Origin: Haloprofundus salilacus
GTDB taxonomy: Archaea; Halobacteriota; Halobacteria; Halobacteriales; Haloferacaceae
Assembly (NCBI RefSeq): GCF_020150815.1
Contig: NZ_CP083723.1
Span: 2,356,001-2,420,000 of the forward strand
Length of the DNA: 64,000 nt
Direction: 5' to 3'
In this document: positions 1 through 64,000 of the stretch, piece by piece
How the letters are laid out: every line of letters starts with the position of its first letter
Numbering within the stretch: the stretch's first letter is position 1
Notes under the pieces: model-generated
Seen by the model: the letters and a program-made list of their open reading frames with translations, nothing else
The model's database searches: none
Told to the model about the DNA's origin: nothing
Made by a program: the position numbers and the translations under genes

Positions 1-290
1 GTGTACCTCTCGGCTTCGTGCGGGTCGAGGCGACGACCCGCCTTGGTCGCGACGGTCACGTCGTCGCGGGCGTCCTCCTCGTCAAGTACCTCCGCGATGC
101 GTCTCTCGCTCGCACTGTCGCCGTAGACGTCTGCGGTGTCGATGAAGTCTACGCCCGCATCGAGGGCGGTGCGGACGGCTTCGCGGCCCTCCTCCTCGCT
201 CACGTTACCCCAGTCGCTGCCGATGTTCCACGTGCCGAGGCCGACTTCGGTCACGTCGTAGCCGGTGGTGCCGAGTTCGCGATGTCTCAT
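1..290 (-). CDS. Aldo/keto reductase, N-terminal part (runs off the window)
   Basis: The frame starts at an ATG whose complement is 288-290 and runs out of the left edge, so about 96 residues are visible. The N-terminus is a typical AKR barrel start: a GLGTWNIG segment near residues 18-24 that shapes the NADP site. It is followed by FIDTADVYG, holding the catalytic Asp (about 51) and Tyr (about 56), and by the catalytic Lys in VATKAG (about 83). Members reduce aldehydes or ketones with NADPH in the cytoplasm; substrate cannot be told from this part. The gene is divergent from the FNT channel gene. Confidence 0.85.
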   Translation of the reverse strand, partial: MRHRELGTTGYDVTEVGLGTWNIGSDWGNVSEEEGREAVRTALDAGVDFIDTADVYGDSASERRIAEVLDEEDARDDVTVATKAGRRLDPHEAERY

Positions 291-461
291 ATTCTATCGT
301 ACGCGCGTCCGACTGTAAGTGTCCCCACGTCGGAAGGAATTCCCGGAACCGACGCCGCGAGACGTCCGCGCTGATGCAACTGTTTCGTTCGCTACTACAG
401 GCGCTGTCGGCCTTCGGGGGCCGCCCCGACGCTTTTCATCCTCTCGACTGACCACACCAAC

Positions 462-1247
462 GTGTCAGTAGCTCCCGACCCCGCCGAAATTTTCGAGAGA
501 GCGGTCGCGGAAGGCGAGCGACGCCTCGACCAGTCGCTGCTCGAACTGGTTTCGACGAGTTTCATCGCGGGATTCACGGTCGTGTTCGGCATCGTCACGC
601 TCGGATACGTTCACGGGGCGGCCGAACCGCTACTCGGCGAGTTCGCCGAGATCGCTGGCGCGCTCGCGTTCGGCATCGCGGTCGTATTTCTCATCGTCGG
701 CCGGACGGAGCTTTTCACCGAGAACTTCTTCGACCCGACGGCGAAAGCGGTCAAGTCGGACTCGTGGATGCTCTCGTCGCTCTTTCGTCTGTGGGTCGTC
801 ACCTTCATGTTCAATCTGCTCGGCGGCGGTCTCTTCGCGCTCGTCTTCTCTGTGGAGGGGGCGCTGTCCGCACACGCCGCGGAGGCGCTGCGATCGTTCG
901 CCGTGGAATTCGTCCGCCGTGGAGTGTTCACGGAGTTCGCAAACGGCGTCGCGGGCGGTGCGCTCGTCGCACTGCTGTCGTTCCTCTTGGCCGCCGTCAA
1001 CAGCGTCAGAAGCCGTATCACCGTCGCGTACATCGTCGGGTTCTTGTTGGCGCTCGGTCCCTTCGACCACGTCGTCGTCACCATGTTACACGTCTTCTTC
1101 GGCGTTCTCTTCGGCGCCGACATCGGAGTCGCATCGTTCGCCGTCATGACGGCCACCGTCACGCTCGGAAACTTCGTCGGCGGACTCGGGTTGGTGACGT
1201 TTACGCACGTCACTCAGTTCAAGGGTGCGCGCAAGTCGGACAGTTGA
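462..1247 (+). CDS. Formate/nitrite transporter (FNT) family membrane channel
   Basis: A 261-residue integral membrane protein with about six hydrophobic segments and the FNT hallmarks RTELFTEN (about residues 80-87) and GNFVGG near the C-terminus (about residues 236-241). FNT proteins are pentameric channels for small monovalent anions such as formate, nitrite or hydrosulfide. The haloarchaeal branch has no proven substrate that I know of. The start is a GTG; an AT-rich TTTTCAT at about 433-439 sits about 25 bases before it, which fits a leaderless transcript. It stands alone, upstream of tRNA-Tyr and on the opposite strand to it. Confidence 0.85.
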   Translation: MSVAPDPAEIFERAVAEGERRLDQSLLELVSTSFIAGFTVVFGIVTLGYVHGAAEPLLGEFAEIAGALAFGIAVVFLIVGRTELFTENFFDPTAKAVKSDSWMLSSLFRLWVVTFMFNLLGGGLFALVFSVEGALSAHAAEALRSFAVEFVRRGVFTEFANGVAGGALVALLSFLLAAVNSVRSRITVAYIVGFLLALGPFDHVVVTMLHVFFGVLFGADIGVASFAVMTATVTLGNFVGGLGLVTFTHVTQFKGARKSDS

Positions 1248-1311
1248 ACCCGAGTTCCGAACGCTCGAATCGGATGAGAGCTTTCACTGCTCAATTTGTT
1301 CGCAGGAAAAG

Positions 1312-1385
1312 TCCGCTCTCCCCGATTTGAACGGGGGGCAAGCCGATCTACAGTCGGCTGCTCTGCCAGGCTGAGCTAAGAGCGG
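1312..1385 (-). tRNA. tRNA-Tyr (GUA)
   Basis: On the minus strand the sequence folds as a complete cloverleaf. Acceptor CCGCTCT pairs with AGAGCGG, and the D-arm stem is GCTC/GAGC. The anticodon stem GCCGA/TCGGC encloses the loop CTGTAGA with anticodon GTA. The T-arm CCCCG/CGGGG has loop TTCAAAT. The discriminator is A at 1312, and no CCA is encoded. I see no intron. Confidence 0.95.
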
Positions 1386-1501
1386 TGCCCTCTCGTACCG
1401 CACTCTCGCGTATAACGATTACTGTTCAGCACGTGGTGCGTGAACGAATGACGGAGATTGGGCAAGATTGAAATAGTGTGGCATAAATCCTCTCAACGAA
1501 G

Positions 1502-2017
1502 ATGAGTAAAGTGACGTTCCGCGCGGACGACGACCTCGTCGAGCGGCTGGAGGCGTTAGACGCCTCAAAGAGCGAGGTCATGCGCGAGGCGCTTCGTGCG
1601 TACCTCGACGCGTCGGAACGTGACGACGGGTGGTCGGAGGCGACGCCCAACTTAAGCAAGGAAACGGTCGACCGACTCGTCCGCGAGCGCGTGGACGAAC
1701 TTGTCGACGAACAGCTCCGCGAAATCGGGAGCCGTCGCCCCCAGGACGTCAACGTAAACATCAGTCTCGACGGCTCGAGTGACGACGGTTCGCAGTCGCG
1801 TAATACAACCGTCGCCGAGTCGGAGGCGACCGACGAAAAGTCGTGCAACCAGTGCGGCGAGGAGCTGTCCGACGAGCAGATGTACTGCCCCAACTGCGGC
1901 GAGAAAGCGTCCCGTCGGCTGTTCTGCGACTGCGGCGACGAAGTGCGCTCCGACTGGGCGTTCTGTCCGGGCTGCGGCCGACGGACGCCGGCGGCGGACG
2001 TGCTCGAACGCCGGTAG
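1502..2017 (+). CDS. cdrL: CdrL, ribbon-helix-helix regulator with zinc ribbons
   Basis: A 171-residue protein. Residues 1-40 form a ribbon-helix-helix DNA-binding domain (VTFRADDDLVERLEAL, then SKSEVMREALRAYL). A Ser/Asp-rich linker follows. The C-terminal 50 residues hold CxxC pairs (CNQCG, CPNCG, then CDCG and CPGCG) that would make two zinc ribbons. It lies just upstream of cdrS-ftsZ2, the arrangement described in Haloferax and Halobacterium, where CdrL is reported to regulate the cdrS-ftsZ2 operon. That supports the name. It is probably transcribed separately, because a 210-base region with its own promoter elements follows. Confidence 0.85.
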   Translation: MSKVTFRADDDLVERLEALDASKSEVMREALRAYLDASERDDGWSEATPNLSKETVDRLVRERVDELVDEQLREIGSRRPQDVNVNISLDGSSDDGSQSRNTTVAESEATDEKSCNQCGEELSDEQMYCPNCGEKASRRLFCDCGDEVRSDWAFCPGCGRRTPAADVLERR

Positions 2018-2056
2018 CGCGCCGCTATACCCGCGCAAACGCAGTTTCACAGCTGT

Positions 2057-2220
2057 GTCTTACAGTCGCCGTTACATTTATATCCTATCGCTCTGTGCTT
2101 ACGTTCGCGTAAGACGGTCGTCTTACGTCCCGGAGTCAGCGAGGGGCAAGTCGCCCCTTTCGTGCGGTTCCGGGGCGTAAGACGGAGTCGGGCGTGTGCC
2201 CGACCGTCTTACCGGGGGAA
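2057..2220 (+). promoter_or_regulatory. cdrS-ftsZ2 promoter and leader with five GTCTTAC/GTAAGAC copies
   Basis: A TATA-like ATTTATAT lies at about 2076-2083. GTCTTAC or its complement GTAAGAC occurs five times, at 2057, 2109, 2120, 2177 and 2206. Two of these form a perfect 20-base palindrome at 2108-2127 (nine-base arms, GT centre), where transcription should begin. A second dyad at 2177-2212 has 15 paired bases, a two-base bulge and a GTGT loop, and ends 15 bases before the cdrS ATG. A small hairpin AGGGGC/GCCCCT lies at 2142-2158 between them. The dyads could be operators, an RNA leader structure, or both. Confidence 0.75.
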
Positions 2221-2227
2221 TGCAAAT

Positions 2228-2416
2228 ATGGAGCGTGTGACACTACGAATTCCGAAGCAGCAGATCGAGGAGGTCGAACAGATGGTGGAGACGGGAGAGT
2301 TCCCGAACCGCAGCGAAGCCATCCGTTCGGCCGTCCGCGAGATGCTCAACGAGCAGGCAGAAGAACGCGACGCAAAACGCCACGAGCGAACCAAGCGCAG
2401 CTGGGCGAAGGTGTAA
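2228..2416 (+). CDS. cdrS: CdrS, short ribbon-helix-helix cell-division regulator
   Basis: A 62-residue protein that is almost only a ribbon-helix-helix fold: strand ERVTLRIPK, helix [13 protein letters not shown], then [14 protein letters not shown], and a basic tail. The ATG at 2228 is chosen because the RHH strand begins there; longer upstream frames give no homologous residues. The next gene, ftsZ2, starts three bases after its stop, so the two are co-transcribed. In Haloferax and Halobacterium the orthologue controls ftsZ2 and other division and shape genes. Regulation is probably through the palindromes in the region just upstream. Confidence 0.93.
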
Positions 2417-2419
2417 TCG

Positions 2420-3610
2420 ATGCAAGATATCGTACAAGACGCACTCGAAAACGCCGAGGCCGAGCAGCGTGACATGGAGGCGCAATCCGACGACGACGAT
2501 TTCGGAGAACCCCGCATCGTCATCGTCGGCTGCGGTGGTGCTGGCAACAACACCATCAACCGCCTCTACAACATCGGAGTCGAGGGCGCCGACACCGTCG
2601 CTATCAACACTGACAAACAACACCTGAAGATGATCGAGGCCGACACGAAGATCCTCGTCGGCAAGTCGCTGACGCAGGGATTGGGGGCCGGCGGCGACCC
2701 CTCGATGGGCGAGCGAGCTACTGAGATGGCGCAGGGAACCATCAAAGAGGTCCTCGGCAACGCCGACCTCGTGTTCGTCACCGCGGGGATGGGCGGCGGC
2801 ACCGGTACCGGTGCGGCACCCGTCGTCGCGAAGATCGCCAAAGAACAGGGCGCCATCGTCGTTGGCATGGTCTCGACGCCGTTCAACGTCGAGCGCGCCC
2901 GCACGGTGAAAGCCGAGGAGGGACTGGAGAAACTCCGCAACGAGGCGGACTCCATCATCGTCCTCGACAACAACCGCCTGCTCGACTACGTCCCGAACCT
3001 CCCGATTGGGAAGGCGTTCTCGGTGATGGACCAGATCATCGCCGAGACGGTGAAGGGTATCTCGGAGACCATCACCCAGCCGTCGCTCATCAACCTCGAC
3101 TACGCTGACATGTCGACAATCATGAACCAGGGCGGAGTCGCGGTGATGCTCGTCGGGGAGACGCAGGACAAAAACAAGACGGAAGAGGTGGTTCGCGACG
3201 CGATGAACCACCCGCTTCTCGACGTGGACTACCGCGGGGCGTCCGGCGGGCTCGTCCACATCACCGGCGGCCCGGACCTCACGCTCAAGGAGGCCGAGGG
3301 CATCGCCGACAACATCACCGAACGCCTCGAAGCTAGCGCCAACGTCATCTGGGGCGCGCGCATCCAGGAGGAGTACAAGGGGAAAGTCCGCGTCATGGCC
3401 ATCATGACCGGCGTCCAGAGCGCGCAGGTGCTCGGCCCGACGACCCAGAAGCAGGCCGACCGCTCACGCGCCAGCCTCGACGGGAGCTCGGAGTTCGAGA
3501 CGAGCCAGAACCGCCAGCGCCGGACGAGCGCGAACTCGAACGGCTCGTGGCAGTCCGACGGCGGACGAGACGAGGTCGAACGCAACAACGGCCTCGACGT
3601 TATCCGCTAA
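2420..3610 (+). CDS. ftsZ2: FtsZ2, tubulin-like cell-division GTPase
   Basis: A 396-residue FtsZ. The nucleotide-binding core starts with VGCGGAGNN (about residue 35). The GTPase signature [12 protein letters not shown] lies at about 123-134, followed by the T7-type region NLDYADM. An acidic head of about 30 residues precedes it and a polar tail of about 50 residues follows the core, as in haloarchaeal FtsZ2. FtsZ2 acts at midcell with FtsZ1 and SepF and drives constriction. It is the second gene of the cdrS-ftsZ2 operon, which marks it as FtsZ2 rather than FtsZ1. Confidence 0.96.
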
Positions 3611-3727
3611 CGGCCTGGCGACTTCGACCGTACTCGGTTTCTTAGACACTCGCATCCACGTCGCGAGCGACGCTTCGCGAAGGCGAAGACGCGACTCGAG
3701 CACCGATGGACGCCGTATCGAGCGGTG

Positions 3728-4699
3728 TCAGACCGCCTGAACAGCCTCGACGAGTTTACATTTCCGGCAGACGGTGCCGCCCGTCTTCGACCCACAGCGC
3801 TCGCACTCGTTGAGTTCGACGTCCTCGTCGCCGTCGCCGCGGTACTGCTCGGCGGCCATCCGCGCGAGTTCCTCGTAGCCGGCCATAATGGAGTGACGCG
3901 TGCCGGGGTGGTTCTCCTCGAGTTTGAGCAGCAACTGCTGGATTTCCCCCCGGTAAGCTTCGCTCGCGTGCGGGCACTCGGTGATGTGCGCCGGGAGGTC
4001 TTTGAGGTGCGCGTACAGCGCGACTTCCTTCTCCGGTACGTCGCGCAGCGGTTTCGCGCGAGGGACGAAGTTCTCCGAGAGAGCGCGCTTCTCGAAATCG
4101 CCGATGCTCGCGTCGAAGTGCTTCGCCACCTGCGTCACGTCGCCTTCGAGGAAGTTCATCAGCGCCGTCTGCGCCTCGTCGTCGAGGTTGTGGCCGGTAA
4201 ACAGTTTGTCCGCGCCCAGTTTCTCTGCGTACTGTTCGAGCAGGTCGCGTCGGAAGACGCCGCAGTACGCGCAGGGGGCCATGTTCTCGGGGTCTTTCTC
4301 CACCACGTCGTCCATCCGGACGCCGAGTTCCTCCTCGTAGGAGACGACCTCGTGGCGGAGCGAGAGCTCCTCGCAGAGTTCGACGCAGGCGTCGAGGCTC
4401 TTGTCGCGGTAGCCTTCGATACCCTCGTGGATGGAGAGCGCGACGAGTTCGATTCGGGGGTCCCGCCCGAACGTGTCCTCTAAGATGTGGGTGAGCACGA
4501 CACTGTCTTTGCCCCCCGAGAGCCCGATGACCCACGTGTCGGGGTCGTCGGGGCTGGCGTCGCGGGGGACGAGGCTATCCTCGCGGACGCGTCGCCGGAC
4601 GCGTTTGTCGACCGAGGCGCAGAAGTGGTTCTCGCAGAGATGCGCCCCAGAGTAGTCCGCGACCATGACGGCGTCGCGGTCGCACTTGTCGCACTCCAT
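3728..4699 (-). CDS. ncsA: NcsA, tRNA 2-thiolation enzyme (TtuA/Ncs6 family)
   Basis: A 323-residue PP-loop ATPase. An N-terminal zinc motif (CDKC, then C and H) and a C-terminal one (CERC, CRKC) flank the catalytic core. The PP-loop SGGKDS is at 61-66. The three cysteines that bind the iron-sulfur cluster in this family appear at C143 and C146 (CAYCG) and C242 (ECPH). It adenylates tRNA and transfers sulfur to the wobble uridine of tRNA-Lys(UUU) in H. volcanii, with sulfur carried by the ubiquitin-like SAMP2 activated by UbaA; a ubaA gene lies at 38768. I chose the ATG at 4699 because the zinc motif begins there. It is convergent with ftsZ2, as in Haloferax. Confidence 0.92.
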   Translation of the reverse strand: MECDKCDRDAVMVADYSGAHLCENHFCASVDKRVRRRVREDSLVPRDASPDDPDTWVIGLSGGKDSVVLTHILEDTFGRDPRIELVALSIHEGIEGYRDKSLDACVELCEELSLRHEVVSYEEELGVRMDDVVEKDPENMAPCAYCGVFRRDLLEQYAEKLGADKLFTGHNLDDEAQTALMNFLEGDVTQVAKHFDASIGDFEKRALSENFVPRAKPLRDVPEKEVALYAHLKDLPAHITECPHASEAYRGEIQQLLLKLEENHPGTRHSIMAGYEELARMAAEQYRGDGDEDVELNECERCGSKTGGTVCRKCKLVEAVQAV

Positions 4700-4764
4700 T
4701 TTCGTGAGTGTTGCCGTCTCGCGCGTATGACCGTTTCGTCTCTGTGAGGACTGTCGAAGGCGTC

Positions 4765-4796
4765 GTGGTCGAGCGTGAGACGGACTCACAGACCAC
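4765..4796. promoter_or_regulatory. Nested inverted repeat between ncsA and pepF
   Basis: Outer arms GTGGT (4765-4769) and ACCAC (4792-4796) enclose inner arms GTGAG (4775-4779) and CTCAC (4785-4789). It lies 66 bases upstream of ncsA and 170 upstream of the peptidase gene, in the divergent intergenic region. It could be an operator for either gene. No function is known to me. Confidence 0.35.
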
Positions 4797-4965
4797 CGAA
4801 ATACTCATTCGATGCCTCCGTGACGCTCGAAGTGAGAATGGAGACCTTTCTCCACCACGTCTGACCGGCCGCCACTCCGCCACCGAGGGACGCTCCGCAG
4901 TCAGCCCATTACTCGCTTTCGCCCGGTAGCGCCCGCACTCGGATTCCGATGCAATCAAATACATT

Positions 4966-6759
4966 ATGAGTTTGCCAGCACGCGACGACATTAGCCCTCA
5001 ACACCGATTCGACCTCACCAGTATCTTCCAGACCCCTACCGAATGGGAAGTAGCGTACGAGACGCTCCAATCGGATCTTCGAGAGCTGCAGAGTTACGCC
5101 GAAAAACCGCTTAGAACGACAACAGACCTCAAAACACTACTCGAAGCAACCGAGGAGTGCTACCGCCGAAAACAGCGGCTCGAACTCTACGCGACACTCG
5201 TACGAAACGTGGATACCGACGGCGAGGCCGCGAACGACCGTCTCACTCGGTATCGGCAGGTAGCGTCAGCGTTCGATACGGCGGTCGCCGCGATCCGGCG
5301 ACGACTTCGACAAATCGATGACGCGCACTTCGAAGCGCTCGTTGTCGACCTCGAAGAGGACCAGTACCGCCGGTACGCCGAAAATCTCCGCGAACAGGCG
5401 TCGTACGCGCGCTCCGACGAAATCGAGCGAGCGGTCGAAGCGTTCGAAAGTCCTCGAACCGCACCGACCCGCATCATTCGATCCATTCTGACGGGTGATT
5501 TCGACCCGCCGACCGTCGAACGACTCGACGAAGAATGCGTGTCCGTGCGGCCGGGTAACGTCCGGACGGAACTGTCCCGCGACGACCGAGAGTATCGAAA
5601 GCGGGTGTACGAGGCATACCACGAGGAGTTGGACCGGTTCGAGCACACGTTGGCTCGCGCGTACGTCGAGAAACTCCGTTCCGCGGCGTCTGTAGTCGAG
5701 GTCCGCGGCTACGACTCCATCAGAGACCGCGACTTCAGACAGCGGTGTTATCCCGAATCCGGCCTGAAGTCCGCGCTTTCCAGTGAAGTCCACGAGGCGA
5801 TGCTCGACGGCGTCCGTGACAATCTCGAACCGTACCACCGGGTGCAAGAACTCCGGAAGCGACGACTCGGCGTCGAGACGCTCTGTCCGTGGGATCTGCA
5901 GGTCTCCGTAGCAGAATGCGAGACACCCACGGTCGAATACGACGAACTCCAAAGTCACGTTCTCGCCGCGCTCGAACCGCTCGGACCTGACTACGTCGAG
6001 CAAGTGCGCGCGTTCTTCGACGACCGCCGAATCGACGTGTTCCCGACCGAGAACAAGCGGACGGACATCCCCGCGTACTGTCCGTCGTCGGCAAGCGACG
6101 GCGCGTACATACTCGCAAATTTCCAAGAAGACGTTCGAACGGCGTTTTTCGTCTGCCACGAACTTGGGCACGCGATGCACGTCGACCATCACAGAGACGG
6201 GCCGGTGCGCTACGCGACGTGCCCGCGCCCGGTCGAGGAGGTTCCGTCGCTTCTACACGAACTTCTCCTCGCTGACCGCTTCATCGATGCGGGAGGCGCA
6301 CTCGCGGCGGCCGCACGAAACCGGTTACTGGAGTGTCTCGGCGGTAATCTCTACGGCGCAACGATGTCCTCCGTGTTCGTCCACCACCTTTCGACGAAAG
6401 TCGAATCGGGCGAGGACGTGGCCGCCAATCGTGCCCGAGAGACGTGGGCCGACTTGCAGTCGGAGTTTCGACCCGTAGTCGAGTACGGCGACCGCAGTGG
6501 CCGCGACTGGCTCGGGCGAGGAACCCGTGAACTCTACAGCAACTACCAGTACGTCCTTGGAGCAACGGGTGCGCTCGTCGTCCACCGAAAGCTCACCGAA
6601 GGCGAGTTCGACACGACGGAGTATCGCGAGTTCCTTCGGTCGACCGGACGGTACAGTGCGGTCGAGTCGTTCGTTCGGCTCGGATGTGACGTAACGAGTA
6701 AGCCGACCTTCGAGCGCGCCGTCTCGGCGTTCGACGACTATGTCGACGCGATGCGTTGA
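4966..6759 (+). CDS. pepF: Oligoendopeptidase F-like M3 metallopeptidase
   Basis: A 597-residue protein, the usual length of PepF. The zinc-binding signature HELGHAMH lies at about residue 398, and a long helical N-terminal half (about 1-180) covers the active-site channel. M3 peptidases cut short peptides in the cytoplasm; there is no signal peptide. The ATG at 4966 follows an AT-rich stretch (AATCAAATACATT) and is probably close to the transcript start. Codon use looks slightly less GC-biased than in its neighbours, but I have not measured it. The gene is a single unit, divergent from ncsA. Confidence 0.9.
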   Translation: MSLPARDDISPQHRFDLTSIFQTPTEWEVAYETLQSDLRELQSYAEKPLRTTTDLKTLLEATEECYRRKQRLELYATLVRNVDTDGEAANDRLTRYRQVASAFDTAVAAIRRRLRQIDDAHFEALVVDLEEDQYRRYAENLREQASYARSDEIERAVEAFESPRTAPTRIIRSILTGDFDPPTVERLDEECVSVRPGNVRTELSRDDREYRKRVYEAYHEELDRFEHTLARAYVEKLRSAASVVEVRGYDSIRDRDFRQRCYPESGLKSALSSEVHEAMLDGVRDNLEPYHRVQELRKRRLGVETLCPWDLQVSVAECETPTVEYDELQSHVLAALEPLGPDYVEQVRAFFDDRRIDVFPTENKRTDIPAYCPSSASDGAYILANFQEDVRTAFFVCHELGHAMHVDHHRDGPVRYATCPRPVEEVPSLLHELLLADRFIDAGGALAAAARNRLLECLGGNLYGATMSSVFVHHLSTKVESGEDVAANRARETWADLQSEFRPVVEYGDRSGRDWLGRGTRELYSNYQYVLGATGALVVHRKLTEGEFDTTEYREFLRSTGRYSAVESFVRLGCDVTSKPTFERAVSAFDDYVDAMR

Positions 6760-6834
6760 GCGTCGTTATCTAACCCGACGACGATACCAAACCCACATCC
6801 GAACTAACTTCCCGCGACTCTGCGACGAACGCGC

Positions 6835-7290
6835 ATGAGCGAATCGCTCCGAACCCGTCTCGCGCGCCTCGGGTTCAACCTCCACCCGACGTATCGAAGC
6901 ACCGGCGGCAGAGTTCGCTACATTGCCGCCGACTGGAGTCGCGTGCAGGTCGAGCTCCCGCTGACGTGGCGGACGAAGAACGTTTACGGGACGTTGTTCG
7001 GCGGCAGCATGTACGCCGCCGTCGACCCGGTGTACGTCATCATGCTGAACCGCCGCCTCGGCGACGACTTCACCGTCTGGGACCGCGCCGCGGAAATCAA
7101 GTTCAAGAAACCGGGCGACCGGACGCTGTACGCCGACTTCCGCCTTTCCGACGAGGAAGTCGACGCGATTTACGAGACGCTCGACCCCGGCGAGTCGACC
7201 GACCGCGAGTACCGACTGCAGTTGTTCGACGCCGACGGTGAGGTGTACGTCGAGGTGTCGAAGACGCTCTACGTCCGTCGTGAAGAGTGA
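6835..7290 (+). CDS. DUF4442-like hotdog-fold protein, possible thioesterase
   Basis: A 151-residue soluble protein. It has the pattern of the DUF4442/YiiD C-terminal hotdog family: an N-terminal amphipathic stretch, then a central NVYGTLFGGSMYAAVDPVY helix that packs inside the hotdog sheet, and a C-terminal strand EVYVEVSKTLYV. Such proteins are thought to bind or hydrolyse acyl-CoA, but the general acid/base residues are not obvious, so catalysis is uncertain. It is a single gene between pepF and the Azf-like dehydrogenase. Confidence 0.65.
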   Translation: MSESLRTRLARLGFNLHPTYRSTGGRVRYIAADWSRVQVELPLTWRTKNVYGTLFGGSMYAAVDPVYVIMLNRRLGDDFTVWDRAAEIKFKKPGDRTLYADFRLSDEEVDAIYETLDPGESTDREYRLQLFDADGEVYVEVSKTLYVRREE

Positions 7291-7359
7291 GCGCTCCGAG
7301 AGCAGAAAGCCTCGATAGTACGGCCCGAGCTATTTTGCGCTGATTCCTGTACACCTCGT

Positions 7360-8154
7360 ATGACGAAAATCGCGATCACCGGTGCGGCGGGAAACGTCGG
7401 CAGAGAGGCGCTGCGCGCGTTCGAGGACACCGACCACGAGGTGACGCCCATCACCCACCGCGAACACGACGACATCGACAGCGTCGTCCTCGACGTGACC
7501 GACGCCGAGGCGTTTTCGGAGGTGCTGTCGGGACAGGACGTACTCGTCCACCTTGCGGCGAACCCCTCGCCGACCGCCGACTGGGAGAGCGTCTTCTACA
7601 CGAACATCGAGGGGACACAGAACGCCTACGAGGCGGCCGTCGAGAACGACCTCGACCGGGTCGTCTTCGCGTCCTCGAACCACGCCGTCCACCAGTACAA
7701 CGTCGACGCCCCCGACAATCCGGAGTCGCTGGCAGACCCCGTGCGGACCGTCCGGCCCGACGACCCGACGCTGCCGGACTCCTTCTACGGCGTCTCGAAA
7801 GTCTCCGGCGAGGCGTTGGGGCAGTTGTACGCCGCTCGCCACGATGTCGACGTCGTCAACCTCCGAATCGGCTGGCTACTTCCGCCGGAGGACCTCCGCG
7901 AAAAAGACACCGGCCCCGACGTCGACTCTCGGTTTCTCCGCGCGATGTGGCTCAGCCCGCGCGACTGTCGGCAGGTCGTCCGCACCGCAGCGACGGCGGC
8001 GCTCGAAGACGACGGTCTCGGCGACAGCGGCGGCGAAGCGGTGACCGTCCATGGGGTCTCGGCGAACGACGACCGCTACCTCTCGCTGACCGAGACGCGG
8101 CACCGTATCGGCTACCGACCGCGCGACAACTCGACGGTCGAACTCGACGAGTAG
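7360..8154 (+). CDS. NAD-dependent short-chain dehydrogenase, Azf-like glucose-6-phosphate dehydrogenase
   Basis: A 264-residue extended SDR. The Rossmann motif TGAAGNVG (about 7-14) binds NAD. The SDR catalytic pair is Tyr and Lys in FYGVSKVSGE (about residues 142-151). The SSNHAVH segment near residue 107 is typical of the haloarchaeal Azf family, whose H. volcanii founder is an NAD-dependent glucose-6-phosphate dehydrogenase of about the same length. If this is Azf, it feeds the oxidative pentose phosphate pathway, which matches the glucose-releasing enzymes elsewhere in the window. Haloarchaea carry several paralogues, so the exact substrate is not settled. Confidence 0.65.
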   Translation: MTKIAITGAAGNVGREALRAFEDTDHEVTPITHREHDDIDSVVLDVTDAEAFSEVLSGQDVLVHLAANPSPTADWESVFYTNIEGTQNAYEAAVENDLDRVVFASSNHAVHQYNVDAPDNPESLADPVRTVRPDDPTLPDSFYGVSKVSGEALGQLYAARHDVDVVNLRIGWLLPPEDLREKDTGPDVDSRFLRAMWLSPRDCRQVVRTAATAALEDDGLGDSGGEAVTVHGVSANDDRYLSLTETRHRIGYRPRDNSTVELDE

Positions 8155-8206
8155 TCGGCCGCGGAGTCGGAAACCGTTTTCCCCGCGGCGCGCCGACGTT
8201 CCGGCG

Positions 8207-8857
8207 ATGGAGCGACAGGAAGCCCTCGACCGCGTCGAAGCGCTCGTCGATACGGTGGAGTCGGAGACGATGCCCGTCCCCGTCCGCGAGATCTGGGTGT
8301 ACGGCGACGTGGCGCTCGGACTTGACCCCATCGACCGCCTCGACGTCTACCTCACGAAGGACATCATGATGCGCGGCGACGCCGACGCGGACCGGGCGGC
8401 CGAACTCGAGGCCCGATTCGGCGTGAAGGGCATCGGCAAGAGCGTCTCCACCGACTGGGCCGAGCAGTTCCCCGAACACGTCCGCGCCAATGACAACGGC
8501 TACGCCGCCCCCGAGAAGTGTCTCGCGGCCCACCTGCTGGACGACGGCGAACCGATCCACCTCGAAGTCTGCAACGCGAGTTTCGACGACAACGTCACCC
8601 AGCGCCTCCGCGGGGCGGTCGCCCGCGACGCCTACGAGGAAATTCTCGACCCCCGCGGCGTCTGCCTCTGGCTGGACGGTCAGCGCGGCGACGAGACGCT
8701 CGAAAAACTCCGCGGCGGCGAATTGCCGTTCCCGACGCTCTCGGGCGCACTGGAGATGCTCGGCATGGACGACGACGAGGCCCAGACTGCGGCGACGCGG
8801 ATGCGCGAGTACCGCGCCGAGCAGACGGGAACGACCGTCCGCGGCGACGTGGTCTGA
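8207..8857 (+). CDS. Conserved haloarchaeal protein with nucleotidyltransferase-like N-terminus
   Basis: A 216-residue soluble protein I recognise only as a haloarchaeal family of unknown function (I think DUF7095). The N-terminal part contains IWVYGDVALGLDPIDRLDVYL (about residues 28-48), which resembles the GS/GD...D.D motif of nucleotidyltransferases. This could be a degenerate or divergent member. The C-terminal half is helical and charged. It follows the Azf-like gene by 52 bases and may be co-transcribed with it. A catalytic role is only a suggestion. Confidence 0.6.
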   Translation: MERQEALDRVEALVDTVESETMPVPVREIWVYGDVALGLDPIDRLDVYLTKDIMMRGDADADRAAELEARFGVKGIGKSVSTDWAEQFPEHVRANDNGYAAPEKCLAAHLLDDGEPIHLEVCNASFDDNVTQRLRGAVARDAYEEILDPRGVCLWLDGQRGDETLEKLRGGELPFPTLSGALEMLGMDDDEAQTAATRMREYRAEQTGTTVRGDVV

Positions 8858-8926
8858 GTGGTTCGAACCGTTCGGAACCGCTGACAGTCCGACCTTCTAT
8901 TTTCCTCGACGGTGACCGTTCGCTCG

Positions 8927-9139
8927 ATGAGTCGAGACCGCACGTCGAGACGACGGTTCGTCCGCATCGCCGGCGCCGCGAGCGTCGCAACCGCAGTCGG
9001 TCTGGCGGGGTGTTCGACGCCGGGCGGCGAGGGAGATGACGAAGAAGGCGGAGAGGGCGGCGAGGGTGGAGAAGGTGGTGAAGGAGAAAACGGCGGCGAA
9101 GAAGACGACTCGGTCACCGGACCGGCTGCCGACGAGTGA
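8927..9139 (+). CDS. Small TAT-exported lipoprotein with a Gly-Glu tail
   Basis: A 70-residue protein. I chose the ATG at 8927, five codons inside the longer frame, because the twin-arginine RRRF then lies near residue 8-11. A hydrophobic stretch ends in the lipobox LAGC, so the mature protein would begin with a lipid-modified Cys at about 28. What remains is only an acidic, repetitive stretch of GGE/EGG units and a short end. No domain is visible. It may be a membrane-anchored acidic peptide; it could also be a decayed remnant of a larger lipoprotein. Confidence 0.6.
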   Translation: MSRDRTSRRRFVRIAGAASVATAVGLAGCSTPGGEGDDEEGGEGGEGGEGGEGENGGEEDDSVTGPAADE

Positions 9140-9159
9140 CCTGACCGCCCTCGCTTCGG

Positions 9160-9960
9160 TTACACCCGTCCGACGGTCACGTCGAACGGGACCACTTCCG
9201 CGCGTCGGTACGTCCCTTCCTGCATCTGGTCGACCACCGACCGGCCCATCTCGCGCCACTCGGCGCGGAGGGCGTCGAACTCCGCCGCCGAGAGCGTCCG
9301 CCGGAGTTCCGTCTCGTAGCCGTCGAGTCCCTCGCCGGTCGCTTTCAGTCGCGCGCTCTGCACGTCGCCATCATCGTACGGCGGTTCGACGACTTTCCGC
9401 TGGTGGTGGCGGCGGGTCCGAATATCGGAGAGGCCCGCGTCGGCGAACAGTTCCGAGACCCGGTCGCCGAGCGCCACGTCCGTCCCCACGCCGTCGAGAT
9501 ACGCCTCGCGGACGCTGCGTTCGAGCGTCACTTCACGGTCGACCGTCGAGTCGACCCCGACCGAGGCGTTGTCGGGTTCGGCGGCCGCGACGAGGTCTGA
9601 GGAGGCACGGGCGAACTCGGAGACGGCCGCGCGCGGGTCGGGGAGGTTACTCAGTAAGGCTTGACAGACGACGAGGTCAGCGGCGTCGTCGACGACGGGA
9701 AGTCGCGTCGCGTCGCCGGCGACGGCTGAGATACCGGTCTGTTCGCGGGCGACCCGGAGCAGGTTCGGGTCGGCGTCGACGCCGACGACCTGCGCGTCGG
9801 GCGCTTCGTCGGCGAGGACGCGGGCGAGTTCGCCCGTGCCGCACCCCACGTCGAGAATCCGACGCCGATTGGGCAGGTCGAGGTCGGCCAGCGCTTCCCG
9901 CGACCCGCCCCACATGCCCTCTCGGGTTCGACTGAGATACTCAGCGGAGAACCGACGCAT
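9160..9960 (-). CDS. Class I SAM-dependent methyltransferase
   Basis: A 266-residue protein with the Rossmann methyltransferase core. Motif I is ILDVGCGTGELA (about residues 34-45). An acidic residue in VVGVDAD (about 58-64) binds the ribose, motif II-like GDATRLPV follows, and then VCQALLSNLPD. The C-terminal 100 residues are a helical lid that would define the substrate. The start at 9960 is chosen because the frame upstream overlaps endonuclease IV and has no homologous residues. It could methylate a small molecule, quinone or protein. It is downstream of nfo on the same strand, with a gap of 71 bases. Confidence 0.8.
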   Translation of the reverse strand: MRRFSAEYLSRTREGMWGGSREALADLDLPNRRRILDVGCGTGELARVLADEAPDAQVVGVDADPNLLRVAREQTGISAVAGDATRLPVVDDAADLVVCQALLSNLPDPRAAVSEFARASSDLVAAAEPDNASVGVDSTVDREVTLERSVREAYLDGVGTDVALGDRVSELFADAGLSDIRTRRHHQRKVVEPPYDDGDVQSARLKATGEGLDGYETELRRTLSAAEFDALRAEWREMGRSVVDQMQEGTYRRAEVVPFDVTVGRV

Positions 9961-10031
9961 GACACGGCGTTCGAGAGCGTCGCTGATAAACGGGGGGATT
10001 CGGCGTCGAAAAGGCGTTGCAGAGTCGGCGC

Positions 10032-10862
10032 TCAGTTCTCGCGCAGTTCCTTCACGCGCGCGATGTTCCACTCGAAGCCTTTCTCCTCGCCGTTCGGCGT
10101 CTCCAGAACCAGCGGCACGTCCGCGAGATCCGGGTGGTTGACGAACGCGTCCATCCCCTCCTCGCCGATGTACCCCTCGCCGATGTGGGCGTGTTCGTCC
10201 TTGTTCGTCCCGCACTCGTGTTTCGAGTCGTTCAGGTGGACGCACTTCAGGTGTTCGAGACCAATTTCGTCGTCGAAAGCGGCCACCGTCTCGTCGACGC
10301 CCTCGGCCGTCGAGAGGTCGTACCCCGCGGCGAACGCGTGGGCCGTGTCGAGACAGACGTCGATTTCCAGGTCGGCTTTTTCGATAACGGCGGCGAGGTG
10401 CGCGAAGTCGCCGCCGAGTTTGGTGCCGCTGCCGGCGTCGCTCTCGACGAGCACCGTTACGCCGTCGGGAACGTCGAGTTTGTCGAGCGCCGACGCGGCG
10501 TTTTCGAGGCCCTGCTCGACACCCGCGCCGGTGTGCGCGCCGAGGTGGACGTTGACGTACTCGACGCCGAGTCGCGCCGCCGCGTCGACCTCCTTCTGCA
10601 TCGAGTCGATAGATTTCTCGCGGAGACCGTCCTTCGGGGTGCAGAGGTTGACGAGATACGACGAGTGGATGACCCACGGACCCTTCAACTCGGCTTCCGT
10701 CCCCTCGCGGAACGCCGCGGCGTCTTCGTCGGCTATCTCCCCGTGTTTCCACACCTGCGGGGAGTGGGTGAATATCTGCCCGCAGTTGCCGCCGACGTTC
10801 GTCTGCCGTTCGACGGCGTTGTCGACGCCGCCCGCAATCGAGACGTGTGCTCCGACTCGCAT
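10032..10862 (-). CDS. nfo: Endonuclease IV (AP endonuclease)
   Basis: A 276-residue TIM-barrel protein of the usual family length. It starts with [12 protein letters not shown] and holds the metal-binding residues of endonuclease IV: His in NVHLGAHTG, Glu in VLVESDAG, Asp-His in [11 protein letters not shown], and His/Asp in [19 protein letters not shown]. The C-terminal Glu lies in VLETPNG. It cuts DNA 5' to abasic sites in base excision repair. The start at 10862 puts the conserved first strand at the N-terminus. Upstream lie the divergent peroxiredoxin gene and 120 bases of intergenic DNA. Confidence 0.95.
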
Positions 10863-10982
10863 ATCAGCGCGGAAGAATCCAACGGGCATAGGAACTTCGG
10901 AGTCGCGGCGGCGCTCCGAGACGCGAAGAGCTAACGTATCGGGATCGAAGACTGTCGTATATCCGAACACGTAGGCGTCGAG

Positions 10983-11489
10983 GTGGGTACGACCGCCCCG
11001 GACGTCACCGGGCAGCTCGTTCGACCGGACGGAAACGTCGCGGAGGAGTCACTTTCGGCGCTGGCGGCGGACAAACCGGTGCTGCTGTCGTTTTACACCG
11101 TAGATTTCAGCCCCGACTGCATCGAGGAGTGGTGCGCGTTCCGCGACTTCGACTGGTTCGCGACCGGCGAGCGGGTGCAGGTCGTCGGCATGAGCAAATC
11201 CGGCGTGCGAATCCACCGGCAGTTCATCAAACGGCTCGACCTCGGCTTTCCGCTGTACTCCGACGCCGACCTCGACATCGCCGAGGCGTTCGGCGTCGAC
11301 TACCGCGCGTTCGGCATCTCGCGGCAGGCGCGACGCTCCTGTTTTCTCCTCGACGAGTCGATGACGGTTCGGTACAAGTGGGTCGGCGAACACTGGCTGG
11401 ACCCGACGCGCGACACGCCGCCGGTCGGCGAGATTCACGAGGCGGTTCGGGCGGAACTCGGCGACGAGGAGGAGACGTTCGGGTTCTGA
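10983..11489 (+). CDS. Peroxiredoxin (AhpC/TSA, redoxin domain)
   Basis: A 168-residue thioredoxin-fold protein. The active-site region is [11 protein letters not shown] (about residues 38-48): the second Cys aligns with the distal position of the family's CTxExC motif and the first with the peroxidatic Cys. The pattern [17 protein letters not shown] follows, as in AhpC-TSA enzymes. It would reduce peroxides in the cytoplasm. The start is a GTG at 10983; no in-frame ATG lies upstream, and a few more residues upstream cannot be excluded. It is divergent from nfo, so two stress-related genes share one intergenic region. Confidence 0.8.
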
Positions 11490-11502
11490 GTCGCCGCCCC
11501 GG

Positions 11503-12321
11503 CTACCGCGACTCGGCGCGCCGCCGGACCCAGTCGTCGGACTCGTACTTCTCCCGCGCTCGCGTCCGTGCGCGGTCCAGTTCCTCGTCGGTCCACTCAC
11601 CTTCCTCGGCTTCGACCCACTCGCCGAGTGCGTCTTCGAGCGCCGAAACCGCCTCTTCCCGTGAGATATCGGCTTGCTCGTCGATGCCGGTGACGCGCTC
11701 TCGGAACGCCTTCGCGTCGATGCCGGGGTCGGCGAACACGCCGAGATGTCGGTCGGCGAGGACGCTGTACGTCAGCGACCCGTGCTGGATGACGGCGTCG
11801 CGGCGGCGGTACTGCGCATTGCCGCTTATTTTCCGCCCGCCGGCGACCACGTCGTGGGCGGGGTGGAGTTCCCGCAGGTAGCACGCCGGTTGGTGGATGG
11901 CCGGCAGTTGCTCGTCGGCGAAGTCGGCGTCGACTCCCATCCGCTCGAAGCCGTCGAGGACCGGCGTGCAGAGCAGGTGATAGCAGTCGAGCAGGCGACT
12001 CGGCAGTTCCGCCGCGGGGGCGGTGATGGAGTAGGAGATGTCGCCGTACGCGTCGTGGTAGATGCCGCCGCCGCCGGTCTGGCGGCGCGTGACGGTGATT
12101 CCCTCGCGCTCGCAGAGCGCCCAGTCGACCGTCTGGGGCTCCTGTCGGTAGCCGAGCGAGAGCGTGCTCGGCTCCCATCGGTAGACGCGAACCGTTCGCG
12201 GGCCGCCGTCGGCGGCGGTTTCGGCGGCGATCTCGTCCAGCGCCATGTTCATCGGTCCCGACCGGGACTCCTCGCGGACGAGTCGCCACTGCTGGTCGGC
12301 CGACGGCGCGTCGTCGGTCAT
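11503..12321 (-). CDS. Biotin/lipoate A/B protein ligase family protein (LplA-like)
   Basis: A 272-residue protein with the LplA fold. VTRRQTGGGGIYHDAYGD (about residues 75-92) matches the RRxxGGGxVxHD substrate-binding loop, and the catalytic Lys lies in GGRKISGNAQ (about residues 160-169). LplA attaches lipoate to 2-oxoacid dehydrogenase E2 or the glycine cleavage H protein. Some haloarchaeal paralogues are of unknown target. The start is chosen at MTDDAPS (12321). A dihydrolipoamide dehydrogenase-like gene begins at the far end of the window, but it is too distant to infer a link. It is convergent with the peroxiredoxin gene. Confidence 0.8.
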   Translation of the reverse strand: MTDDAPSADQQWRLVREESRSGPMNMALDEIAAETAADGGPRTVRVYRWEPSTLSLGYRQEPQTVDWALCEREGITVTRRQTGGGGIYHDAYGDISYSITAPAAELPSRLLDCYHLLCTPVLDGFERMGVDADFADEQLPAIHQPACYLRELHPAHDVVAGGRKISGNAQYRRRDAVIQHGSLTYSVLADRHLGVFADPGIDAKAFRERVTGIDEQADISREEAVSALEDALGEWVEAEEGEWTDEELDRARTRAREKYESDDWVRRRAESR

Positions 12322-12419
12322 AGGCGACAGTAGGCGCGAGCGGCGGAAAGCGATTACGACGTGCGGCGAGAGCACGGAGAAGAGCGAGACGGGTATTTGG
12401 ACGGGGCGTATACCGCCGG

Positions 12420-13085
12420 TTACGGGCCGAACTGTTCGGCCGCGTAGGCGGCGAGGTGACCGTGGGCGCGGCGGAGTCGTTCCGAGAGCGCCTGATGGCT
12501 GATTCCGAGTTCGGCGGCGAGTTCGGAGAGTTCGGCCCCGCGCGGCACCTGGTAGTAGCCGCCGTCGAGCGCCGCTCGGAGCGCCTCGCGCTGTGAGGCG
12601 GTGAGTCCGAACATGTCGTCGACGTTCGACCCTTCTCGGGCAGTTTCGAACTCACGAATCCGCTGGACGGAGAATCCAGCCGCTTCTTTTTCGGTGATAC
12701 TGAGCGTCCGCGAGAGCGAGTCTCGGTGTGGAAAGAGGATGCGGAACGTCCACGCGTCGTTGCGCGCGGAGGCGTTCATAATTGTCGCACCCTCGTCGTC
12801 GAGCAACCGGGCGACCGGCTCGAAACCTTCGGCCCAGTCGAGACGGTAGAGCCGTTTCTCACCCTGATTTTTCAGTAGCGCCGCTTCGGTGAGCGTGTGG
12901 TCTGCGGCCAGCGCCTGGTCCAGCGCGCCCCAGTCCTCACAGCGCATCCAGACGAACGCGAGCAGGCGGTCAGTTCCGTGGGCGGCGACGGACTCCGCTT
13001 CGATTTCGAGACCTGGAACAGTGGCGAGCGTGCTCTGAAGCGGGAACTGCTCGGTCGGATGTTCGAGGGTTGCGACGACGCTCAT
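12420..13085 (-). CDS. Bat-type (HTH-10) transcriptional regulator
   Basis: A 221-residue protein. The N-terminal 150 residues are an alpha/beta sensor region with no recognised ligand motif. The C-terminal part, starting FGLTASQREALRAAL and ending with the helix-turn-helix LAAELGISHQALSERLRRAH, is the bacterio-opsin-activator HTH common in haloarchaea. It is cytoplasmic and presumably a DNA-binding activator or repressor. It lies 103 bases upstream of the end of the gas-vesicle block on the same strand but is not in the operon. A role in gas-vesicle control is possible only by proximity. Confidence 0.82.
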   Translation of the reverse strand: MSVVATLEHPTEQFPLQSTLATVPGLEIEAESVAAHGTDRLLAFVWMRCEDWGALDQALAADHTLTEAALLKNQGEKRLYRLDWAEGFEPVARLLDDEGATIMNASARNDAWTFRILFPHRDSLSRTLSITEKEAAGFSVQRIREFETAREGSNVDDMFGLTASQREALRAALDGGYYQVPRGAELSELAAELGISHQALSERLRRAHGHLAAYAAEQFGP

Positions 13086-13188
13086 ACCGACTTCGAACGC
13101 GCTCGAAGGGGATTAGTAATGGGACGGATATCCGAAACTGTTCGCGTTACTGGTTCGTTTCGCCGCGCGAACAGTCGCGCACACGCAC

Positions 13189-13497
13189 TTAATCCGAGCC
13201 TGTCTCGTCGTCTCCGCCGGGCGTAATCGGTTCGGGACGCCGTCCCGAACTAGGCCGGACCCCTCGCGATTCGTTCGGTCGCTGGAGCGCTCGCCCGCGC
13301 ACCGTACTGTCCCAGTCGCTGAACAGTCCGTAGTCGGTCATCGTCTCCATCCCGGCCAGCGCTGCGCGCAGTTGGAGTCCGACGAGCGGAATGCCCGCGA
13401 CGACGATGACCACGTCCGCCTGTATCATCACCCCCTCGGTGAGCAACACGTCGAGGAGATCGACGACCGCGTCGTCCGAGCGACGCGTCGGTCTCAC
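13189..13497 (-). CDS. gvpM: Gas vesicle protein GvpM (GvpA/J/M family)
   Basis: A 102-residue protein with the GvpA-type fold: AVVDLLDVLLTEGVMIQADVVIVVAGIPLVGLQLRAA resembles GvpA and GvpJ strongly. A 45-residue polar C-terminal tail follows that is longer than in Halobacterium GvpM (about 84 residues). The start is a GTG whose last bases overlap the gvpL stop (GTGA), so the two are translationally coupled. GvpM is a minor structural or nucleation component and is one of the eight genes known as essential in Haloferax transformants. It is the last gene of the gvpF-M operon. Confidence 0.9.
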   Translation of the reverse strand: MRPTRRSDDAVVDLLDVLLTEGVMIQADVVIVVAGIPLVGLQLRAALAGMETMTDYGLFSDWDSTVRGRALQRPNESRGVRPSSGRRPEPITPGGDDETGSD

Positions 13498-14435
13498 CGC
13501 GAGCGACCTCCCGCGTTGCCGGCGTCGGGTGCTTCCGCGTCGCCATCGGTAGTTCTCGCTTCGTCGCCAGCGTCGGTTGTTCTCCCGTCTCCGTCGTCGG
13601 TGCCTTCTTCGTCGTCGAGCGACGGTGCGAACGTGTACGGCGGCCACGGGCCGGTGTACTGCACCTCGGTCGTCGCCGGGTCCGCCTCGACGTCGTCGAG
13701 AACGTCGCCGATGGGTATCTCGTTCTCTTCGGGCGCGAGGACGGCGACCCGAAACGAGGGACCGCCCTCGGAGTCGCCGGCGTCGTCGAGCGACACCGAC
13801 GGGCGGCCGAGCTCCTCCATCTCGTCGACTAGCGGGTCGAGCCGCTCGGCGAGTGCCGCCACGCGCTCTTCCCGCTCGGCGTACACGAGCTCCGAAAGCC
13901 GCTTGTCGTACTGTTTCTGGACGAGAAACGACGTTCCCTCCGAGGAGGACTCCAGCGTCTCGGCGAGTTCGCCCAGTTTCTCGTCGGACGCTTGGACCGT
14001 CTCGGTCAATGCGTCTTCGTCCCATCCGACCTCGATACGGTACTCCCACTTGCCCGAGAACGCGTTGAGATACTGTCGCTGCGTCTCGACCGTCTCCGCC
14101 AGCCAGCGTTCGACCGACGCGTCGCCGCCTTCGACGACGGTTCCGAACCGGAGCGGCAGCGGCGTTCCGAACGCCTCGCCCGCCGCGTCGACGACGTGCT
14201 GGTGGCGGAGCAGCGACTGTTTGACCGCCGAGAGGTCGCTCGGGTTCGGCGTCGCCTCGCAGCGGTGGACGACTGCGCCGACGCCGTCGGCCGCGACGAG
14301 GTACGCCTCCGCGCCGTCGACGCCGTTCGACTCTCTCCACTCGGATTCGTCGTCGTCTTCGTTGACGCCGACGACGCAGTAGACGTACCGGCCGTCGTCG
14401 ACGTTCGTACCCGGTTCGGCGGTCGGCGCGCTCAC
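13494..14435 (-). CDS. gvpL: Gas vesicle protein GvpL (GvpF/L family)
   Basis: A 313-residue GvpF/L-family protein. The N-terminal domain begins RYVYCVVGV, and the C-terminal domain ends with VQYTGPWPPYTF (about residues 259-270), the same signature found in GvpF here (VQYTGPWAPYNF). A Thr/Asp/Gly-rich tail of about 40 residues follows the signature. GvpL is an essential accessory protein that binds many other Gvp proteins in Haloferax and is thought to be a scaffold in assembly. The ATG overlaps the gvpK stop by four bases. Confidence 0.93.
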   Translation of the reverse strand: MSAPTAEPGTNVDDGRYVYCVVGVNEDDDESEWRESNGVDGAEAYLVAADGVGAVVHRCEATPNPSDLSAVKQSLLRHQHVVDAAGEAFGTPLPLRFGTVVEGGDASVERWLAETVETQRQYLNAFSGKWEYRIEVGWDEDALTETVQASDEKLGELAETLESSSEGTSFLVQKQYDKRLSELVYAEREERVAALAERLDPLVDEMEELGRPSVSLDDAGDSEGGPSFRVAVLAPEENEIPIGDVLDDVEADPATTEVQYTGPWPPYTFAPSLDDEEGTDDGDGRTTDAGDEARTTDGDAEAPDAGNAGGRSR

Positions 14436-14743
14436 CGCGACTCGACCCCCAGTTCGCCGTCGCGGAGGTCGATCAGCGCGTCGTTGACCAGCGCGTCGAG
14501 GTCCCCGCGCAGTCGGTCCACGTCGTCGCCGACACCGACCTCATCTTTCAGGCGCTCGATCTCGTCTTCGAGCTGCGCGAGGTGGCCGCCGAGTCGCTCT
14601 ATCTCCTCGTCGGTGAGCGCCCCCGACTCCATGCGCCGTATCGCCTCGCGTTCGAGCGCGTCGATGAGTATCTCGACGACGGCGACGACCAGCGCGAACA
14701 GGCCGTCGGAGGCGTCGTCGCCGTCGATTTCAACGGTCGACAT
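14432..14743 (-). CDS. gvpK: Gas vesicle protein GvpK
   Basis: A 103-residue helical protein. An N-terminal amphipathic helix (LFALVVAVVEILIDALEREA) is followed by a coiled coil (ERLGGHLAQLEDEIERLKDEV), as in the GvpK family (about 110 residues in Halobacterium). GvpK is one of the eight genes needed for gas vesicle formation in Haloferax; its biochemical role is unclear. The ATG at 14743 lies 14 bases inside the end of gvpJ. Downstream gvpL overlaps by four bases. Confidence 0.92.
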   Translation of the reverse strand: MSTVEIDGDDASDGLFALVVAVVEILIDALEREAIRRMESGALTDEEIERLGGHLAQLEDEIERLKDEVGVGDDVDRLRGDLDALVNDALIDLRDGELGVESR

Positions 14744-15146
14744 CGCCACCCCCCGACTCGGCGGTCGCTTCGGGCGTCTCGGACGAGTCGTCCGCTTCGG
14801 TTTCGGTATCCTCGTCGTCCTCTTCGTGCTCCTTGGTCGTCTCTGCCTCCACGTCGGTGCTCGACGCGTCGATGATGGGCGCGAGCGGACCGTCTTCGCC
14901 CTCCGGGAGTGCTTCTCGACCCGACGCCGCCTCGACGCGCCGCATGTCGGTCCCCTCGGGGAACTGTAGCCCGTACTGGGCGGCCGTCTCGAACGACGCG
15001 ATGGCCGCCCGGAGCTCAATTCCGAGTAACTCCGTCTCGCCGACGGAGACGACGATGTCCGCGTTGATGACGATGCCTTTGTCCAGCAACATCTCGACTA
15101 CGTCGGCGAGACTGTCGCTCGTCCGCGTGGGACCGGGGCTACTCAT
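14730..15146 (-). CDS. gvpJ: Gas vesicle protein GvpJ (GvpA/J/M family)
   Basis: A 138-residue protein. Residues 11-60 are a GvpA-like domain (SLADVVEMLLDKGIVINADIVVSVGETELLGIEL). After it comes a long acidic tail of about 55 residues rich in Glu, Asp and Thr. GvpJ is a minor shell component thought to form vesicle tips or nuclei. The gene overlaps gvpI by eight bases and gvpK by 14. The acidic tail is longer than in the classic Halobacterium protein (about 114 residues) and may hold water or bind partners; that is inference. Confidence 0.92.
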   Translation of the reverse strand: MSSPGPTRTSDSLADVVEMLLDKGIVINADIVVSVGETELLGIELRAAIASFETAAQYGLQFPEGTDMRRVEAASGREALPEGEDGPLAPIIDASSTDVEAETTKEHEEDDEDTETEADDSSETPEATAESGGGDVDR

Positions 15147-16002
15147 CGTCTGGCACCCCCTTCTCGAACCGCGGGCCGTAGATTCGTTCGAGACCCTCGG
15201 CGTCGGAGTGTCGCACCTGCTTCGGAACCGTCGAGTGCCGCGTCGCACCGGCGTCGGGACGGGTGCTCGGTATGAACGACCGAGCGGTTGGGTTCCGGGA
15301 GTTCGAGGTCGAACTGGCCCGCTGCCGGAACCGTTTCTCGTTGTACTCCCGCATCCGGTCGAGTTCCTGGTGGGCGACGATGATGCCGCGACGGAACTCC
15401 TCTATGGCCGCTCTCAGCTCCGACTGGATGACCGCCTGCGACACCTCCGTCTGCGCCATCGTCGTCTCCTCGTCGGAGCCGAGAAGCGAGTCGCCGAAGA
15501 GGTCGCCGTCGCCCCCGAAACCGCCGATACCGCCGTCGTTTTCGTCGCTTTCGTCGTCGGTCTGTACCATCCCGTCGTCGGTGAACGCGTCGACGGCTTC
15601 CTCCAGTTCGGCGTACTCCTCGCGGGTGCGCTGGAGATCCGTCTCGGTCAGAAGCGAACTCAGGTTGACCAGTTGGACGAGTTTTGCGACGTTCACCGCC
15701 GCCTTCGGGTTTCCGTCCGCGAGCGCCTCCGGGAGTTCGTCGAACGAGATTGCCTCCGGCAGTCGGTCTACGTCGGTGTTATCGAGGAGCGTCGAGAGGT
15801 CGACCGTCGAGAGGAGTTCGGCCGCTTCGACGGCGACATCGACCAGTAGGTCGAGGTCGGTCGCGAGCTGCTCGCCCGCGGTCGCTTCGCCGTCGCCGTC
15901 GTCCGAGAGGCGGCCGAGAATCTCGACGGCGGTGTCGTAGAGGTCGTCGACGCCGTCCAGTGCGTCCATCGGATCGGATCCGGTCTCCGCGTCGGTACTC
16001 AT
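15139..16002 (-). CDS. gvpI: GvpI-position protein, long form with an added N-terminal region
   Basis: A 287-residue protein in the slot where gvpI sits in other clusters, between gvpH and gvpJ, with ATG overlapping the gvpH stop. The N-terminal 150 residues are helical and acidic (DLDLLVDVAVEAAELL, FDELPEALADGNPKAAVNVAKL). A Gly/Asp-rich linker comes next. The C-terminal 110 residues are basic and start with a helix (VIQSELRAAIEEFRRGIIVAHQELDRM), then an RNPTARS motif. Known GvpI proteins are short and basic, about 145 residues, so only the C-terminal part would correspond. It is not essential in Haloferax models. I am confident of the gene, less of the name. Confidence 0.7.
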   Translation of the reverse strand: MSTDAETGSDPMDALDGVDDLYDTAVEILGRLSDDGDGEATAGEQLATDLDLLVDVAVEAAELLSTVDLSTLLDNTDVDRLPEAISFDELPEALADGNPKAAVNVAKLVQLVNLSSLLTETDLQRTREEYAELEEAVDAFTDDGMVQTDDESDENDGGIGGFGGDGDLFGDSLLGSDEETTMAQTEVSQAVIQSELRAAIEEFRRGIIVAHQELDRMREYNEKRFRQRASSTSNSRNPTARSFIPSTRPDAGATRHSTVPKQVRHSDAEGLERIYGPRFEKGVPDDE

Positions 16003-16535
16003 GTGTTTTCCTCCATCTCCGCCAGTTCGAGTTGCGCGTGGAGCACGTGGTTCCGGAACGTCGTCTCCACGAGCGTCATCGGCTGGTCGAACGTCACCCG
16101 GCCGACCGGTCGGTCGTCGACGCTCACGACCAGCGTCTCGCCGTCGTCGCTCAACGTCGTCTCGACGCGCTCCTCTGAGACGCCGGGAACGTCGGCGAGC
16201 ACGTAGTAGGAGTCGCCGTCGACGCGGCTGTCGAGGTGGAGGTTCGACGCGTCAAACGAGTCGTCTACCTGCACGCGACGTGTGCGGTCGGACCGCTCCG
16301 GCTCCGCGTTCGGTCGGCCGGACAGCCCCGTTCTGATCGAGTAGTCGAAGTCGGCGTCGGCCGACCCGAAGCGCGTGCTGCCGGTTCCGATGCTACGGTT
16401 CTCGCCGCGGTCGTCAGTCTCAGCGAGCGCTTCCAGAAACGACTGGACGCGCCCGAGAAGTCCGCGGGGCGGCCAGTCGACCGGTTCGTCGTCGGGCTCG
16501 TCGTCGCGTCGGTCGGTCGGTCGGTCGTCGGTCAC
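15999..16535 (-). CDS. gvpH: Gas vesicle protein GvpH (HSP20-like)
   Basis: A 178-residue protein. The first 85 residues are polar and disordered. The C-terminal 90 residues are an alpha-crystallin-like domain: YYVLADVPGVSEERVETTL and TLVVSVDDRPVGRVTF match the small heat-shock fold. GvpH acts as a chaperone-like accessory protein and is dispensable in Haloferax models. The ATG overlaps the gvpG stop by four bases and its own stop overlaps gvpI. Confidence 0.88.
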   Translation of the reverse strand: MTDDRPTDRRDDEPDDEPVDWPPRGLLGRVQSFLEALAETDDRGENRSIGTGSTRFGSADADFDYSIRTGLSGRPNAEPERSDRTRRVQVDDSFDASNLHLDSRVDGDSYYVLADVPGVSEERVETTLSDDGETLVVSVDDRPVGRVTFDQPMTLVETTFRNHVLHAQLELAEMEENT

Positions 16536-16789
16536 GTCTGTGCCACCTGTACGTTACCGCTGAGCAGTTTTTGTTGCATCTCTTCGGCCAGTTCGAGGTC
16601 GTCTCGGAGCTCCTCGCTCCGCGTTTCGTACGTCTCTCTGTCCAGTTCGCCGAGTTCGTACAGCAATCGCGTCTCCTTCAGTTGGTCCTGAATCGCGCCC
16701 ACGTCGTACACCTCGTTCACCGCCATCGTGTGCAGCGTGTCCGCGATGGTCATAAGCGGCTTCACCAGGAGTGTATCGAGTATAAACAT
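16532..16789 (-). CDS. gvpG: Gas vesicle protein GvpG
   Basis: An 85-residue helical protein: FILDTLLVKPLMTIADTLHTMAV, then a charged coiled coil (ELDRETYETRSEELRDDLELAEEM). This is the full GvpG family length. GvpG is essential in the eight-gene minimal set. The ATG at 16789 overlaps the gvpF stop (ATGA), which decides this start over the longer frame. Confidence 0.93.
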   Translation of the reverse strand: MFILDTLLVKPLMTIADTLHTMAVNEVYDVGAIQDQLKETRLLYELGELDRETYETRSEELRDDLELAEEMQQKLLSGNVQVAQT

Positions 16790-17415
16790 CACTGGGCTCC
16801 CTGGGCACCGATCTCGATGTCGACGAAGTTGTACGGGGCCCACGGCCCCGTGTACTGTACTTTCAGTTGCCCCTCGTACGCCTCCGTCACGTCACCCATC
16901 ACCTCGTCGAACGCCTCGCGGTCCTCGTGGGCGACGAGATAGGAATCGTTGACGACGAGACGGTCGCTGAACAGGTCGTTCTCGGCGCGGTCGTTGCTCA
17001 CCTCGCCGAGGCGCTCTCTCACGTCGTCGCGCACCGCCTCGCGGTCGACGTCGACGCCCTCCTCGGTGACGAGTTTGACCCCGAGTTCGACTTTGCCGTC
17101 GACGTTCATCAACGCCCGACGGAAGGCGCGCTGTCCACCGCGAAGGACGCTTTTCAGCGCGCGGGCGTTCTTGAACGTCATCCCGAAGCGCATCGGGACG
17201 ACGGTTCGGTCTTCGATGAGCGCCTGGAGGACGTCGTCGTGGAGTCGGGCGTTCTCGTCGGTCTGCTCGGGTTCCATCGTGTCGATGTCGCTCACGATGG
17301 CCGAGTAGCGTCGGTAGTCGACGGTGTACACCGACGTCGCGTCCTCGACGGCCGGGAGGTCCAACTCGAACGACCCGTCGTCTGTCACCCCGTACGTGTA
17401 AAGATACTCAGTCAT
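16789..17415 (-). CDS. gvpF: Gas vesicle protein GvpF (GvpF/L family)
   Basis: A 208-residue GvpF/L-family protein. It starts TEYLYTYGVTDDG and holds VVPMRFGMTFKN in the middle and the C-terminal signature VQYTGPWAPYNF. GvpF lies on the gas-facing surface in some species and binds GvpA in haloarchaea. It is the first gene of gvpFGHIJKLM. On the minus strand a TATATTAA at 17438-17445 lies about 25 bases before the ATG, so the transcript is probably leaderless. Regulators gvpD and gvpE, which usually precede gvpF, are absent. Confidence 0.95.
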   Translation of the reverse strand: MTEYLYTYGVTDDGSFELDLPAVEDATSVYTVDYRRYSAIVSDIDTMEPEQTDENARLHDDVLQALIEDRTVVPMRFGMTFKNARALKSVLRGGQRAFRRALMNVDGKVELGVKLVTEEGVDVDREAVRDDVRERLGEVSNDRAENDLFSDRLVVNDSYLVAHEDREAFDEVMGDVTEAYEGQLKVQYTGPWAPYNFVDIEIGAQGAQ

Positions 17416-17608
17416 GGGAAATCGACTGCCGTTGCCGTTAATATAGTCGTCAACACAGGGGACCCTTGTGCCGGCAAGTGCAGGGTGTTTATACGTGACC
17501 CGGCGGACGAGGTGACATCCACTCGACAGGCGCGCTATCGGAAGACATGTACACCCTGCATTTGCAGGCCAAGTGGCTAACCCTGTCCTCGCTGTTCCTA
17601 CGGGTACG
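17416..17608. promoter_or_regulatory. Divergent gvpF/gvpA promoter region with ACCCT/AGGGT repeats
   Basis: The minus-strand TATA for gvpF is at 17438-17445. On the plus strand the only clear AT-rich box is TTTATA at about 17488-17493, which would give gvpA a leader of roughly 90 bases. ACCCT or AGGGT occurs at 17462, 17482, 17553 and 17580. The pair 17462/17482 forms an imperfect dyad around TGCCGGCA. TGCAGGGTGT (17479-17488) and ACACCCTGCA (17551-17560) are exact reverse complements on both sides of the presumed gvpA start site. I did not find the GvpE activation site known from Halobacterium. Confidence 0.6.
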
Positions 17609-17872
17609 ATGCAGAAAACACCAGAAAGCACGAGTCTCGCGGAAGTCCTCGACCGCATTCTCGACAAAGGAATCGTCATCGACATCTGGGCGCGGGTGTC
17701 GGTCGTCGGTATCGAGATCCTCACTGTCGAGGCTCGTATCGTCGTCGCATCGGTCGACACGTTCCTGCACTACGCACACGAGATATCGAAGATAGAGCAG
17801 GCGACGTCCGGCGAGGGCGAAGTCGACATCAACGAACTTGAAGTCGAGACGAACCGACCGAACGCGAGCTAA
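17609..17872 (+). CDS. gvpA: Gas vesicle structural protein GvpA
   Basis: An 87-residue protein nearly identical in pattern to haloarchaeal Gvp[51 protein letters not shown]. GvpA forms the ribbed protein shell of the gas vesicle, excluding water and giving buoyancy. The C-terminal tail ([16 protein letters not shown]) is about ten residues longer than the classic 76-78-residue protein. The ATG at 17609 is chosen because GvpA proteins begin a few residues before LAEVLDR. It is first of a plus-strand unit with gvpO; gvpC and gvpN, which usually come next, are missing. Confidence 0.97.
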
Positions 17873-17936
17873 CCGACTCACTCGCGTTCGCGGGCGGTCC
17901 GGGCAGGACCACGGCAACGGGTGAGGAGCCCGATTC

Positions 17937-18527
17937 ATGCCACCGATGCCAGAACTCAATCCAACCGAACACACCGTTGACGAGCTGAGAGACCAATTGG
18001 CCGACGTAGACGACCCGGCCGAGCTTCGCGACGCCTACGAGACCGAGGAATCGAATGACGACCGTTCGAGCGCCAAGGAAGCGATCCGAAAGCGGCTCGA
18101 CGAGGTCGCCGAAAGCGAACCGGAGCCGCAAACGGACGGATCAGGAGAAGTAGAAGAGAAGAGCGACGAAGGCAGCGATGGGGAGTCGTCGTCCGACTCG
18201 TCCGATGAGGAGGACGAAGGCGAGAGCGACTCAGCGTCGGAGACGGGTGGTGAGAGCCGGAACACGGACGTCATGGCGGTCAAGGAGTCGGTCCAGGACG
18301 TGGCTACCGAACTCATCGGCTATGAACTCAGCGGCGTCACCGAAATCCGTCGAGTCGACGACGGGTGGGAGGCCGTCGTCGAAGTCGTCGAGCGACCGTC
18401 GGTTCCGGACACCCAGGACATCCTCGGCGCGTACGAGATTCGCCTCGACAAAGACGGTACCGTGACGGGTTACCGTCGGGTGGACCGCTACCGCCGCGCC
18501 GACACCAATCGAGAGGAACACGCATAG
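17937..18527 (+). CDS. gvpO: Gas vesicle protein GvpO with an acidic N-terminal extension
   Basis: A 196-residue protein. The conserved GvpO domain is the C-terminal 85 residues (VMAVKESVQDVATELIGYELSGVTEI, VPDTQDILGAYEIRLDKDGTVTGYRRVDRY). The first 110 residues start with a helical SAP/Rho-like stretch (TVDELRDQLADVDDPAELRDAYETE) and then run into a Ser/Glu/Asp-rich disordered linker. Halobacterium GvpO is shorter, near 120-140 residues as I recall. It is essential in the Haloferax minimal set and may act in regulation. It lies 64 bases after gvpA. A second start at MPELN (17946) is possible. Confidence 0.92.
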   Translation: MPPMPELNPTEHTVDELRDQLADVDDPAELRDAYETEESNDDRSSAKEAIRKRLDEVAESEPEPQTDGSGEVEEKSDEGSDGESSSDSSDEEDEGESDSASETGGESRNTDVMAVKESVQDVATELIGYELSGVTEIRRVDDGWEAVVEVVERPSVPDTQDILGAYEIRLDKDGTVTGYRRVDRYRRADTNREEHA

Positions 18528-18531
18528 GCCG

Positions 18532-18801
18532 ATGGCTGACCCGGGGACGCTCGCGCTGTTTCTGTGCTGCGGCGTCCTCTGCCTCGATGCAGCACACGAG
18601 GCCCACGGACGCTACCGACTCGGATTTCTCGCCGGAGCGGCGGCGATGTGGCTCGCCGCACTGTCAGCAGCGGGTGTCGAAGCGGTGTTGGTCCCGGTAC
18701 TCGCGGAACTACTCGTCGTCGGCGTCGTGACGGGCACACTCGTCGCGTCCGCGACAGGCGTCGCCTACGCCGTCCGCGGGCGGCGCGCGCAGACCGCGTG
18801 A
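18532..18801 (+). CDS. Small three-helix membrane protein downstream of gvpO
   Basis: An 89-residue protein, mostly hydrophobic, with about three membrane segments (LALFLCCGVLCLDAA; LGFLAGAAAMWLAALSAAGV; VLVPVLAELLVVGVVTGTLVASATGVAYAV) and a basic C-terminus. I do not recognise a family. It starts four bases after the gvpO stop, so it is almost surely in the gvpA-gvpO transcript. It could be a gas-vesicle accessory gene or simply a passenger. Confidence 0.7.
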   Translation: MADPGTLALFLCCGVLCLDAAHEAHGRYRLGFLAGAAAMWLAALSAAGVEAVLVPVLAELLVVGVVTGTLVASATGVAYAVRGRRAQTA

Positions 18802-18993
18802 CCGTCGACGGCGAGCCGTACCCGTTTTTAGAGCGACATCCGAACGCGTAGTCGAACTGTCGAGCGGTGCCCTCGGCACTTCGGCCCCGAATTTGCGAGA
18901 CGCAGCCCCAGCATTGATATCGCGCTAAGCAGTTTATGCGTCGGCGTTCTACGACACGTGGCGCTTTTAGGCGACGACACCCCACCGAAGGGT

Positions 18994-19908
18994 ATGGTGA
19001 AGAACATCGCGGGCGTGATGGTCGACCTCGAGCCCGAGGACTTCTATCTCCTCTCGGGCGTCGAGCAAGGTATGCGCTTCGGGAAGTGGGTCAACCGCGA
19101 GAAGCTCCCCGACTACTCGGGTCTTACTGAGGAGGAGGTCGATTACCGCCTCGACCGCTGCATGCGACGGGACCTCGTCGAGAAACGGACCATCCAGTAC
19201 GAGGGCTACCGTCTCACGTTCGAGGGGTACGACGCGCTGGCGCTTCGGGCGTTTGCCCAGCGCGACACCGTCGAGGGAATCGGCGCTCCGCTCGGCGTCG
19301 GCAAGGAGAGCGACGTGTACGAGGTGCAGTCGTACAAGCCGCTGGCGCTGAAGTACCACCGCGAGGGGTACACGAACTTCCGGGAAGTGAACCGCGAGCG
19401 CGACTACACCTCCGAGAACCAGCACGTCTCGTGGCTCTACACCGCCCGGAAGGCCGCTGAGCGCGAGCACGAGGTGCTCCACGACCTCTACCCGAGTGTC
19501 TCGGTGCCGCGACCCGTCGACCAGAACCGTCACGCCGTCGTGATGGAGAAACTCCCCGGAGTGGAACTCGCGCGCGCGAAGCTCCCCGACGAACAGGCTG
19601 TCGGCGTTCTCGATCTCGTCCTCCGGGAACTCGTCGTAGCGTACGGACTCGGTTACATCCACGCGGACATGAGCGAGTACAACGTCTCGGTCAGCGAGGA
19701 GGGCATCACCATCTTCGACTGGCCGCAGGCGGTCGACACCGACCACGACAACGCCGCCGAGTTTCTCGAACGGGACGTAACGAATCTCGTGGACTACTTC
19801 CAGCGGAAGTACCCGCAGTCGATGCCCGATTCGGTCGATTCGGCCGCCGTCGCCAACGCTATCGCCGACGGTTCGTTCGAGACGGTACTGGAGTACGCCG
19901 AGACATAA
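18994..19908 (+). CDS. rio2: RIO2-type atypical serine/threonine kinase
   Basis: A 304-residue RIO2. The N-terminal 85 residues are the winged-helix domain (Rio2_N). The kinase domain has the P-loop LGVGKESDVYEV (about 97-108) and the catalytic loop HADMSEYNV. The metal-binding motif is IFDWPQAV. RIO2 works in maturation of the small ribosomal subunit. I chose the ATG at 18994 since RIO2 proteins begin MVKN; the 12 extra codons of the longer frame are unlikely. It is a single gene following the gas-vesicle block. Confidence 0.95.
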   Translation: MVKNIAGVMVDLEPEDFYLLSGVEQGMRFGKWVNREKLPDYSGLTEEEVDYRLDRCMRRDLVEKRTIQYEGYRLTFEGYDALALRAFAQRDTVEGIGAPLGVGKESDVYEVQSYKPLALKYHREGYTNFREVNRERDYTSENQHVSWLYTARKAAEREHEVLHDLYPSVSVPRPVDQNRHAVVMEKLPGVELARAKLPDEQAVGVLDLVLRELVVAYGLGYIHADMSEYNVSVSEEGITIFDWPQAVDTDHDNAAEFLERDVTNLVDYFQRKYPQSMPDSVDSAAVANAIADGSFETVLEYAET

Positions 19909-20141
19909 ACTATTAACTGCGATACTAAATCCGCCCTGATTACCGAATCACAACTTCGGCGTCTGATCGAACGAGGCAGGTCGCCCACCGGTTCTCCCTC
20001 GAAGACCGCGCCACACCGACCCCGTCGGTGAACACGTGTCAAAATCTTCGAGACTCTGACGAAGCACTGGAAAAGCGAAATCACCGTTTAGCGTTTGGAA
20101 GCGGCGGAATCAGTTTATATGACAATAGCGTAGAAAGAGGC

Positions 20142-20330
20142 ATGAGAGTGGGTACTGTATCCCTGCTGGGGGTATCTGCGCGCGAATTTGGCGCGTGGCT
20201 GCTAGTGGTACTCCTGCTCGTCCTCTCGGCGATACTCCTCCCACTTCCGGAATCGCCGTTTCTGCTCGGAGCTTCGCTCGCGGTCGTTCTCTGGCTGACC
20301 AGGTCGTACATGAGTTTTCGGTCCGAGTAA
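20142..20330 (+). CDS. Small two-helix membrane protein
   Basis: A 62-residue protein with two membrane helices (FGAWLLVVLLLVLSAILLPL and PFLLGASLAVVLWLTRSYM). The AT-rich box TTTATAT at 20114-20120 lies about 25 bases before the ATG at 20142. That supports this leaderless start over a longer frame beginning at 20028. No family is recognised. It lies between RIO2 and the DedA gene. Confidence 0.6.
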   Translation: MRVGTVSLLGVSAREFGAWLLVVLLLVLSAILLPLPESPFLLGASLAVVLWLTRSYMSFRSE

Positions 20331-20428
20331 CGCCGAGTGAGCACTGCCAAAATCGAGAAAGTTCCCTGGGCCGAACCGCCTCGGCGTCGGCGACAAGAAC
20401 GATACTTTCGGGGAACGTACGCTCGTCC

Positions 20429-21100
20429 GTGCCCTCCGGACTCACCCAAACGGCGCTGGACCTCGTCGCGCAGTACGGCTATCTCGCCATCTTCGTCTTC
20501 ACGTTCCTCGAATCCTCGATGCTGTTTCCGCTCCTGCCGAGCGAGGTCGTCCTCCCCGTGGCCGCCGGACTGCTCGTCTCTGACCCGGCGTCGTTCGCAC
20601 TGTTCGTCGTGGCGACGACGGCCGGCGTGACCGTCGGCAGCGTCGTCGCCTATCGCGTTTTCGGCGAGAAGGGACACGAGGCGCTCGAAGCCCGCGGCGG
20701 CGCGGTCAACGTCTCCCAGAAACGACTAGAGTTCGCCCAGCGGTGGTTCGAGAAGTGGGGCGAGAGTTCGGTACTCTGGGGTCGACTGCTCCCCGTTCTC
20801 CGGTCGGTCATCTCGCTGCCTGCCGGGTTCGCCAAGATGCGGATGTGGAAGTTCCTCGTCTACACCACCGTCGGTAGCCTGCTGTTCAACGCCGCGGTGG
20901 CCGCAGTCGTCTACTACGGGCGGCAGCAGTCGGTCTACCGCGTCGCAGGCGAGATACTCCGCACGCAGTTCGACCGCCTCGTCGCCGCCGTTGGCGCGAA
21001 CCCGGGAGCGGCGACCGTCGTCGCTCTCGTCGTCGTAACCGCGGTCGTCGCCGGCTGGCGTGTCGTTCGGAGTCGCGTCGACAGGTCGCGGACGCGGTGA
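20429..21100 (+). CDS. DedA family (SNARE-associated) membrane protein
   Basis: A 223-residue integral membrane protein. It has the DedA pattern: helix YGYLAIFVFTFLESSMLFPLLPSEVVLPVAAGLL, then GSVVAYRVFGEKG, the conserved WGRLLPVLRSVISLPAGFAKM, and two more C-terminal helices. Bacterial DedA proteins are lipid flippases linked to membrane homeostasis; archaeal members probably move lipids or carriers too. The start is a GTG at 20429 (protein MPSGLTQTA); frames further upstream do not add family sequence. Confidence 0.85.
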   Translation: MPSGLTQTALDLVAQYGYLAIFVFTFLESSMLFPLLPSEVVLPVAAGLLVSDPASFALFVVATTAGVTVGSVVAYRVFGEKGHEALEARGGAVNVSQKRLEFAQRWFEKWGESSVLWGRLLPVLRSVISLPAGFAKMRMWKFLVYTTVGSLLFNAAVAAVVYYGRQQSVYRVAGEILRTQFDRLVAAVGANPGAATVVALVVVTAVVAGWRVVRSRVDRSRTR

Positions 21101-21190
21101 GGGACGCGAATCGGGGACCCAGTGTCGTAGACGTCCGGCGAGTTGACCGCCTGGTCAATCGTTATTTGTGACGAGTCCGTGCGAACGCAT

Positions 21191-21766
21191 ATGACGGACG
21201 TAGCAGTCGTCGGCGGCGGTCCAGCTGGACTGAGCGCGACGCTTTTCACCGCGAAGAACGGTCTCGACACCGTCGTCTTCGACACCGACAAGACGTGGAT
21301 GCACAAGGCACACCTGTACAACTACCTCGGCGTCCGGAGCCTCGCCGGGGACGAGTTCATGGCCATCGCGCGCGGGCAGACCGAAGACCGCGGCGCGGAA
21401 CTGCGCGAAGAGAAAGTGACCGCCGTCGAAGCGACCGACGGTGGATTCACTGTCAGTACCGAAGACGGCGACCACGACGTGCGCTACGTCGTTCTCGCGA
21501 CGGGCACTAACAAAACGTTCGCCGAAGCGCTCGGCTGCGAGAAGAACGACAACGACACCATCGACGTTGATTTGAGCATGGAGACTAGCGTCGAGGGTGT
21601 GTACGCGACCGGCGCGCTGATTCGCGACCAGGAGTGGCAGGCGATCATCTCGGCGGGCGACGGCGGCGCGGCGGCGCTCGACATCCTCTCGAAGGAGAAA
21701 GGCGAGAACTACCACGATTTCGACACACCGGGCGACGTACCGTCGCTGCGCGACGAGGAAGCGTAG
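21191..21766 (+). CDS. Short thioredoxin reductase-like FAD protein without redox cysteines
   Basis: A 191-residue protein with the FAD-binding motif VVGGGPAGLSATLF (about residues 6-19), a second FAD motif VVLATGTNK (about 108-116) and GVYATGALI at the C-terminal FAD segment. A full thioredoxin reductase has about 310 residues; here the NADPH domain and its CxxC are absent. Similar short proteins are common in haloarchaea, so this is a family and not a truncation of this gene alone. The catalytic role is unknown. It is leaderless or nearly so, and precedes the LysE gene by 34 bases. Confidence 0.8.
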   Translation: MTDVAVVGGGPAGLSATLFTAKNGLDTVVFDTDKTWMHKAHLYNYLGVRSLAGDEFMAIARGQTEDRGAELREEKVTAVEATDGGFTVSTEDGDHDVRYVVLATGTNKTFAEALGCEKNDNDTIDVDLSMETSVEGVYATGALIRDQEWQAIISAGDGGAAALDILSKEKGENYHDFDTPGDVPSLRDEEA

Positions 21767-21800
21767 CGAACTAAGTAAGTCGGCGGCGCACGCCTCGACG

Positions 21801-22478
21801 ATGATCGGTCCCGAGACGCTGGCGGCGTTCGTCCCCGCCTCGCTCGCGCTGATTCTCGCGCCCGGACCGGATACGCTGTACGTGCTCAGTCAGTCGGTCG
21901 GCGGCCCTCGACGGGTCGGCGTCGCGGCGGCGACGGGCGTCAGCGTCGGCATCCTCGTCCACACGGCCGCGGCCGCCGTCGGTCTCTCGGTGCTGCTCCG
22001 CGAGTCGGCGCTCGCGTTCCGACTCGTGAAGTATCTCGGCGCGGCGTACCTCCTGTATCTCGGTATCCAGACCCTCCGCGGCGGCGACGCTTCGGAGGCT
22101 GTCGAGTCGTCGCCCGTCGACGAGTTGGCGGCCGCCGAACCGACCGAACGCGTCGCCGACGAGGGCGTCGCGACCGCCACCTCCCGAAGTGGGTTCCTCC
22201 GAGGCGTCGTCGTCAACGTCTCGAACCCGAAAGTCGCGCTGTTCTTTCTGGCGTTTCTCCCCCAGTTCGTCGCCGGGACGGCGACGCCGACGCAGTTGGC
22301 GACGCTCGGCGGCATCTACGCGGTGTTAACGCTCGCCTACCTCGGCGGCGTCGCGCTGTTCGCGACGCGGGTCGGAGAGAGAGTCGGCGGCGGCGGAGAC
22401 GGACGCCTGTTCAGGTGGGCCAGCGGCGGCGTGTTGGTCGCGCTCGGCGGGTCGTTACTGGTCGGCGGCGAAGGGTAA
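21801..22478 (+). CDS. LysE/RhtB family amino-acid exporter
   Basis: A 225-residue membrane protein with the LysE signature: LALILAPGPDTLYVLSQSVGGPRRVGVAAATGVSVG (about residues 11-46), then KYLGAAYLLYLGI, and after a polar loop NPKVALFFLAFLPQFV. About six helices. RhtB/LysE proteins export amino acids such as homoserine, threonine or leucine. The polar loop between helices 3 and 4 is long and acidic, as usual for haloarchaeal members. The substrate is not known. Confidence 0.9.
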   Translation: MIGPETLAAFVPASLALILAPGPDTLYVLSQSVGGPRRVGVAAATGVSVGILVHTAAAAVGLSVLLRESALAFRLVKYLGAAYLLYLGIQTLRGGDASEAVESSPVDELAAAEPTERVADEGVATATSRSGFLRGVVVNVSNPKVALFFLAFLPQFVAGTATPTQLATLGGIYAVLTLAYLGGVALFATRVGERVGGGGDGRLFRWASGGVLVALGGSLLVGGEG

Positions 22479-22579
22479 CGGCTCGGCCCGTGTCGACCAT
22501 CGTCCGCCGTCTTCTACCGGCCGCAGCTCTCGTCCGTCCCGCCCCTCCTGTTCGCTGCCTCTCCTGTTCGTCGTCTCTC

Positions 22580-23656
22580 CTATTCGCCGTCGGTCGACTC
22601 GTCACCCTCGGCGAGTTCGAGCGTCACGCTCTCGGCTTCGACATCCTCGACGAACGCGCCGCCGCCGCCGACGGTGACCAACCCGTCGGCCGTCTCGACG
22701 AGGAGCGCGTTCTCGACGGGGAAGGAGTTGTTCGACGGCGCGGCGAGTCCTTGCCGCACGTCGACGACGCGGCCGACGATCTCGTCGTGACCGTCGTGGC
22801 CCCGGATCTGGCGGCCGCGGATTCGAGCGCGAAGCGGCGTCTCCGCCCGGAGGTGGAGCGTCGTCTGCAGCACCGCGTGGCGGAAGTTCGTGTACGTCTT
22901 CGGGAGCGACGCCGGGTCGGCGGCGTACACCTGCTGGGCCATCGGCCAGTAGTTGCCGAGAAACGACCCGACGATGACCGGGCCGAGTCGAGGTTCGGTA
23001 AAGGAGATGGCGCGCGCGCCACTGTTCGACCGAGTTATCATCTCCGTCGGCGCGACCAGGCCGGCGCGCTGGTCGGCGGTGAGCATCGTCGGCATCGGTT
23101 CGGTCCACGCGCGGGCGACGCTGGCGACGCCATCCAACTCGGTCTGTAGCGTGCTGTCGGCGTCGGCGACGACCAGCAGCACCAACACCCCCCGTTCGAC
23201 GGCGGCGCGGAGCGAGTCGGTGACCTCGTCGAGGTTCGCCGCCGGGATTGACAGCGTCACCTCCTCGTCGGCGTCGTCGATGAGAGAGCGAATGCGTTTG
23301 AGCACCGTCACGCGGGATTTGATGACCTCGAATCGCTCGGTCTGGGGGGCGGCCTTCGAGTAGCGCGCCTCCAGCGCAGGACGCATCGTCTCGATGTTCT
23401 CCGTCAGCGACTCGATTACCTCCTCCGGGGGGTTGGCGCGAATCGTCGTCGGCACGACGTGGTCGTTCACCGAGACGAAGCCGCGGTCTTCGAGTTTCTC
23501 GCTGATGCTGTAGACGTAGCGCTTCGAGACGCCGGCGGCGTCGGCGACGGTGCTCGCCTTCGCCTCACCGTGTTCTAAGAGCGTGAGGTACGTGTCTATC
23601 TCCTTGTCCGAAAGGCCGAACTGTTGGAGCACGTCCCCGAGTGCGGCGTCGTCCAT
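22580..23656 (-). CDS. trmB: TrmB family sugar-responsive transcriptional regulator
   Basis: A 358-residue TrmB. The N-terminal winged helix (LQQFGLSDKEIDTYLTLLEHGEAKASTVADAAGVSKRYVY) is followed by a coiled coil and a middle domain with the phospholipase-D-like alpha/beta pattern. A C-terminal TrmB sugar-binding beta domain completes it. The ATG at 23656 is chosen because the wHTH begins there. TrmB proteins sense glucose or maltose and control sugar uptake and gluconeogenesis. This one heads the maltodextrin block (GH13, GH15, MalK, MalEFG), so it is the likely local regulator. A GTGGT-AGA-ACCAC palindrome lies at 23692-23704. Confidence 0.85.
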   Translation of the reverse strand: MDDAALGDVLQQFGLSDKEIDTYLTLLEHGEAKASTVADAAGVSKRYVYSISEKLEDRGFVSVNDHVVPTTIRANPPEEVIESLTENIETMRPALEARYSKAAPQTERFEVIKSRVTVLKRIRSLIDDADEEVTLSIPAANLDEVTDSLRAAVERGVLVLLVVADADSTLQTELDGVASVARAWTEPMPTMLTADQRAGLVAPTEMITRSNSGARAISFTEPRLGPVIVGSFLGNYWPMAQQVYAADPASLPKTYTNFRHAVLQTTLHLRAETPLRARIRGRQIRGHDGHDEIVGRVVDVRQGLAAPSNNSFPVENALLVETADGLVTVGGGGAFVEDVEAESVTLELAEGDESTDGE

Positions 23657-23781
23657 ACCCGTATAAATCGGGGTGGGGTACTTAAGACACAGTGGTAGAA
23701 CCACCGCGGAGGGACAGTTTTCCGGCAAGAGACGCCGAAACGACGCGCGTACGGTCGAAAATCCCAATCCGGACGCGGGGG

Positions 23782-25929
23782 TCACGCCGCGCGGAGCACA
23801 ACAGCGTCGGCGACGGTGAGCTCGTCGCCGTCGACGACCGTCTCACCCGACACGAGGTCGGTCGGTTCGACCGCTTCGCCCAGCGACACCGACGCGGGGG
23901 CGGCGGCGAAGTTGAGGACGACGACGTACCGGCCGTTCTCGTCCTCACACACGTAGGCGGTCACCGCGTCGGCATCAACCTCGTCGTCGGAGACGGTGTA
24001 GTCGGCGGTTTCGACACTCCCGTCGCGGAGCGTCGGCGTCTCAGCCCGGAGCGACGCGAGCGCGCGGTGGAACGCGGTGAGTTCGGCGTCGCCGTCGTGC
24101 CAGCGCATCGGTCCGCGCTGTTCGGGAACCCCGCGTTCCTGTCCGTAGTAGATCATGGGCGCGCCCGGCGTCGTGAACGTCGCCGCCGCCGCCGCGCGCA
24201 GCGACGCCTCGTCGCACTCGTCGATGTAGCGGTCCTCGTCGTGGTTCTCGACGTAGCGGAGGTGGACCGCTGAATCGGGGAACCCCGCCCACGCCGCGTC
24301 GTCGAGCGCGTCGAGGACGGCGTCGGCGGTTTTCTCGCCCGCGCCGACGTCGCGGAGCGTCTCGTACAGCGTCGTGTCGTAGTGCATGTGGAACTCGGCC
24401 TCGTGATAGTCGGCGTCTCTCGGGATGGTCTCGTCGAGCAGCAGGAAGTCCTCGGGGACGCGGTCGCGGACCTCCTTCCAGAACGCGTGTGAGACGCCCC
24501 ACGCCACGTCGCAGCGGAAGCCGTCGACGACGGTCGCCCATTCGTCGACCACGTCGAGCATCCACCGGCGGACGGCGAGCGAGTCGTAGTTCAGGTTCGG
24601 GATTCGCTGCCAGTTGAAGTAGTACTCCGGAATGTCGTCGCCCTCCTCTCGAACGTCGGCCCACTCCACGTCGACGACGTTGCGGTCGGCGTCGACGCGG
24701 CGGTAGTGGTCGGCGTATGACTCGACGCCCGCCGAGTGCAGCTGGAACGCGGGGTGGTCCCGCGAGGTGTGGTTGACGACGAGGTCGAAGACGACCCTGA
24801 TGTCGGCCTCGTGGCAGCGGTCGACGAGCGACTCGAACGCCTCGCGAGAGCCGAGGTCGGAGGCGGTGTCGAAGTAGTCAGTGACGTGGTAGCCGTGGGT
24901 GGTCGGACTGGCGAGCACGGGCGTCAGCCAGAGGCAGTCGACCGCCAAGGATTCGAGGTACTCGACGCGGCGCTCGATCTCGCCGAACGTCGTCGGCAGC
25001 GTCTCGCCCGCGAAGGAGCGGACGAAAATCTCGTATACCGTCGGCGACTCCGCCCACTCCGGCGGGTCGTTCAGGCGGATGACGGCGACGGATTCGGAAT
25101 CAGCGTTTGCGTCGAGAACGACGGTGTCGCCGATGCTACGTCGTTCGCCCGCGGTGACGGCGTGGACGCGGGCGCGCTCCGGGAGCGCGTCGACCGGCAC
25201 GCGGAGTTCGCGGCCGTCGATACTCACGTCATCGTCGCCGAGTTCGTCGCGGCCGTCGAGGTAGAACTCGACGGGGAGGTCGGCGTCCGAAAACTCGCTG
25301 TCGGGAGCGCTTCTCGGCGTCGCCGCGACGACGACCTCGTCGCCCTCGACGGTCGCGTCGAGTCGAACCCGGGGACGTCCCGGCCCGTCGACCTCCACGC
25401 TGGTTCGGACGCCCTCCGCGAGGTCGTCGTTCACGGCGAAGGCGGCGGAGTGTTCGCCCGGTAGCAACCGCACGTCAAGAACGTAGTCGTCGCCGACGCG
25501 GCGTGGACGCTCGGTCGCCATCAGGTGGTTGTTGAACGGGCCGCTGACGGAGATGGGAGTCGACTCCAGTTTCGACTCCGGAACCGGAAGGTCGTCGACG
25601 GCGACGGAGAACTGCGCGTCGCGCCGCTCGTCGGGGAAGGCGCGAACCGTCAGCTCGTGGGTGCCGTCGGGCGCGTCGAGTTCGACGGCGTACGTGCCGG
25701 GGACGTCCGGATGGAAGTGGACGACCGGACCCAGTTCGTTCTCGCGGCGTTCGCACGCCGGGTAGTCCGCGGGCGTGCCGACCGAGAGCGTCTCGCTCGA
25801 CTCGAACGCGCTTTCGGCGGGCGCGGCGGCGACCGACCACCGATACTCCGCGGCAGGGTCGGGGTTTCGTGGGGCCAGTTCGACGGATTCGCCGACCGAG
25901 ACGAAGCGCGGCGGGCCGGGGTGGTGCAT
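23782..25929 (-). CDS. GH13 alpha-amylase family enzyme, cytoplasmic (maltodextrin-acting)
   Basis: A 715-residue protein. The first 320 residues hold beta-sandwich domains. The (beta/alpha)8 GH13 domain follows, starting at VYEIFVRSF. The catalytic residues can be seen: nucleophile Asp in GFRCDVAW (about residue 472), acid/base Glu in LLLDETIP (about 500), and the third Asp in VENHDEDRY (about 565). A C-terminal beta domain ends the protein. There is no TAT or Sec signal, so it acts inside the cell on imported oligosaccharides, like cyclomaltodextrinase or neopullulanase. The start at 25929 excludes an upstream extension without homologous content. It is divergent from the GH15 gene. Confidence 0.85.
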   Translation of the reverse strand: MHHPGPPRFVSVGESVELAPRNPDPAAEYRWSVAAAPAESAFESSETLSVGTPADYPACERRENELGPVVHFHPDVPGTYAVELDAPDGTHELTVRAFPDERRDAQFSVAVDDLPVPESKLESTPISVSGPFNNHLMATERPRRVGDDYVLDVRLLPGEHSAAFAVNDDLAEGVRTSVEVDGPGRPRVRLDATVEGDEVVVAATPRSAPDSEFSDADLPVEFYLDGRDELGDDDVSIDGRELRVPVDALPERARVHAVTAGERRSIGDTVVLDANADSESVAVIRLNDPPEWAESPTVYEIFVRSFAGETLPTTFGEIERRVEYLESLAVDCLWLTPVLASPTTHGYHVTDYFDTASDLGSREAFESLVDRCHEADIRVVFDLVVNHTSRDHPAFQLHSAGVESYADHYRRVDADRNVVDVEWADVREEGDDIPEYYFNWQRIPNLNYDSLAVRRWMLDVVDEWATVVDGFRCDVAWGVSHAFWKEVRDRVPEDFLLLDETIPRDADYHEAEFHMHYDTTLYETLRDVGAGEKTADAVLDALDDAAWAGFPDSAVHLRYVENHDEDRYIDECDEASLRAAAAATFTTPGAPMIYYGQERGVPEQRGPMRWHDGDAELTAFHRALASLRAETPTLRDGSVETADYTVSDDEVDADAVTAYVCEDENGRYVVVLNFAAAPASVSLGEAVEPTDLVSGETVVDGDELTVADAVVLRAA

Positions 25930-26034
25930 ACAGAGGGGAGACGAGTGAGGGAGTATCACTGTTGCGCTTCGGCTGAAAACTGTGAACGAATATTTCACCA
26001 AGAGTTATTACCCCGGCGCAGCGTCACACTTCCA
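25930..26034. promoter_or_regulatory. GH13/GH15 divergent promoter region with a GTGAA-N7-TTCAC palindrome
   Basis: GTGAA (25982-25986) and TTCAC (25994-25998) form a perfect inverted repeat with a seven-base AT-rich centre (CGAATAT). Just after it, GTTATTA at about 26004-26010 is a plausible TATA element, 25-30 bases before the GH15 ATG. The repeat therefore sits where an activator or TrmB-type regulator could touch the promoter. I could not find a clear TATA for the GH13 gene. Confidence 0.45.
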
Positions 26035-28101
26035 ATGCAACTTCGCGACGCCCTCGACGACTACAAACGACACGAGGGCCACGACACCCGATTTCCGGGC
26101 GAACGCCGCTCGACGACCGGTCTCTTCTCGGGTCTCGGCGGCCGACTCGTCCACGTCGAACGCGACGGGTCGCTCCGCGACTTCGGCTACCCGCTGACCG
26201 GACGCAATGGCGTCGACCGGAGCCGTCTCGGACTCCGCGTCGACGGCGACGTTCACTGGTTCGACACCGACGAGACCGTCTCGCAGGCGTACCACGACGG
26301 GACGGCGCTGGTCGTCACCGAGCGCGAGACGCCCTTCGGAGCCCTCACGCAGTACGACCTCACCGTCGACGACGCCCACGTGACGCACGTCGAATTCGAC
26401 GGCGAGAGAGACGAACTCGAACTCGTCGCGTACGTCGGCCTCGCCCCGAACGCGCAGGACACGCGAATCGGTCAACTCTGCCACGAGGACTCCGTCGAAG
26501 TGTACCACACGACCGAACACGACTTCGTCGGCAGCGCGACCGGTTTCTCGGACCTCCACGGGCAGGTTCCGGCGCGCTTCGCCGAGGTGCTGGGCGACGC
26601 GGCGGTCGAACTCCCGCGACCCGTCTCCGAGGACCGCTACGAGGAGGACCGCCTCAGCGGCGACGTCGTCGCGTTCCTCCCCATCGAATCCGGGCGCGCG
26701 ACCCTGGTGACGCTTCTGACGGACGAGAACGCGACCGCCCGTGAGGCGGCGCTCGGCCGCCTCGACGAACTCGCGACGGCGTACGCCGACGTCGCGGCGC
26801 TTCGCCGGGCCGCCAAAGCGGAGACGGTCGACGTCCCCGACGACGCGCCGCACGCCGACGCAGTGGCGGCGGACGTTCGCGTGCTTCGCCTGCTCTCGGC
26901 GGAGACCGGCCTGCGCATCGCCGGACCCGACTTCGACCCCTACTACGCGCACTCGGGCGGCTACGGCTATACGTGGTTCCGCGACGACGCCGAGATATCG
27001 CTGTTCGTCGACGAGGCGTCCGAATACGTCGGTCTCGGTCTCGACGCGTGGGCCGAACGGAGCGCGCGGGCGTACCTCGCCACGCAACAGTCGGACGGGA
27101 CGTGGCCGCACCGCGTCTGGCCCCGCGACGGGACGCTCGCTCCGGGGTGGGCGAACGGCCGTCTCGAGGCGGGCGACGGCGTCGACTATCAGGCCGACCA
27201 GACCGGGAGCGTCGTCACGTTCCTGGCGTCGGTCGCGGGCGAACTCGACGGTGCCCTCCGCGACGAAGTCGTCACGGCGCTCGATGCCGCCCTCGACGGA
27301 CTCGACGACACGCTCGCCGACGACGGGCGACCCATCGCCTGTCAGAACGCGTGGGAAAACATGAACGGCCGGTTCAGCCACACGGCAGCGACGTTCCTCG
27401 GCGCGTACGCGGCGGTCGCCGACGCCGACCTCGACGCGGAGACGACGGCGCACGCGAAGGAGCAGGCCGACCGCATCTACGAGGCACTCGACGACCTCTG
27501 GGTCGGTGAGCGCGAAATCTACGCGCTCCGTGAGTGCGAGAGCGCCGACGAGGCGGCGGGATTCGACGCGGGCGAACTGGACTCTCGCTACGACTCGGCG
27601 TCGCTGGCGCTTGCGGCGGCGCACCGACTGTACGCCCGTGTGGGCGAGGTCGACGACGAGCGACTCGACCGACTCGTCTCGCACGTCGAGAACACGGTCG
27701 AGGGTCTCTGGCACGACCCCGACGAGAGCGAAGTTCGCGGCCTCGTCCGCTACGAGGGCGACGGGTGGCGCCAGCGCTGGCAGGGCCACGAGAAGATCTG
27801 GACCGTCTCGACGGCATGGGGCGCACACGCCGCCGCGAGCACGACTGCCCTCCTTCGCGAATACGGCGACGCGCGGGCCGAGGCGTTCGCAACGACGACG
27901 GGCGAGTTGCTGTCGCTCGTGCTCCCGGACGGCCCGCTCTGCATGGAGACGGGCTACCTGCCCGAGCAGGTGTTCGACGACGGGACGCCCGACAGCGCGA
28001 CGCCGCTGGGATGGCCGCACGCGCTTCGACTGGCGACGGTCGCGCTCGCGGACGAACTCGGTCTCGACGTGGGCGCTCGAACGCCGACGCTCGCGGACTG
28101 A
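26035..28101 (+). CDS. GH15 glucoamylase, cytoplasmic
   Basis: A 688-residue glucoamylase. The N-terminal 260 residues are a beta super-sandwich; the rest is the (alpha/alpha)6 barrel of GH15. Recognisable active-site segments are YTWFRDDAE, DGTWPHRVWPRDG, CQNAWENMNGRFSHTAA (general acid Glu region, about residue 440) and METGYLPEQ (general base region, about 636). It releases glucose from maltodextrin ends. There is no signal peptide, so it works on imported sugar. The ATG at 26035 gives the standard N-terminus; a far longer frame upstream is only the antisense of the GH13 gene. Confidence 0.9.
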   Translation: MQLRDALDDYKRHEGHDTRFPGERRSTTGLFSGLGGRLVHVERDGSLRDFGYPLTGRNGVDRSRLGLRVDGDVHWFDTDETVSQAYHDGTALVVTERETPFGALTQYDLTVDDAHVTHVEFDGERDELELVAYVGLAPNAQDTRIGQLCHEDSVEVYHTTEHDFVGSATGFSDLHGQVPARFAEVLGDAAVELPRPVSEDRYEEDRLSGDVVAFLPIESGRATLVTLLTDENATAREAALGRLDELATAYADVAALRRAAKAETVDVPDDAPHADAVAADVRVLRLLSAETGLRIAGPDFDPYYAHSGGYGYTWFRDDAEISLFVDEASEYVGLGLDAWAERSARAYLATQQSDGTWPHRVWPRDGTLAPGWANGRLEAGDGVDYQADQTGSVVTFLASVAGELDGALRDEVVTALDAALDGLDDTLADDGRPIACQNAWENMNGRFSHTAATFLGAYAAVADADLDAETTAHAKEQADRIYEALDDLWVGEREIYALRECESADEAAGFDAGELDSRYDSASLALAAAHRLYARVGEVDDERLDRLVSHVENTVEGLWHDPDESEVRGLVRYEGDGWRQRWQGHEKIWTVSTAWGAHAAASTTALLREYGDARAEAFATTTGELLSLVLPDGPLCMETGYLPEQVFDDGTPDSATPLGWPHALRLATVALADELGLDVGARTPTLAD

Positions 28102-28182
28102 GCGCCGAGAGAAAGAGCCGCCGGAGCTGCGAGAGCCACCGAAACTGGAACCGCTGGAACTGAAACTGGAGTCAGCCGACGC

Positions 28183-29310
28183 TTACGCCGAGGGCGTCGT
28201 CACCGTCTCCGCGCGCTCTTCGAACGCGAGCGACTCGCCCGTCTCTCCGTCGAAGAGATGGATGTCCATCTCGTCGAACGAGATGGCGATAGTGTCCTCG
28301 GGTTCGGGTTCGACGTCGGAGTCGACGCGAGCGATGAAATCGGGAGCGAGGTCCAAGTAGAGGTAGTTGTCGCTGCCGATCGGTTCGACGACTTCGACTG
28401 TCGTCCGGATGCCGTCGGCGGCGTCGACGACGTACACGTCCTCCGGGCGGATGCCGAACGAGAGGCGGTCGCCGTCGGAGACGCTCGGGTAGTCGGCGGC
28501 GCTGACGGCGTAGTCGAAGCGCCCGGAGTTGTCTTCGAGACGGACCGCGTCGCCGGAGACGCTGGCGCGAACGTCGATGAAGTTCATTGACGGCGACCCG
28601 ACGAACCCGCCGACGAACTCGTTAGCGGGGTTCCGGTACACCTCCTTCGGCGCGCCGACCTGCTGGAGTTCGCCGTCTTTGAGGATGACGATGCGGTCGC
28701 CCATCGTCATCGCCTCCTCCTGATCGTGGGTGACGTAGATGGACGTCGTTTCGAGGTCGTTCTGGAGGCGCTGAATCTCGGTGCGCATCGACGTCCGGAG
28801 TTTGGCGTCCAGATTCGACAGCGGTTCGTCGAAGAGGAACACGTCGGGTTCGCGGACGATGGCGCGGCCGAGAGCGACGCGCTGTTTCTGCCCGCCTGAG
28901 AGTTCGTTCGGCCGGTCGTCGAGCAGGTCCTCGATGCCCATCATCTCGGCCGTCTCGCGGACGCGCTCGTGGCGCTCGTCCTTCGAGAGGTCGGTGCTCA
29001 TTCGGAGGCCGAACGCCATGTTCTCGCGGACCGTCTTGTGCGGGTAGAGCGCGTAGTTCTGGAACACCATCGCCACGTCGCGCTTCCGAGCGTGGACGTT
29101 GGTCACGTCCTCGCCGTCGATGGTGATGCGCCCCGAGGTCGGTTGCTCCAACCCCGCGAGCATCCGCAGCGTCGTCGACTTCCCGCAGCCCGAGGGACCG
29201 ACGACGGTGATGAACTCGCCGTCCGCGACGTCGAGGGAGACGTCGTCGACGGCGACGATCTGGCCGTTGTCGAACTCCTTTCTGAGATCATCGAGCGTTA
29301 CAGTTCCCAT
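28183..29310 (-). CDS. malK: Sugar ABC transporter ATP-binding protein (MalK/UgpC family)
   Basis: A 375-residue ATPase. Walker A GPSGCGKST (about residues 38-46), signature LSGGQKQRVALGR, Walker B FLFDEPLSNLD and the switch His in IYVTHDQEEAM are all present. The C-terminal 130 residues are the TOBE/MalK regulatory domain. It powers the importer encoded by malEFG on the opposite strand. I chose the ATG at 29310 because MalK proteins begin just before the first strand (TVTLDDLRKEF). A minus-strand TATACC at 29335-29340 fits a leaderless transcript. Confidence 0.92.
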   Translation of the reverse strand: MGTVTLDDLRKEFDNGQIVAVDDVSLDVADGEFITVVGPSGCGKSTTLRMLAGLEQPTSGRITIDGEDVTNVHARKRDVAMVFQNYALYPHKTVRENMAFGLRMSTDLSKDERHERVRETAEMMGIEDLLDDRPNELSGGQKQRVALGRAIVREPDVFLFDEPLSNLDAKLRTSMRTEIQRLQNDLETTSIYVTHDQEEAMTMGDRIVILKDGELQQVGAPKEVYRNPANEFVGGFVGSPSMNFIDVRASVSGDAVRLEDNSGRFDYAVSAADYPSVSDGDRLSFGIRPEDVYVVDAADGIRTTVEVVEPIGSDNYLYLDLAPDFIARVDSDVEPEPEDTIAISFDEMDIHLFDGETGESLAFEERAETVTTPSA

Positions 29311-29555
29311 TGTCTCCACGAGTGGAGAGCAGGTGGTATAGTTCTTACCCTCGAAATAGAATTTGTGACGCACAATTTCGTAGTAGATTCCGGTGAGTCG
29401 GCCGACGGGGAGGGTTTCGTGTCACAGAATCGTTTGTGGATGATTGGTTATTCGAGAGCCACAGGCGCTGTAAGCCGTATGTGACGATTGTGTGAACAAT
29501 CATGCCATACCCGAAGATTTAAGGTTTGAACTACTTATTCATCTCATATTCATCC
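29311..29555. promoter_or_regulatory. Divergent malK/malE promoter region with two TTGT...ACAA palindromes
   Basis: The malK TATA (minus strand) is at 29335-29340 and the malE TATA, TTTAAG, at about 29518-29523. TTGTG-ACG-CACAA (29363-29375) lies upstream of the malK box. GATTGT-GTGA-ACAATC (29486-29501) lies upstream of the malE box. They share TTGT/ACAA arms, so one regulator might bind both. TrmB is the obvious candidate, though the sites are unlike the Halobacterium TrmB motif I remember. Confidence 0.5.
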
Positions 29556-30848
29556 ATGACAATGGACCGCAGAACCGTGCTGAAGAACCTCGGCGTCGCC
29601 GGCGGTATCGGCGCGCTGGCGGGTTGTGTCGGCGTACAGGAACAGGGCGAGACGGACTCCTCCGGCGGTGACGGAAACAGCTCCGACGGCGAGTCGTCGG
29701 AATCGTCGGGGTCGACCGACTCCGGTCCATCGGGAACCGCGACGGTGTGGTACTCGTTGCCAGAATCGGAGAAAGACGAGCGTGAGGAGTCGATACAGCA
29801 GTTCGAGGACCAGACGAACCACAGCATCGAGAACTCGGACATCTCCGACATGGAGAAGAAGACGACGAGCGCCATCCCCGCCGGACAGGGGCCGCACACG
29901 TTCGAGTGGGCTCACGACTGGGTCGGTGACTACTCCGAGCGCGGGTTCATCGTCGACCGGAGCGACCAGTTGAACGTCGACCTCGGCCAGTTCACCGAGG
30001 CCGCCGCCGACGCCGTCCAGTTCGAAGACGGCGTGTACGGCCTTCCGCACGACGCGGAGACGGTGACGCTCATCTACAACACTGACATCGTCGACGAAGC
30101 GCCGGAGACGGTCGCGGACATGAAGTCCGTGATGGAGGAGTATCACGACCCGAGCAACAACCAGTACGGGCTGGGCTACCCGTTCGCCGACCCGTACTTC
30201 CTCAGCGCGTGGCTGCAGGCGTTCGACGGCTACCTCTTCGACCCCACACGCGACGACGAACTCGGCGTCGACAAGGCCGAAACCATCGAAGGTGCGCAGT
30301 TCGCCGTCGACAACTTCGTCCCCTACATGCCGAACGACCCGGTGTACGAACCGCAGGCGTCGGCGTTCGCGGAGGGCAACGCCGCCTTCGCCATCAACGG
30401 CCCGTGGTATCTCGCGACGCTCAACGAGAAGGGCGTCAACTACGAGGTCACGAAGCTGCCCACCCCCGAAGGCGGAAGCCCTACCCCGTACACGGGTATC
30501 ACGATGTGGTACTTCACATCGGGGATGGAAGAGGGCGACGACGACGCCGTCGCTGCACAGGAGTTCATCGAGTGGTACACCACGAACGAGGACCTCATCC
30601 TCGAGAACGCCGAGCAACAGGGCATGATTCCGGTGCTGAAGAGCCTCGTCGAGGGCGGCGACCTTCCCGACACCGTCCAAGGGTTCTCCGAAGCCGTCCA
30701 GCAGGGCGTCCCGATGCCGTCGGACCCGAAGATGAACCAGGTGTGGGACCCCGTGAAGAACGCGCTCACGAAGATGTTCAACGGCGACGCCGACCCCGAG
30801 TCGGCGATGAAGCAGGCCGCGAACGAGATCCGCAGTAACTGGGAGTAA
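29556..30848 (+). CDS. malE: Maltodextrin ABC transporter substrate-binding lipoprotein
   Basis: A 430-residue protein. A twin-arginine RRTVLKN and a hydrophobic stretch ending in the lipobox LAGC mark it as a TAT lipoprotein anchored outside the cell. A Ser/Gly/Asp linker of about 35 residues precedes a solute-binding family 1 domain (FEWAHDWVGDY, GLPHDAETVTLIYNTDIV, FAINGPWYLA), as in MalE. It is followed eight bases later by malF, so malEFG form an operon. I chose the ATG at 29556; 29562 (MDRR) is also possible. Confidence 0.92.
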   Translation: MTMDRRTVLKNLGVAGGIGALAGCVGVQEQGETDSSGGDGNSSDGESSESSGSTDSGPSGTATVWYSLPESEKDEREESIQQFEDQTNHSIENSDISDMEKKTTSAIPAGQGPHTFEWAHDWVGDYSERGFIVDRSDQLNVDLGQFTEAAADAVQFEDGVYGLPHDAETVTLIYNTDIVDEAPETVADMKSVMEEYHDPSNNQYGLGYPFADPYFLSAWLQAFDGYLFDPTRDDELGVDKAETIEGAQFAVDNFVPYMPNDPVYEPQASAFAEGNAAFAINGPWYLATLNEKGVNYEVTKLPTPEGGSPTPYTGITMWYFTSGMEEGDDDAVAAQEFIEWYTTNEDLILENAEQQGMIPVLKSLVEGGDLPDTVQGFSEAVQQGVPMPSDPKMNQVWDPVKNALTKMFNGDADPESAMKQAANEIRSNWE

Positions 30849-30856
30849 GCCAACAG

Positions 30857-31822
30857 ATGAGCACCGTGTCACGCGTCGCTCGCCGCGTCGAGGACGTTCC
30901 GTTCCTCGACAAGCGGGACGCGTCGCTACTGTTCGTCCTCCCTGGCTTGTTCGTCTTCTCGGCGTTCATGCTGTTCCCGGTGCTGTACCTCGTCGGTATC
31001 TCCTTTACGAACGCCGAACCGGCGAACCTCTTCGCGGGTGACGGGGCAGTGGCGGTGCTGACGTTCGGCGAGGCGACGTTCGTCGGACTCGAGAACTACG
31101 CGAGCGTCCTTACGGACCCGCAGTTCTGGAACTCCTTCGGCATCACGTGGCTGTTCGTCGCGACGAGCGTCGCGCTGAAGCTCGTTCTGAGCATCGGCAT
31201 CGCGCTCGTCGTCACCGGCAAGCGCGTGCGAGGGAAGCGCTTCATGCGTTCGCTCATCATCCTCCCGATGGGGCTGCCGGCCATCTTCACCATCACGGTG
31301 TGGCGCGGCATCTTCAGCTCCGCGGAGTTCGGTCTCGCGAATCAGGTTCTCCGCTCGCTCGGGATGGGAACCGTCTCGTGGCTGAGCGAGCGCTGGATGG
31401 CGTTCGTCGCGTACAACATCACCGAGGCGTGGCTCGCCTACCCGTTCATGGTCATCATCACCGTCAGCGCGCTGCAGGACGTCCCCGACGAACTGCACGA
31501 GGCGGCAATGGTCGACGGCGCGGGCTACCTCTCGCGCTTCTTCCACGTGACGCTGCCCTCGATAAAGCGGCCGGTGCTGTTCGCGTCGATTCTGACGGCG
31601 GCGGCGTCGTTCCAGCAGTTCCTCATCCCCTACGTGTTCAACGAAGGGGGACCGGCGCGGCAGAACGAACTGGTCGTCGTCTACGGCTACCGTGAGGCGT
31701 TCTCCTTCTCCGCCTACGGCGAGGGGGCGGCCATCTCCATCATCGCCGTCGCCTTCATCGGCGCGTTCATGTGGTTGAACGTCAAGCGTGGGAAACTCGC
31801 CGACGGGGTGAGCGACTCGTGA
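30857..31822 (+). CDS. malF: Maltodextrin ABC transporter permease MalF
   Basis: A 321-residue membrane protein with six helices and the permease EAA loop (about residues 214-233): DELHEAAMVDGAGYLSRFF, which contacts MalK. The first helix follows the cytoplasmic segment VPFLDKRDASLLFVLPG. Its stop overlaps the GTG start of malG (GTGA). MalF and MalG form the channel of the importer. Confidence 0.92.
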   Translation: MSTVSRVARRVEDVPFLDKRDASLLFVLPGLFVFSAFMLFPVLYLVGISFTNAEPANLFAGDGAVAVLTFGEATFVGLENYASVLTDPQFWNSFGITWLFVATSVALKLVLSIGIALVVTGKRVRGKRFMRSLIILPMGLPAIFTITVWRGIFSSAEFGLANQVLRSLGMGTVSWLSERWMAFVAYNITEAWLAYPFMVIITVSALQDVPDELHEAAMVDGAGYLSRFFHVTLPSIKRPVLFASILTAAASFQQFLIPYVFNEGGPARQNELVVVYGYREAFSFSAYGEGAAISIIAVAFIGAFMWLNVKRGKLADGVSDS

Positions 31823-32901
31823 GCTTCCTGCGCGGTGTCACACGGAAGCTGAAGGAGGACGCCCGGAACGTCGCGATGACGCCGGTCGAGACGGCCCGCG
31901 GCGCGAAGTACACCGTCGACGGCGTCCGTCGGGGGGAGATTCCCCCGTCGAAGCCGCTGAAGACCGTCGTGGCGACGCTCGGTGCGCTCGTCCTCGTCGC
32001 GGGGCTGATGTTCCCCATCTACTGGATTCTGATGGCGGCGCTGTCGGGCTCCGGCGGTTCCATCTACTCGTCTGGCGGCCTCCGGTTGCTCCCGGAGAAT
32101 CCCTCGCTACAGCCGTTCATCTGGGTCGTCGGCGACCTCATCGTCCCCGGCTACGCCATCAGCGTCAACGTGCCGCTGACAGACCTCGCGGTTGTGTTCA
32201 ACACGCCCGAGATCACGTTCCTCGACGCCTCTGACCACGGCGTCGACCGGCCGTCGGAGTTCAAACAGTTCTTCTGGAACAGCCTCACCGTCTCGATTCC
32301 GACGGTCATCATCGCGATGTGTCTCATCGTGCCGGCGTCGTACGCGCTGTCGCGCCGCGAGTTCATCTTCCGGCGGAAGATTCTGTTTACCTACGTCCTC
32401 CTGACGCAGGTCGGCGGCGGACTCGGAATCGCGCTGCTCATCGGCCTGTACGCGGTGTACGTCCAGATCGGACTCAACGACAGCAAACTCGCGCTCGCCG
32501 TCTACTACGCGGCGACGGCGGTGCCGTTCAACACGTGGCTGCTGAAGACGTACATGGACGGCATCCCCGTCTCCTACGAGGAGGCGGCCGTCGTCGACGG
32601 CGCGCCGCCGTGGCGCGTCGTTACGGAGGTCATCATCCCACTGTCGGCGGCGGGGCTGGCGACAGTGTTCATCTTCGTCTTCCTGACGGGGTGGACGGAG
32701 TTCGTCGTCGCGCAGACGCTCCTCGGCACGGACAACTACACACTCCCCGTGGGACTGTTCTCGCTCATCAGCGAGTACTCCATCCCGTGGGCGCGGTTCT
32801 CGGCGTTCGCGCTGACGTTCGCCGCACCCATCATGCTCGTCTACCTGTTCGCCCAGCGCTACATCGAGGGCGGCCTGTCGTTCAGCGGCATGGAAGGGTA
32901 G
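31819..32901 (+). CDS. malG: Maltodextrin ABC transporter permease MalG
   Basis: A 360-residue membrane protein with a six-helix permease core and the EAA loop SYEEAAVVDGAPPWRVV (about residues 253-269). An N-terminal cytoplasmic stretch of about 45 residues and a long external loop after helix 1 are typical of MalG. The GTG at 31819 overlaps the malF stop, so translation is coupled. It is the last gene of malEFG, and a T-run lies 17 bases after its stop. Confidence 0.92.
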   Translation: MSFLRGVTRKLKEDARNVAMTPVETARGAKYTVDGVRRGEIPPSKPLKTVVATLGALVLVAGLMFPIYWILMAALSGSGGSIYSSGGLRLLPENPSLQPFIWVVGDLIVPGYAISVNVPLTDLAVVFNTPEITFLDASDHGVDRPSEFKQFFWNSLTVSIPTVIIAMCLIVPASYALSRREFIFRRKILFTYVLLTQVGGGLGIALLIGLYAVYVQIGLNDSKLALAVYYAATAVPFNTWLLKTYMDGIPVSYEEAAVVDGAPPWRVVTEVIIPLSAAGLATVFIFVFLTGWTEFVVAQTLLGTDNYTLPVGLFSLISEYSIPWARFSAFALTFAAPIMLVYLFAQRYIEGGLSFSGMEG

Positions 32902-32917
32902 CCGCCTTCTGCCTCCG

Positions 32918-32923
32918 TTTTTT
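32918..32923 (+). terminator. Poly-T terminator after malG
   Basis: Six T residues follow the malG stop at 32918-32923 in an otherwise GC-rich stretch. T-runs of this kind end transcripts in archaea, and it marks the end of the malEFG unit. Confidence 0.5.
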
Positions 32924-32991
32924 GCGAGAAGCGACCGAGACGCCGAACGGCGGCGCTCGTGTGTCGTCGGAGAGTAGGCGAAACCGGGCGA

Positions 32992-33813
32992 CTACGACCC
33001 GGCCAACAGAAACCGGAGCGCGTCCGGCAGCCGCTCGGCCCACGCGTCCTCGTGGTGAATCGCCTCGTCGTCGACGACGAATCGGAGTTCGTCCTCGCCG
33101 TATCCCTTCTCGCGGAGCAGCCTCACCATCCGCTCGGCGTCCTCGATGTACTCGCGCGTCCGCTCGGGGTCGTCAGGTCGCTCGTTGCCGCCGACGTCGA
33201 CGTAGAGTCGTCCCGAGGCGTACGACCGCGTGTTGACGTAGTCGAATATCTCGCGGTTCCACCAGAACGCCGGACTCATCACGCCCGCAAAGCCAAAGAC
33301 TCGAGCGTACTCGAAGAAGCCGTAGAGGCTGACGAGGCCGCCCAGCGACGACCCCATCAGACCCGTCGCGTCGCGGTCGGTTCGAGTGTGGAACTCCCTG
33401 TCGATGACGGGTTTGAGTTCCGAGGCGAGAAAGTCGAGGTAGGCGTCGGCGTCGCCGCCGCCGAACTCTGCGTGTTCGTGCAGGGTGTACTCGTTTCGGC
33501 GGTTGTCGGTGCCGTGCGGAATCGCGACGACGATTGCTTCAACTCCCTCCTCGCTCAGCGCCTGCATCGTCTCGTCGACGCGCCACTCGCCGTCGTTGCT
33601 CGTGCGCTCGTCGAAGAGGTTACGCCCGTCGTGCATGTAGAGGACGGGATAGTTCCAGTCGCTCTCGCGGTACGACGGCGGGAGATAGACGGAGATACGT
33701 CGCGGCGGAAGGAGCGACGATTCGGGGTCGAGTTCGTCGGAGACGAGCACGTCGCCGACGACGGTGTGGTCGTCGGTCGGGTCGTACGCGCGCCAGTCGG
33801 GGTCGGCGTCCAT
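32992..33813 (-). CDS. Alpha/beta-hydrolase, esterase family (enterochelin esterase-like)
   Basis: A 273-residue cytoplasmic protein of the esterase D/Fes family. RRISVYLPPSYRES and YPVLYMHDGRNLFDE form the first strands and oxyanion area. GLMGSSLGGLVSLYG is the nucleophile elbow with the catalytic Ser, and HHEDAWAERLPDAL carries the final His. The substrate is unknown; related enzymes act on acyl or siderophore esters. It is convergent with malG and might deacetylate sugars, but that is only a guess from position. Confidence 0.8.
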   Translation of the reverse strand: MDADPDWRAYDPTDDHTVVGDVLVSDELDPESSLLPPRRISVYLPPSYRESDWNYPVLYMHDGRNLFDERTSNDGEWRVDETMQALSEEGVEAIVVAIPHGTDNRRNEYTLHEHAEFGGGDADAYLDFLASELKPVIDREFHTRTDRDATGLMGSSLGGLVSLYGFFEYARVFGFAGVMSPAFWWNREIFDYVNTRSYASGRLYVDVGGNERPDDPERTREYIEDAERMVRLLREKGYGEDELRFVVDDEAIHHEDAWAERLPDALRFLLAGS

Positions 33814-33950
33814 ACGTTTCGGTCCGGCGGAGACGACGTAACGGTTGTCAGAGCGTCACGCCCGCGCGGAGGCGTCGACGTCGGCGGGGCGCGGCCGACC
33901 ATGTCGCAGTTTGCGACGGGGACGCACGCGAATCACTCGGATTCGAAGTT

Positions 33951-34104
33951 CTTAAACGGGGATGACCGAAAGTAGGGACAACTCGCTGGACGACGGGCCG
34001 CCAGCGGGCACCCGACCCCGCCGCACGGCGGACGGGACGAAATGTGGCTAACCGGGGTCTCGTACCTCGAACGGCTGAATCGCAAGCGCCCGTGGTGATA
34101 CACG
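33951..34104 (+). promoter_or_regulatory. rpl15e promoter and structured leader
   Basis: TTAAAC in TCTTAAACGG at 33951-33960 is the only TATA-like element, so transcription should start near 33976, leaving a leader of about 130 bases. In it CGCTGG (33984-33989) pairs with CCAGCG (34001-34006), extendable to eight pairs, and CCGCC (34018-34022) pairs with GGCGG (34027-34031). Long leaders are unusual among the mostly leaderless genes here. Confidence 0.45.
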
Positions 34105-34695
34105 ATGGCAAAAAGCTTCTACTCGCACATCCGCGACGCGTGGCAGACCCCCGGCGACGGCAAACTCGCCGAACTCCAGTGGCAGCGAAAACAGGAATGG
34201 CGCCGACAGGGCGCTATCGAGCGAATCGAGCGCCCGACGCGCCTCGACAAAGCCCGCGAACTCGGCTACAAGGCCAAGCAGGGCATCATTGTGGTGCGCG
34301 TCGCGGTGCGCAAAGGTAACGCCCGCAAGCGCCGCCACAAGGCGGGTCGCCGCTCGAAGCGTCAGGGCGTCAACCGCATCGGTCGCCGCAAGAGCATCCA
34401 GCGCATCGCCGAGGAGCGCGCCTCGCGCAAGTACGTGAACCTCCGCCTGCTCAACTCCTACTGGGTCGGCGAGGACGGCTCGCAGAAGTGGTTCGAGATG
34501 ATCCTCGTGGACCCGAACCACCCGGCGATCCAAAACGACGACGACCTCAACTGGATCTGCTCGGACAAGCACAAAGGTCGCGCGTTCCGCGGCCTCACCA
34601 ACGAGGGCAAGCGAAACCGCGGTCTCAACAACCGCGGCAAAGGGACCGAGCACAACCGTCCGAGCGCCAACAGCGGCAAGAGCCGCGGCAAGTAA
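34105..34695 (+). CDS. rpl15e: Large ribosomal subunit protein L15e
   Basis: A 196-residue L15e, the usual length. It begins AKSFYSHIRDAWQTP, is strongly basic compared with its neighbours (VRKGNARKRRHKAGRRSKRQGVNRIG), and has the C-terminal GLTNEGKRNRGLNNRGKGTEHNRPS. It belongs to the 50S subunit and is shared with eukaryotes. It seems to be a single gene with its own long leader. Confidence 0.98.
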   Translation: MAKSFYSHIRDAWQTPGDGKLAELQWQRKQEWRRQGAIERIERPTRLDKARELGYKAKQGIIVVRVAVRKGNARKRRHKAGRRSKRQGVNRIGRRKSIQRIAEERASRKYVNLRLLNSYWVGEDGSQKWFEMILVDPNHPAIQNDDDLNWICSDKHKGRAFRGLTNEGKRNRGLNNRGKGTEHNRPSANSGKSRGK

Positions 34696-34785
34696 GCGCT
34701 CGCTCCGAAACCCGATTCTCCCGTTTATCGCCGCCGCGAGCGAGCGCTCTCGGACCAGGGCAGTCGACACGCCAAGCGTCGGGTC

Positions 34786-34947
34786 TCAGTTCAGAACGCC
34801 CTCTTCGCCCAGTTTCTCTTTGTACGTGGTGGCGACGCGCTCGGCCAACTCCTCCTTCGAGTGAAACGCTGAGAGGTGGTGGGTGAGGTCGGTAGCGACG
34901 TCGTGGCGACAGATCGGACACTGGATGGGGAAGGTCTCTCCTTTCAT
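34786..34947 (-). CDS. Small C2H2-like zinc-finger protein
   Basis: A 53-residue protein with CPIC at about residues 10-13 and His residues in DLTHHLSAFHSKEEL that could bind one zinc. The TATAGTA box on the minus strand (about 34964-34970) lies about 20 bases before the ATG at 34947, which supports this start over a longer frame. The function is unknown; such mini zinc fingers are common in haloarchaea and some affect stress or biofilm phenotypes. Confidence 0.7.
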   Translation of the reverse strand: MKGETFPIQCPICRHDVATDLTHHLSAFHSKEELAERVATTYKEKLGEEGVLN

Positions 34948-35050
34948 CGGGACCACTGCAGTACTATACTCCGTCGCCGGGCAAATACGTCGTCTCACCC
35001 GATACAGACCGTCAGGGTTCGAAGCACGAACCGGTCGCGAAAATCAGGGC

Positions 35051-35902
35051 TCAAACCAGCATCCCGAGCAACGACGCCCCCACGAGGACGACGTGTGAGG
35101 CGGCGTGACCGACCATCGCCGCCTCCAGGCTCTTGCGCCAGAACAGCCACCCGAACGCGACGCCGCCGACGGCGTTGAGCAGAACTGTCCGCGCGACGAG
35201 ACCTGGACTCGCAGAGATGCCGAGCGACCCGGCGGTTCCGACGAGTGCCGGGAGGTGGCCGACGCCGAAGACGACGGCGGCGACGAGGATGCCCGCCCAG
35301 ACGACGCGCCGCGACGGACCGACGCCGGTTCCGACCAGTCGCCAACCGAGGTAGACGAGAAGCGAGACGAACCCCCATCGCAGCAACAGTTCCTCGACGA
35401 TGCCGCCGTAGAGAAATCGGAACGGTACCGTCGCCAGCAGGGCAGCGACGGACGGAGTGCCGCCTGCTCGCTGGAGCTGTGCGACTTCGGGGATGACGAG
35501 CGCGGCGACCGCGTCCAGACCGACGATGGCGACGCCGGCGGCGAGACCGACGCCGACGGCAGTCGGGAGCTCCGGTCGGAGATTCGCGAGCGCGGGGGTG
35601 CCGCGCGCGACGCGGTCGTCGACGTGTGAGCGGAAACCGGCGCGCGGCGCGCAGTACGTCCCGACGACGACGGCGACGAGCAGTAACAGCGCGGTCGGAA
35701 GCAGCGAGACTGCGACGAGAACCGACAGCGGGAGGTCGGCGCCGGGCGGAAGTGGTATGCTTCGGAGCTGGGTCGCGACGGTCGTTCCGAGCGCCGCGAC
35801 GCCGAGGAGACCGAGCGCGAACAGTGCGGCGCTCCGGCGGACGAACGACCGTCGCGAGGAGGCGGAGGCTCCGCGGTTCGCAGCCGTCTCGGCGGAGGAC
35901 AT
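35051..35902 (-). CDS. CPBP family intramembrane glutamic protease (CAAX protease-like)
   Basis: A 283-residue membrane protein with about eight helices. Motif 1 EELLLRWGF (about residues 176-184) has the paired Glu and the Arg of the CPBP/Abi family, and VFGVGHLPAL carries the motif 2 His. A further His lies in MVGHAASHVVLV. Members cleave prenylated or bacteriocin-like peptides in the membrane, or are involved in immunity. The haloarchaeal substrates are unknown. It is a single gene. Confidence 0.85.
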   Translation of the reverse strand: MSSAETAANRGASASSRRSFVRRSAALFALGLLGVAALGTTVATQLRSIPLPPGADLPLSVLVAVSLLPTALLLLVAVVVGTYCAPRAGFRSHVDDRVARGTPALANLRPELPTAVGVGLAAGVAIVGLDAVAALVIPEVAQLQRAGGTPSVAALLATVPFRFLYGGIVEELLLRWGFVSLLVYLGWRLVGTGVGPSRRVVWAGILVAAVVFGVGHLPALVGTAGSLGISASPGLVARTVLLNAVGGVAFGWLFWRKSLEAAMVGHAASHVVLVGASLLGMLV

Positions 35903-36036
35903 GGTCGACGGTAGCCGTCTTCGGGGATAAAGCTACGGTCAGTGACGAAGTGAAACAGTCCCGATACCAAAAGTGGTCGTTCGGGACGTGAGGGGGCGTC
36001 GTCGGGAGCGCCAAGCAGTGGACTTCGTCCGAAGCG

Positions 36037-36498
36037 CTACTGCTTCGCGGCGCGGACGAGGTAGGTGAGCGCCGCACCCATGAGCGCGAGGTTCTTCATG
36101 AACTGAATCTGTTCGTCCTGTCTGCCTTCGTCCTCGTCGAGGTTCCAGAAGTCGTGTATCGCCGGCGTGACGCCCGCGAGGAACGCGAAGGCGGCACCGG
36201 AAGCGAGCGTCGGGAGACGCCAGAGCGCGACGCCGAGACCGCCGAATGCGCCCATGCCGCTGGCGAACGGGACCAGCGTTTCGGGGGCGGGGACGCCTTT
36301 CGACTCGGCGTACTGAATCATCCCCTCCATCTGCTTGAAGTTCGTCGCGGCCATGAATCCGAGAGTCGCGCCGAACAGGAGTCGACCGAGCACGAACGGC
36401 TTGTCGGGCGACGATTCCGACGAAGACGCCGCTCCCGTCCGTTCGGCGGCGGTGTCTGTCGCCGCCTCGTCGTGCGTGTAGAGTTCGAGTAAGCTCAC
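36037..36498 (-). CDS. DoxX family membrane protein
   Basis: A 153-residue protein with a polar N-terminal 35 residues and four membrane helices. PFVLGRLLFGATLGFMAATNF and the conserved end HDFW...FMKNLALMGAALTYLVRAAK match DoxX. DoxX proteins are small membrane proteins linked to redox or thiosulfate:quinone chemistry in some archaea. The proximity of rhodanese and TusA genes downstream is suggestive of sulfur chemistry, not proof. Confidence 0.8.
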   Translation of the reverse strand: MSLLELYTHDEAATDTAAERTGAASSSESSPDKPFVLGRLLFGATLGFMAATNFKQMEGMIQYAESKGVPAPETLVPFASGMGAFGGLGVALWRLPTLASGAAFAFLAGVTPAIHDFWNLDEDEGRQDEQIQFMKNLALMGAALTYLVRAAKQ

Positions 36499-36653
36499 AC
36501 GGTGGGGGCCACGACCGGAGAGTTACCGGTTGTCCAGTTGTGTGCGGACCGCGTCAAACCACGGCCGCGGCGAACGAGAGAGGCCCGACGAGAGACAGAA
36601 AGGGACGAGTCAGCGGAGTCAGAGACGGGATGGTGACCGCGAAGGAGAGGCGT

Positions 36654-36959
36654 TCAGGAGTCGTCCCACGCCTCGTAGCCGCCGGTCAGGCTAGCCACCT
36701 CGGCGTCGTCGGCGTAGTGGTCGATGAGCCGCGCCGCCTGCACGGAGGTCTCGCCGACGTAGCAGGCGACGACCACCTCGTCGGCCCACTCGCGCTCCTC
36801 GACGACCGCCTCCAGTTCGTCGACCGGGACGTTCTCCGCGCCGTCGATGGGTGCGTCCTCGAAGTCCTCGCGATCGCGGATGTCGACGAGGTCAAACTCC
36901 GCGTCGGCGGCGAGGCGGGCGCGCACCTCATTGGGGGTGAGTTCGTCGACGCCGCTCAT
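36654..36959 (-). CDS. Rhodanese-like sulfurtransferase
   Basis: A 101-residue single-domain rhodanese. The start VDELTPNEVRARL, the LVDIRDREDFEDAPIDGAENVP core and the active-site loop CYVGETS (Cys66) are all present, with GGYEAW at the end. It would carry sulfur as a persulfide. Its ATG overlaps the stop of the TusA-like gene by four bases, so they are co-translated, presumably passing sulfur from one to the other. Confidence 0.92.
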   Translation of the reverse strand: MSGVDELTPNEVRARLAADAEFDLVDIRDREDFEDAPIDGAENVPVDELEAVVEEREWADEVVVACYVGETSVQAARLIDHYADDAEVASLTGGYEAWDDS

Positions 36960-37255
36960 CGTTTTCTGAGGAAGATGCGGTACAGTCCGCTGCCGCTGCG
37001 CCAGACGCGCGCGTCGGCGTCGTCGCCGACCGCGCGGGGGACGTTCTCCGTCGAGGGGACGTGGTCGGTCTCCTGGACGAGCAACTCGCCCGAATCGAGC
37101 GTCTGGATGGCCTTCTTCGCCTCGACCTGCGGGTACGGACAAACCTCGCCGGTCATGTCCTGCGTCTCGGTGGCTTGGTCTGCGAGCTGTTCGGCCGTCT
37201 CGTCGTCGACTTCGTCGGGCATCTCGACGAAGTCGTCAAGTGATGGTCCGGTCAT
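36956..37255 (-). CDS. TusA family sulfur carrier protein
   Basis: A 99-residue protein. The first 33 residues are an acidic lead. The TusA domain then starts with the CPxP motif VCPYPQVEAKKAI (Cys39), and the rest gives the two-strand end RVWRSGSGLYRIFL. TusA moves sulfur as a persulfide between partners. I chose the ATG at 37255 rather than the longer frame, whose first 31 residues look unstructured. It lies 73 bases after the YeeE/YedE transporter gene, and the rhodanese gene overlaps its stop. Confidence 0.9.
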   Translation of the reverse strand: MTGPSLDDFVEMPDEVDDETAEQLADQATETQDMTGEVCPYPQVEAKKAIQTLDSGELLVQETDHVPSTENVPRAVGDDADARVWRSGSGLYRIFLRKR

Positions 37256-37328
37256 GGTTCGTGTGGTCTGTGTTTCGCGTGTGTCGCTGTGGAGTGGAGT
37301 GTCTTTGGAACTCGGTCGCCTTCGGAAC

Positions 37329-38522
37329 TCAGATGGCGCAGCCGACATCGCGGTAGATCCAGTGCGTCATCGCATAGACGCCGGCGATTATGCCAGCGGT
37401 GGCGATGAAGGAGTGCACCGAAAGCTCCGCGAGGCCGGAGTAGATGTTTCCGATGTTGCAACCGGGTGCGAGTCGGGAGCCCGCGCCCATCATGAAGCCG
37501 CCGACGACGGCGTTCGGGACGCGGCGGCGCTTCGGGACGCGAATCGAGAAGTCGCCGCTCCAGAACGCGGCGAGGAACGCCCCGAGGATGACTGCCGCGA
37601 TCATCACCATGTCGACGGTGAGGCCGACGCCCTTCCCCTGAAAGAGGATTGAGCCCCAGTACTCGTACGAACCGGCGTCGACGCCGACCTGCTGGAGCAG
37701 GTAGCCGGTCCAGCGCGCCTCCGGGCCGGTGACACCGACGATGGAGACCTGCGTGAACCACAGCACCGCCAGCGCCGTGATACCAAGCGCGGCGGTCCGC
37801 GGGTCCCACGGGCGCTTCGAGGCGGCCTTCCAGTCGTCTATCTCGGCGAAGCCGCGGAAGTACTCGCGCGTCCCGGCGACGAACTGGCGGAGGCCGACGG
37901 CGGGCGCCGACGCCCCCAACCCACGACTGGTCGGTGTACCGCCGTCGGCGCGGACCGCCGCGGCGTCGTCGGTTCCACCTGCACCGCCCGCGGCGGAGCG
38001 GCCGACGATCGTCGCGTACGCCAGCAGGACGAGGCCGGCGACGCCGAGCGCGAGCAGGGGTGCGGGCACCGGTGACACCTCGAAGAGGGTGACGCCAGTG
38101 CCGAACGTCAGCGGCTCGAAGTAGGCCGACTCGAGCGTCGGGAACAGGACGGTGAACACCGCGTAGCCGACGCCCATGAACGCGAGCGTGAGCCAGAAGT
38201 GCAGGTAGCCCTGTCCGGCGCGGTAGAGCGTGCCGGAGGCACAGCCGCCGGCGTACGTCATCCCGACGCCGAAGACGAAGCCGCCGAGGAGGCCGGTGAG
38301 CCCCCAGTCGGGCGTCCAGAAGCCCTGGTAGTAGCCGAGGGCGTAGGCGATGCTCCAGAACACCATCGTGAGCGTCGTCGCGACCAGCACGGCCTTCGTC
38401 ACCCGCGAGTCCTTGAACGCGAAGAAGTCGCGGAAGGCGTGTACGAAGCAGAAGCGACCCTTCTGCAGGAACACGCCGAGACCGACGCCAACGACGAGTG
38501 CGGTCAGTACGTTCGACACCAT
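37329..38522 (-). CDS. YeeE/YedE family sulfur-compound transporter (TsuA-like)
   Basis: A 397-residue membrane protein with about ten helices and two repeats of the YeeE/YedE unit. Each repeat carries a Cys-containing Gly-rich motif: GGCASGTLYRAGQG (about residues 92-105) and GSRLAPGCNIGNIYSG (about 347-362). In the related bacterial TsuA, which imports thiosulfate, such Cys residues pass the substrate inward. An acidic loop separates the repeats. Together with tusA and rhodanese downstream it forms a sulfur uptake and relay operon. Confidence 0.9.
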   Translation of the reverse strand: MVSNVLTALVVGVGLGVFLQKGRFCFVHAFRDFFAFKDSRVTKAVLVATTLTMVFWSIAYALGYYQGFWTPDWGLTGLLGGFVFGVGMTYAGGCASGTLYRAGQGYLHFWLTLAFMGVGYAVFTVLFPTLESAYFEPLTFGTGVTLFEVSPVPAPLLALGVAGLVLLAYATIVGRSAAGGAGGTDDAAAVRADGGTPTSRGLGASAPAVGLRQFVAGTREYFRGFAEIDDWKAASKRPWDPRTAALGITALAVLWFTQVSIVGVTGPEARWTGYLLQQVGVDAGSYEYWGSILFQGKGVGLTVDMVMIAAVILGAFLAAFWSGDFSIRVPKRRRVPNAVVGGFMMGAGSRLAPGCNIGNIYSGLAELSVHSFIATAGIIAGVYAMTHWIYRDVGCAI

Positions 38523-38767
38523 TCAGTCCCCGGTAGTCGACTCCGACGGATAAGCCGCACCGTCGGACGAACGCCTGCCGAGGCCCGTCACGCGTTATCG
38601 ATGCCGTTTCTGACAACTACGGTCGAAAATAGCCTTCTCGAACCCTGAGCGTCGAAGACGGTGGCGACGAGTCGACAGCGGCCGCGACGCAGAAATCGGA
38701 GACACTTGCCGAATCGCGTGCGACACGCTCCCGCACCCTTATGTCCGCCAACCGCAAACGCCCAGCT

Positions 38768-39583
38768 ATGAGCGACCTCTCTCTCGACGCGACGCAGTTG
38801 GACCGCTACTCGCGGCACATCATCATGGACGAGGTGGGACCCGAGGGACAGAAGAAACTGCTCGACGGGCGCGTCCTCATCGTCGGCGCGGGCGGTCTCG
38901 GCGCGCCAGTAATCCAGTATCTCGCCGCGGCAGGTGTCGGCGTCATCGGCGTCGCCGACGACGACGTGGTCGAACGGTCGAACCTCCAGCGACAGGTCAT
39001 CCACACCGACGCCGACGTGGGGGTTCCGAAAGTCGAGAGCGCCGCGAACTTCGTCGAACGGCTGAACCCCGACGTGACCGTCGAACAGCACCACCTGCGC
39101 GTCGGTCCGGACAACGTCGAGGAACTCGTCGCCGACTACGACGTAGTCGTCGACGCCTCCGACAACTTCCGGACACGCTACCTCGTCAACGACGCCTGTC
39201 GCCTCGCGGAGATTCCGGTCGCCCACGGAGCTATCTACAAGTTCGAGGGGCAGGCGACGACGCTCGTCCCCGGCGGCCCCTGCTACCGGTGTCTGTTCCC
39301 CGAAGCGCCCGAACCAGGCACGGTTCCGGACTGCGCGACAACGGGCGTGCTCGGCGTGCTCCCGGGGACGCTCGGCTGCATCCAGGCGACCGAGGCCGTC
39401 AAACTCCTCATCGACGCTGGCGAACCGCTGGCCGGTCGACTGCTGTTCTACGACGCGATGGAGATGAGCTTCGAGACGGTTCCGTACCGCCAAAACCCCG
39501 ACTGCCCGGTCTGTGGCGACGACCCCATCGACTCCGTCGCCGACGTGGAGTACACCGGCGGCTGCGCGGTACAGGCGGACTGA
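38768..39583 (+). CDS. ubaA: UbaA, E1-like activating enzyme for ubiquitin-like SAMP proteins
   Basis: A 271-residue MoeB/ThiF-type protein. It has the nucleotide motif VGAGGLGAP (about residues 39-47), the catalytic Arg in NLQRQVIH, the Zn-binding pairs CYRC and CPVC, and the active-site Cys in PDCATTG (residue 189, one off the C188 I recall for H. volcanii). UbaA adenylates SAMPs for sampylation and for sulfur transfer to molybdopterin and tRNA. NcsA, its partner in tRNA thiolation, is encoded at 3728. I chose the ATG at 38768 (MSDLSLD). No rhodanese domain is fused to it. Confidence 0.93.
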   Translation: MSDLSLDATQLDRYSRHIIMDEVGPEGQKKLLDGRVLIVGAGGLGAPVIQYLAAAGVGVIGVADDDVVERSNLQRQVIHTDADVGVPKVESAANFVERLNPDVTVEQHHLRVGPDNVEELVADYDVVVDASDNFRTRYLVNDACRLAEIPVAHGAIYKFEGQATTLVPGGPCYRCLFPEAPEPGTVPDCATTGVLGVLPGTLGCIQATEAVKLLIDAGEPLAGRLLFYDAMEMSFETVPYRQNPDCPVCGDDPIDSVADVEYTGGCAVQAD

Positions 39584-39601
39584 GTTCTTCTACCTTCACT
39601 G

Positions 39602-40558
39602 TCACCCGAACCCGAGGAGCCAACGCACGGCTTCCGACCCGACGAGCACTCCCCCTTCGGGGCGAGTGAGCCGTCGTCCCGACCACAGCGCGACTGCGAG
39701 CAGCGCCGTCAGCCCTGCGAGCCACAGCGCACCGTCGAACGCGGCGGCGCTGGCGGCGAGCGGTCGAATCGTCGCCGCGAGACCTAGCACGACGAGCACG
39801 TTCAGGAGGTTGCTCCCGAGCACGTTGCCGACGGAGACGCCGCTTCGCCCGCGGGTGAGCGCGACGACCGAGACGGCGAGTTCCGGCGTCGAGGTGCCGA
39901 CGGCGACCACCGTCGCGCCGATGACGTAGTCGGAGACGCCCGCGAACTCCGCGAGCGTCACCGCGGAGTCGACGAGAAGCTGGCCGGCACCGACGACGAG
40001 CACGAGGCCGCCGACGAGACGGAGCGCGTCGAACCGTTTCGGCGGATCAACGTCTGTGGGCGCTTGCGGCGGGGCGTCGGCGAAGCGCAGCAGAACGGCG
40101 ACGTACGCCGCGTACACCGCGAGCAAACCCAACCCTTCGATGCGAGACACCTTGCCGTCGAAGAGGACGACCAACAGGAGACCGGTCGCTCCCAGAACGG
40201 CGAGCACGTCTCGGTGGAGCACCCGCTGGGAGACGCGAATCAGTCGAACCAGCGCGACCAGTCCGAGCACGACGGCGATGTTGTATATGTTGCTGCCGAC
40301 GACGTTGCCGACGGCGAGCACCGACCGTCCAGCGAGCGACGCTTCGACGGTGACCGCGAGTTCCGGCAACGATGTGCCGATAGCGACGACGGTCAGGCCG
40401 ACGACGGTCGCCGAGACGCCGAACTGGCGGGCGAGGCGAACCGCCGCCTCGACGAACTGCTCGGCTCCGACCCAGAGGACGGCGACAGCGACGACGAGCA
40501 GCGCGAGCGAAACGAGAATCGTGACGTTCACGTCGAAACGATGCGCCGACGGCGGCAT
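39602..40558 (-). CDS. CaCA family sodium/calcium exchanger (copy 1)
   Basis: A 318-residue membrane protein with two inverted halves of about five helices. The alpha repeats with the ion-binding signatures are VAIGTSLPELAV (first half) and VAVGTSTPELAV (second half), each followed by GNVVGSNIYNI or GNVLGSNLLNV. It exchanges Na+ for Ca2+ or a similar ion, relevant in salt-loving cells. A second copy of the same fold begins eight bases upstream, arranged head to tail. Confidence 0.92.
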   Translation of the reverse strand: MPPSAHRFDVNVTILVSLALLVVAVAVLWVGAEQFVEAAVRLARQFGVSATVVGLTVVAIGTSLPELAVTVEASLAGRSVLAVGNVVGSNIYNIAVVLGLVALVRLIRVSQRVLHRDVLAVLGATGLLLVVLFDGKVSRIEGLGLLAVYAAYVAVLLRFADAPPQAPTDVDPPKRFDALRLVGGLVLVVGAGQLLVDSAVTLAEFAGVSDYVIGATVVAVGTSTPELAVSVVALTRGRSGVSVGNVLGSNLLNVLVVLGLAATIRPLAASAAAFDGALWLAGLTALLAVALWSGRRLTRPEGGVLVGSEAVRWLLGFG

Positions 40559-40565
40559 AAATCTG

Positions 40566-41585
40566 TTACAGCAACGAACTCAGCCACCGAACGGCCTCGG
40601 ACCCGACGAGGAGCCCTCCCTCCGGACGCGAGAGGCGGCGGCCGGACCACAGCGCCGCGACGAGCAGCGCCGTCAATCCGAGGAGCCACAGCGCACCGTC
40701 GAAGGCGGCCGCTGCGACCGACAGCGGCGTAATGGTCGCCGCCAGCCCGAGGATGAAAAGGAAGTTGAAGATGTTGCTGCCGAGCACGTTGCCGACGGAG
40801 ACGCCCGCCTGCCCGCGTTTCAGCGAGACGAGCGAGACCGCGAACTCCGGCGAGGAGGTGCCCGCTGCGACGATGGTCGCGCCGATGACCCACTCGGAGA
40901 TTCCGGCCGCCCGCGCGAGCGACGTCGCCGAGTCGATGAGCAGTTGTCCGCCGACGACGACCAACGCGAGACCGACGACGAGCAGTACCGCCTCCCGGAG
41001 GCCGAACTCAGTGGGTCTCTCTCCGTCGCTGTCGGCCTCTTCTCCGCCCCCGTCTGTCGCACCGACAATCGGGGGCGGAAGGTCGACCGGGTCAGGGAGA
41101 TCGGGGAGGTCCGGCGAGAAACGAAATAGCACGTAGAGGTACGCGCCGAAGAGCGCGACAAGCGCGAGTCCCTCGATTCGGGAGACGACGCCGTCGAACA
41201 GCACCACGACGCCGAGGATAGCCGTCGCCAGCACCGCCGCGCCGTCGCGTTTGACCAGTTTCCGAGAGATAGGAAGCCACTGGACGAGGGTGACGACGCC
41301 GAGGATGACGGCGATGTTGAAGATGTTGCTGCCGATGACGTTGCCGACGGCGATGTCGGGGCGTGCTTCCAGCGCCGCCTCCAGCGAGACAGCGATTTCG
41401 GGCGAGGAGGTGCCGACGGCGACGACCGTGAGACCGATGGTGAGCTCTGACAACCCGAGACGGCGGGCGGCGTTCACCGCCGAATCGACGAACAGGCGCG
41501 CGCCGGCCCAGAGGGCGAGTATGCTAACGACGATAACTGCGGCGTCGACGACTTGACTCGGCACGAGCCCGATTACGACATCCAC
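40566..41585 (-). CDS. CaCA family sodium/calcium exchanger (copy 2)
   Basis: A 339-residue relative of the downstream gene. The alpha-repeat signatures are VAVGTSSPEIAV and VAAGTSSPEFAV, with GNVIGSNIFNI and GNVLGSNIFNF. The cytoplasmic loop between the halves is longer and acidic, with a proline-rich run at its start. It heads a two-gene operon. The two copies probably arose by duplication and may differ in ion or regulation. Confidence 0.92.
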   Translation of the reverse strand: MDVVIGLVPSQVVDAAVIVVSILALWAGARLFVDSAVNAARRLGLSELTIGLTVVAVGTSSPEIAVSLEAALEARPDIAVGNVIGSNIFNIAVILGVVTLVQWLPISRKLVKRDGAAVLATAILGVVVLFDGVVSRIEGLALVALFGAYLYVLFRFSPDLPDLPDPVDLPPPIVGATDGGGEEADSDGERPTEFGLREAVLLVVGLALVVVGGQLLIDSATSLARAAGISEWVIGATIVAAGTSSPEFAVSLVSLKRGQAGVSVGNVLGSNIFNFLFILGLAATITPLSVAAAAFDGALWLLGLTALLVAALWSGRRLSRPEGGLLVGSEAVRWLSSLL

Positions 41586-41743
41586 CGAAATAAGTCTCGG
41601 CTCGGATACCGTCGACGTTCCGCCGAGCCGTCGCGCGACGGCTATACCCGAGCGCTACGCAAATCCGAGTGCCACGCAGACCCGAGCGCCGCGCGAGAGC
41701 CGACCGTCACGTGAATTATAACCGTCGCGGCCGACCGTCACCC

Positions 41744-42382
41744 ATGCCGACCGAGCTGCTCTCCGGCGTATACGACATCACCGTGATGGAAGGAACCGAC
41801 CGCCGTCTCAGGGCGTATCTCTTCGACGACCCGGCGCCGACGCTCGTCGATACCGGACTGGAATCGACGACCGACCGCTTGTTCGCGGAACTCGACGACC
41901 TGGGCGTCGAACCCGAGCGCGTCGTCGTCACACACGGCGACGGCGACCACGTCGGCGGGCTGGCGTCCGTCGTCGACCGCTTCGACCCGGAGGTGTTCGT
42001 GCCCGAACAAACCGAACTGGGGAGTGTCGACGGCGTCGAAGACGGGGGCGTGACGCGCTACGGCCACGGCGACGAAATTGGTCCGTTCGAGGCCGTCCAC
42101 GTGCCGGGTCACGAACCCGACAACCACGCGCTCGTCGACGCCGACCGCGAGATCGTCGTCGCCGGTGACGCCGTCTCGGGGTCGGACCAGCGCGGCCTCC
42201 CCGAGGGGTATCTGATTCTCCCGCCGGCGGTGTTCTCCGACGACCTCAACGAGGCCGAGGAGAGCCTCGAACGCCTGCTGGAGTACGAGTTCGACGCTGT
42301 GCTCGTCTTCCACGGGTCGTCGGTACTGGAGGGGGCGAAGGAGAAACTGGACCGGTTCGTCAACTTCCCCGGCAGGCCGTAG
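41744..42382 (+). CDS. MBL-fold metallo-hydrolase
   Basis: A 212-residue protein. The metallo-beta-lactamase motif appears as VVTHGDGDHVGGLA (about 64-77): HxDxDH instead of the usual HxHxDH, a change seen in other haloarchaeal members. HVPGHEPDNHALVD and VFHGSSV bring further His ligands. Substrate unknown; many act as hydrolases of thioesters or cyclic nucleotides. A TATA AATTATAA at 41714-41721 sits about 25 bases before the ATG, so the transcript is leaderless. Confidence 0.88.
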   Translation: MPTELLSGVYDITVMEGTDRRLRAYLFDDPAPTLVDTGLESTTDRLFAELDDLGVEPERVVVTHGDGDHVGGLASVVDRFDPEVFVPEQTELGSVDGVEDGGVTRYGHGDEIGPFEAVHVPGHEPDNHALVDADREIVVAGDAVSGSDQRGLPEGYLILPPAVFSDDLNEAEESLERLLEYEFDAVLVFHGSSVLEGAKEKLDRFVNFPGRP

Positions 42383-42483
42383 AACGCCGCAGCGGACGGA
42401 AGCACGCGAGGGAGACGGCAAATCACGAGACGGTTGGTTTGGGTTCCGACACGCGTTTACTCCGTCGCCGAGAGGGTTCGTCG

Positions 42484-42921
42484 ATGAGTCTGGAGTCCCT
42501 GCTGAACGGCCTGCCGTTCGTCGAACACCTCGGCATCGAGATCGACGCCGCCGAGGACGGCTACGCGAAGGGGTGCGTCGAACTGACGCCCGAACTGTCG
42601 TCGGTTCCGGGGCGGAAGATAGCCCACGGCGGCGTCGCCTACTCGCTGGCCGACACGGTCGGCGGCGCGTCCGTCATGTCGCTGCACTACGCGCCGACAC
42701 CGACCGTCGATATGCGCATCGACTATCTCGCGCCGGGACAAGACGATCTGGTCGCCGAGGCGGAAGTCGTCCGAGACGGAAAGAGCGTCGCCGTCACGGA
42801 GGTCGAGATTCGCGACGTCGAGGGGACCCACGTCGCGGACGCGCGGGGCGTGTTCAAAACCGGCGGCGGCGACGGCAAGACGGCGTGGGGGGCAGGGTCG
42901 CCGGAACTGACTGACGAGTAA
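42484..42921 (+). CDS. PaaI-family hotdog thioesterase
   Basis: A 145-residue single hotdog domain. It has the PaaI pattern: FVEHLGIEIDAAEDGYAKGCVEL, then KIAHGGVAYSLADTVGGASVMSL with the central helix, and TVDMRIDYLAPG. The conserved HGG and the Asp in the helix form the thioesterase site. It hydrolyses acyl-CoAs, probably small or aromatic. I chose the ATG at 42484. Confidence 0.9.
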   Translation: MSLESLLNGLPFVEHLGIEIDAAEDGYAKGCVELTPELSSVPGRKIAHGGVAYSLADTVGGASVMSLHYAPTPTVDMRIDYLAPGQDDLVAEAEVVRDGKSVAVTEVEIRDVEGTHVADARGVFKTGGGDGKTAWGAGSPELTDE

Positions 42922-42930
42922 GCGTCCAGA

Positions 42931-43587
42931 TTAGACGCCTTCGACGAGTCGCTTCAGTTGCTCGGGCGGCACCGCGCCGCGAGCGCCGTAGCCGTCGTAG
43001 GCGAACGTCGGCACACCGGTGACGCCCTGTTGGTGCGCTTCGGTGAACTTCCCGCGGAGTTCCTCGCGGAGACCGTCGTCGTCGAGCGCCGACCGAATCT
43101 CGTCGGGGTCGAGGTCGGCGTCTGCAGCCAAGTCGGCGAGTACGTCCGGATCGCCGATATCGCGCGTGTCGTGCCACAGCGCTGCGAAGATGGTCTCGTC
43201 GAACGCGAGCCACGTCTCGTGGTCGTAGTGCTGTTTGACGTAGTAGGAGGCGACCTGCGCGGGCAGCGAGTCCACCTCGCGGGCGATGTCGATCGACATA
43301 TCGTCGGCGTCGTACCGCTTCTTGAGACGCTGGACGTTCTGTTTGGCCTGCTCGAAGTACTCGTCGTCCTTCCCGTCGTCAACGCCGTGGTCGATTTCGC
43401 CGTCGGGACCGCGCTTCTGACTTCGGAGGTCGAACGGGTGCCAGTCGATCTGTAGCTCCTCGTCTCTCGTCTCCTGGTACTGTTCGAGAGAGCGTCGGCC
43501 CAGGTAGCAGAACGGGCAGACGTAGTCAGAGTAGACGGTGAGTCGCTCCGTCGGTGCGTCAGTCTCGCCGCCGGCAGTGTCGCTCAT
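42931..43587 (-). CDS. DsbA-family (FrnE-like) thiol oxidoreductase
   Basis: A 218-residue protein with the thioredoxin fold split by a helical insert. The CPFC active site lies at C24-C27 in YSDYVCPFCYLG. GVTGVPTFAYDGYGARGAVPPEQLKRLVE ends the protein with the cis-Pro in GVPTF. FrnE-like proteins are cytoplasmic and act in polyketide or stress reactions; there is no signal peptide here. It is convergent with the thioesterase gene, with only nine bases between stops. Confidence 0.9.
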   Translation of the reverse strand: MSDTAGGETDAPTERLTVYSDYVCPFCYLGRRSLEQYQETRDEELQIDWHPFDLRSQKRGPDGEIDHGVDDGKDDEYFEQAKQNVQRLKKRYDADDMSIDIAREVDSLPAQVASYYVKQHYDHETWLAFDETIFAALWHDTRDIGDPDVLADLAADADLDPDEIRSALDDDGLREELRGKFTEAHQQGVTGVPTFAYDGYGARGAVPPEQLKRLVEGV

Positions 43588-43696
43588 GGTATCTCGTTTT
43601 CGGGAGGGGGACAGAAGAAGTCGACTCGGGTGTGAGCGGTCAACGCATCAGCGTCGGAGCGCGATTCGTTCGGCGGCGGAAGCGGGCGCGATTCGC

Positions 43697-45451
43697 TCAG
43701 CGGCGGAACTTCGTCCGGTCTTCGAGCTGTTCTTCGAACCACTGCCACTCGCGGGAGAACTGCCCGGTCTCGCGGAGATTCCACACGTCGGCGTCGGTGA
43801 CGATGGGACCGAGGCGGTACGACTGCACTAGATTGGTGAGCCAGATGAGGGCACCGATGCCGATGATGACTGCACCGAACGACGACAGCTGTTGCAGCGC
43901 CTCGAACGCGCCCGGATACGACGCCGAGCGGCGCGGGAGGCCGCCGTAGCCGATGAGAATCATCGGTAGGAACGCGACGAACACACCGACGATGCTGAGG
44001 TAGCCATGGATGCGGCCCAGGCGGCGGTTGAACATTCGCCCCGTGAGAAGCGGGAACCAGTAGTAGCTGGCGGCGAACGCGGCGAACGTGATAACGCCCA
44101 TCACGATGAAGTGGAAGTGACCGACGACGTAGTACGTGTCGTGGAGCACGAGGTCGACAGGGATGGAGGCGAGGAACACGCCCGTCACGCCGCCGATAAT
44201 GAACGTCATGATGCCGCCGACGCAGAAAATCTGCGGCGTGGCCCAACGGACGTTACCGCCCCAGAGCGTCGCCATCCAGTTGAACGTCTTGACGGCACTG
44301 GGGATGGCGATAGCGAGCGAGACGGCCATGAAACTCGCGCGGAGCCGCGGGTCCATGCCGGTGGCGAACATGTGGTGCGCCCAGACGCCGAACGAGAGCA
44401 CACCAATGGCCAACGTCGAGTAGACGATGAACTTGAAGCCGAACAGTTTCCGTCCGGCGAACTTCGGGAGGATGAGGCTCACGAGGCCGAACGCCGGCAA
44501 GACGAGGATGTACACCTCGGGGTGGCCGAAGAACCAGAAGAGATGCTGCCAGAGGATGGGACCGCCACCTTCGACGGCGAAGAACGTCGTGCCGAAGTTA
44601 CGGTCGGCGACGAGCATCAGGAGCGCGCTCCCGAGCACGGGGAACGCGAAGAGGACGATGCCGCTCGTCGTGAGCAGCGTCCACGAGAAGATGTCGAGGT
44701 TAGCCCAGGTGATGTTCTCGTCGCGTTCGGTGAAGATTGTGACGATGATGTTGACAGAGGCCATGATGGTCGCCAGACCGCTCAGGTGTAAGCCGAGAAG
44801 CACGAGGTCGACCTGCGGGTTCGAGACGATGATCGACCGTGGGGCGTACAGCGTCCATCCGAGCGTCGGCGGCCGCAACGAGAACAGCAGTTCCCAGCGG
44901 ACGCCGACGGCCGCGAGCATCTTCCCCATGACCTCCGTGATAAGCCCACCGCGGACCAGAAAGAACGCCGGCGGCAACAGCCAGAAGGCGATGGCGTTGA
45001 TGCGCGGGAACGACATGTCGTCCGCGCCGACGAGAATCGGGACGAAGTAGTTCGCGAGACCCGTGAACGCGGGCGTCACGAAGAAGAACAGCATCGTCAG
45101 CCCGTGAGTTGTAAAGAGCGCGTTGTACGTCTCGGCGCTCCAGACGTCGGTGCCGGCGGTGAACAGTTCGGTACGAATCATCATCGCGTCCGTCCCGCCC
45201 CACAGCGCGGCGCCGGCGGCGAAGACGATGTAGAGCACGCCGATGTCCTTGTGGTCGACGGTGGTCAACCACCGGAAGATGCCGGCCGGTTTCTCCGATT
45301 TGAAGCCTAGTCCCGAGAGGTAACCGCCGTCGGCGGCGACGCTTCGCATCTGCCAGTTCTGTCTGTAGCCAGCGTATATCGCCAACCCGAGCAACGCCCA
45401 GGTGACGACGAGCAGGCCAGGTATCTCTTTGAGCACGCTAATCACACCCAT
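43697..45451 (-). CDS. Haem-copper oxidase subunit I (lone gene)
   Basis: A 584-residue, roughly 12-14-helix protein of the haem-copper oxidase superfamily. The haem a ligand lies in [19 protein letters not shown] carries the CuB His and the crosslinked Tyr, HH in VWAHHMFATG gives two more CuB ligands, and HDTYYVVGHFHFI has the haem a3 His. These mark it as an A-type oxidase. No subunit II or III gene is adjacent; the next gene upstream is a DUF6789-like membrane protein. It differs from the fused subunit I/III at 53405, so the organism has two terminal oxidases in this window. Confidence 0.93.
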   Translation of the reverse strand: MGVISVLKEIPGLLVVTWALLGLAIYAGYRQNWQMRSVAADGGYLSGLGFKSEKPAGIFRWLTTVDHKDIGVLYIVFAAGAALWGGTDAMMIRTELFTAGTDVWSAETYNALFTTHGLTMLFFFVTPAFTGLANYFVPILVGADDMSFPRINAIAFWLLPPAFFLVRGGLITEVMGKMLAAVGVRWELLFSLRPPTLGWTLYAPRSIIVSNPQVDLVLLGLHLSGLATIMASVNIIVTIFTERDENITWANLDIFSWTLLTTSGIVLFAFPVLGSALLMLVADRNFGTTFFAVEGGGPILWQHLFWFFGHPEVYILVLPAFGLVSLILPKFAGRKLFGFKFIVYSTLAIGVLSFGVWAHHMFATGMDPRLRASFMAVSLAIAIPSAVKTFNWMATLWGGNVRWATPQIFCVGGIMTFIIGGVTGVFLASIPVDLVLHDTYYVVGHFHFIVMGVITFAAFAASYYWFPLLTGRMFNRRLGRIHGYLSIVGVFVAFLPMILIGYGGLPRRSASYPGAFEALQQLSSFGAVIIGIGALIWLTNLVQSYRLGPIVTDADVWNLRETGQFSREWQWFEEQLEDRTKFRR

Positions 45452-45606
45452 CTACGGCGTTGGGGACCACACTCCCATCTTCGGATTGTACTGTGATATA
45501 GATGGGGTGGCGCTCGCGAAACCCCGACCGATTCACCGCCGTTTTCCGAGCGGATTCGCACCAGCCGCGGGACGGTTGTCGTCTCCGCTGCGCGGTTTTC
45601 GACGCG

Positions 45607-46065
45607 TCACTGCGAGACGTCCGACGGGTCGTACCGCTCGCTCTCGACGGGGCCTTCGCTGGTCAGGCGACCGTACACCGCCCCGAGCAGGAAGCCGTAG
45701 CAGAGGTGCGCCAGGAGCGTGAAGATGACGTAGATGGCGAGTAAGCCGCCCGAGAGGTCGCCGCGCCCGGTGAGGACGAACACGACCCAGAGCACGGCGG
45801 CGAGAACCATCCCGCGCGTCGCCGGGTCGGGGCCGCCGGGGATGTACTCCTCCAGCGCCATGAACGCGAGCGGCCACGCGAACACCCCCGCGAGGACGAA
45901 CAGAACGAAACCGAACGTGACGTTACCGGGCATCCCGGCGAAGCGAGCGACGGCCTCGAAGATAGCGAGATTCGAGCGTGTCTCTACCTCCAGAAACAGC
46001 AACAACAGAGACATCACGGCGATGCCCGTGGCACCTCCGGCGATTGCGCTGAGTGGACGGTTCAT
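45607..46065 (-). CDS. DUF6789-like membrane protein (copy 1)
   Basis: A 152-residue protein with four or five helices (SAIAGGATGIAVMSLLLLFLEV, GNVTFGFVLFVLAGVFAWPLAFMALEEYIPG, TRGMVLAAVLWVVFVLTGRGDL, LLAIYVIFTLLAHLCYGFLLGAVYGRL). I recognise it as DUF6789, a haloarchaeal family without known function. It lies 155 bases upstream of the lone oxidase subunit I on the same strand. A relative is encoded at 56958 by the second oxidase, sharing the pattern of a final LLAH..YG helix, so a link to terminal oxidases is likely. Confidence 0.7.
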   Translation of the reverse strand: MNRPLSAIAGGATGIAVMSLLLLFLEVETRSNLAIFEAVARFAGMPGNVTFGFVLFVLAGVFAWPLAFMALEEYIPGGPDPATRGMVLAAVLWVVFVLTGRGDLSGGLLAIYVIFTLLAHLCYGFLLGAVYGRLTSEGPVESERYDPSDVSQ

Positions 46066-46254
46066 GCTGGACGGTAGTTCGTGACACTCGGTTAAAAGCC
46101 TCGCCCGTCGCGGGACGACGACGACAACAACCAACGGTGACGGGCAACGGCCGGCCACCGAACGGGGGAGGAGGAAGGCAAAAAGGCAAAACCGCTCCCG
46201 CACGCACGTTCGGTGTCGCGGTGCCGGACCGAGGGTAGGGGCTTTCGGTCGGCA

Positions 46255-46276
46255 GACCGCGACCTCTTTCGCGGTC
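46255..46276. other. Perfect 8-base hairpin upstream of mutS
   Basis: GACCGCGA (46255-46262) and TCGCGGTC (46269-46276) form an eight-base stem with a six-base loop CCTCTT. It lies between the DUF6789 gene and mutS, 50 bases before the mutS ATG. It could be an operator or terminator. Confidence 0.35.
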
Positions 46277-46327
46277 GAAGTCCGGAAAACCCGCAGTGTT
46301 TTAGCCGCGCGATTCCCGAGAAAACGT

Positions 46328-49030
46328 ATGACCGCACAGGGAATCGTCGGGGAGTTCCTCTCTCTCAAAGAGCAGACGGACGCCGACCTGTTGGCGATGC
46401 AGTGCGGCGATTTCTACGAGTTCTTCGCCGACGACGCGGAGTTCGTCGGCGAGAAGTTGGATCTGAAAGTCTCGCAGAAGTCCTCGCACGGGTCGTCGTA
46501 TCCGATGGCCGGCGTGCCGCTGAACGACCTCACGCCGTACCTGAAAGCGCTCGTCGAACGCGGCTACCGAGTCGCCGTCGCCGACCAGTACGAGACCGAA
46601 GACGGCCACGCGCGCTCCATCACGCGCGTCGTCACGCCGGGGACGCTGTTGGAGACGACCGACGCCGAGGCGAAGTACATCGCCGCCGTCGTCCGCGACG
46701 AGACGGAAGGGGGCTTCGGTCTCGCGTTCGCCGACGCCACCACCGGCCGATTCCTCGTCACCGAGACCGACAGCGAGGCGGACGCGCACGCCGAACTGTA
46801 CCGCTTCGCGCCGGTCGAGGTTCTACCCGGCCCCGAGATTCGCAACGACGACAGCTTTCTGAACCGACTCCGCGAAGCGAGCGACGCGTCGCTGTCGCTA
46901 CACGACGCCGACAGCTTCGCGCCCGGCCGGGCGAGACACGCCCTCCGCGAGCAGTTCGGCCGCGAGGCGCTCGACAGCGTCGGTCTCGACGGCGAGCGTG
47001 CGATTCGCGCTGCGGGCGCAGTGCTGTCGTACGTCGACGAGACCGGCGTCGGCGTCGCCCAGTCGATGACGCGCCTACAGGCGTACCGCGTCGCCGACCA
47101 CCTCGAACTCGACGCGACGACGCAGCGGAATCTGGAACTCACCGAAACGATGCACGGCGACCGCTCGGGGTCGCTTCTGGACACGATCGACCACACGGTG
47201 ACGAGTCCTGGCGGCCGCCTCCTCAAGGAGTGGCTCACCCGCCCTCAGCGTTCGCAGGCGGACATCGAGCGCCGACTCGATAGCGTCGAAGCGCTCGCGG
47301 CGGCGGCGCTTGACCGAGAGCGCGTCCGCGACACGCTCGACGGCGCGTACGACCTCGAACGGCTGACGAGTCGCACCGCCTCGGAGAGCGCGGGCGCGCA
47401 CGACTTGCTGTCGATTCGGGACACGCTCGCGGTGCTCCCAACGCTGGCGGAGGCCGTGGAGGGACGACTCGGCGACTCGCCGCTCGCGGACGTCGTCGCC
47501 CAGCCCGACCACGAGGCGGCCGCCGCCCTCCGCGAGGAACTGGAGGGCGCACTCGCGGAGGACCCGCCGAAGACGCTAACGCAGGGCGGTCTCATCCGCC
47601 GCGGTTACGACGACGAACTCGACGAACTCGTCGAGCGACACCAGGAGGCCAAACGCTGGATAGACGGTCTCGCCGAGCGCGAGAAGTCGCGGCACGGTCT
47701 CCACCACCTCTCGGTGTCACGCAACAAGACGGACGGCTACTACATCCAAGTCGGCAAATCACAGACCGACGGCGTCCCCGACGAGTACCGCGAGATAAAG
47801 ACGCTGAAGAACTCCAAGCGGTACGTCACTGACGAACTGGAAGAGAGAGAGCGCGACATCCTCCGCCTCGAAGAGGTCCGCGGCGAGTTGGAGTACGAAC
47901 TGTTCAAAGAGTTACGAAGACGGGTCGCCGACCGCGCGGGGCTACTGCAGGACGTGGGTCGCACCATCGCCGAAGTCGACGCGCTCGCCTCCTTGGCGAC
48001 CCACGCCGCCGGAAACGACTGGGTCCGACCCGAACTGACGGAGGCGGGTCCGCTCCGAATCGAAGCGGGGCGGCACCCCGTCGTCGAGACGACGACGGAC
48101 TTCGTACCGAACGACCTCTCCCTCGACCGCGAGCGCGCCTTCCTCATTGTCACCGGGCCGAACATGAGCGGGAAGTCGACGTACATGCGCCAGTCGGCGC
48201 TCATCACGCTTCTGGCACAGGTCGGCAGTTTCGTCCCCGCGCGCTCGGCGACGGTCGGTCTCGTCGACGGCATCTACACCCGCGTCGGTGCGCTCGACGA
48301 ACTCGCGCAGGGCCGGTCGACGTTCATGGTCGAGATGCAGGAGTTGAGCAACATCCTCCACTCGGCCACCGAGGACTCGCTCGTCATCCTCGACGAGGTA
48401 GGCCGCGGCACCGCGACGTACGACGGCATCTCCATCGCGTGGGCGGCGACGGAGTATCTGCACAACGAGGTGCGTGCGAAGACGCTGTTCGCGACGCACT
48501 ACCACGAACTCACGGGGCTGGCCGACCACCTCGACAGAGTCGAGAACGTCCACGTGGCGGCCGACGAGACGGACGGCGACGTGACCTTTCTGCGCACCGT
48601 TCGCGAGGGACCGACCAATCGGTCGTACGGGATTCACGTCGCGGAGTTGGCGGGCGTTCCCGCACCGGTCGTCACGCGCGCGACGGACGTGCTCGACAAA
48701 CTCCGCACCGAGAAAGCCATCGAGGCGAAAGGCGGCGGGTCGAGCGAGCCGGTGCAGGCCGTCTTCGACCTCCAGAGCGGGCAGTTCGCGGCGGGCGACG
48801 GGGGCTCGAAGACGACCGAACGCTCGGGGGACTTCGGCGGCGCGTCGGCGACGGGGTCCTCGGCGTCGGCGGGAAGCGACGAGCGTTCGAAGCCGACCGT
48901 CGACCCGAACTCCGAGGAGGTGCTCGACGAACTCCGTCGGACGAACGTGGAGGAGACGTCGCCCATCGAGTTAATGGCGAAAGTCCAAGCGTGGCAACGG
49001 GAGTTGGACGACTCTGCGAACCGCGACTGA
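46328..49030 (+). CDS. mutS: DNA mismatch repair protein MutS
   Basis: A 900-residue MutS. The mismatch-sensing Phe-x-Glu is in GDFYEFFADD (about residues 29-38). The lever and clamp domains follow. The ATPase has Walker A GPNMSGKST (about residues 613-621), Walker B LVILDEVGRGT and THYHEL. The last 80 residues are a Gly/Ser linker and a C-terminal helical segment (EEVLDELRRTNVEETSPIELM), which is the dimer or tetramer helix of MutS1. TGTTTTAG at about 46296-46303 fits a leaderless start at 46328. mutL lies 8.7 kb downstream instead of directly beside it. Confidence 0.97.
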   Translation: MTAQGIVGEFLSLKEQTDADLLAMQCGDFYEFFADDAEFVGEKLDLKVSQKSSHGSSYPMAGVPLNDLTPYLKALVERGYRVAVADQYETEDGHARSITRVVTPGTLLETTDAEAKYIAAVVRDETEGGFGLAFADATTGRFLVTETDSEADAHAELYRFAPVEVLPGPEIRNDDSFLNRLREASDASLSLHDADSFAPGRARHALREQFGREALDSVGLDGERAIRAAGAVLSYVDETGVGVAQSMTRLQAYRVADHLELDATTQRNLELTETMHGDRSGSLLDTIDHTVTSPGGRLLKEWLTRPQRSQADIERRLDSVEALAAAALDRERVRDTLDGAYDLERLTSRTASESAGAHDLLSIRDTLAVLPTLAEAVEGRLGDSPLADVVAQPDHEAAAALREELEGALAEDPPKTLTQGGLIRRGYDDELDELVERHQEAKRWIDGLAEREKSRHGLHHLSVSRNKTDGYYIQVGKSQTDGVPDEYREIKTLKNSKRYVTDELEERERDILRLEEVRGELEYELFKELRRRVADRAGLLQDVGRTIAEVDALASLATHAAGNDWVRPELTEAGPLRIEAGRHPVVETTTDFVPNDLSLDRERAFLIVTGPNMSGKSTYMRQSALITLLAQVGSFVPARSATVGLVDGIYTRVGALDELAQGRSTFMVEMQELSNILHSATEDSLVILDEVGRGTATYDGISIAWAATEYLHNEVRAKTLFATHYHELTGLADHLDRVENVHVAADETDGDVTFLRTVREGPTNRSYGIHVAELAGVPAPVVTRATDVLDKLRTEKAIEAKGGGSSEPVQAVFDLQSGQFAAGDGGSKTTERSGDFGGASATGSSASAGSDERSKPTVDPNSEEVLDELRRTNVEETSPIELMAKVQAWQRELDDSANRD

Positions 49031-49165
49031 ACGCGCTCGGTCCGTCGACGGAAGCGGCGGGTCTCGCCCGGAGAACCGCGCCGAACGGTGGCAGTCGATA
49101 GGTCCGGCAGTCGGTCGAACTATGGCGAAAGTACAAGAGCGGTAAGCACACTTCTCTACCAAGAG

Positions 49166-49570
49166 ATGACCGAGGAACCACTTCGGGCGACAGTGAGCCT
49201 GCGCGGCGTGTTGTTCGGTCCCGAGAGCGAGGTGCTCGTCGTCCGCCGTGCAAGCGACGGCGGCTGGGAACTGCCCGGGGGCCGCCTCGGTTCGGGCGAA
49301 CCCGTCGTTCTGGGGTTGCGACGCGAGATCGAAGAGGAGACCAGTTTGGATCCCGACGTCGAGGAACCCGTCCACACGTTCGCGTGGCAGAACGACGAGG
49401 GCCGCGGCCGCTTCGCCGTCTACTACTACTGCACCGTCGACGGGAAGTCGGTGTCGTTGAGTGCCGAACATACCGACTACGACTGGGTCGCCGTGGAGAC
49501 GGCCACGGAACGACTGAGCGACACGCAGACCGAGGCGGTCGTCTGCGCGTGGGAGATTCACGGGCAGTGA
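49166..49570 (+). CDS. NUDIX hydrolase
   Basis: A 134-residue NUDIX domain. The box runs from GGRLGSGEPVVLGLRREIEEETSL, with the Glu residues of REIEEE that bind metal. FAVYYYCTVDGKSV forms the following strands. Substrate is unknown; such small NUDIX proteins hydrolyse nucleoside diphosphate derivatives. I chose the ATG at 49166; the 26-codon extension upstream looks unstructured. It follows mutS, with a 135-base gap. Confidence 0.9.
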   Translation: MTEEPLRATVSLRGVLFGPESEVLVVRRASDGGWELPGGRLGSGEPVVLGLRREIEEETSLDPDVEEPVHTFAWQNDEGRGRFAVYYYCTVDGKSVSLSAEHTDYDWVAVETATERLSDTQTEAVVCAWEIHGQ

Positions 49571-49717
49571 ACGACTCCGAACGTATTCGGCCGGCGGAAT
49601 AACGACAGCAGAGCGAAGACGGTACGACGCGTGCTCCGGACCGGCTCGTCGTTCTCCTCCCGAAGGAACACTTTTAGCCGACGGCGAAGTACCGACTAAT
49701 TATAGAGGAATGTTCAC

Positions 49718-50164
49718 ATGGCACAATCAGCAGTTCTCCTCAGCGTACTGTTCGGGATACTGCTCGTCGCGACGGTTGCGTACATCTCCAGATACGAGTG
49801 GCAGCGATACACGGTGGCCAGCGGTGGAATCTCCTCCCGAGCGAGCGAGCGATCGGTCGCGTCGTTGACGGCCAACAGTCCCGTCGCGTGGAGCGTCGCG
49901 TTCCTGCTGGCGGTGGTCTCCGTCGGCGCGGCGACGGTCGTCTTCGTCAGCGGCGCGTCCGCGCCGAGGTGGGCCGTGCAGACCGCAGGGGCGTTCCTCG
50001 CGGCGGGCTCCGTCTTCGGGCTCGCGCTGTACCTGTTGTACGGGAGCTTCGTCAGCGCGCGCGGACGCGGGTTGAACCGTGCACAGGCGGCGGCAGTCGG
50101 GTCGTGGGCGCTCGGCCTGCTGGTCATCACCGCCGTGGTCGTCAAACTGTTAGGTTTTCTCTGA
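49718..50164 (+). CDS. Membrane protein of the oxidase-facing gene group, unknown function
   Basis: A 148-residue protein with three or four membrane segments (LLSVLFGILLVATVAYISRYEW; VAWSVAFLLAVVSVGAATVVFVSG; VQTAGAFLAAGSVFGLALYLLYGSFV; AVGSWALGLLVITAVVVKLLGFL). I do not recognise the family. TAATTATAG at about 49697-49705 lies near the ideal distance from the ATG at 49718. It is the first of four plus-strand genes running toward the oxidase operon, all membrane proteins. Confidence 0.7.
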   Translation: MAQSAVLLSVLFGILLVATVAYISRYEWQRYTVASGGISSRASERSVASLTANSPVAWSVAFLLAVVSVGAATVVFVSGASAPRWAVQTAGAFLAAGSVFGLALYLLYGSFVSARGRGLNRAQAAAVGSWALGLLVITAVVVKLLGFL

Positions 50165-50174
50165 GGGCTGATCG

Positions 50175-50867
50175 ATGAGATACCCGACATCCGCGCTTGT
50201 CGGTCCTAATCGTCGCCTCTCGGTCGAACAACGCTGGGTGCTCGTGCTCGTACTGTTCGAGGCGCTTGCGCTTGTCGGCTACTTCGCGCTCACGGACGCG
50301 ACAGTGACGAGTCTCCGCTACGTGCTCTACCCGTTCGTTTGGATAAACGTCGGCGTTGTCGCCGTGCTCCGGACGAATCTCCCGACTGCGAGTCGACGGG
50401 CACGGCTCGTCTCGGGGACGCTCTCGGTGTTGTACTTCTTCGCGTTGACGGCACTCGCGGGGTTAGTGGGTCTCGAAATCGGCGCACACACCCACACGCA
50501 CGTCCACGGGCTCCAATTCACGATGGCCTCACCCGGATGGGGTCCGCGCGTCGGCTACGCGGGGTCGCTCGTGACCGTCAACTTCGTTCCCTACCGCGTC
50601 ATCGGCTACCTCGCACTATCGTATCTCGTCTACGCGACGCTCCTCGACGCCGCTACTGCGGTGCTCTCAGGCATCCTCGGCGTTGCGACCTGCGTCGGCT
50701 GCAGTCTCCCGATCGTCGGGTCGCTCGCCGCGGGGGCCGTCGGCGGGACTGGCGTCGTCGCCCTCGCGACGCTCTCGGTCGACTTCTCGACGCTCGCCTT
50801 CGTCGGTGCCGTGGGGCTTCTCTCGGTTCGCCCGCGGTTCCGGCGCCTCGCGGAGTTTCGGTCGTGA
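50175..50867 (+). CDS. Haloarchaeal membrane protein with a TCVGCSLPI motif (DUF7546-like)
   Basis: A 230-residue protein with about six membrane helices. Two features stand out: a HTHTHVHG run (about residues 105-112), which could bind metal, and TCVGCSLPI in helix 5 (about 173-181), with two Cys spaced CxxC. Metal handling for the oxidase (copper or haem delivery) fits those residues and the location. That is inference; I do not know an experimentally studied homologue. It begins 11 bases after the preceding gene. Confidence 0.7.
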   Translation: MRYPTSALVGPNRRLSVEQRWVLVLVLFEALALVGYFALTDATVTSLRYVLYPFVWINVGVVAVLRTNLPTASRRARLVSGTLSVLYFFALTALAGLVGLEIGAHTHTHVHGLQFTMASPGWGPRVGYAGSLVTVNFVPYRVIGYLALSYLVYATLLDAATAVLSGILGVATCVGCSLPIVGSLAAGAVGGTGVVALATLSVDFSTLAFVGAVGLLSVRPRFRRLAEFRS

Positions 50868-50919
50868 CTGCCGGAGACAGACGACCGTTTCGAACGAACC
50901 GTCGCCCACAGACGACCTC

Positions 50920-52302
50920 ATGAACGCTCGAACAACCGCTCGCTTCGGTGTCGCTATCGTGGTCGTTTCGGTCGCGTTAGCGACGTGCTCCCAACCCGTA
51001 CTCGCTCACGCCGGGTCGCTCAGCGGGTCGCTTCGACCAGTCTCCGTCCCGCTCTGGTTGGTGGTTGTCTCCGGCGGCAGTGTCGTCGGCGTCTCCTTTC
51101 TGTTCACGAGTCTGGTGACCGACCACGAGACGATTCGATCGGTCAACGGACACCGCGTCGGCGTTCCATCGGTCAGGGCCGCTCGTGCCGTCGTCCGTCC
51201 GGCAGTTCGTTGGCTGGCGGTGGCGGCGCTAGTGGTCGTCGTCGCCGTCGCGTTCCTCGGCCCCTCCGAACCGGTGCGAAACCTCGCGGTGCTCGTCGTC
51301 TGGGTCGGGTGGTGGGCGGGATACACCATCTCGACGTACCTCGTCGCGGATACGTGGCCCGTCGTCAACCCGTGGCGGACGGTGGCGGACGCGCTCCCGA
51401 CAGAACCCCGTCCGCTTCCGGCGCGTCTCGACGGCCGGGTGAGCGTCGTCGGTCTATTGGGACTCGTCTGGCTCGAAGTCGTCAGTCCCGTCTCGGAGGA
51501 CCCCCGGTGGCTCGCAGTCGTCGTCGTCTGCTACTCGGTTGTGACCGTCGTCGGAGCGGGTGTCTATCGCGACGCGTGGTTCGAATCTGTCGACCCCGTC
51601 GCCCGCGTCTTCCGCCTCTATGGGCACCTTGCACCAGTTCAGCGGACCGACCGCGGGTACGTGCTCTCATTTCCGGGGACGGCGCTCGTGCGACGGCCGA
51701 CCGCCGTGGACGAAGACGAGGTGGCGTTCGTCGTCGCGTTGCTGTGGGTGACGACCTACGACGGTCTCGTCTCGACGGCCCCGTGGAACGGCGTCGTTCG
51801 AGCCGTCAGCCGTGTCGGCGTCCCGCCGCTTCTCACCCACCTGGTCACCGTGTTCGTCGGCTTCGCGCTCCTCTACGGCGCGTACCGTCTGGCCGCCCAG
51901 CTCGCCCGTCGGACCGCCGAGACGTACGTCACCGCCCGGTTCATCGCCGGGTGGTTCGTTCCGTCGCTGCTGCCTATCGCAGCGGGTTACCACCTCGCGC
52001 ACTTTTCCGGGTTCTTTCTCGGCCTCACACCGACGCTCGCCGTCGTCACACTCGACCCGCTCTCGCCGCCGTACGCGCTGCCGACGCTGGTGGTTCCGGC
52101 GTGGTTCGGGTCGCTCCAACTCGCGTTCGTTGTCGCCGGACACCTCCTCGCCGTCTGGGTGGCGCACGCGCGCTCGTTCGAACTCTTCCCGGGGCGACTA
52201 CAACCGATTCGGAGCCAGTACCCGCTGGTCGTCCTCGCGATCTGCTACACGATGAGCAGCCTCTGGATAGTCGCCCAACCGTTCGCCACCCCGCTCACGT
52301 GA
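50920..52302 (+). CDS. Large membrane protein, unknown function, oxidase gene group
   Basis: A 460-residue protein. An N-terminal hydrophobic segment (FGVAIVVVSVALATCSQPVLAHAG) could be a signal or first helix, followed by about ten further helices and several Arg-rich loops. There is no motif I can name. VADTWPVVNPWRTVADAL (about residues 144-161) and YHLAHFSGFFLGL (about 352-364) are polar stretches inside the membrane part that could bind an ion or ligand. I chose the ATG at 50920 (MNARTT). The next gene begins two bases after its stop, so they share a transcript. Confidence 0.7.
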   Translation: MNARTTARFGVAIVVVSVALATCSQPVLAHAGSLSGSLRPVSVPLWLVVVSGGSVVGVSFLFTSLVTDHETIRSVNGHRVGVPSVRAARAVVRPAVRWLAVAALVVVVAVAFLGPSEPVRNLAVLVVWVGWWAGYTISTYLVADTWPVVNPWRTVADALPTEPRPLPARLDGRVSVVGLLGLVWLEVVSPVSEDPRWLAVVVVCYSVVTVVGAGVYRDAWFESVDPVARVFRLYGHLAPVQRTDRGYVLSFPGTALVRRPTAVDEDEVAFVVALLWVTTYDGLVSTAPWNGVVRAVSRVGVPPLLTHLVTVFVGFALLYGAYRLAAQLARRTAETYVTARFIAGWFVPSLLPIAAGYHLAHFSGFFLGLTPTLAVVTLDPLSPPYALPTLVVPAWFGSLQLAFVVAGHLLAVWVAHARSFELFPGRLQPIRSQYPLVVLAICYTMSSLWIVAQPFATPLT

Positions 52303-52304
52303 CC

Positions 52305-52586
52305 ATGTCGGAACGAGTCGTCCCCGAAACGTCCGTTCCGCCGGGAGAGAACCCGGTGGCCGTCTGCCCGTTCTGCAAGCGACCGTTCAGAGCCGAGCGG
52401 CAGTGTACACTCCACGTCGGCGAGGTTCATCTGGAGAGCAACAGCGGACGAAGCGACTACGAAGCGGCGGTAGAAGCAGAGGCCGAGGAGCTTTTCGTCT
52501 TCCATCTGAAGGTGTTCTTCGCGCTCGGTGCCGTCTACGCGGCGTTCATCATCCTCGCCATCATTGCGTTCAGTCTCGCTGGATAG
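52305..52586 (+). CDS. C2H2 zinc-finger protein with a C-terminal membrane helix
   Basis: A 93-residue protein. The CPFC (about residues 21-24) and HVGEVH (about 37-42) would form one zinc finger. A helix (LFVFHLKVFFALGAVYAAFIILAIIAFSLAG) anchors the C-terminus. I think this is the DUF7410 family. It ends the four-gene group beginning at 49718, and its stop faces the minus-strand oxidase genes, five bases apart. Confidence 0.75.
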   Translation: MSERVVPETSVPPGENPVAVCPFCKRPFRAERQCTLHVGEVHLESNSGRSDYEAAVEAEAEELFVFHLKVFFALGAVYAAFIILAIIAFSLAG

Positions 52587-52590
52587 GCCG

Positions 52591-52830
52591 TTACTGCGAC
52601 GGTGAGTCCTTCATGGAGTATTCTTGCTCTGTGGTCGCGTCCACGTCCCGAGCGGGATGCATCGCCACCGCCGCGGTGAGTATCCCGACGGCGACGAGGG
52701 TGACGACACCGCCCCCGACGACGAGAGCGTCTACTGCACCGAGGGCTTCGCCGACGAGGAGGATAGCCAAGCCGACGACGACGCCGAGCATCGAGACGGC
52801 GTACGGAAGCGGACTCTCGGATAGATTCAT
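52591..52830 (-). CDS. Small two-helix membrane protein, last gene of the oxidase operon
   Basis: A 79-residue protein with two helices (YAVSMLGVVVGLAILLVGEAL; DALVVGGGVVTLVAVGILTAAVAM) and a polar C-terminus. It follows the next small membrane gene by 37 bases on the same strand as coxB, coxAC and coxD. No family is recognised. The ATG at 52830 is chosen since the helices begin soon after it. Confidence 0.65.
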   Translation of the reverse strand: MNLSESPLPYAVSMLGVVVGLAILLVGEALGAVDALVVGGGVVTLVAVGILTAAVAMHPARDVDATTEQEYSMKDSPSQ

Positions 52831-52867
52831 GTGTGCTGGTACCACAGATCACTACTTCAACTGTCGG

Positions 52868-53113
52868 TCAGTGCTCCGGCGTGCCGCCGTAGCTGACGGC
52901 GAAGACGAACAGGCAGACGCCAATGGCCGCGACGACGCCCGGAAGCGCGACACTCGGAGCGAGTAAGCCCTCACCCGTCGCCCGCGAGACGCCCGCAGCG
53001 ACGCCGACGCCGACCGGAATCGAAAACAGGAGCGCGTAGCCGACTATCGTTCGCGTGGAGTCGCCCGACTCCGTGAGGGACGATTCGGACGACGACTCCC
53101 TCGGTTGGTCCAT
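52868..53113 (-). CDS. Small membrane protein of the oxidase operon
   Basis: An 81-residue protein with a Ser-rich N-terminal 22 residues and two helices (IVGYALLFSIPVGVGVAAGVS; APSVALPGVVAAIGVCLFVFAVSYGG). It starts 19 bases after the subunit IV gene stop and is very likely in the same transcript. It may be an extra small oxidase subunit. I do not recognise the family. Confidence 0.65.
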   Translation of the reverse strand: MDQPRESSSESSLTESGDSTRTIVGYALLFSIPVGVGVAAGVSRATGEGLLAPSVALPGVVAAIGVCLFVFAVSYGGTPEH

Positions 53114-53132
53114 TCGCTTTCTCACTTCCTTC

Positions 53133-53393
53133 TCAGAGAATCGAGTACGACGCCGCCAGCGTCAGCGCGAGCGCCGCGAGCAGTCCGCTGACGACGAGGT
53201 AGGTGAGCGAGCGCGGCTCGAATCGGAGGTGCTGGAAGTACGCCGCGACAAGAACGGCTTTCATCGCCGAGAGCGCCAAAATGAGGCCGAAGGCGGCCCA
53301 GTACGCAAACCCCGCGAACTCCACGAGTACCTGAATCGTCGCCGAGACGAACAACACCACGTAAATCGCCGTGTACAGTTTTGTCGAAACCAT
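53133..53393 (-). CDS. coxD: Cytochrome c oxidase subunit IV-type protein
   Basis: An 86-residue protein with three helices. LYTAIYVVLFVSATIQVLVEFAG and LALSAMKAVLVAAYFQHLRFE match the subunit IV (CtaF/CyoD) family; the second-helix Lys and the FxHL segment are characteristic. It follows the fused subunit I/III gene by 11 bases in the same operon. Confidence 0.88.
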   Translation of the reverse strand: MVSTKLYTAIYVVLFVSATIQVLVEFAGFAYWAAFGLILALSAMKAVLVAAYFQHLRFEPRSLTYLVVSGLLAALALTLAASYSIL

Positions 53394-53404
53394 TTGATGT
53401 CACC

Positions 53405-56065
53405 TCAGAGGATGTAGAACAGCGGGAAGAGGAACAGCCAGACGATGTCGACGAAGTGCCAGTAGAGGCCGAAGTACTCGACCGTCCGACTGTCGTCGAG
53501 GTACGCCCCCCGCCACGCGCGGGCGACGAGAAACAGCGTGACGAGCAGTCCGACGATGACGTGCGCCGCGTGGAGACCAGTCGTGAGGAAGAACGTCGAC
53601 GACCGCACGTTCGTCGAGAGCCACACCCCCTCGTGAAGCAGGTGCTGCCACTCGATTCCCTTGTTGACGAGGAATCCGACGCCGAGGAGGAACGTCGTCA
53701 CGAGACTCGCGACGACGCCCACGCGACTCCGTTTCTCGGCGGCAACGAGCGCGAGAACGACCGTGAAACTGCTTGTCAGCAGGATGTAAGTGTTCAGCAG
53801 TCCGGGAATCGGGTCCGTCGGAATCGGCTCCCACCCGGTCCAGCCGAAGGCGACGCGCGTGAACACGTACGCCCCGATGACGCCGCCGAACAACACCACG
53901 TCGGAAGCGAGAAACACCCACATACCTACCTTCCCGTTCTCGACGCCGTCGAACGGCCACGCCTCGCCGAACCCGCCAGCGGGCGCGTCGAACGGTTCGA
54001 GCCCCCAGAACAGCAGCGAACCGAAGGTCACCGCGCCACCGATCGTCGTAGCGGAGAGGTAGAACGTAGACACCATACCAGGACCGAACGACCCACCCCG
54101 GAGTCCGGAGAGGCCGAGAAAGAGCACGAACATTCCGACGCTCAGCGCCAGCGGCCAGATGCTCGCGTGGCTGGCGTGGTCGTCGCCGGCGGCCTCGCCG
54201 TACGACTGCGTCGGCTGCGTCGTCGACTCCACGGTCACGCCGCCGTCTTCGACCGCAGACCTAGCAGATGCGGCGGAGGCCGCACCGCCGTCGGCCTCGG
54301 CAGTCGGCTTCGGCGCGTCGCGGCGGAACGAGAGCACCCCGTCGCGGTAGGTCGGGACACCGGGGAAGTTTTCCAGCGGTGGCGGCGACGGGATCGTCCA
54401 CTCGGCCGTCGTCGAGTACGCCCACGGGTTGTCGTCGGCCGGGTCGCCCGCGAACGCGCTCTTCGTCAGGTTGTAGAACATGACGACGAACGACGCGCCG
54501 AGGACGAAGCCGCCGATCGTCGCGAGTTTGTGCCACGGCGCGAGGCCGGGCGCGTAGTCGAACACGCGGCGCGGCGTCTCCCACGCGACGAACATCGGGA
54601 AGTAGAGCAGGTTGAAGCCGACGAAGTACAATCCAAAGTGCAGTTTACCCAAAAATTCGTCGTACATCCGGCCCGTCATCTTCGGGAACCAGTAGTAGAG
54701 ACCGCCGACGAGCGCGGTAACGCCGCCGACCATCACGTAGTGGAAGTGCGCGACGACCCAGTAGGTACCGCGGAACTCGTAGTCGAGAACGACGGCTCCG
54801 AGGAAGACGCCGGTGATTCCGCCGATGATAAAGAGCAGGAGCGCCCCGAAGCTGAAGAGGAAAGGCGTCGTGAATCGGATTCGACCCTTGAGCATCGTAT
54901 AGATGAGCGCGAACACCATCAGGTCAAACGGAAGCGAGATGCCGATAGTGGTGACCATAAACAGCGTCTTGATCTGGAGGTTGATGGAGGTGAGAAACAT
55001 GTGGTGCATCCAGACGACGAAGCTCTGGAGCGCGACGAGAATCATCGCCGCGATGAACCACTTGCGTCCGACGATGCGACGACCCGTAAACGTCTGGAAC
55101 GTCTCGGCCATCACGCCCAGCGCGGGGAAGAAGACGATGTACACCTCGGGGTGGCCGAAGAACCAGAACAGGTGGGTCCACAGCAGCGACCCGCCCGGCG
55201 ACTCCAGTGCGTAGTAGGTCGTGCCGAGCAGGCGGTCCGACGAGAGGATGAGCAGCGCCGCGAGCAGGGCGGCGAAGGCGAACAGCATCATCCACACCGT
55301 CAGGAGGATCGTCCACGTGAAAAGCGGGAGGCGTCGAAGCGTCAACCCTTCCGCCCGCATCCGATGTATCGTAGTGATGAAGTTGACGGAGGAGACGGTG
55401 ACCGAGGTGACGAACAGCACCAGCGCGAGGACGGCCGTACTGGCGCCCACGTCCGGCATGAATGTCGGGACGTTCAGCGGGGCGTACATTGTCCACCCGC
55501 CTGCGAAAGTCCCTCCCTGGAAGAACGAGACGACGAAAAGCAGTCCCGACGCGAGGTAGAGCCAGTAGCTGAGCGCGTTGAGTCGGGGGAAGGCAAGGTC
55601 CTTCGCGCCGAGCTGCAGCGGGACGACGTAGTTCGCGAAACCGAACGCGAACGGCGAGAGGAACCAGAAGACCATCAGCAGTCCGTGCGCCGACACCGCC
55701 TGATTGTACGCAACGGGGCTGAGAATCGTCTCACCGACGGCGCGCGGGGCCCACAGTTGCACGCGTATCAGCAGTGCGAGCGTTCCGCCAAGAAGGAGGA
55801 AAAAGAGAGAAGTGACGACGTAGAGGATGCCGACGTCTTTGTGGTTGGTCGTGACCAGCCAGCGACGTATCTCGCTCGTGGACGGAAACGCGTGTTCTTC
55901 GGGGCCGTGCTCGCCGCTGACGAGGGGACGATCTCCGTGCGCCGCGCCGCCGTCGGCGCGACTGCCGTCGGCCCGGCCACCATCGGTGAGTTTCTCACCG
56001 GCGGCTCCCCCGTCGGTCGTGCCCCCGTCCGTCTCCATCGGTTTCGGTGCTCGCCGGTCGCTCAT
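53405..56065 (-). CDS. coxAC: Fused cytochrome c oxidase subunit I + III
   Basis: An 886-residue fusion. The acidic N-terminal 60 residues lead into the 12-helix subunit I, with [12 protein letters not shown] (haem a His), [11 protein letters not shown] (CuB His and Tyr), HHMF and the haem a3 site in [12 protein letters not shown]. An Ala/Asp/Glu linker (about residues 575-640) then joins it to the seven-helix subunit III, ending [18 protein letters not shown]. The fusion is known in haloarchaea and some bacteria. It sits between coxB and coxD, with a four-base overlap to coxB. Confidence 0.95.
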
Positions 56066-56775
56066 GATGAACTTGAACTGTTACTGGTGTTCGCGTACCA
56101 CGCTCGGTACTCGTCGGGTTCCATGACGACGACTTCCGCCGTCATGTAGGAGTGGCCCGCGCCGCAGAGTTCGTAGCACTGTGCCGTGTAGTTCCCCGTC
56201 TCGTTCGCGACGAACCACGTATCCGTCCGATGGCCGGGTATCGCGTCTGTCTTCACCTTTAACTCGGGGACTCCGAAGTTGTGGAACACGTCCGCGGACG
56301 TGACGCGCAACCTAACTGCTTCGCCTGCCGGGACGCGGAGGACGCCGTCGGTCGTGTGACCGTTCTCGTAGGTGAACTCCCAGCCGAACTGGTAGCCTTC
56401 GACCTGTACCTCCATCGACTCCTCCGCCGAGGGACCCTCCTCGACGAACAGCAGCGTCCCGTACGTCCACGCGATGAGCGAGATGACGATGACGACGCTC
56501 AGGGTGAACGACGTGACGAGTTTTCGTCCACCGCCTCCGCCCCCCGGCAGTTCGCCGAGTTTCGGCGGGTCGAACCCGTCGTCGGGGCGGTTCTCGCCAT
56601 CGCGGTACGTGTACGCCGTGTAGAGCATGTACGAGATAACGACGATGCCGACGAGCGTGCCGAGAACCAAGAAGACGGCAAAGATTTGTTGGAACACGAA
56701 CGTTCGCGTCCCGCGTGGAATCAACTCCGACTGCAAAAGGAGCGCAGTGAGGACGGGTCGCAATCCCGTGTACAT
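56062..56775 (-). CDS. coxB: Cytochrome c oxidase subunit II with a CuA site
   Basis: A 237-residue protein with two membrane helices ([41 protein letters not shown]) and a cupredoxin domain. The CuA signature [12 protein letters not shown] (about residues 202-213) is intact with its upstream His in DVFHNFG. It accepts electrons from a blue copper protein such as halocyanin. I chose the ATG at 56775; a GTG at 56784 is possible. A palindrome at 56790-56807 covers the promoter. It is the first gene of the oxidase operon. Confidence 0.94.
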
Positions 56776-56789
56776 TGGTACCACCTAAC

Positions 56790-56807
56790 CTAGTATAACG
56801 ATACTAG
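56790..56807. promoter_or_regulatory. Palindrome CTAGTAT-AACG-ATACTAG at the coxB promoter
   Basis: CTAGTAT (56790-56796) and ATACTAG (56801-56807) are exact reverse complements around AACG. It ends 15 bases before the coxB ATG and contains the TATACTAG-like box on the minus strand. A bound protein would block or place the transcription complex. Confidence 0.55.
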
Positions 56808-56957
56808 CTGTCCTATTTACCAATTTTGTGACGTGACCGAGACAGTACGACGGAGTGAGGAGTACGGAGGCGATGGGAGTCTCTGGTACTACAGGAAGAA
56901 CGCGGACGTATCGAACACGCCGAGAGTAAGGCGACGAGAGACGCGAGCAGTTTCCCC

Positions 56958-57482
56958 TCAGACGTCGTGTTGAGGGATACCGATAGTTCGGTCGAGCACC
57001 GAACCGAGCGTCACGCCGTACACCCAGTGCGCAAGAAGCGAGAAGACGAGGTAGAGTCCGACGGTCACCACTCCCCCGGGGGGCCAAAACGCCGGGACGA
57101 ACCCAAACCAGAATATCGTCGCTAAGGACGCACCGCGGAGTGCCCTCGGTCGCACCGGTGGGAGGAATGCTCCGACGACGAGGAACACGAGTGGCAACAC
57201 GACTGTCCCCCCGAGGCCGAACAGCACGATACCGAGCGCCAGCGTCGGATCGACGCCCAAGTAGCCGGCGAACCCAGCGAACCGCATCACCGGTTCGGTC
57301 TCGAAAAAGCCGAACAACGCCGGAACACCGACGAGTACCGGCAACATCAGCACCGTCCCGACTAACCCCCCGGCCATCGCGACGGCGACGACGCGAATCG
57401 TGATTGGAATCGCTGCCTCACCGACGATTGCCTCGTCGACAGTCGCACTTTCTGACCCGTTTACCCCTCCGTTCGTCGCCAT
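56958..57482 (-). CDS. DUF6789-like membrane protein (copy 2)
   Basis: A 174-residue protein with a polar N-terminal 25 residues and four or five helices. VVAVAMAGGLVGTVLMLPVLVGV, LGIVLFGLGGTVVLPLVFLVVGAFLP, and the final LLAHWVYGVTLGSVLDR match copy 1 at 45607. It lies 183 bases upstream of coxB on the same strand. I chose the ATG at 57482; a second ATG at 57503 would add seven residues. As with copy 1, it neighbours a haem-copper oxidase gene set. Confidence 0.72.
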   Translation of the reverse strand: MATNGGVNGSESATVDEAIVGEAAIPITIRVVAVAMAGGLVGTVLMLPVLVGVPALFGFFETEPVMRFAGFAGYLGVDPTLALGIVLFGLGGTVVLPLVFLVVGAFLPPVRPRALRGASLATIFWFGFVPAFWPPGGVVTVGLYLVFSLLAHWVYGVTLGSVLDRTIGIPQHDV

Positions 57483-57505
57483 ATTGGATAGTAATCGAAG
57501 CATAT

Positions 57506-57520
57506 TGTTAAATGGTAACA
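57506..57520. promoter_or_regulatory. Palindrome TGTTA-AATGG-TAACA upstream of DUF6789 copy 2
   Basis: TGTTA (57506-57510) and TAACA (57516-57520) are perfect arms around AATGG. The minus-strand TATA-like TTTAAC lies inside it, at about 25-30 bases before the chosen ATG. It is a second promoter palindrome close to the one at coxB, but of different sequence. Confidence 0.45.
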
Positions 57521-57688
57521 TTTGACAGTCAGCCCGTGTCTCTCGGTCGGTGACGTACGCCTGCTGCGGACGTGACGTACGCCAGTCGTGCACCGCCGAA
57601 CGTACTCGCGCCCGCGAGAGGCTGAGGGGTGAGGACACCGCCGCAGCGACCCGCGTGTTCAAGTAGATTGCTCTCGGTAGCTCCCTCC

Positions 57689-57742
57689 ATGAACCACCAG
57701 ACCAGCCCGAACCAACGCGGACCCGAGGTGACTCGTCCGTGA
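57689..57742 (+). CDS. 17-codon upstream ORF overlapping the mutL start
   Basis: An ATG at 57689 opens a 17-residue frame (MNHQTSPNQRGPEVTRP) whose TGA stop at 57740-57742 overlaps the GTG start of mutL (GTGA). The position is ideal for translational coupling: ribosomes finishing here could restart on mutL. It may instead be chance; no homologue is known to me. I list it because mutL starts with a weak GTG. Confidence 0.3.
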   Translation: MNHQTSPNQRGPEVTRP

Positions 57743-60072
57743 GCGACGTTCCGGATGGCGACGGAGGGGTCGACAGGGACACCGAGTCGGACGAGAACGC
57801 CCAGATTCGCGCACTCGACGACGCGACGATCCGTCAGATCGCGGCGGGAGAAGTCGTCGAGCGGCCCGCCTCAGTCGTCAAGGAACTCGTCGAGAACAGC
57901 CTCGACGCCGACGCCTCGCGCGTCTCCGTCGGCGTCGAGAACGGCGGGAAAGACGGCATCCGCGTCCGCGACGATGGCGTCGGGATGACCGAGACAGACC
58001 TCGAACGCGCCGTCGAGAAGCACACGACGAGCAAGATACACGACATCTCGGACCTCGACGCGGGCGTCGGCACGCTCGGGTTCCGGGGCGAGGCGTTGCA
58101 CACTATTGGCGCGGTGTCCCGGCTCACCGTCCGGTCGAAACCGCGGGCCACGGGAGCGACCGACCCGAGCGGGACGAACGCGGCTGGAGTCGAACTCACC
58201 GTCGACGGCGGCGACGTCGGCGAGACGCGGCCCGCCGGCTGTCCGGCCGGAACGACCGTCGAAGTCGAGGATCTGTTCTTCAACACGCCCGCCCGAAAGA
58301 AGTTCCTCAAGACCGACCCCACGGAATTCGACCACGTCAACACCATCGTCACCCAGTATGCGCTGGCGAACCCTGACGTGGCGGTGTCGCTCGAACACAA
58401 CGGAAGGGAGGTGTTCGCCACCGAGGGCAACGGCGACCACCCCTCCGCGGTGCTGGCCGTCTACGGCCGCGAGGTGGCCGAATCGATGGTCAGCGTCGAC
58501 CACGAGTCGACGGGACCCGGACCGGTACAGTCAGTGTCGGGCGTCGTCAGCCACCCCGAGACGACCCGGGCCGGGCGCGAGTACCTCTCGACGTTCGTCA
58601 ACGACCGCTACGTCACCGCCGCGACGCTTCGAGAGGCGGTGCTGGACGCCTACGGTGGGCAGCTCGCGCCCGACCGCTACCCGTTCGCGGTGCTGTTCGT
58701 CGACGTGGAACCCGACGCAGTCGACGTGAACGTCCACCCGCGAAAGATGGAGGTTCGGTTCGACGACGAGTCGAGCGCCAAACGGACCGTCGCCGACGCC
58801 GTCGAGTCGGCGCTTCTGGACCACGGACTGATTCGGTCGTCGGCCCCGCGCGGACTCTCGGCACCGGACGAGACGGCGGTTCGTCCCGGCGACGGCGGGG
58901 ACGGCTCGGACTCGGAGGTCGTCGGCGGGGCGGGCACCGCCCACGAAGCCGCGAGCGACGTGGCCGATCGGACGAGCCGCGTCGACAGACGGCCGACGCG
59001 GGTCGACGGCGAGATCGGGCAGAGAAGCGAGATGGAATCCACGACGGGAACCGCGAGCGAGAGGGCAAGTTCGTCCGGCGGCGCGTCGTCGTACTCTGCC
59101 GAATCGGAGTCGGTCGCTGACGCTCGGAACGCCGAGACCACGGACGCCCGACCGCCGCGGTCGAACCGGGACGGAACCGAAACGGGAGCATTCGAGGCGA
59201 GCGCCGGAGCGCCGGAGACGGCGTCCGATGCGGCGCGACCCGCCGAACCCGTCGAACCTGCCGAATCCGACGCGAGAGCAGACTCCGAACAAAGGGCGGA
59301 GAACGAGCAGTCGTCGCTGGTGTCGAACGGCGAGGAGACCAGCGACGCGGAGGCGGGTGCGGCGGACGACTCCCGATTCTCGGGCGTCGCCGCGCCGACG
59401 ACGCAGCGAACCCTCGACGGCGACGACGCGAGGCCGGAGACGCCGTTCCACAGCCTGCCGCGGATGCGCGTCCTCGGCCAACTCCACGAGACGTACGTCG
59501 TCGCTGAAACGCCGAATGGCCTGGTACTCGTCGACCAGCACGCCGCCGACGAACGTGTCAACTACGAGCGCTTGCAGGACGAACTCGCGGGCGACACGCC
59601 GACGCAGGCGCTGGCCGACCCCGTCGAGTTGGAGTTGACGGCACGGGAGACGGCGCTGTTCGAGGAGTACGCCGAGGCGCTGGCGCAGGTCGGGTTCCAC
59701 GCCGGACGGAGCGACGAGCGAACCGTCGAGGTCAGGACCGTTCCGGCCGTCTTCGACGCGACGCTCGAACCGGAACTGCTCCGCGACGTGGTGAGCGCGT
59801 TCGTCGCCGAGGAGGAAGACGGCGGCGAGCGAACCGTCGACGCCGTCGCCGACTCGCTCCTCGCGGACCTGGCGTGCTATCCCTCGATCACAGGCAACAC
59901 GTCGCTCACCGAGGGATCGGTCGTCGAACTGCTGGAGGCGCTCGACGCCTGCGAGAACCCCTACGCCTGCCCGCACGGTCGGCCCGTGATTATCGAGTTC
60001 GGCCGTGACGACATCGAGGCCAGATTCGAACGCGACTATCCGGGCCACGCGGGGCGGCGCGCGGAGGAGTAG
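57739..60072 (+). CDS. mutL: DNA mismatch repair protein MutL, endonuclease type
   Basis: A 777-residue MutL. The N-terminal GHKL ATPase has VKELVENSLDA, RDDGVGM and GFRGEAL. The transducer domain follows, with a long acidic linker (about residues 370-560) rich in Ser, Glu, Ala and Arg. The C-terminal domain keeps the endonuclease motif DQHA(x)2E(x)4E in DQHAADERVNYE and the metal motif ACPHGRP. Such MutL nicks the DNA itself, so no MutH is needed. The start is a GTG at 57739, overlapping the stop of a 17-codon upstream ORF. Confidence 0.95.
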   Translation: MSDVPDGDGGVDRDTESDENAQIRALDDATIRQIAAGEVVERPASVVKELVENSLDADASRVSVGVENGGKDGIRVRDDGVGMTETDLERAVEKHTTSKIHDISDLDAGVGTLGFRGEALHTIGAVSRLTVRSKPRATGATDPSGTNAAGVELTVDGGDVGETRPAGCPAGTTVEVEDLFFNTPARKKFLKTDPTEFDHVNTIVTQYALANPDVAVSLEHNGREVFATEGNGDHPSAVLAVYGREVAESMVSVDHESTGPGPVQSVSGVVSHPETTRAGREYLSTFVNDRYVTAATLREAVLDAYGGQLAPDRYPFAVLFVDVEPDAVDVNVHPRKMEVRFDDESSAKRTVADAVESALLDHGLIRSSAPRGLSAPDETAVRPGDGGDGSDSEVVGGAGTAHEAASDVADRTSRVDRRPTRVDGEIGQRSEMESTTGTASERASSSGGASSYSAESESVADARNAETTDARPPRSNRDGTETGAFEASAGAPETASDAARPAEPVEPAESDARADSEQRAENEQSSLVSNGEETSDAEAGAADDSRFSGVAAPTTQRTLDGDDARPETPFHSLPRMRVLGQLHETYVVAETPNGLVLVDQHAADERVNYERLQDELAGDTPTQALADPVELELTARETALFEEYAEALAQVGFHAGRSDERTVEVRTVPAVFDATLEPELLRDVVSAFVAEEEDGGERTVDAVADSLLADLACYPSITGNTSLTEGSVVELLEALDACENPYACPHGRPVIIEFGRDDIEARFERDYPGHAGRRAEE

Positions 60073-60191
60073 TCGGCGTCGTTTGAGCGGGGTCCTCCGC
60101 ACCAGATGACGCGAGTCCTTCGGTTCGAACGTCCGGGGCATATCCGCCGGAACTCCCCGCACTTATGTGACCCTCGCAAGAACGGACGAGC

Positions 60192-61145
60192 ATGACGGAC
60201 TTCGTTACGTTCGGCGAGACGATGCTTCGCCTCTCGCCGCCGCAGGGGGAGCGACTGGAGACGACCGACGAACTGGACCTCCGAATCGGGGGCGCCGAGA
60301 GCAACGTCGCCGCGGCCGTCTCCCGCTTCGGTCACGAGTCGGCGTGGCTCTCGAAACTGCCGAACTCGCCTCTGGGTCGGCGCGTCGTCGTCGAACTGCA
60401 GAGCCACGGCGTCGAGACGCCCGTCGCGTGGAGCGACGACGCTCGGATGGGCACCTACTACATCGAACACGGCGGCGCGCCGCGCGGGACGAACGTCATC
60501 TACGACCGCGCCGACGCGGCCATCACGACCGTCTCGGCGGACGAACTCCCGCTCGACCGCGTCCGCGAGAGCGAGGCGTTCTACACCAGCGGCATCACCC
60601 CGGCACTGTCGGAGGCGGCGGCGGAGGCGACGGCGACGCTCTTGGAGTCGGCGCAAGAGGCCGGGACGACGACGGCGTTCGACCTCAACTACCGCTCGAA
60701 GCTCTGGAGCCACGAGGAGGCGGCCGAGGGCTACCGCGCGCTGTTCGACAGCGTCGACGTGCTCGTCGCCGCCGAGCGCGACACTCGCGAGGTTCTCGGC
60801 CGCGACGGGAGTCCCGAGGACCTCGTCCGCGGACTCGCCGACGACTACGGCTTCGAGACTGTCATCCTCACCCGCGGCGAGTCGGGCGCGCTCGCGCTGC
60901 ACGACGGCGAGACGTACGACCAACCCGTCTACGAGGCGGAGACCGTCGACGCCGTCGGAACGGGCGACGCCTTCGTCGGCGGCTTCCTCGCGGCGCGACT
61001 CGACGGCGAGGGCGTGACGACGGCGCTGGAGTACGCGGCGGCGACCGCCGCGCTGAAGCGGACCATCGACGGCGACATCGCCGTCGTTACGCGCGAGGAG
61101 GTCGACGCCGTTATCGACGAGGAGGCCGCGGGAATCTCGCGGTAA
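60192..61145 (+). CDS. kdgK: 2-keto-3-deoxygluconate kinase (PfkB family)
   Basis: A 317-residue PfkB-type kinase. The substrate-binding N-terminus is [10 protein letters not shown] with [15 protein letters not shown] (about residues 35-49). NYRSKLW appears in the middle. The catalytic motif [21 protein letters not shown] (about residues 253-273) has the base Asp. The pattern matches KdgK of the semi-phosphorylative Entner-Doudoroff route, which phosphorylates KDG to KDPG with ATP. The haloarchaeal gene near mutL in H. volcanii is kdgK1, as I recall. It is 119 bases after mutL. Confidence 0.88.
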
Positions 61146-61283
61146 CGCTCAGCGGCGCTCGGCGGCGCGTCGTTGGACGGTAGTGAAAACCGAGAGTTGT
61201 CTCTGAAACAGACAAACTTCGGTAGAAGAAATTACAAGTGGCCAAAAAGTACATCTGAAAGCCGTCGGTTACGGGCAAGTGCA

Positions 61284-62468
61284 ATGAAACGCATAGCGGC
61301 AGTAGTGGCGGTACTGGTCGTACTGGCGGGGGCAGCACCGGCTGTCAGCGGGCAGTCCGACGGCACCGCGAACGGCGAAGCGTACACCGGAACCAACGTC
61401 TCGTTCGAGACGAACGGATCGGCCATCGCCGACTACGCCGTCGGCGGCGAGACGGTGCTCGAAGCGGTCGCGGTGCAGTCGAAGTCTGAGACGCAGAGCG
61501 ACGCGGGCATCGGCGCCGACGCGTCGCTGTCGGCGGTCTCGTCGTTCGACGGGAGCGCGCTGTCGCTGGAGTCGCGGACGAAGGTTAACGCGAGTGTCAG
61601 CGCCGACAGCGGCGCGACCCTCGAGGCCCACGATAACGAACACGGCATTCTCGTCGTCAACGCCGGCGGCGAGGAGGGACAGTACGTCCGCGCGAACGTG
61701 AGCAGCGACGCCGAAGCCGAAACGGAGGGCGACCGAGTCGTCGTGACGACGGCCAACGGCACGACCGGCGCGTTCGTCGTCGTCGGCGACGGCAACGTGA
61801 CCGTCACCGAGGAAGGCGACGTCGCGGCCGAACTCGGCGCCGACGACAAACTCGTCTTCCGCTCGTACGTCGGCGAACGCTCCCAGGACGACAGGGAGCA
61901 AGAACGGCTCATCTCCGACGGGAAGGCCGCCGCCGAGGTACACGTGATGCAGCGCGGCGGCGAGATGGTGACCGACGTCGTCACGTACGCCAACGACACG
62001 ACCGTCGAGACGGCCGAACAGAGCGAGAACGCCGTCCGGATGACCGTCGACCGAACCAGCGACGAGGGGACCGTCCTCGTCACGAGCGTCTCCGAGGCCG
62101 CGGGCGACGTCTCGGTGACCGTCGACGGCGAGGCGGCCGCGGAGGCCTCCTCGTACGGCGAACTCGAAAGTGCCGCGAACGGAGGCGACAGCTCCGCCTA
62201 CATGGTCACCGAGGGGAGCGCCGACGTGCTCGTCGCAGTGAACCACTTCTCGGAGCGCGAAGTCGCGATAGAGGGGAACGAGACGGAAACGAGCGACGGT
62301 ACGGAGACGGACGACGGAACCGACGACGCCGCCGACACCGAATCCGGGAACGGCGGCAACGGGGACGACGAGTCGGGGACCTCGTCCACGGAGATGCCCG
62401 GCTTCGGCGTCGGCGCCGGGCTCCTCGCGGTGCTGTCGAGCGCCTTCGCGCTCGTCGGCCGGAATTAA
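61284..62468 (+). CDS. PGF-CTERM surface protein
   Basis: A 394-residue secreted protein. A Sec signal peptide (MKRIAAVVAVLVVLAGAAPAVSG) is followed by about 330 residues of acidic, beta-rich repeats with several N-glycosylation sequons (NVS, NAS, NGT, NDT). A low-complexity Thr/Glu/Asp/Gly linker leads to the C-terminal PGF motif (MPGFGVGAGLLAVLSSAFALVG), which the archaeosortase ArtA cleaves and lipid-anchors. It is on the cell surface. No enzyme domain is visible. I chose the ATG at 61284, where the signal peptide begins. Confidence 0.85.
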   Translation: MKRIAAVVAVLVVLAGAAPAVSGQSDGTANGEAYTGTNVSFETNGSAIADYAVGGETVLEAVAVQSKSETQSDAGIGADASLSAVSSFDGSALSLESRTKVNASVSADSGATLEAHDNEHGILVVNAGGEEGQYVRANVSSDAEAETEGDRVVVTTANGTTGAFVVVGDGNVTVTEEGDVAAELGADDKLVFRSYVGERSQDDREQERLISDGKAAAEVHVMQRGGEMVTDVVTYANDTTVETAEQSENAVRMTVDRTSDEGTVLVTSVSEAAGDVSVTVDGEAAAEASSYGELESAANGGDSSAYMVTEGSADVLVAVNHFSEREVAIEGNETETSDGTETDDGTDDAADTESGNGGNGDDESGTSSTEMPGFGVGAGLLAVLSSAFALVGRN

Positions 62469-62480
62469 GCGCGGTATCGA

Positions 62481-62485
62481 TTTTT
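62481..62485 (+). terminator. Poly-T terminator after the PGF-CTERM gene
   Basis: A T5 run 12 bases after the stop, in GC-rich surroundings, fits an archaeal terminator. Confidence 0.4.
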
Positions 62486-62510
62486 CAGTCACTTCGGTTG
62501 ACGCCGGTGC

Positions 62511-62615
62511 GAGATGGTGACGGTACGGACGGTGACGGCGCGAGATAGCGACGATACGAGATAAAGACGATACGAGACGACGGCGCGAGACGATAGTGCA
62601 AGATGAAGACGGTAC
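62511..62615. repeat. Degenerate 16-base tandem-like repeats
   Basis: The unit GAGATRNNGACGRTAC appears at 62511-62526, 62542-62557, 62558-62573 and (one start mismatch) 62600-62615. Copies 2 and 3 are directly adjacent. The purine-rich stretch lies in the intergenic region between the surface protein and the dehydrogenase-like gene, with no clear frame. It may be slippage of a simple sequence. Confidence 0.55.
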
Positions 62616-62689
62616 AAGAGGCCACCGTTCGCGCAGCAGTCACGCACGACCGGCACAATTGCTAATTCAGTGGCGCGGAATCGTTCAGT

Positions 62690-64000
62690 ATGCACGTCGC
62701 TATTCTCGGTGCCTACGGAAGCGCGGGCGTCGCCACCGCCGAGCGCCTCGCCGACGCGGACGAAGTCGACCGACTGACGCTCCTCGACGGCGGCGAGCCG
62801 GGCGGGGGACTCTGCATCCTCCGCGGCTGTATGCCCTCGAAGGAGGTGCTGTCGGCGGCGGCGCACCGCTACCACGCCCGCCACGACGAGCGCCTCCGCG
62901 GCGAGCCGCCGGAGATCGACCTCGAACGGGTCGTCGCCGGCAAGGACGCACACATCCACGGCTTCGCCGAGCACCGCCGGAACGCGGTTCACGCGCTGGC
63001 GACCCACGACGGCGTCGAGTTCGTCGGCGAGAACACCCGCTTCGTCGGCGCGGGGACGCTGGCGGTTGGCGACCGGGAACTGACCCCCGACTACGTCGTC
63101 GTCGCGACCGGGTCGACCGTGAACGTCCCCGACACGCCCGGACTCGACGAGGTTCCGTACTCGACGAGCGCCGACGTGCTCGACGCCACCGAGTTCGGCG
63201 ACTCGGGCATCGTGATGGGGTTCGGCTACGTCGGCGTCGAACTCGCCGCGTATCTCGCGGAGGTGGGCGTGGACCTCACCGTCGTCGAACACGACGACAG
63301 ACCGCTGGACGAGGCCGACCCCGAGTTCGGCGACGACCTGCTCGCGCTCTACCGCGAAGAGTTCGACATCGACGTGCGGACGAACGTGAGCGAGCAACGC
63401 GTCGAGCGAACCGACGACGGCGGCGTCAGGATGTATCTCACCGGAGAGAGCGGCGAGGAGGTCGTCGAAGCGGACCAGTTGTTCCTCTTTACCGGCCGGC
63501 GGCCGAACGTCGACGGCCTGAACCTCGAAGCGACGGGTCTAGAGGCCGAAAGAGGGTGGGTCGAACCGACGATGCAGAGTCGAGACGACGACCGGGTGTT
63601 CGTCGTCGGCGACGCGAACGGCCACGAACCGATTCTGCACGTCGCCAAAGAACAGGGCTTTCTCGCAGCCGACAACGTGTTGGCGCACGCGGCGGGCAAG
63701 GAACTCGAACCATACGAAAACCTCCACCACCACGTCATTTTCTCGGGGGCGTCGGTGTACCCGTACGTCCGTGTCGGTCACTCCGAGCAGTCGGCCGACG
63801 ACGCCGGGGTGAACTACGTCAGCGTCTCGCGGGAAGCGAGCGACGACGGCGTGTTCAAGACGAAGTACGCCACCCGCGGGCGGGCGAAGCTCGTCGTCGA
63901 CGCCGACGACGGCACCGTGCTGGGCTATCAGGGACTACACTACCACGCCGACGTGATGGCGAAGACGATGCAGGTCGTCGTCGAGCGGGAGCTGCGCGTT
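62690..64000 (+). CDS. Dihydrolipoamide dehydrogenase-like flavoprotein (partial, runs off the window)
   Basis: 437 residues are visible from the ATG at 62690 to the right edge. The redox-active disulfide motif GLCILRGCMPSK (C42 and C47) matches Lpd and mercuric reductase. IVMGFGYVGVELAAYLAEVG (about residues 180-199) is the NAD(P)-binding motif, and VFVVGDANG (about 303-311) is the second FAD motif. The N-terminal FAD motif is unusual: GAYGSAG where GxGxxG is expected. The C-terminal dimer domain with the catalytic His is cut off or at the edge. Members oxidise dihydrolipoamide or reduce other disulfides; the class here cannot be fixed. Confidence 0.85.
   Translation, partial: MHVAILGAYGSAGVATAERLADADEVDRLTLLDGGEPGGGLCILRGCMPSKEVLSAAAHRYHARHDERLRGEPPEIDLERVVAGKDAHIHGFAEHRRNAVHALATHDGVEFVGENTRFVGAGTLAVGDRELTPDYVVVATGSTVNVPDTPGLDEVPYSTSADVLDATEFGDSGIVMGFGYVGVELAAYLAEVGVDLTVVEHDDRPLDEADPEFGDDLLALYREEFDIDVRTNVSEQRVERTDDGGVRMYLTGESGEEVVEADQLFLFTGRRPNVDGLNLEATGLEAERGWVEPTMQSRDDDRVFVVGDANGHEPILHVAKEQGFLAADNVLAHAAGKELEPYENLHHHVIFSGASVYPYVRVGHSEQSADDAGVNYVSVSREASDDGVFKTKYATRGRAKLVVDADDGTVLGYQGLHYHADVMAKTMQVVVERELRV

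Follow-up and report, generated by a model that had tools for sequence, protein, structure and literature searches.

Repeat copies between cdrL and cdrS

The window, by which we mean the whole 64-kb stretch of DNA analysed, carries on its plus strand the genes cdrL (1502–2017), cdrS (2228–2416) and ftsZ2 (2420–3610). Pfam matches identify a ribbon-helix-helix (RHH) domain, a CdrL middle region and a double zinc ribbon in the product of cdrL, Tubulin and FtsZ_C domains in that of ftsZ2, and an RHH protein of 62 amino acids as the product of cdrS, whose ATG start codon lies at 2228. A tRNA-Tyr gene (anticodon GTA; 1311–1385, minus strand) is located just upstream of cdrL in the opposite orientation. 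The heptamer GTCTTAC is present five times between cdrL and cdrS, as a sequence-only reading of this DNA had reported, at 2057 (+), 2109 (−), 2120 (+), 2177 (−) and 2206 (+), here numbered copies 0 to 4, and the probability of five copies falling by chance within 156 bp is very low (Poisson P = 2.7e-15). Elsewhere in the window there is one further GTCTTAC. Isolated copies are not special, since the count in the whole 3.73 Mb genome (76) is below that of the reversed control (119).

Copy 0 (2057–2063, plus strand) is a putative half-site upstream of the TATA box TTTATA (2077–2082, plus strand) and lies outside the transcript. Copies 1 and 2 form a near-palindrome (2108–2127, plus strand) with 9-base arms, CGTAAGACG and CGTCTTACG. 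The sequence-only reading had described a perfect 20-base palindrome at this position; copies 1 and 2 do combine into such an element where transcription is likely to start, but the symmetry is 9+2+9, around a central GT that lacks self-complementarity. In aligned leaders, GGGG or AGGGG (CGGGG-type) comes after copy 4 and ahead of the start codon; the corresponding sequence in the window is a Shine-Dalgarno-like GGGGG (2214–2218, plus strand).

Relatives that share the gene order also conserve the motif. The order of the copies upstream of cdrS is kept across leaders from 80 haloarchaeal loci with named organisms, and a covariance model of the element built from 41 leaders matched 381 of 391 Halobacteria genomes. 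Haloferacaceae archaeon XH8 contains two cdrS loci in one genome, each with its own operator and leader, one of which has one base fewer in the GGGGG stretch.

The palindrome as a putative CdrL operator

The geometry of the upstream copies is tightly conserved. Of 142 distinct sequences, 111 have the first T of TTTATA 32 bp ahead of copy 1. Given the usual spacing from TATA box to transcription start in haloarchaea, we infer that transcription starts at about copy 1. Copy 0, in most of the sequences that carry it, is located at −52 from copy 1 or one base off, and the distance between copies 1 and 2 is 11 bp in 115 and 12 bp in 21 of the 140 leaders. The spacings between copies 0 and 1 and between copies 1 and 2 are therefore near-fixed, whereas those between copies 2 and 3 and between copies 3 and 4 drift. 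Symmetric half-sites spaced by about one turn of the helix thus coincide with the promoter, an arrangement expected of an RHH operator. Upstream of these copies, between cdrL and copy 0 (about 1959–2053 in the window), we also observed GTATACG (40/142), GTAAACG (28/142) and extra GTAAGAC (29/142) elements, 150 to 56 bp ahead of copy 1, which almost vanish on shuffling and are possibly more half-sites or the site of another factor.

The palindrome GTAAGAC-N(3-6)-GTCTTAC is present in 51 of 60 relatives, at a single locus in each except one genome (G395) with two, compared with one match for the reversed control. Among genomes sampled across the phylum, 51 of 53 Halobacteria have one such locus; outside this class the palindrome turned up in 3 of 242 genomes, a number that does not exceed the reversed control and is hence at chance level. 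The palindrome is unique in the source genome, so GTCTTAC was rejected as the mark of a wider regulon; near-matches in this genome include sites of the CdrS type described below, for example ahead of ftsZ1. In Halobacterium salinarum, CdrL has one reproducible ChIP-seq site genome-wide, upstream of cdrS-ftsZ2, and the protein is restricted to Halobacteria (PMC7439475). The number of loci and the taxonomic range of the palindrome match those of CdrL, making CdrL the best candidate ligand, as the sequence-only reading had proposed. Both CdrL and CdrS are RHH proteins, again in agreement with that reading, the match of CdrL to RHH_1 (E = 2.3e-5) being above the cut-off. GTAAGAC/GTCTTAC is the likely CdrL half-site, the exact contacts and any cooperative binding of the protein being putative, as the published ChIP-seq locates CdrL at the level of the region.

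CdrS, which the sequence-only reading had considered as a second ligand, is a bare RHH protein. Its recognition strand, MERVTLRI, is near-identical to that of CdrL (MSKITFRA, with few exceptions among 142 loci), in line with half-sites that differ by one base. The ChIP-seq sites of CdrS in Haloferax volcanii include ftsZ1 and dacZ, and cdrS is absent from them (PMC8406309). We found that ftsZ1 promoters and the dacZ promoters that we located have in common GTCNGAC-like boxes 11 bp apart, and that each of four genomes has three to six matches to GTCNGAC-N4-GTCNGAC (against 0 for the reversed control), with the ftsZ1 promoter among them. A genome search with this CdrS-type motif did not return the cdrS-ftsZ2 leader locus, where the palindrome reads GTAAGAC-N4-GTCTTAC. 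Based on the published sites and the different target motif, CdrS is probably not the ligand of the cdrS operator. Examples of the CdrS-type motif are found in ftsZ1 and dacZ promoters (loci L203, L195, L187 and L189) and at G000:C1:2111130-2111147, and the matches in the source genome represent a candidate CdrS regulon.

Folding and covariation of the cdrS-ftsZ2 leader

The leader of the window is predicted to fold at −79 kcal/mol (z = −6.6), and the predicted fold of this RNA of about 120 nt is a three-way junction with arms P1, P2 and P3, all coordinates of which are given for the plus strand. P1 pairs copy 1 with copy 4, its 5′ strand (2109–2116) consisting of copy 1, GTAAGAC, plus a G, and its 3′ strand (2205–2212) including copy 4 (GTCTTAC, 2206–2212). 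P2 pairs copy 2 with copy 3 over about 20 pairs, with copy 2 (2120–2126) inside the 5′ strand (2118–2137) and copy 3 (GTAAGAC, 2177–2183) inside the 3′ strand (2166–2185), and is extended by an apical stem-loop (2139–2163). P3 is a small hairpin (2187–2204) with the weakest comparative support of the helices. In most relatives with all copies, the predicted pairing probabilities of copies 1 with 4 and 2 with 3 are near 1 and that of copies 3 with 4 is near 0. The mean z-score, from 78 leaders, is −2.2 for the interior of P2 and −1.0 for P3. The 3′ strand of P2 also carries a loosely conserved CG(A/G)TT(T/C) in many families (alignment A1; about 2168–2174 in the window), possibly a contact site.

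A different RNA element had been proposed in the sequence-only reading, namely a hairpin of copies 3 and 4 over the ribosome site. Such a hairpin can be drawn, with 15 pairs, a 2-nt bulge and a 3′ end 15 nt before the cdrS ATG. When the two folds were forced, however, the junction was the stronger in 106 of 108 leaders, some of them from duplicate genomes, by a median of 8.1 kcal/mol (−71.5 versus −66.2 kcal/mol in the window). Neither fold covers GGGGG, which adjoins the junction one base 3′ of P1, and the hairpin too ends one base before it.

Since the near-invariant 7-mers will pair in any case and prove nothing alone, pairing was assessed outside them. Pairs 2–4 inside the helix of copies 2 and 3 form in 59–69% of leaders, against 41–45% expected from base composition, while pairs inside that of copies 3 and 4 do not exceed the expectation. 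We also carried out a tree-aware scan of all possible 4-bp helices, in which columns were simulated independently along the cdrS-ftsZ2 tree (200 simulations). The extension of copies 2 and 3 ranks top of all such helices and was reached by none of the 200 simulations, and the flank of P1, extending copies 1 and 4, has moderate support (P = 0.015). No covariation was detected for the alternative extensions of copies 1 and 2 (P = 0.89) or 3 and 4 (P = 0.98). Covariation beyond phylogeny thus supports P2, through its extension, and P1, through its flank, as expected of a conserved structured RNA, and the hairpin of copies 3 and 4 is not upheld as an RNA element. Individual compensatory changes were also found, from GTAAGACGG/CCGTCTTAC to GTAAGACAG/CTGTCTTAC in loci L068 and L176 and to GTAAGACGA/TCGTCTTAC in L005 and L063. 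Helix-level and pre-specified tests were chosen because no base pair was significant by itself when all pairs were tested for covariation in 78 leaders. RNAalifold applied to the sequence alignment recovered the outer helices only, as the leader interior is misaligned, and pair counts from a second alignment, A2, were kept out of the main evidence because some 12 of its sequences match this palindromic element on the minus strand. In an Rfam search of the leader, the best match (E = 0.33) was far below the gathering thresholds, leaving only chance matches.

Two proposed layers of control in the same repeats

We consider it fairly probable that the repeats serve two layers, as a CdrL operator on DNA and as a three-way-junction leader on RNA. 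The double lock of the sequence-only reading survives to the extent that a conserved DNA operator is combined with a conserved RNA structure; the RNA is, though, the junction of copies 1 with 4 and 2 with 3, with the ribosome site beside it. Two CdrL RHH dimers would occupy the palindrome of copies 1 and 2 across the transcription start, copy 0 would provide an additional half-site ahead of the promoter, and CdrL would gate transcription initiation at cdrS-ftsZ2 alone. Once transcribed, copies 1 and 2 at the 5′ end would pair with copies 4 and 3, giving a junction that would bury the mRNA 5′ end and stop one base short of the ribosome site. The leader junction, if it acts, most likely sets the stability or the ribosome loading of the cdrS-ftsZ2 mRNA, and CdrL may either activate or repress; the sign and size of both effects are putative. 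In Hbt. salinarum the operon mRNA rises without a proportional rise in ribosome occupancy, a discordance that its authors ascribe to a processing site inside ftsZ2 and not to the leader (PMC8303175); the divergence fits a role for the leader but does not single it out. For Hfx. volcanii, cdrS RNAs of about 250 nt and 1,500 nt have been reported. The larger band fits, and the smaller RNA is shorter than the leader (121 nt) and gene (186 nt) together, so the leader may be cut or transcription may start further in.

The two layers can separate, since some lineages hold one while losing parts of the other. In four genomes of the f8/g41 group (L140, L170, L173 and L174) the palindrome and P2 persist after the loss of copy 4 and P3. 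Three loci (L159, L175 and L176) have no intact copy 2 and retain the pairing of copies 1 and 4, and in three others (L132, L133 and L134) copies 3 and 4 are missing and the palindrome is still present. Changes compatible with G-U pairing account for 14 of 38 in copy 3 and 1 of 26 in copy 0 (Fisher P = 0.002, related sequences being counted separately). This tolerance, together with the drifting spacing of copies 3 and 4, agrees with a division of labour among the five copies, and suggests protein binding as the constraint on copies 0, 1 and 2 and, for copies 3 and 4, the need to pair with 2 and 1.

It is unlikely that all five copies are only DNA half-sites of a CdrL array, with the RNA fold a by-product of inverted repeats. 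Near-invariant 7-mers would indeed pair automatically in RNA, and copy 3 shows a variant, GTATGAC, that is also seen in the DNA-only copy 0. But such an array would not account for covariation outside the 7-mers that is confined to copies 2 with 3 and 1 with 4, for a P2 interior stabler than shuffles, for the excess of G-U-compatible changes in copy 3 or for a spacing of copies 3 and 4 that drifts through the helical repeat. Autoregulation of the operon by CdrS, binding GTCTTAC instead of or alongside CdrL, could draw on the near-identical recognition strands and half-sites one base apart; given the absence of cdrS from the published CdrS sites, and several GTCNGAC pairs per genome against a single palindrome, we regard it as unlikely.

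The leader could also be bistable, its two pairings (1 with 2 and 3 with 4, or 1 with 4 and 2 with 3) sharing core hairpins and undergoing strand exchange under the influence of a protein, ion or metabolite. Four alternating copies permit both topologies, which in the window are predicted to differ by 5.3 kcal/mol. Predictions for a few leaders come close to balance, and before copy 3 has been transcribed the hairpin of copies 1 and 2 is the stablest predicted fold of the growing RNA. Bistability is nonetheless unlikely, as the alternative pairs lack covariation, lineages without copy 3 or 4 cannot adopt both states and the aligned leaders contain no T-run terminator, as a transcription attenuator would require. 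An extension of this idea, which we view as doubtful, is that the word is read twice, as CdrL operator and as leader strands swapping between tandem hairpins and junction, with CdrL or CdrS, on DNA or nascent RNA, selecting the state; if true, this choice would couple transcription, mRNA stability and translation of ftsZ2.

The control of cell division in archaea is poorly understood, and the preferred reading, CdrL operator plus junction leader, proposes an exact operator for a regulator with one known target. Post-transcriptional regulation of the operon was already suspected, and the reading now also includes a structured leader on its mRNA, present class-wide. As the proposed half-sites of CdrL and CdrS differ by one base, their specificity is directly testable, and, if the dual use holds, the repeats would clearly exemplify constraints on DNA and on RNA within one set of bases. 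A literature search on CdrS, CdrL and HVO_0582 within the library searched returned no description of the motif or the leader, and ftsZ goes unmentioned in the text of the Hfx. volcanii start-site paper; the three-armed leader structure seems to be new to description.

Operators of the Arc/CopG family of RHH repressors consist of short symmetric half-sites that overlap the promoter and are spaced by roughly one helical turn. The palindrome resembles them in this layout and differs in that its half-sites, putative with respect to binding, double as RNA helix strands. Like riboswitches, attenuators and ribosomal-protein leaders, the cdrS-ftsZ2 leader is a conserved folded 5′ leader ending at the ribosome site, although here it belongs to an archaeal cell-division operon and has no Rfam match or terminator, nor a recognised ligand pocket, no conserved unpaired core being apparent in the leader alignment. 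The motif bound by the RHH protein CdrS in Hfx. volcanii (PMC8406309), which for this comparison we re-derived from the ftsZ1 and dacZ promoters, likewise has two boxes 11 bp apart, but these are GTCNGAC rather than GTAAGAC, occur at several sites per genome and are not found at the cdrS promoter. A further close parallel is the CdrL ChIP-seq site of Hbt. salinarum (PMC7439475), which shares the intergenic region, the single-target behaviour and the taxonomic range; that study reported neither a binding motif nor a leader structure, both of which are proposed here.

Follow-up and report, generated by a model that had tools for sequence, protein, structure and literature searches.

Which protein hands sulfur to UbaA, the SAMP-activating E1 of haloarchaea, if the enzyme itself lacks a rhodanese domain? 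This question is raised by a locus of Haloprofundus salilacus in which genes for a YeeE/YedE transporter, a TusA protein and a rhodanese form one operon directly divergent from ubaA. The initial annotation of the window (the whole stretch of 64,000 nucleotides that was analysed) proposed that the rhodanese supplies the missing domain, with TusA and imported thiosulfate feeding it. All four genes were confirmed in this arrangement, with Pfam and NCBIfam in agreement (Table 1). UbaA was found to contain a ThiF domain only in the Pfam search, the C-terminal rhodanese domain of the Uba4/MOCS3-type fused E1 being absent, as had been claimed. The interpretation placed on these genes is partly supported, as described below.

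Table 1. Features of the ubaA locus, in coordinates of the window.
Feature	Position	Strand	Details
DoxX-family gene	36037..36498	-	downstream of the rhodanese gene; PF07681 23.6 bits, exactly equal to the cut-off
Segment missing in congener G019	~36577..38707	.	insertion or clean deletion; exactly three genes, 2.1 kb
Rhodanese, single-domain, GlpE-like	36654..36959	-	101 aa; PF00581 49.5 bits
TusA/TsuB-like sulfur acceptor	36956..37255	-	99 aa; PF01206 42.6 bits
YeeE/TsuA-like membrane protein	37329..38522	-	397 aa; PF04143 187 bits
Divergent promoter region	38523..38767	.	TATA-like CTTAT ~28-30 bp before each start
ubaA, SAMP-activating E1	38768..39583	+	271 aa; PF00899 280 bits; NF047750 527 bits (cut-off 450)

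The YeeE protein is probably a thiosulfate (sulfane sulfur) importer, judging by its likeness to TsuA. It matches Spirochaeta TsuA (PDB 6leo) with an E-value of 4.7e-29, the three TsuA relay cysteines align with C25, C94 and C355, and these three as well as a fourth cysteine near the C-terminus (C395) are invariant in 23/23 relatives. The TusA protein, which is the only one in its genome (one place), matches the TsuB part of PDB 8k1r (E 9.6e-8) and its single cysteine, C39 in the CPxP motif, is kept in 20/20 relatives. The rhodanese also has one cysteine, C66, located in a CYVGETS loop that conforms to the CxxGxxS active-site loop, and it is present in all 35 relatives in the alignment, while the catalytic cysteine of UbaA (C188) occurs in 147 of 148 sequences. 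Both YeeE and TusA score under the NCBIfam TsuA/TsuB cut-offs (NF052577, NF041049 and NF041048, with 136.6 of 400, 95.3 of 645 and 32.4 of 147.5 bits respectively) and are therefore described here as working like TsuA and TsuB and not as being these proteins. The rhodanese scores 48.8 bits with the NCBIfam model of the GlpE thiosulfate sulfurtransferase, under its cut-off of 102, and 46.4 bits, again under the cut-off, with a rhodanese-MoeB fusion model. UbaA and the rhodanese match different parts of one fusion model, PRK08762.

The rhodanese is translationally coupled to TusA, as the tusA stop overlaps the rhodanese start by 4 bases (ATGA), and the gap between yeeE and tusA is 73 bp. With the UbaA start placed at 38768, which was taken as the best choice, 245 bp separate yeeE and ubaA at their divergent starts. 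Sequence near both starts is conserved in G000, G022 and G099, and on the ubaA side also in G019; the two transcripts are probably leaderless because the TATA-like element sits so close to each start. Divergent neighbours may differ in function. Rhodanese domains were found at nine places in this genome, some of them in two-domain proteins and one in another single-domain rhodanese, and any of these could serve UbaA. Putative end users of the sulfur in the same genome are NcsA, MoaE, two MoaD-like proteins ending in GG and a desampylase. NcsA lies in the window as the initial annotation noted (3728-4699; NF047749 628 bits, cut-off 500); as a member of the ubaA neighbourhood it was rejected, being 34 kb distant.

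Across 145 haloarchaeal genomes, UbaA was found in 145, at least 142 have a rhodanese related to that of the window, and the window-type YeeE and TusA occur in 27 and 26 genomes respectively, with both present in 24. With YeeE in 27/145 and TusA in 26/145 genomes against UbaA in all of them, the operon is an accessory set of genes and was rejected as a universal or general sulfur donor. Among the matches listed for the 145 genomes, TusA adjoins a rhodanese (75 bp or less) at 26 of 27 TusA places, an adjacency that is beyond chance. The surroundings of ubaA were read in 141 of the 145 genomes (all except G007, G050, G088 and G129) in six frames, so that loci where gene calling missed UbaA are included. 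The full cassette stands at ubaA in three of these 141 genomes, all from one genus (g1), and YeeE alone in one (G073). A rhodanese with neither YeeE nor TusA was found at ubaA in 11 genomes of two families (f1 and f7), namely five of genus g6 (taken as Haloferax), one of g14, three of g29 and two of g31, where it is always divergent from ubaA at a distance of 101-138 bp. At 127 of the 141 loci there is neither the cassette nor a window-type rhodanese within 140 bp, other rhodanese types being outside this count. In the top 80 of 320 named loci, the lone rhodanese at ubaA was observed in Haloferax mucosum, H. profundi and two Halogranum species; in Halegenticoccus soli the cassette is close to ubaA and separated from it by small genes.

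Eleven of the 27 TusA-rhodanese places have a UbaA-type E1 no more than 7 kb away (5 of 13 at the genus level) against approximately 0.12 expected, a rough figure which assumes random placement, and the other 16 lie far from every E1 among the matches listed. The neighbourhood of cassette and E1 is beyond chance, yet the cassette is optional. Elsewhere, most cassettes lie far from ubaA. The initial annotation named a neighbourhood that is not conserved as a reason to refute its idea; this applies to YeeE and TusA and not to the rhodanese.

Two of the five congeners, G019 and G081, lack the cassette at ubaA and both retain DoxX and UbaA there, for which reason DoxX was rejected as a member of the cassette. 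In G019, the doxX-ubaA spacer of 141 bp matches positions 36516-36576 (75%) and 38708-38770 (95%) of the window, the two matches meeting at one point. A decayed YeeE was found in Halogranum amylolyticum, where the first ~110 residues are left, divergent from ubaA and between the rhodanese and ubaA, with 83% identity to the window YeeE over 96 residues. This remnant indicates that the cassette, or at least yeeE, once stood at ubaA outside genus g1 and that the rhodanese stayed. It points to an earlier presence beside ubaA in the family.

The rhodanese tree was built with 50 rows, comprising non-duplicate matches of more than 50 bits and more than 80 aa at the loci that were read, and a second tree, with unsettled bootstrap values, with 48 rows after removal of two long ones. 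In the first tree, one clade unites the rhodaneses of g1 with those of the solo cassettes, the adjacent clade holds those from Haloferax, Halogranum and Halobellus, and those of f7 are located elsewhere. A common origin for all rhodaneses at ubaA was rejected, both when the 18 rows at or near ubaA were forced into one group (p-AU 0.0001) and when the 14 stand-alone ubaA rhodaneses were (p-AU 0.0003), while one group for the five f7 rows is compatible with the data (p 0.31). Either the rhodaneses have settled beside ubaA repeatedly or there was an old link with later departures; the latter is possible because counts of changes cannot separate gain from loss.

The linkage extends to a second E1. 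At least nine genomes, among the matches listed, carry a second UbaA-type E1 (UbaA2), and these sequences form one clade in a tree of 70 rows consisting of one UbaA1 per genus and chosen genomes, with seven loci where gene calling missed UbaA left out. All nine listed genomes have the TusA-rhodanese pair, a SAMP1-like carrier and a relative of cysteine synthase, and in most of them YeeE, the cysteine-synthase relative and a desampylase are together in one island; the island of G084 is in two parts approximately 70 kb apart. The SAMP1-like island carrier was found, among the 145 genomes, only in the nine UbaA2 genomes and in G021. These islands, unlike the window locus, hold a CysO-type set in one cluster, comprising a carrier with a GG tail, an E1, a JAMM protease and a cysteine-synthase-like enzyme. 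The latter did not reach the cysteine synthase cut-off (cysKM, 240 of 344 bits). The tails of the island carriers have SGG followed by 1-3 residues in 9/9 cases, as if a protease were needed to free the GG. Predicted secreted two-domain rhodanese and beta-propeller genes are also often present in the islands.

Several known systems resemble parts of this arrangement. The window set shares with TsuA-TsuB (YeeE-YeeD) the fold family, the three membrane cysteines and a neighbouring TusA-like protein with the CPxP cysteine, and differs from it in the length of YeeE with its variable middle, the conserved C395, the coupled rhodanese as a third gene and the NCBIfam scores below cut-off. Of the proteins in which an E1 is fused to a rhodanese (Uba4/MOCS3, MoeZ, PRK08762), the fusion models are matched in one part by the E1 and in the other by the rhodanese, and UbaA aligns to Uba4 (6yub), whereas in the window the two are separate genes on opposite strands. 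A passage on bacterial operons (PMC1779556) describes E1-ThiS/MoaD-JAB-cysteine synthase operons as well as a rhodanese-less E1 accompanied by SirA/TusA, for which TusA/SirA is predicted as a stand-in for rhodanese near the E1. Compared with what is described there, the UbaA2 islands share the carrier, the E1, the JAMM protease, the cysteine-synthase relative and TusA, and differ in having rhodanese and TusA as separate genes together with a YeeE importer, while the window locus is without carrier, JAMM protease and cysteine synthase.

A further comparison bears on the premise that the sulfur donor for SAMP is not well known, which is partly outdated. UbaC of Haloferax volcanii is reportedly a rhodanese-like protein in ubiquitin-like modification and sulfur mobilization, according to the title of a 2019 paper, and we take its locus to be HVO_1947, which is presumably not a neighbour of ubaA. 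As far as this title allows a comparison, UbaC resembles the window rhodanese in being rhodanese-like, encoded apart from the E1 and active together with the SAMP system. The suggestion that a rhodanese represents the missing domain of UbaA gains from the recurrence of stand-alone rhodaneses near UbaA-type E1s and is new only in part, since UbaC already supplies one rhodanese partner.

Taken together, we favour an accessory system in which thiosulfate is taken up and its sulfane sulfur passed on, probably to a ubiquitin-like carrier that an E1 activates, with the rhodanese acting in trans to UbaA, and give this reading a probability of about 0.5. The data directly show gene content and order, the cysteines, the repeated linkage and the co-inheritance, whereas the substrate, the direction in which the sulfur flows and any contact of the rhodanese with UbaA are inferred. 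The YeeE protein would import thiosulfate, the TusA-like protein would take its sulfur on the CPxP cysteine as TsuB does, and the coupled rhodanese would accept the sulfane sulfur as a persulfide. The likeliest acceptor downstream would be a ubiquitin-like carrier that a UbaA-type E1 adenylates. In the genome of the window this would involve UbaA and the MoaD/SAMP-like proteins, with molybdopterin and 2-thiouridine tRNA as the products, and in other haloarchaea the second UbaA with its own carrier and the cysteine-synthase relative. The rhodanese, in contact with UbaA, would correspond in trans to the domain that Uba4/MOCS3 carry in cis. Its role as a partner of UbaA is supported by the linkage, the YeeE remnant and the fusion models that join both halves. 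The cassette would be a supplementary route and not a general donor.

It is possible that the genes form a plain thiosulfate-assimilation cassette, in which YeeE imports thiosulfate, TusA and the rhodanese split it, its sulfur ends up in sulfide and cysteine, and the adjacency to ubaA reflects chance or the use of a suitable promoter. Cassettes that have no E1 island are indeed mostly far from ubaA (for example in G117, G066, G093, G012, G121 and G142), the congeners without the cassette still keep ubaA, and bacterial YeeE-YeeD by itself supports growth on thiosulfate according to a passage of PMC11073785. Such a cassette would not account for a rhodanese-E1 linkage that recurs across two families and two E1 paralogues, nor for the lone rhodanese at ubaA in Haloferax and Halogranum and the YeeE remnant at ubaA in Halogranum amylolyticum; moreover, cysteine synthesis in the islands itself seems to proceed through E1 and carrier. 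We regard it as rather unlikely that housekeeping sulfurtransferases (UbaC, TssA/TssB and cysteine desulfurase) serve UbaA and make the window rhodanese redundant for it. The title on UbaC, the nine rhodanese-domain places described above and the near-universal presence of window-related rhodaneses, so that most genomes do without such a neighbour, are in line with housekeeping donors. A passage of PMC2948915 adds HVO_0025, a rhodanese-type homologue of the URM1 pathway that is SAMPylated in Haloferax volcanii. However, such donors leave the settling of rhodaneses beside ubaA and UbaA2 unexplained, and they are compatible with the relay, so that both could be true.

The other two explanations concern the substrate or its use. 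Oxidation of thiosulfate for energy, with DoxX providing the link to quinones, appears very improbable; the gene downstream of the rhodanese belongs to the DoxX family in the window, G022, G099 and Halegenticoccus soli, but it remains in G019 and G081 where the cassette is missing, does not adjoin the solo cassettes and only just attains its Pfam cut-off. Selenium transport by YeeE is the least probable of all, although its highest-scoring model is NF033796, for YedE/FdhT and selenium (156.6 bits, cut-off 350). It was rejected because no SelD over the cut-off was found in the genome (best 65 bits, cut-off 125); in addition, the partner genes are sulfurtransferases and YeeE has the TsuA cysteines.

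In its wider form, the relay suggests that haloarchaea keep the sulfurtransferase part of Uba4 as a separate and exchangeable gene by the E1, coupled to a thiosulfate importer and TusA. Certain lineages might have developed this into a complete inorganic pathway from thiosulfate to cysteine through the second UbaA, a SAMP-like carrier with its GG tail freed by the desampylase and the cysteine-synthase relative, that is, a ubiquitin-like system for bulk sulfur assimilation. We advance this wider proposal tentatively, at somewhat less than even odds. Halobacteria reportedly have thiosulfate among their major low-molecular-weight thiols, according to the title of a 1985 paper, and the donor may therefore be abundant in them.

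Searches of the open-licence literature brought up no publication in which haloarchaeal YeeE cassettes or UbaA2 islands were noticed. A section of one survey (PMC2948915) states that strong new links did not emerge from the gene neighbourhoods of this E1 family and that only a few of the associations of rhodaneses concern ubiquitin-like pathways; the recurrent rhodanese-E1 adjacency therefore goes further than that section of the survey. Passages elsewhere name a cysteine desulfurase or a rhodanese as possible sulfur donors for SAMP2 (PMC4048286) and tabulate a 'Sulfurtransferase' as a neighbour of hvo_0558, the ubaA gene of Haloferax (PMC5198076). If correct, the relay would identify the rhodanese that works in trans with archaeal E1s, and it would answer which protein takes sulfur from YeeD, a question stated as open in a passage of PMC11073785.

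A second UbaA, a paralogue of the SAMP-activating E1, was found in genomic islands together with a SAMP1-like carrier, a desampylase, a cysteine-synthase relative and TusA-rhodanese. Most of these islands also carry YeeE, and several add beta-propeller proteins and a two-domain rhodanese whose N-terminus is signal-like.

Locations of the second-UbaA islands and of a YeeE remnant
Feature	Position	Strand	Genome and setting
Second-UbaA islands	L148:4488-15870; L149-L154		G064, G047, G011, G071, G096, G038, G030
Truncated YeeE remnant	L016:9415-9754	-	Halogranum amylolyticum, divergent from ubaA

A fourth, C-terminal cysteine of the window YeeE (C395; 37329-38522) is invariant in 23/23 haloarchaeal relatives. 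Another YeeE-TusA-rhodanese cassette (L306, genome G029) is adjoined, 5' of YeeE, by three tandem two-domain-rhodanese-like proteins. Desampylase-type JAMM genes occur close to ubaA, mostly in convergent orientation, and lie at most 5.2 kb away in 14 of the 141 genomes (for example at loci L160, L266 and L215); these genomes belong to families f3, f4, f7 and f8. Elsewhere in the window, matches to GvpA, GvpJ and GvpL identify a gas-vesicle gene cluster (13189-17872).

The second-UbaA islands are candidates for a thiosulfate-to-cysteine pathway.
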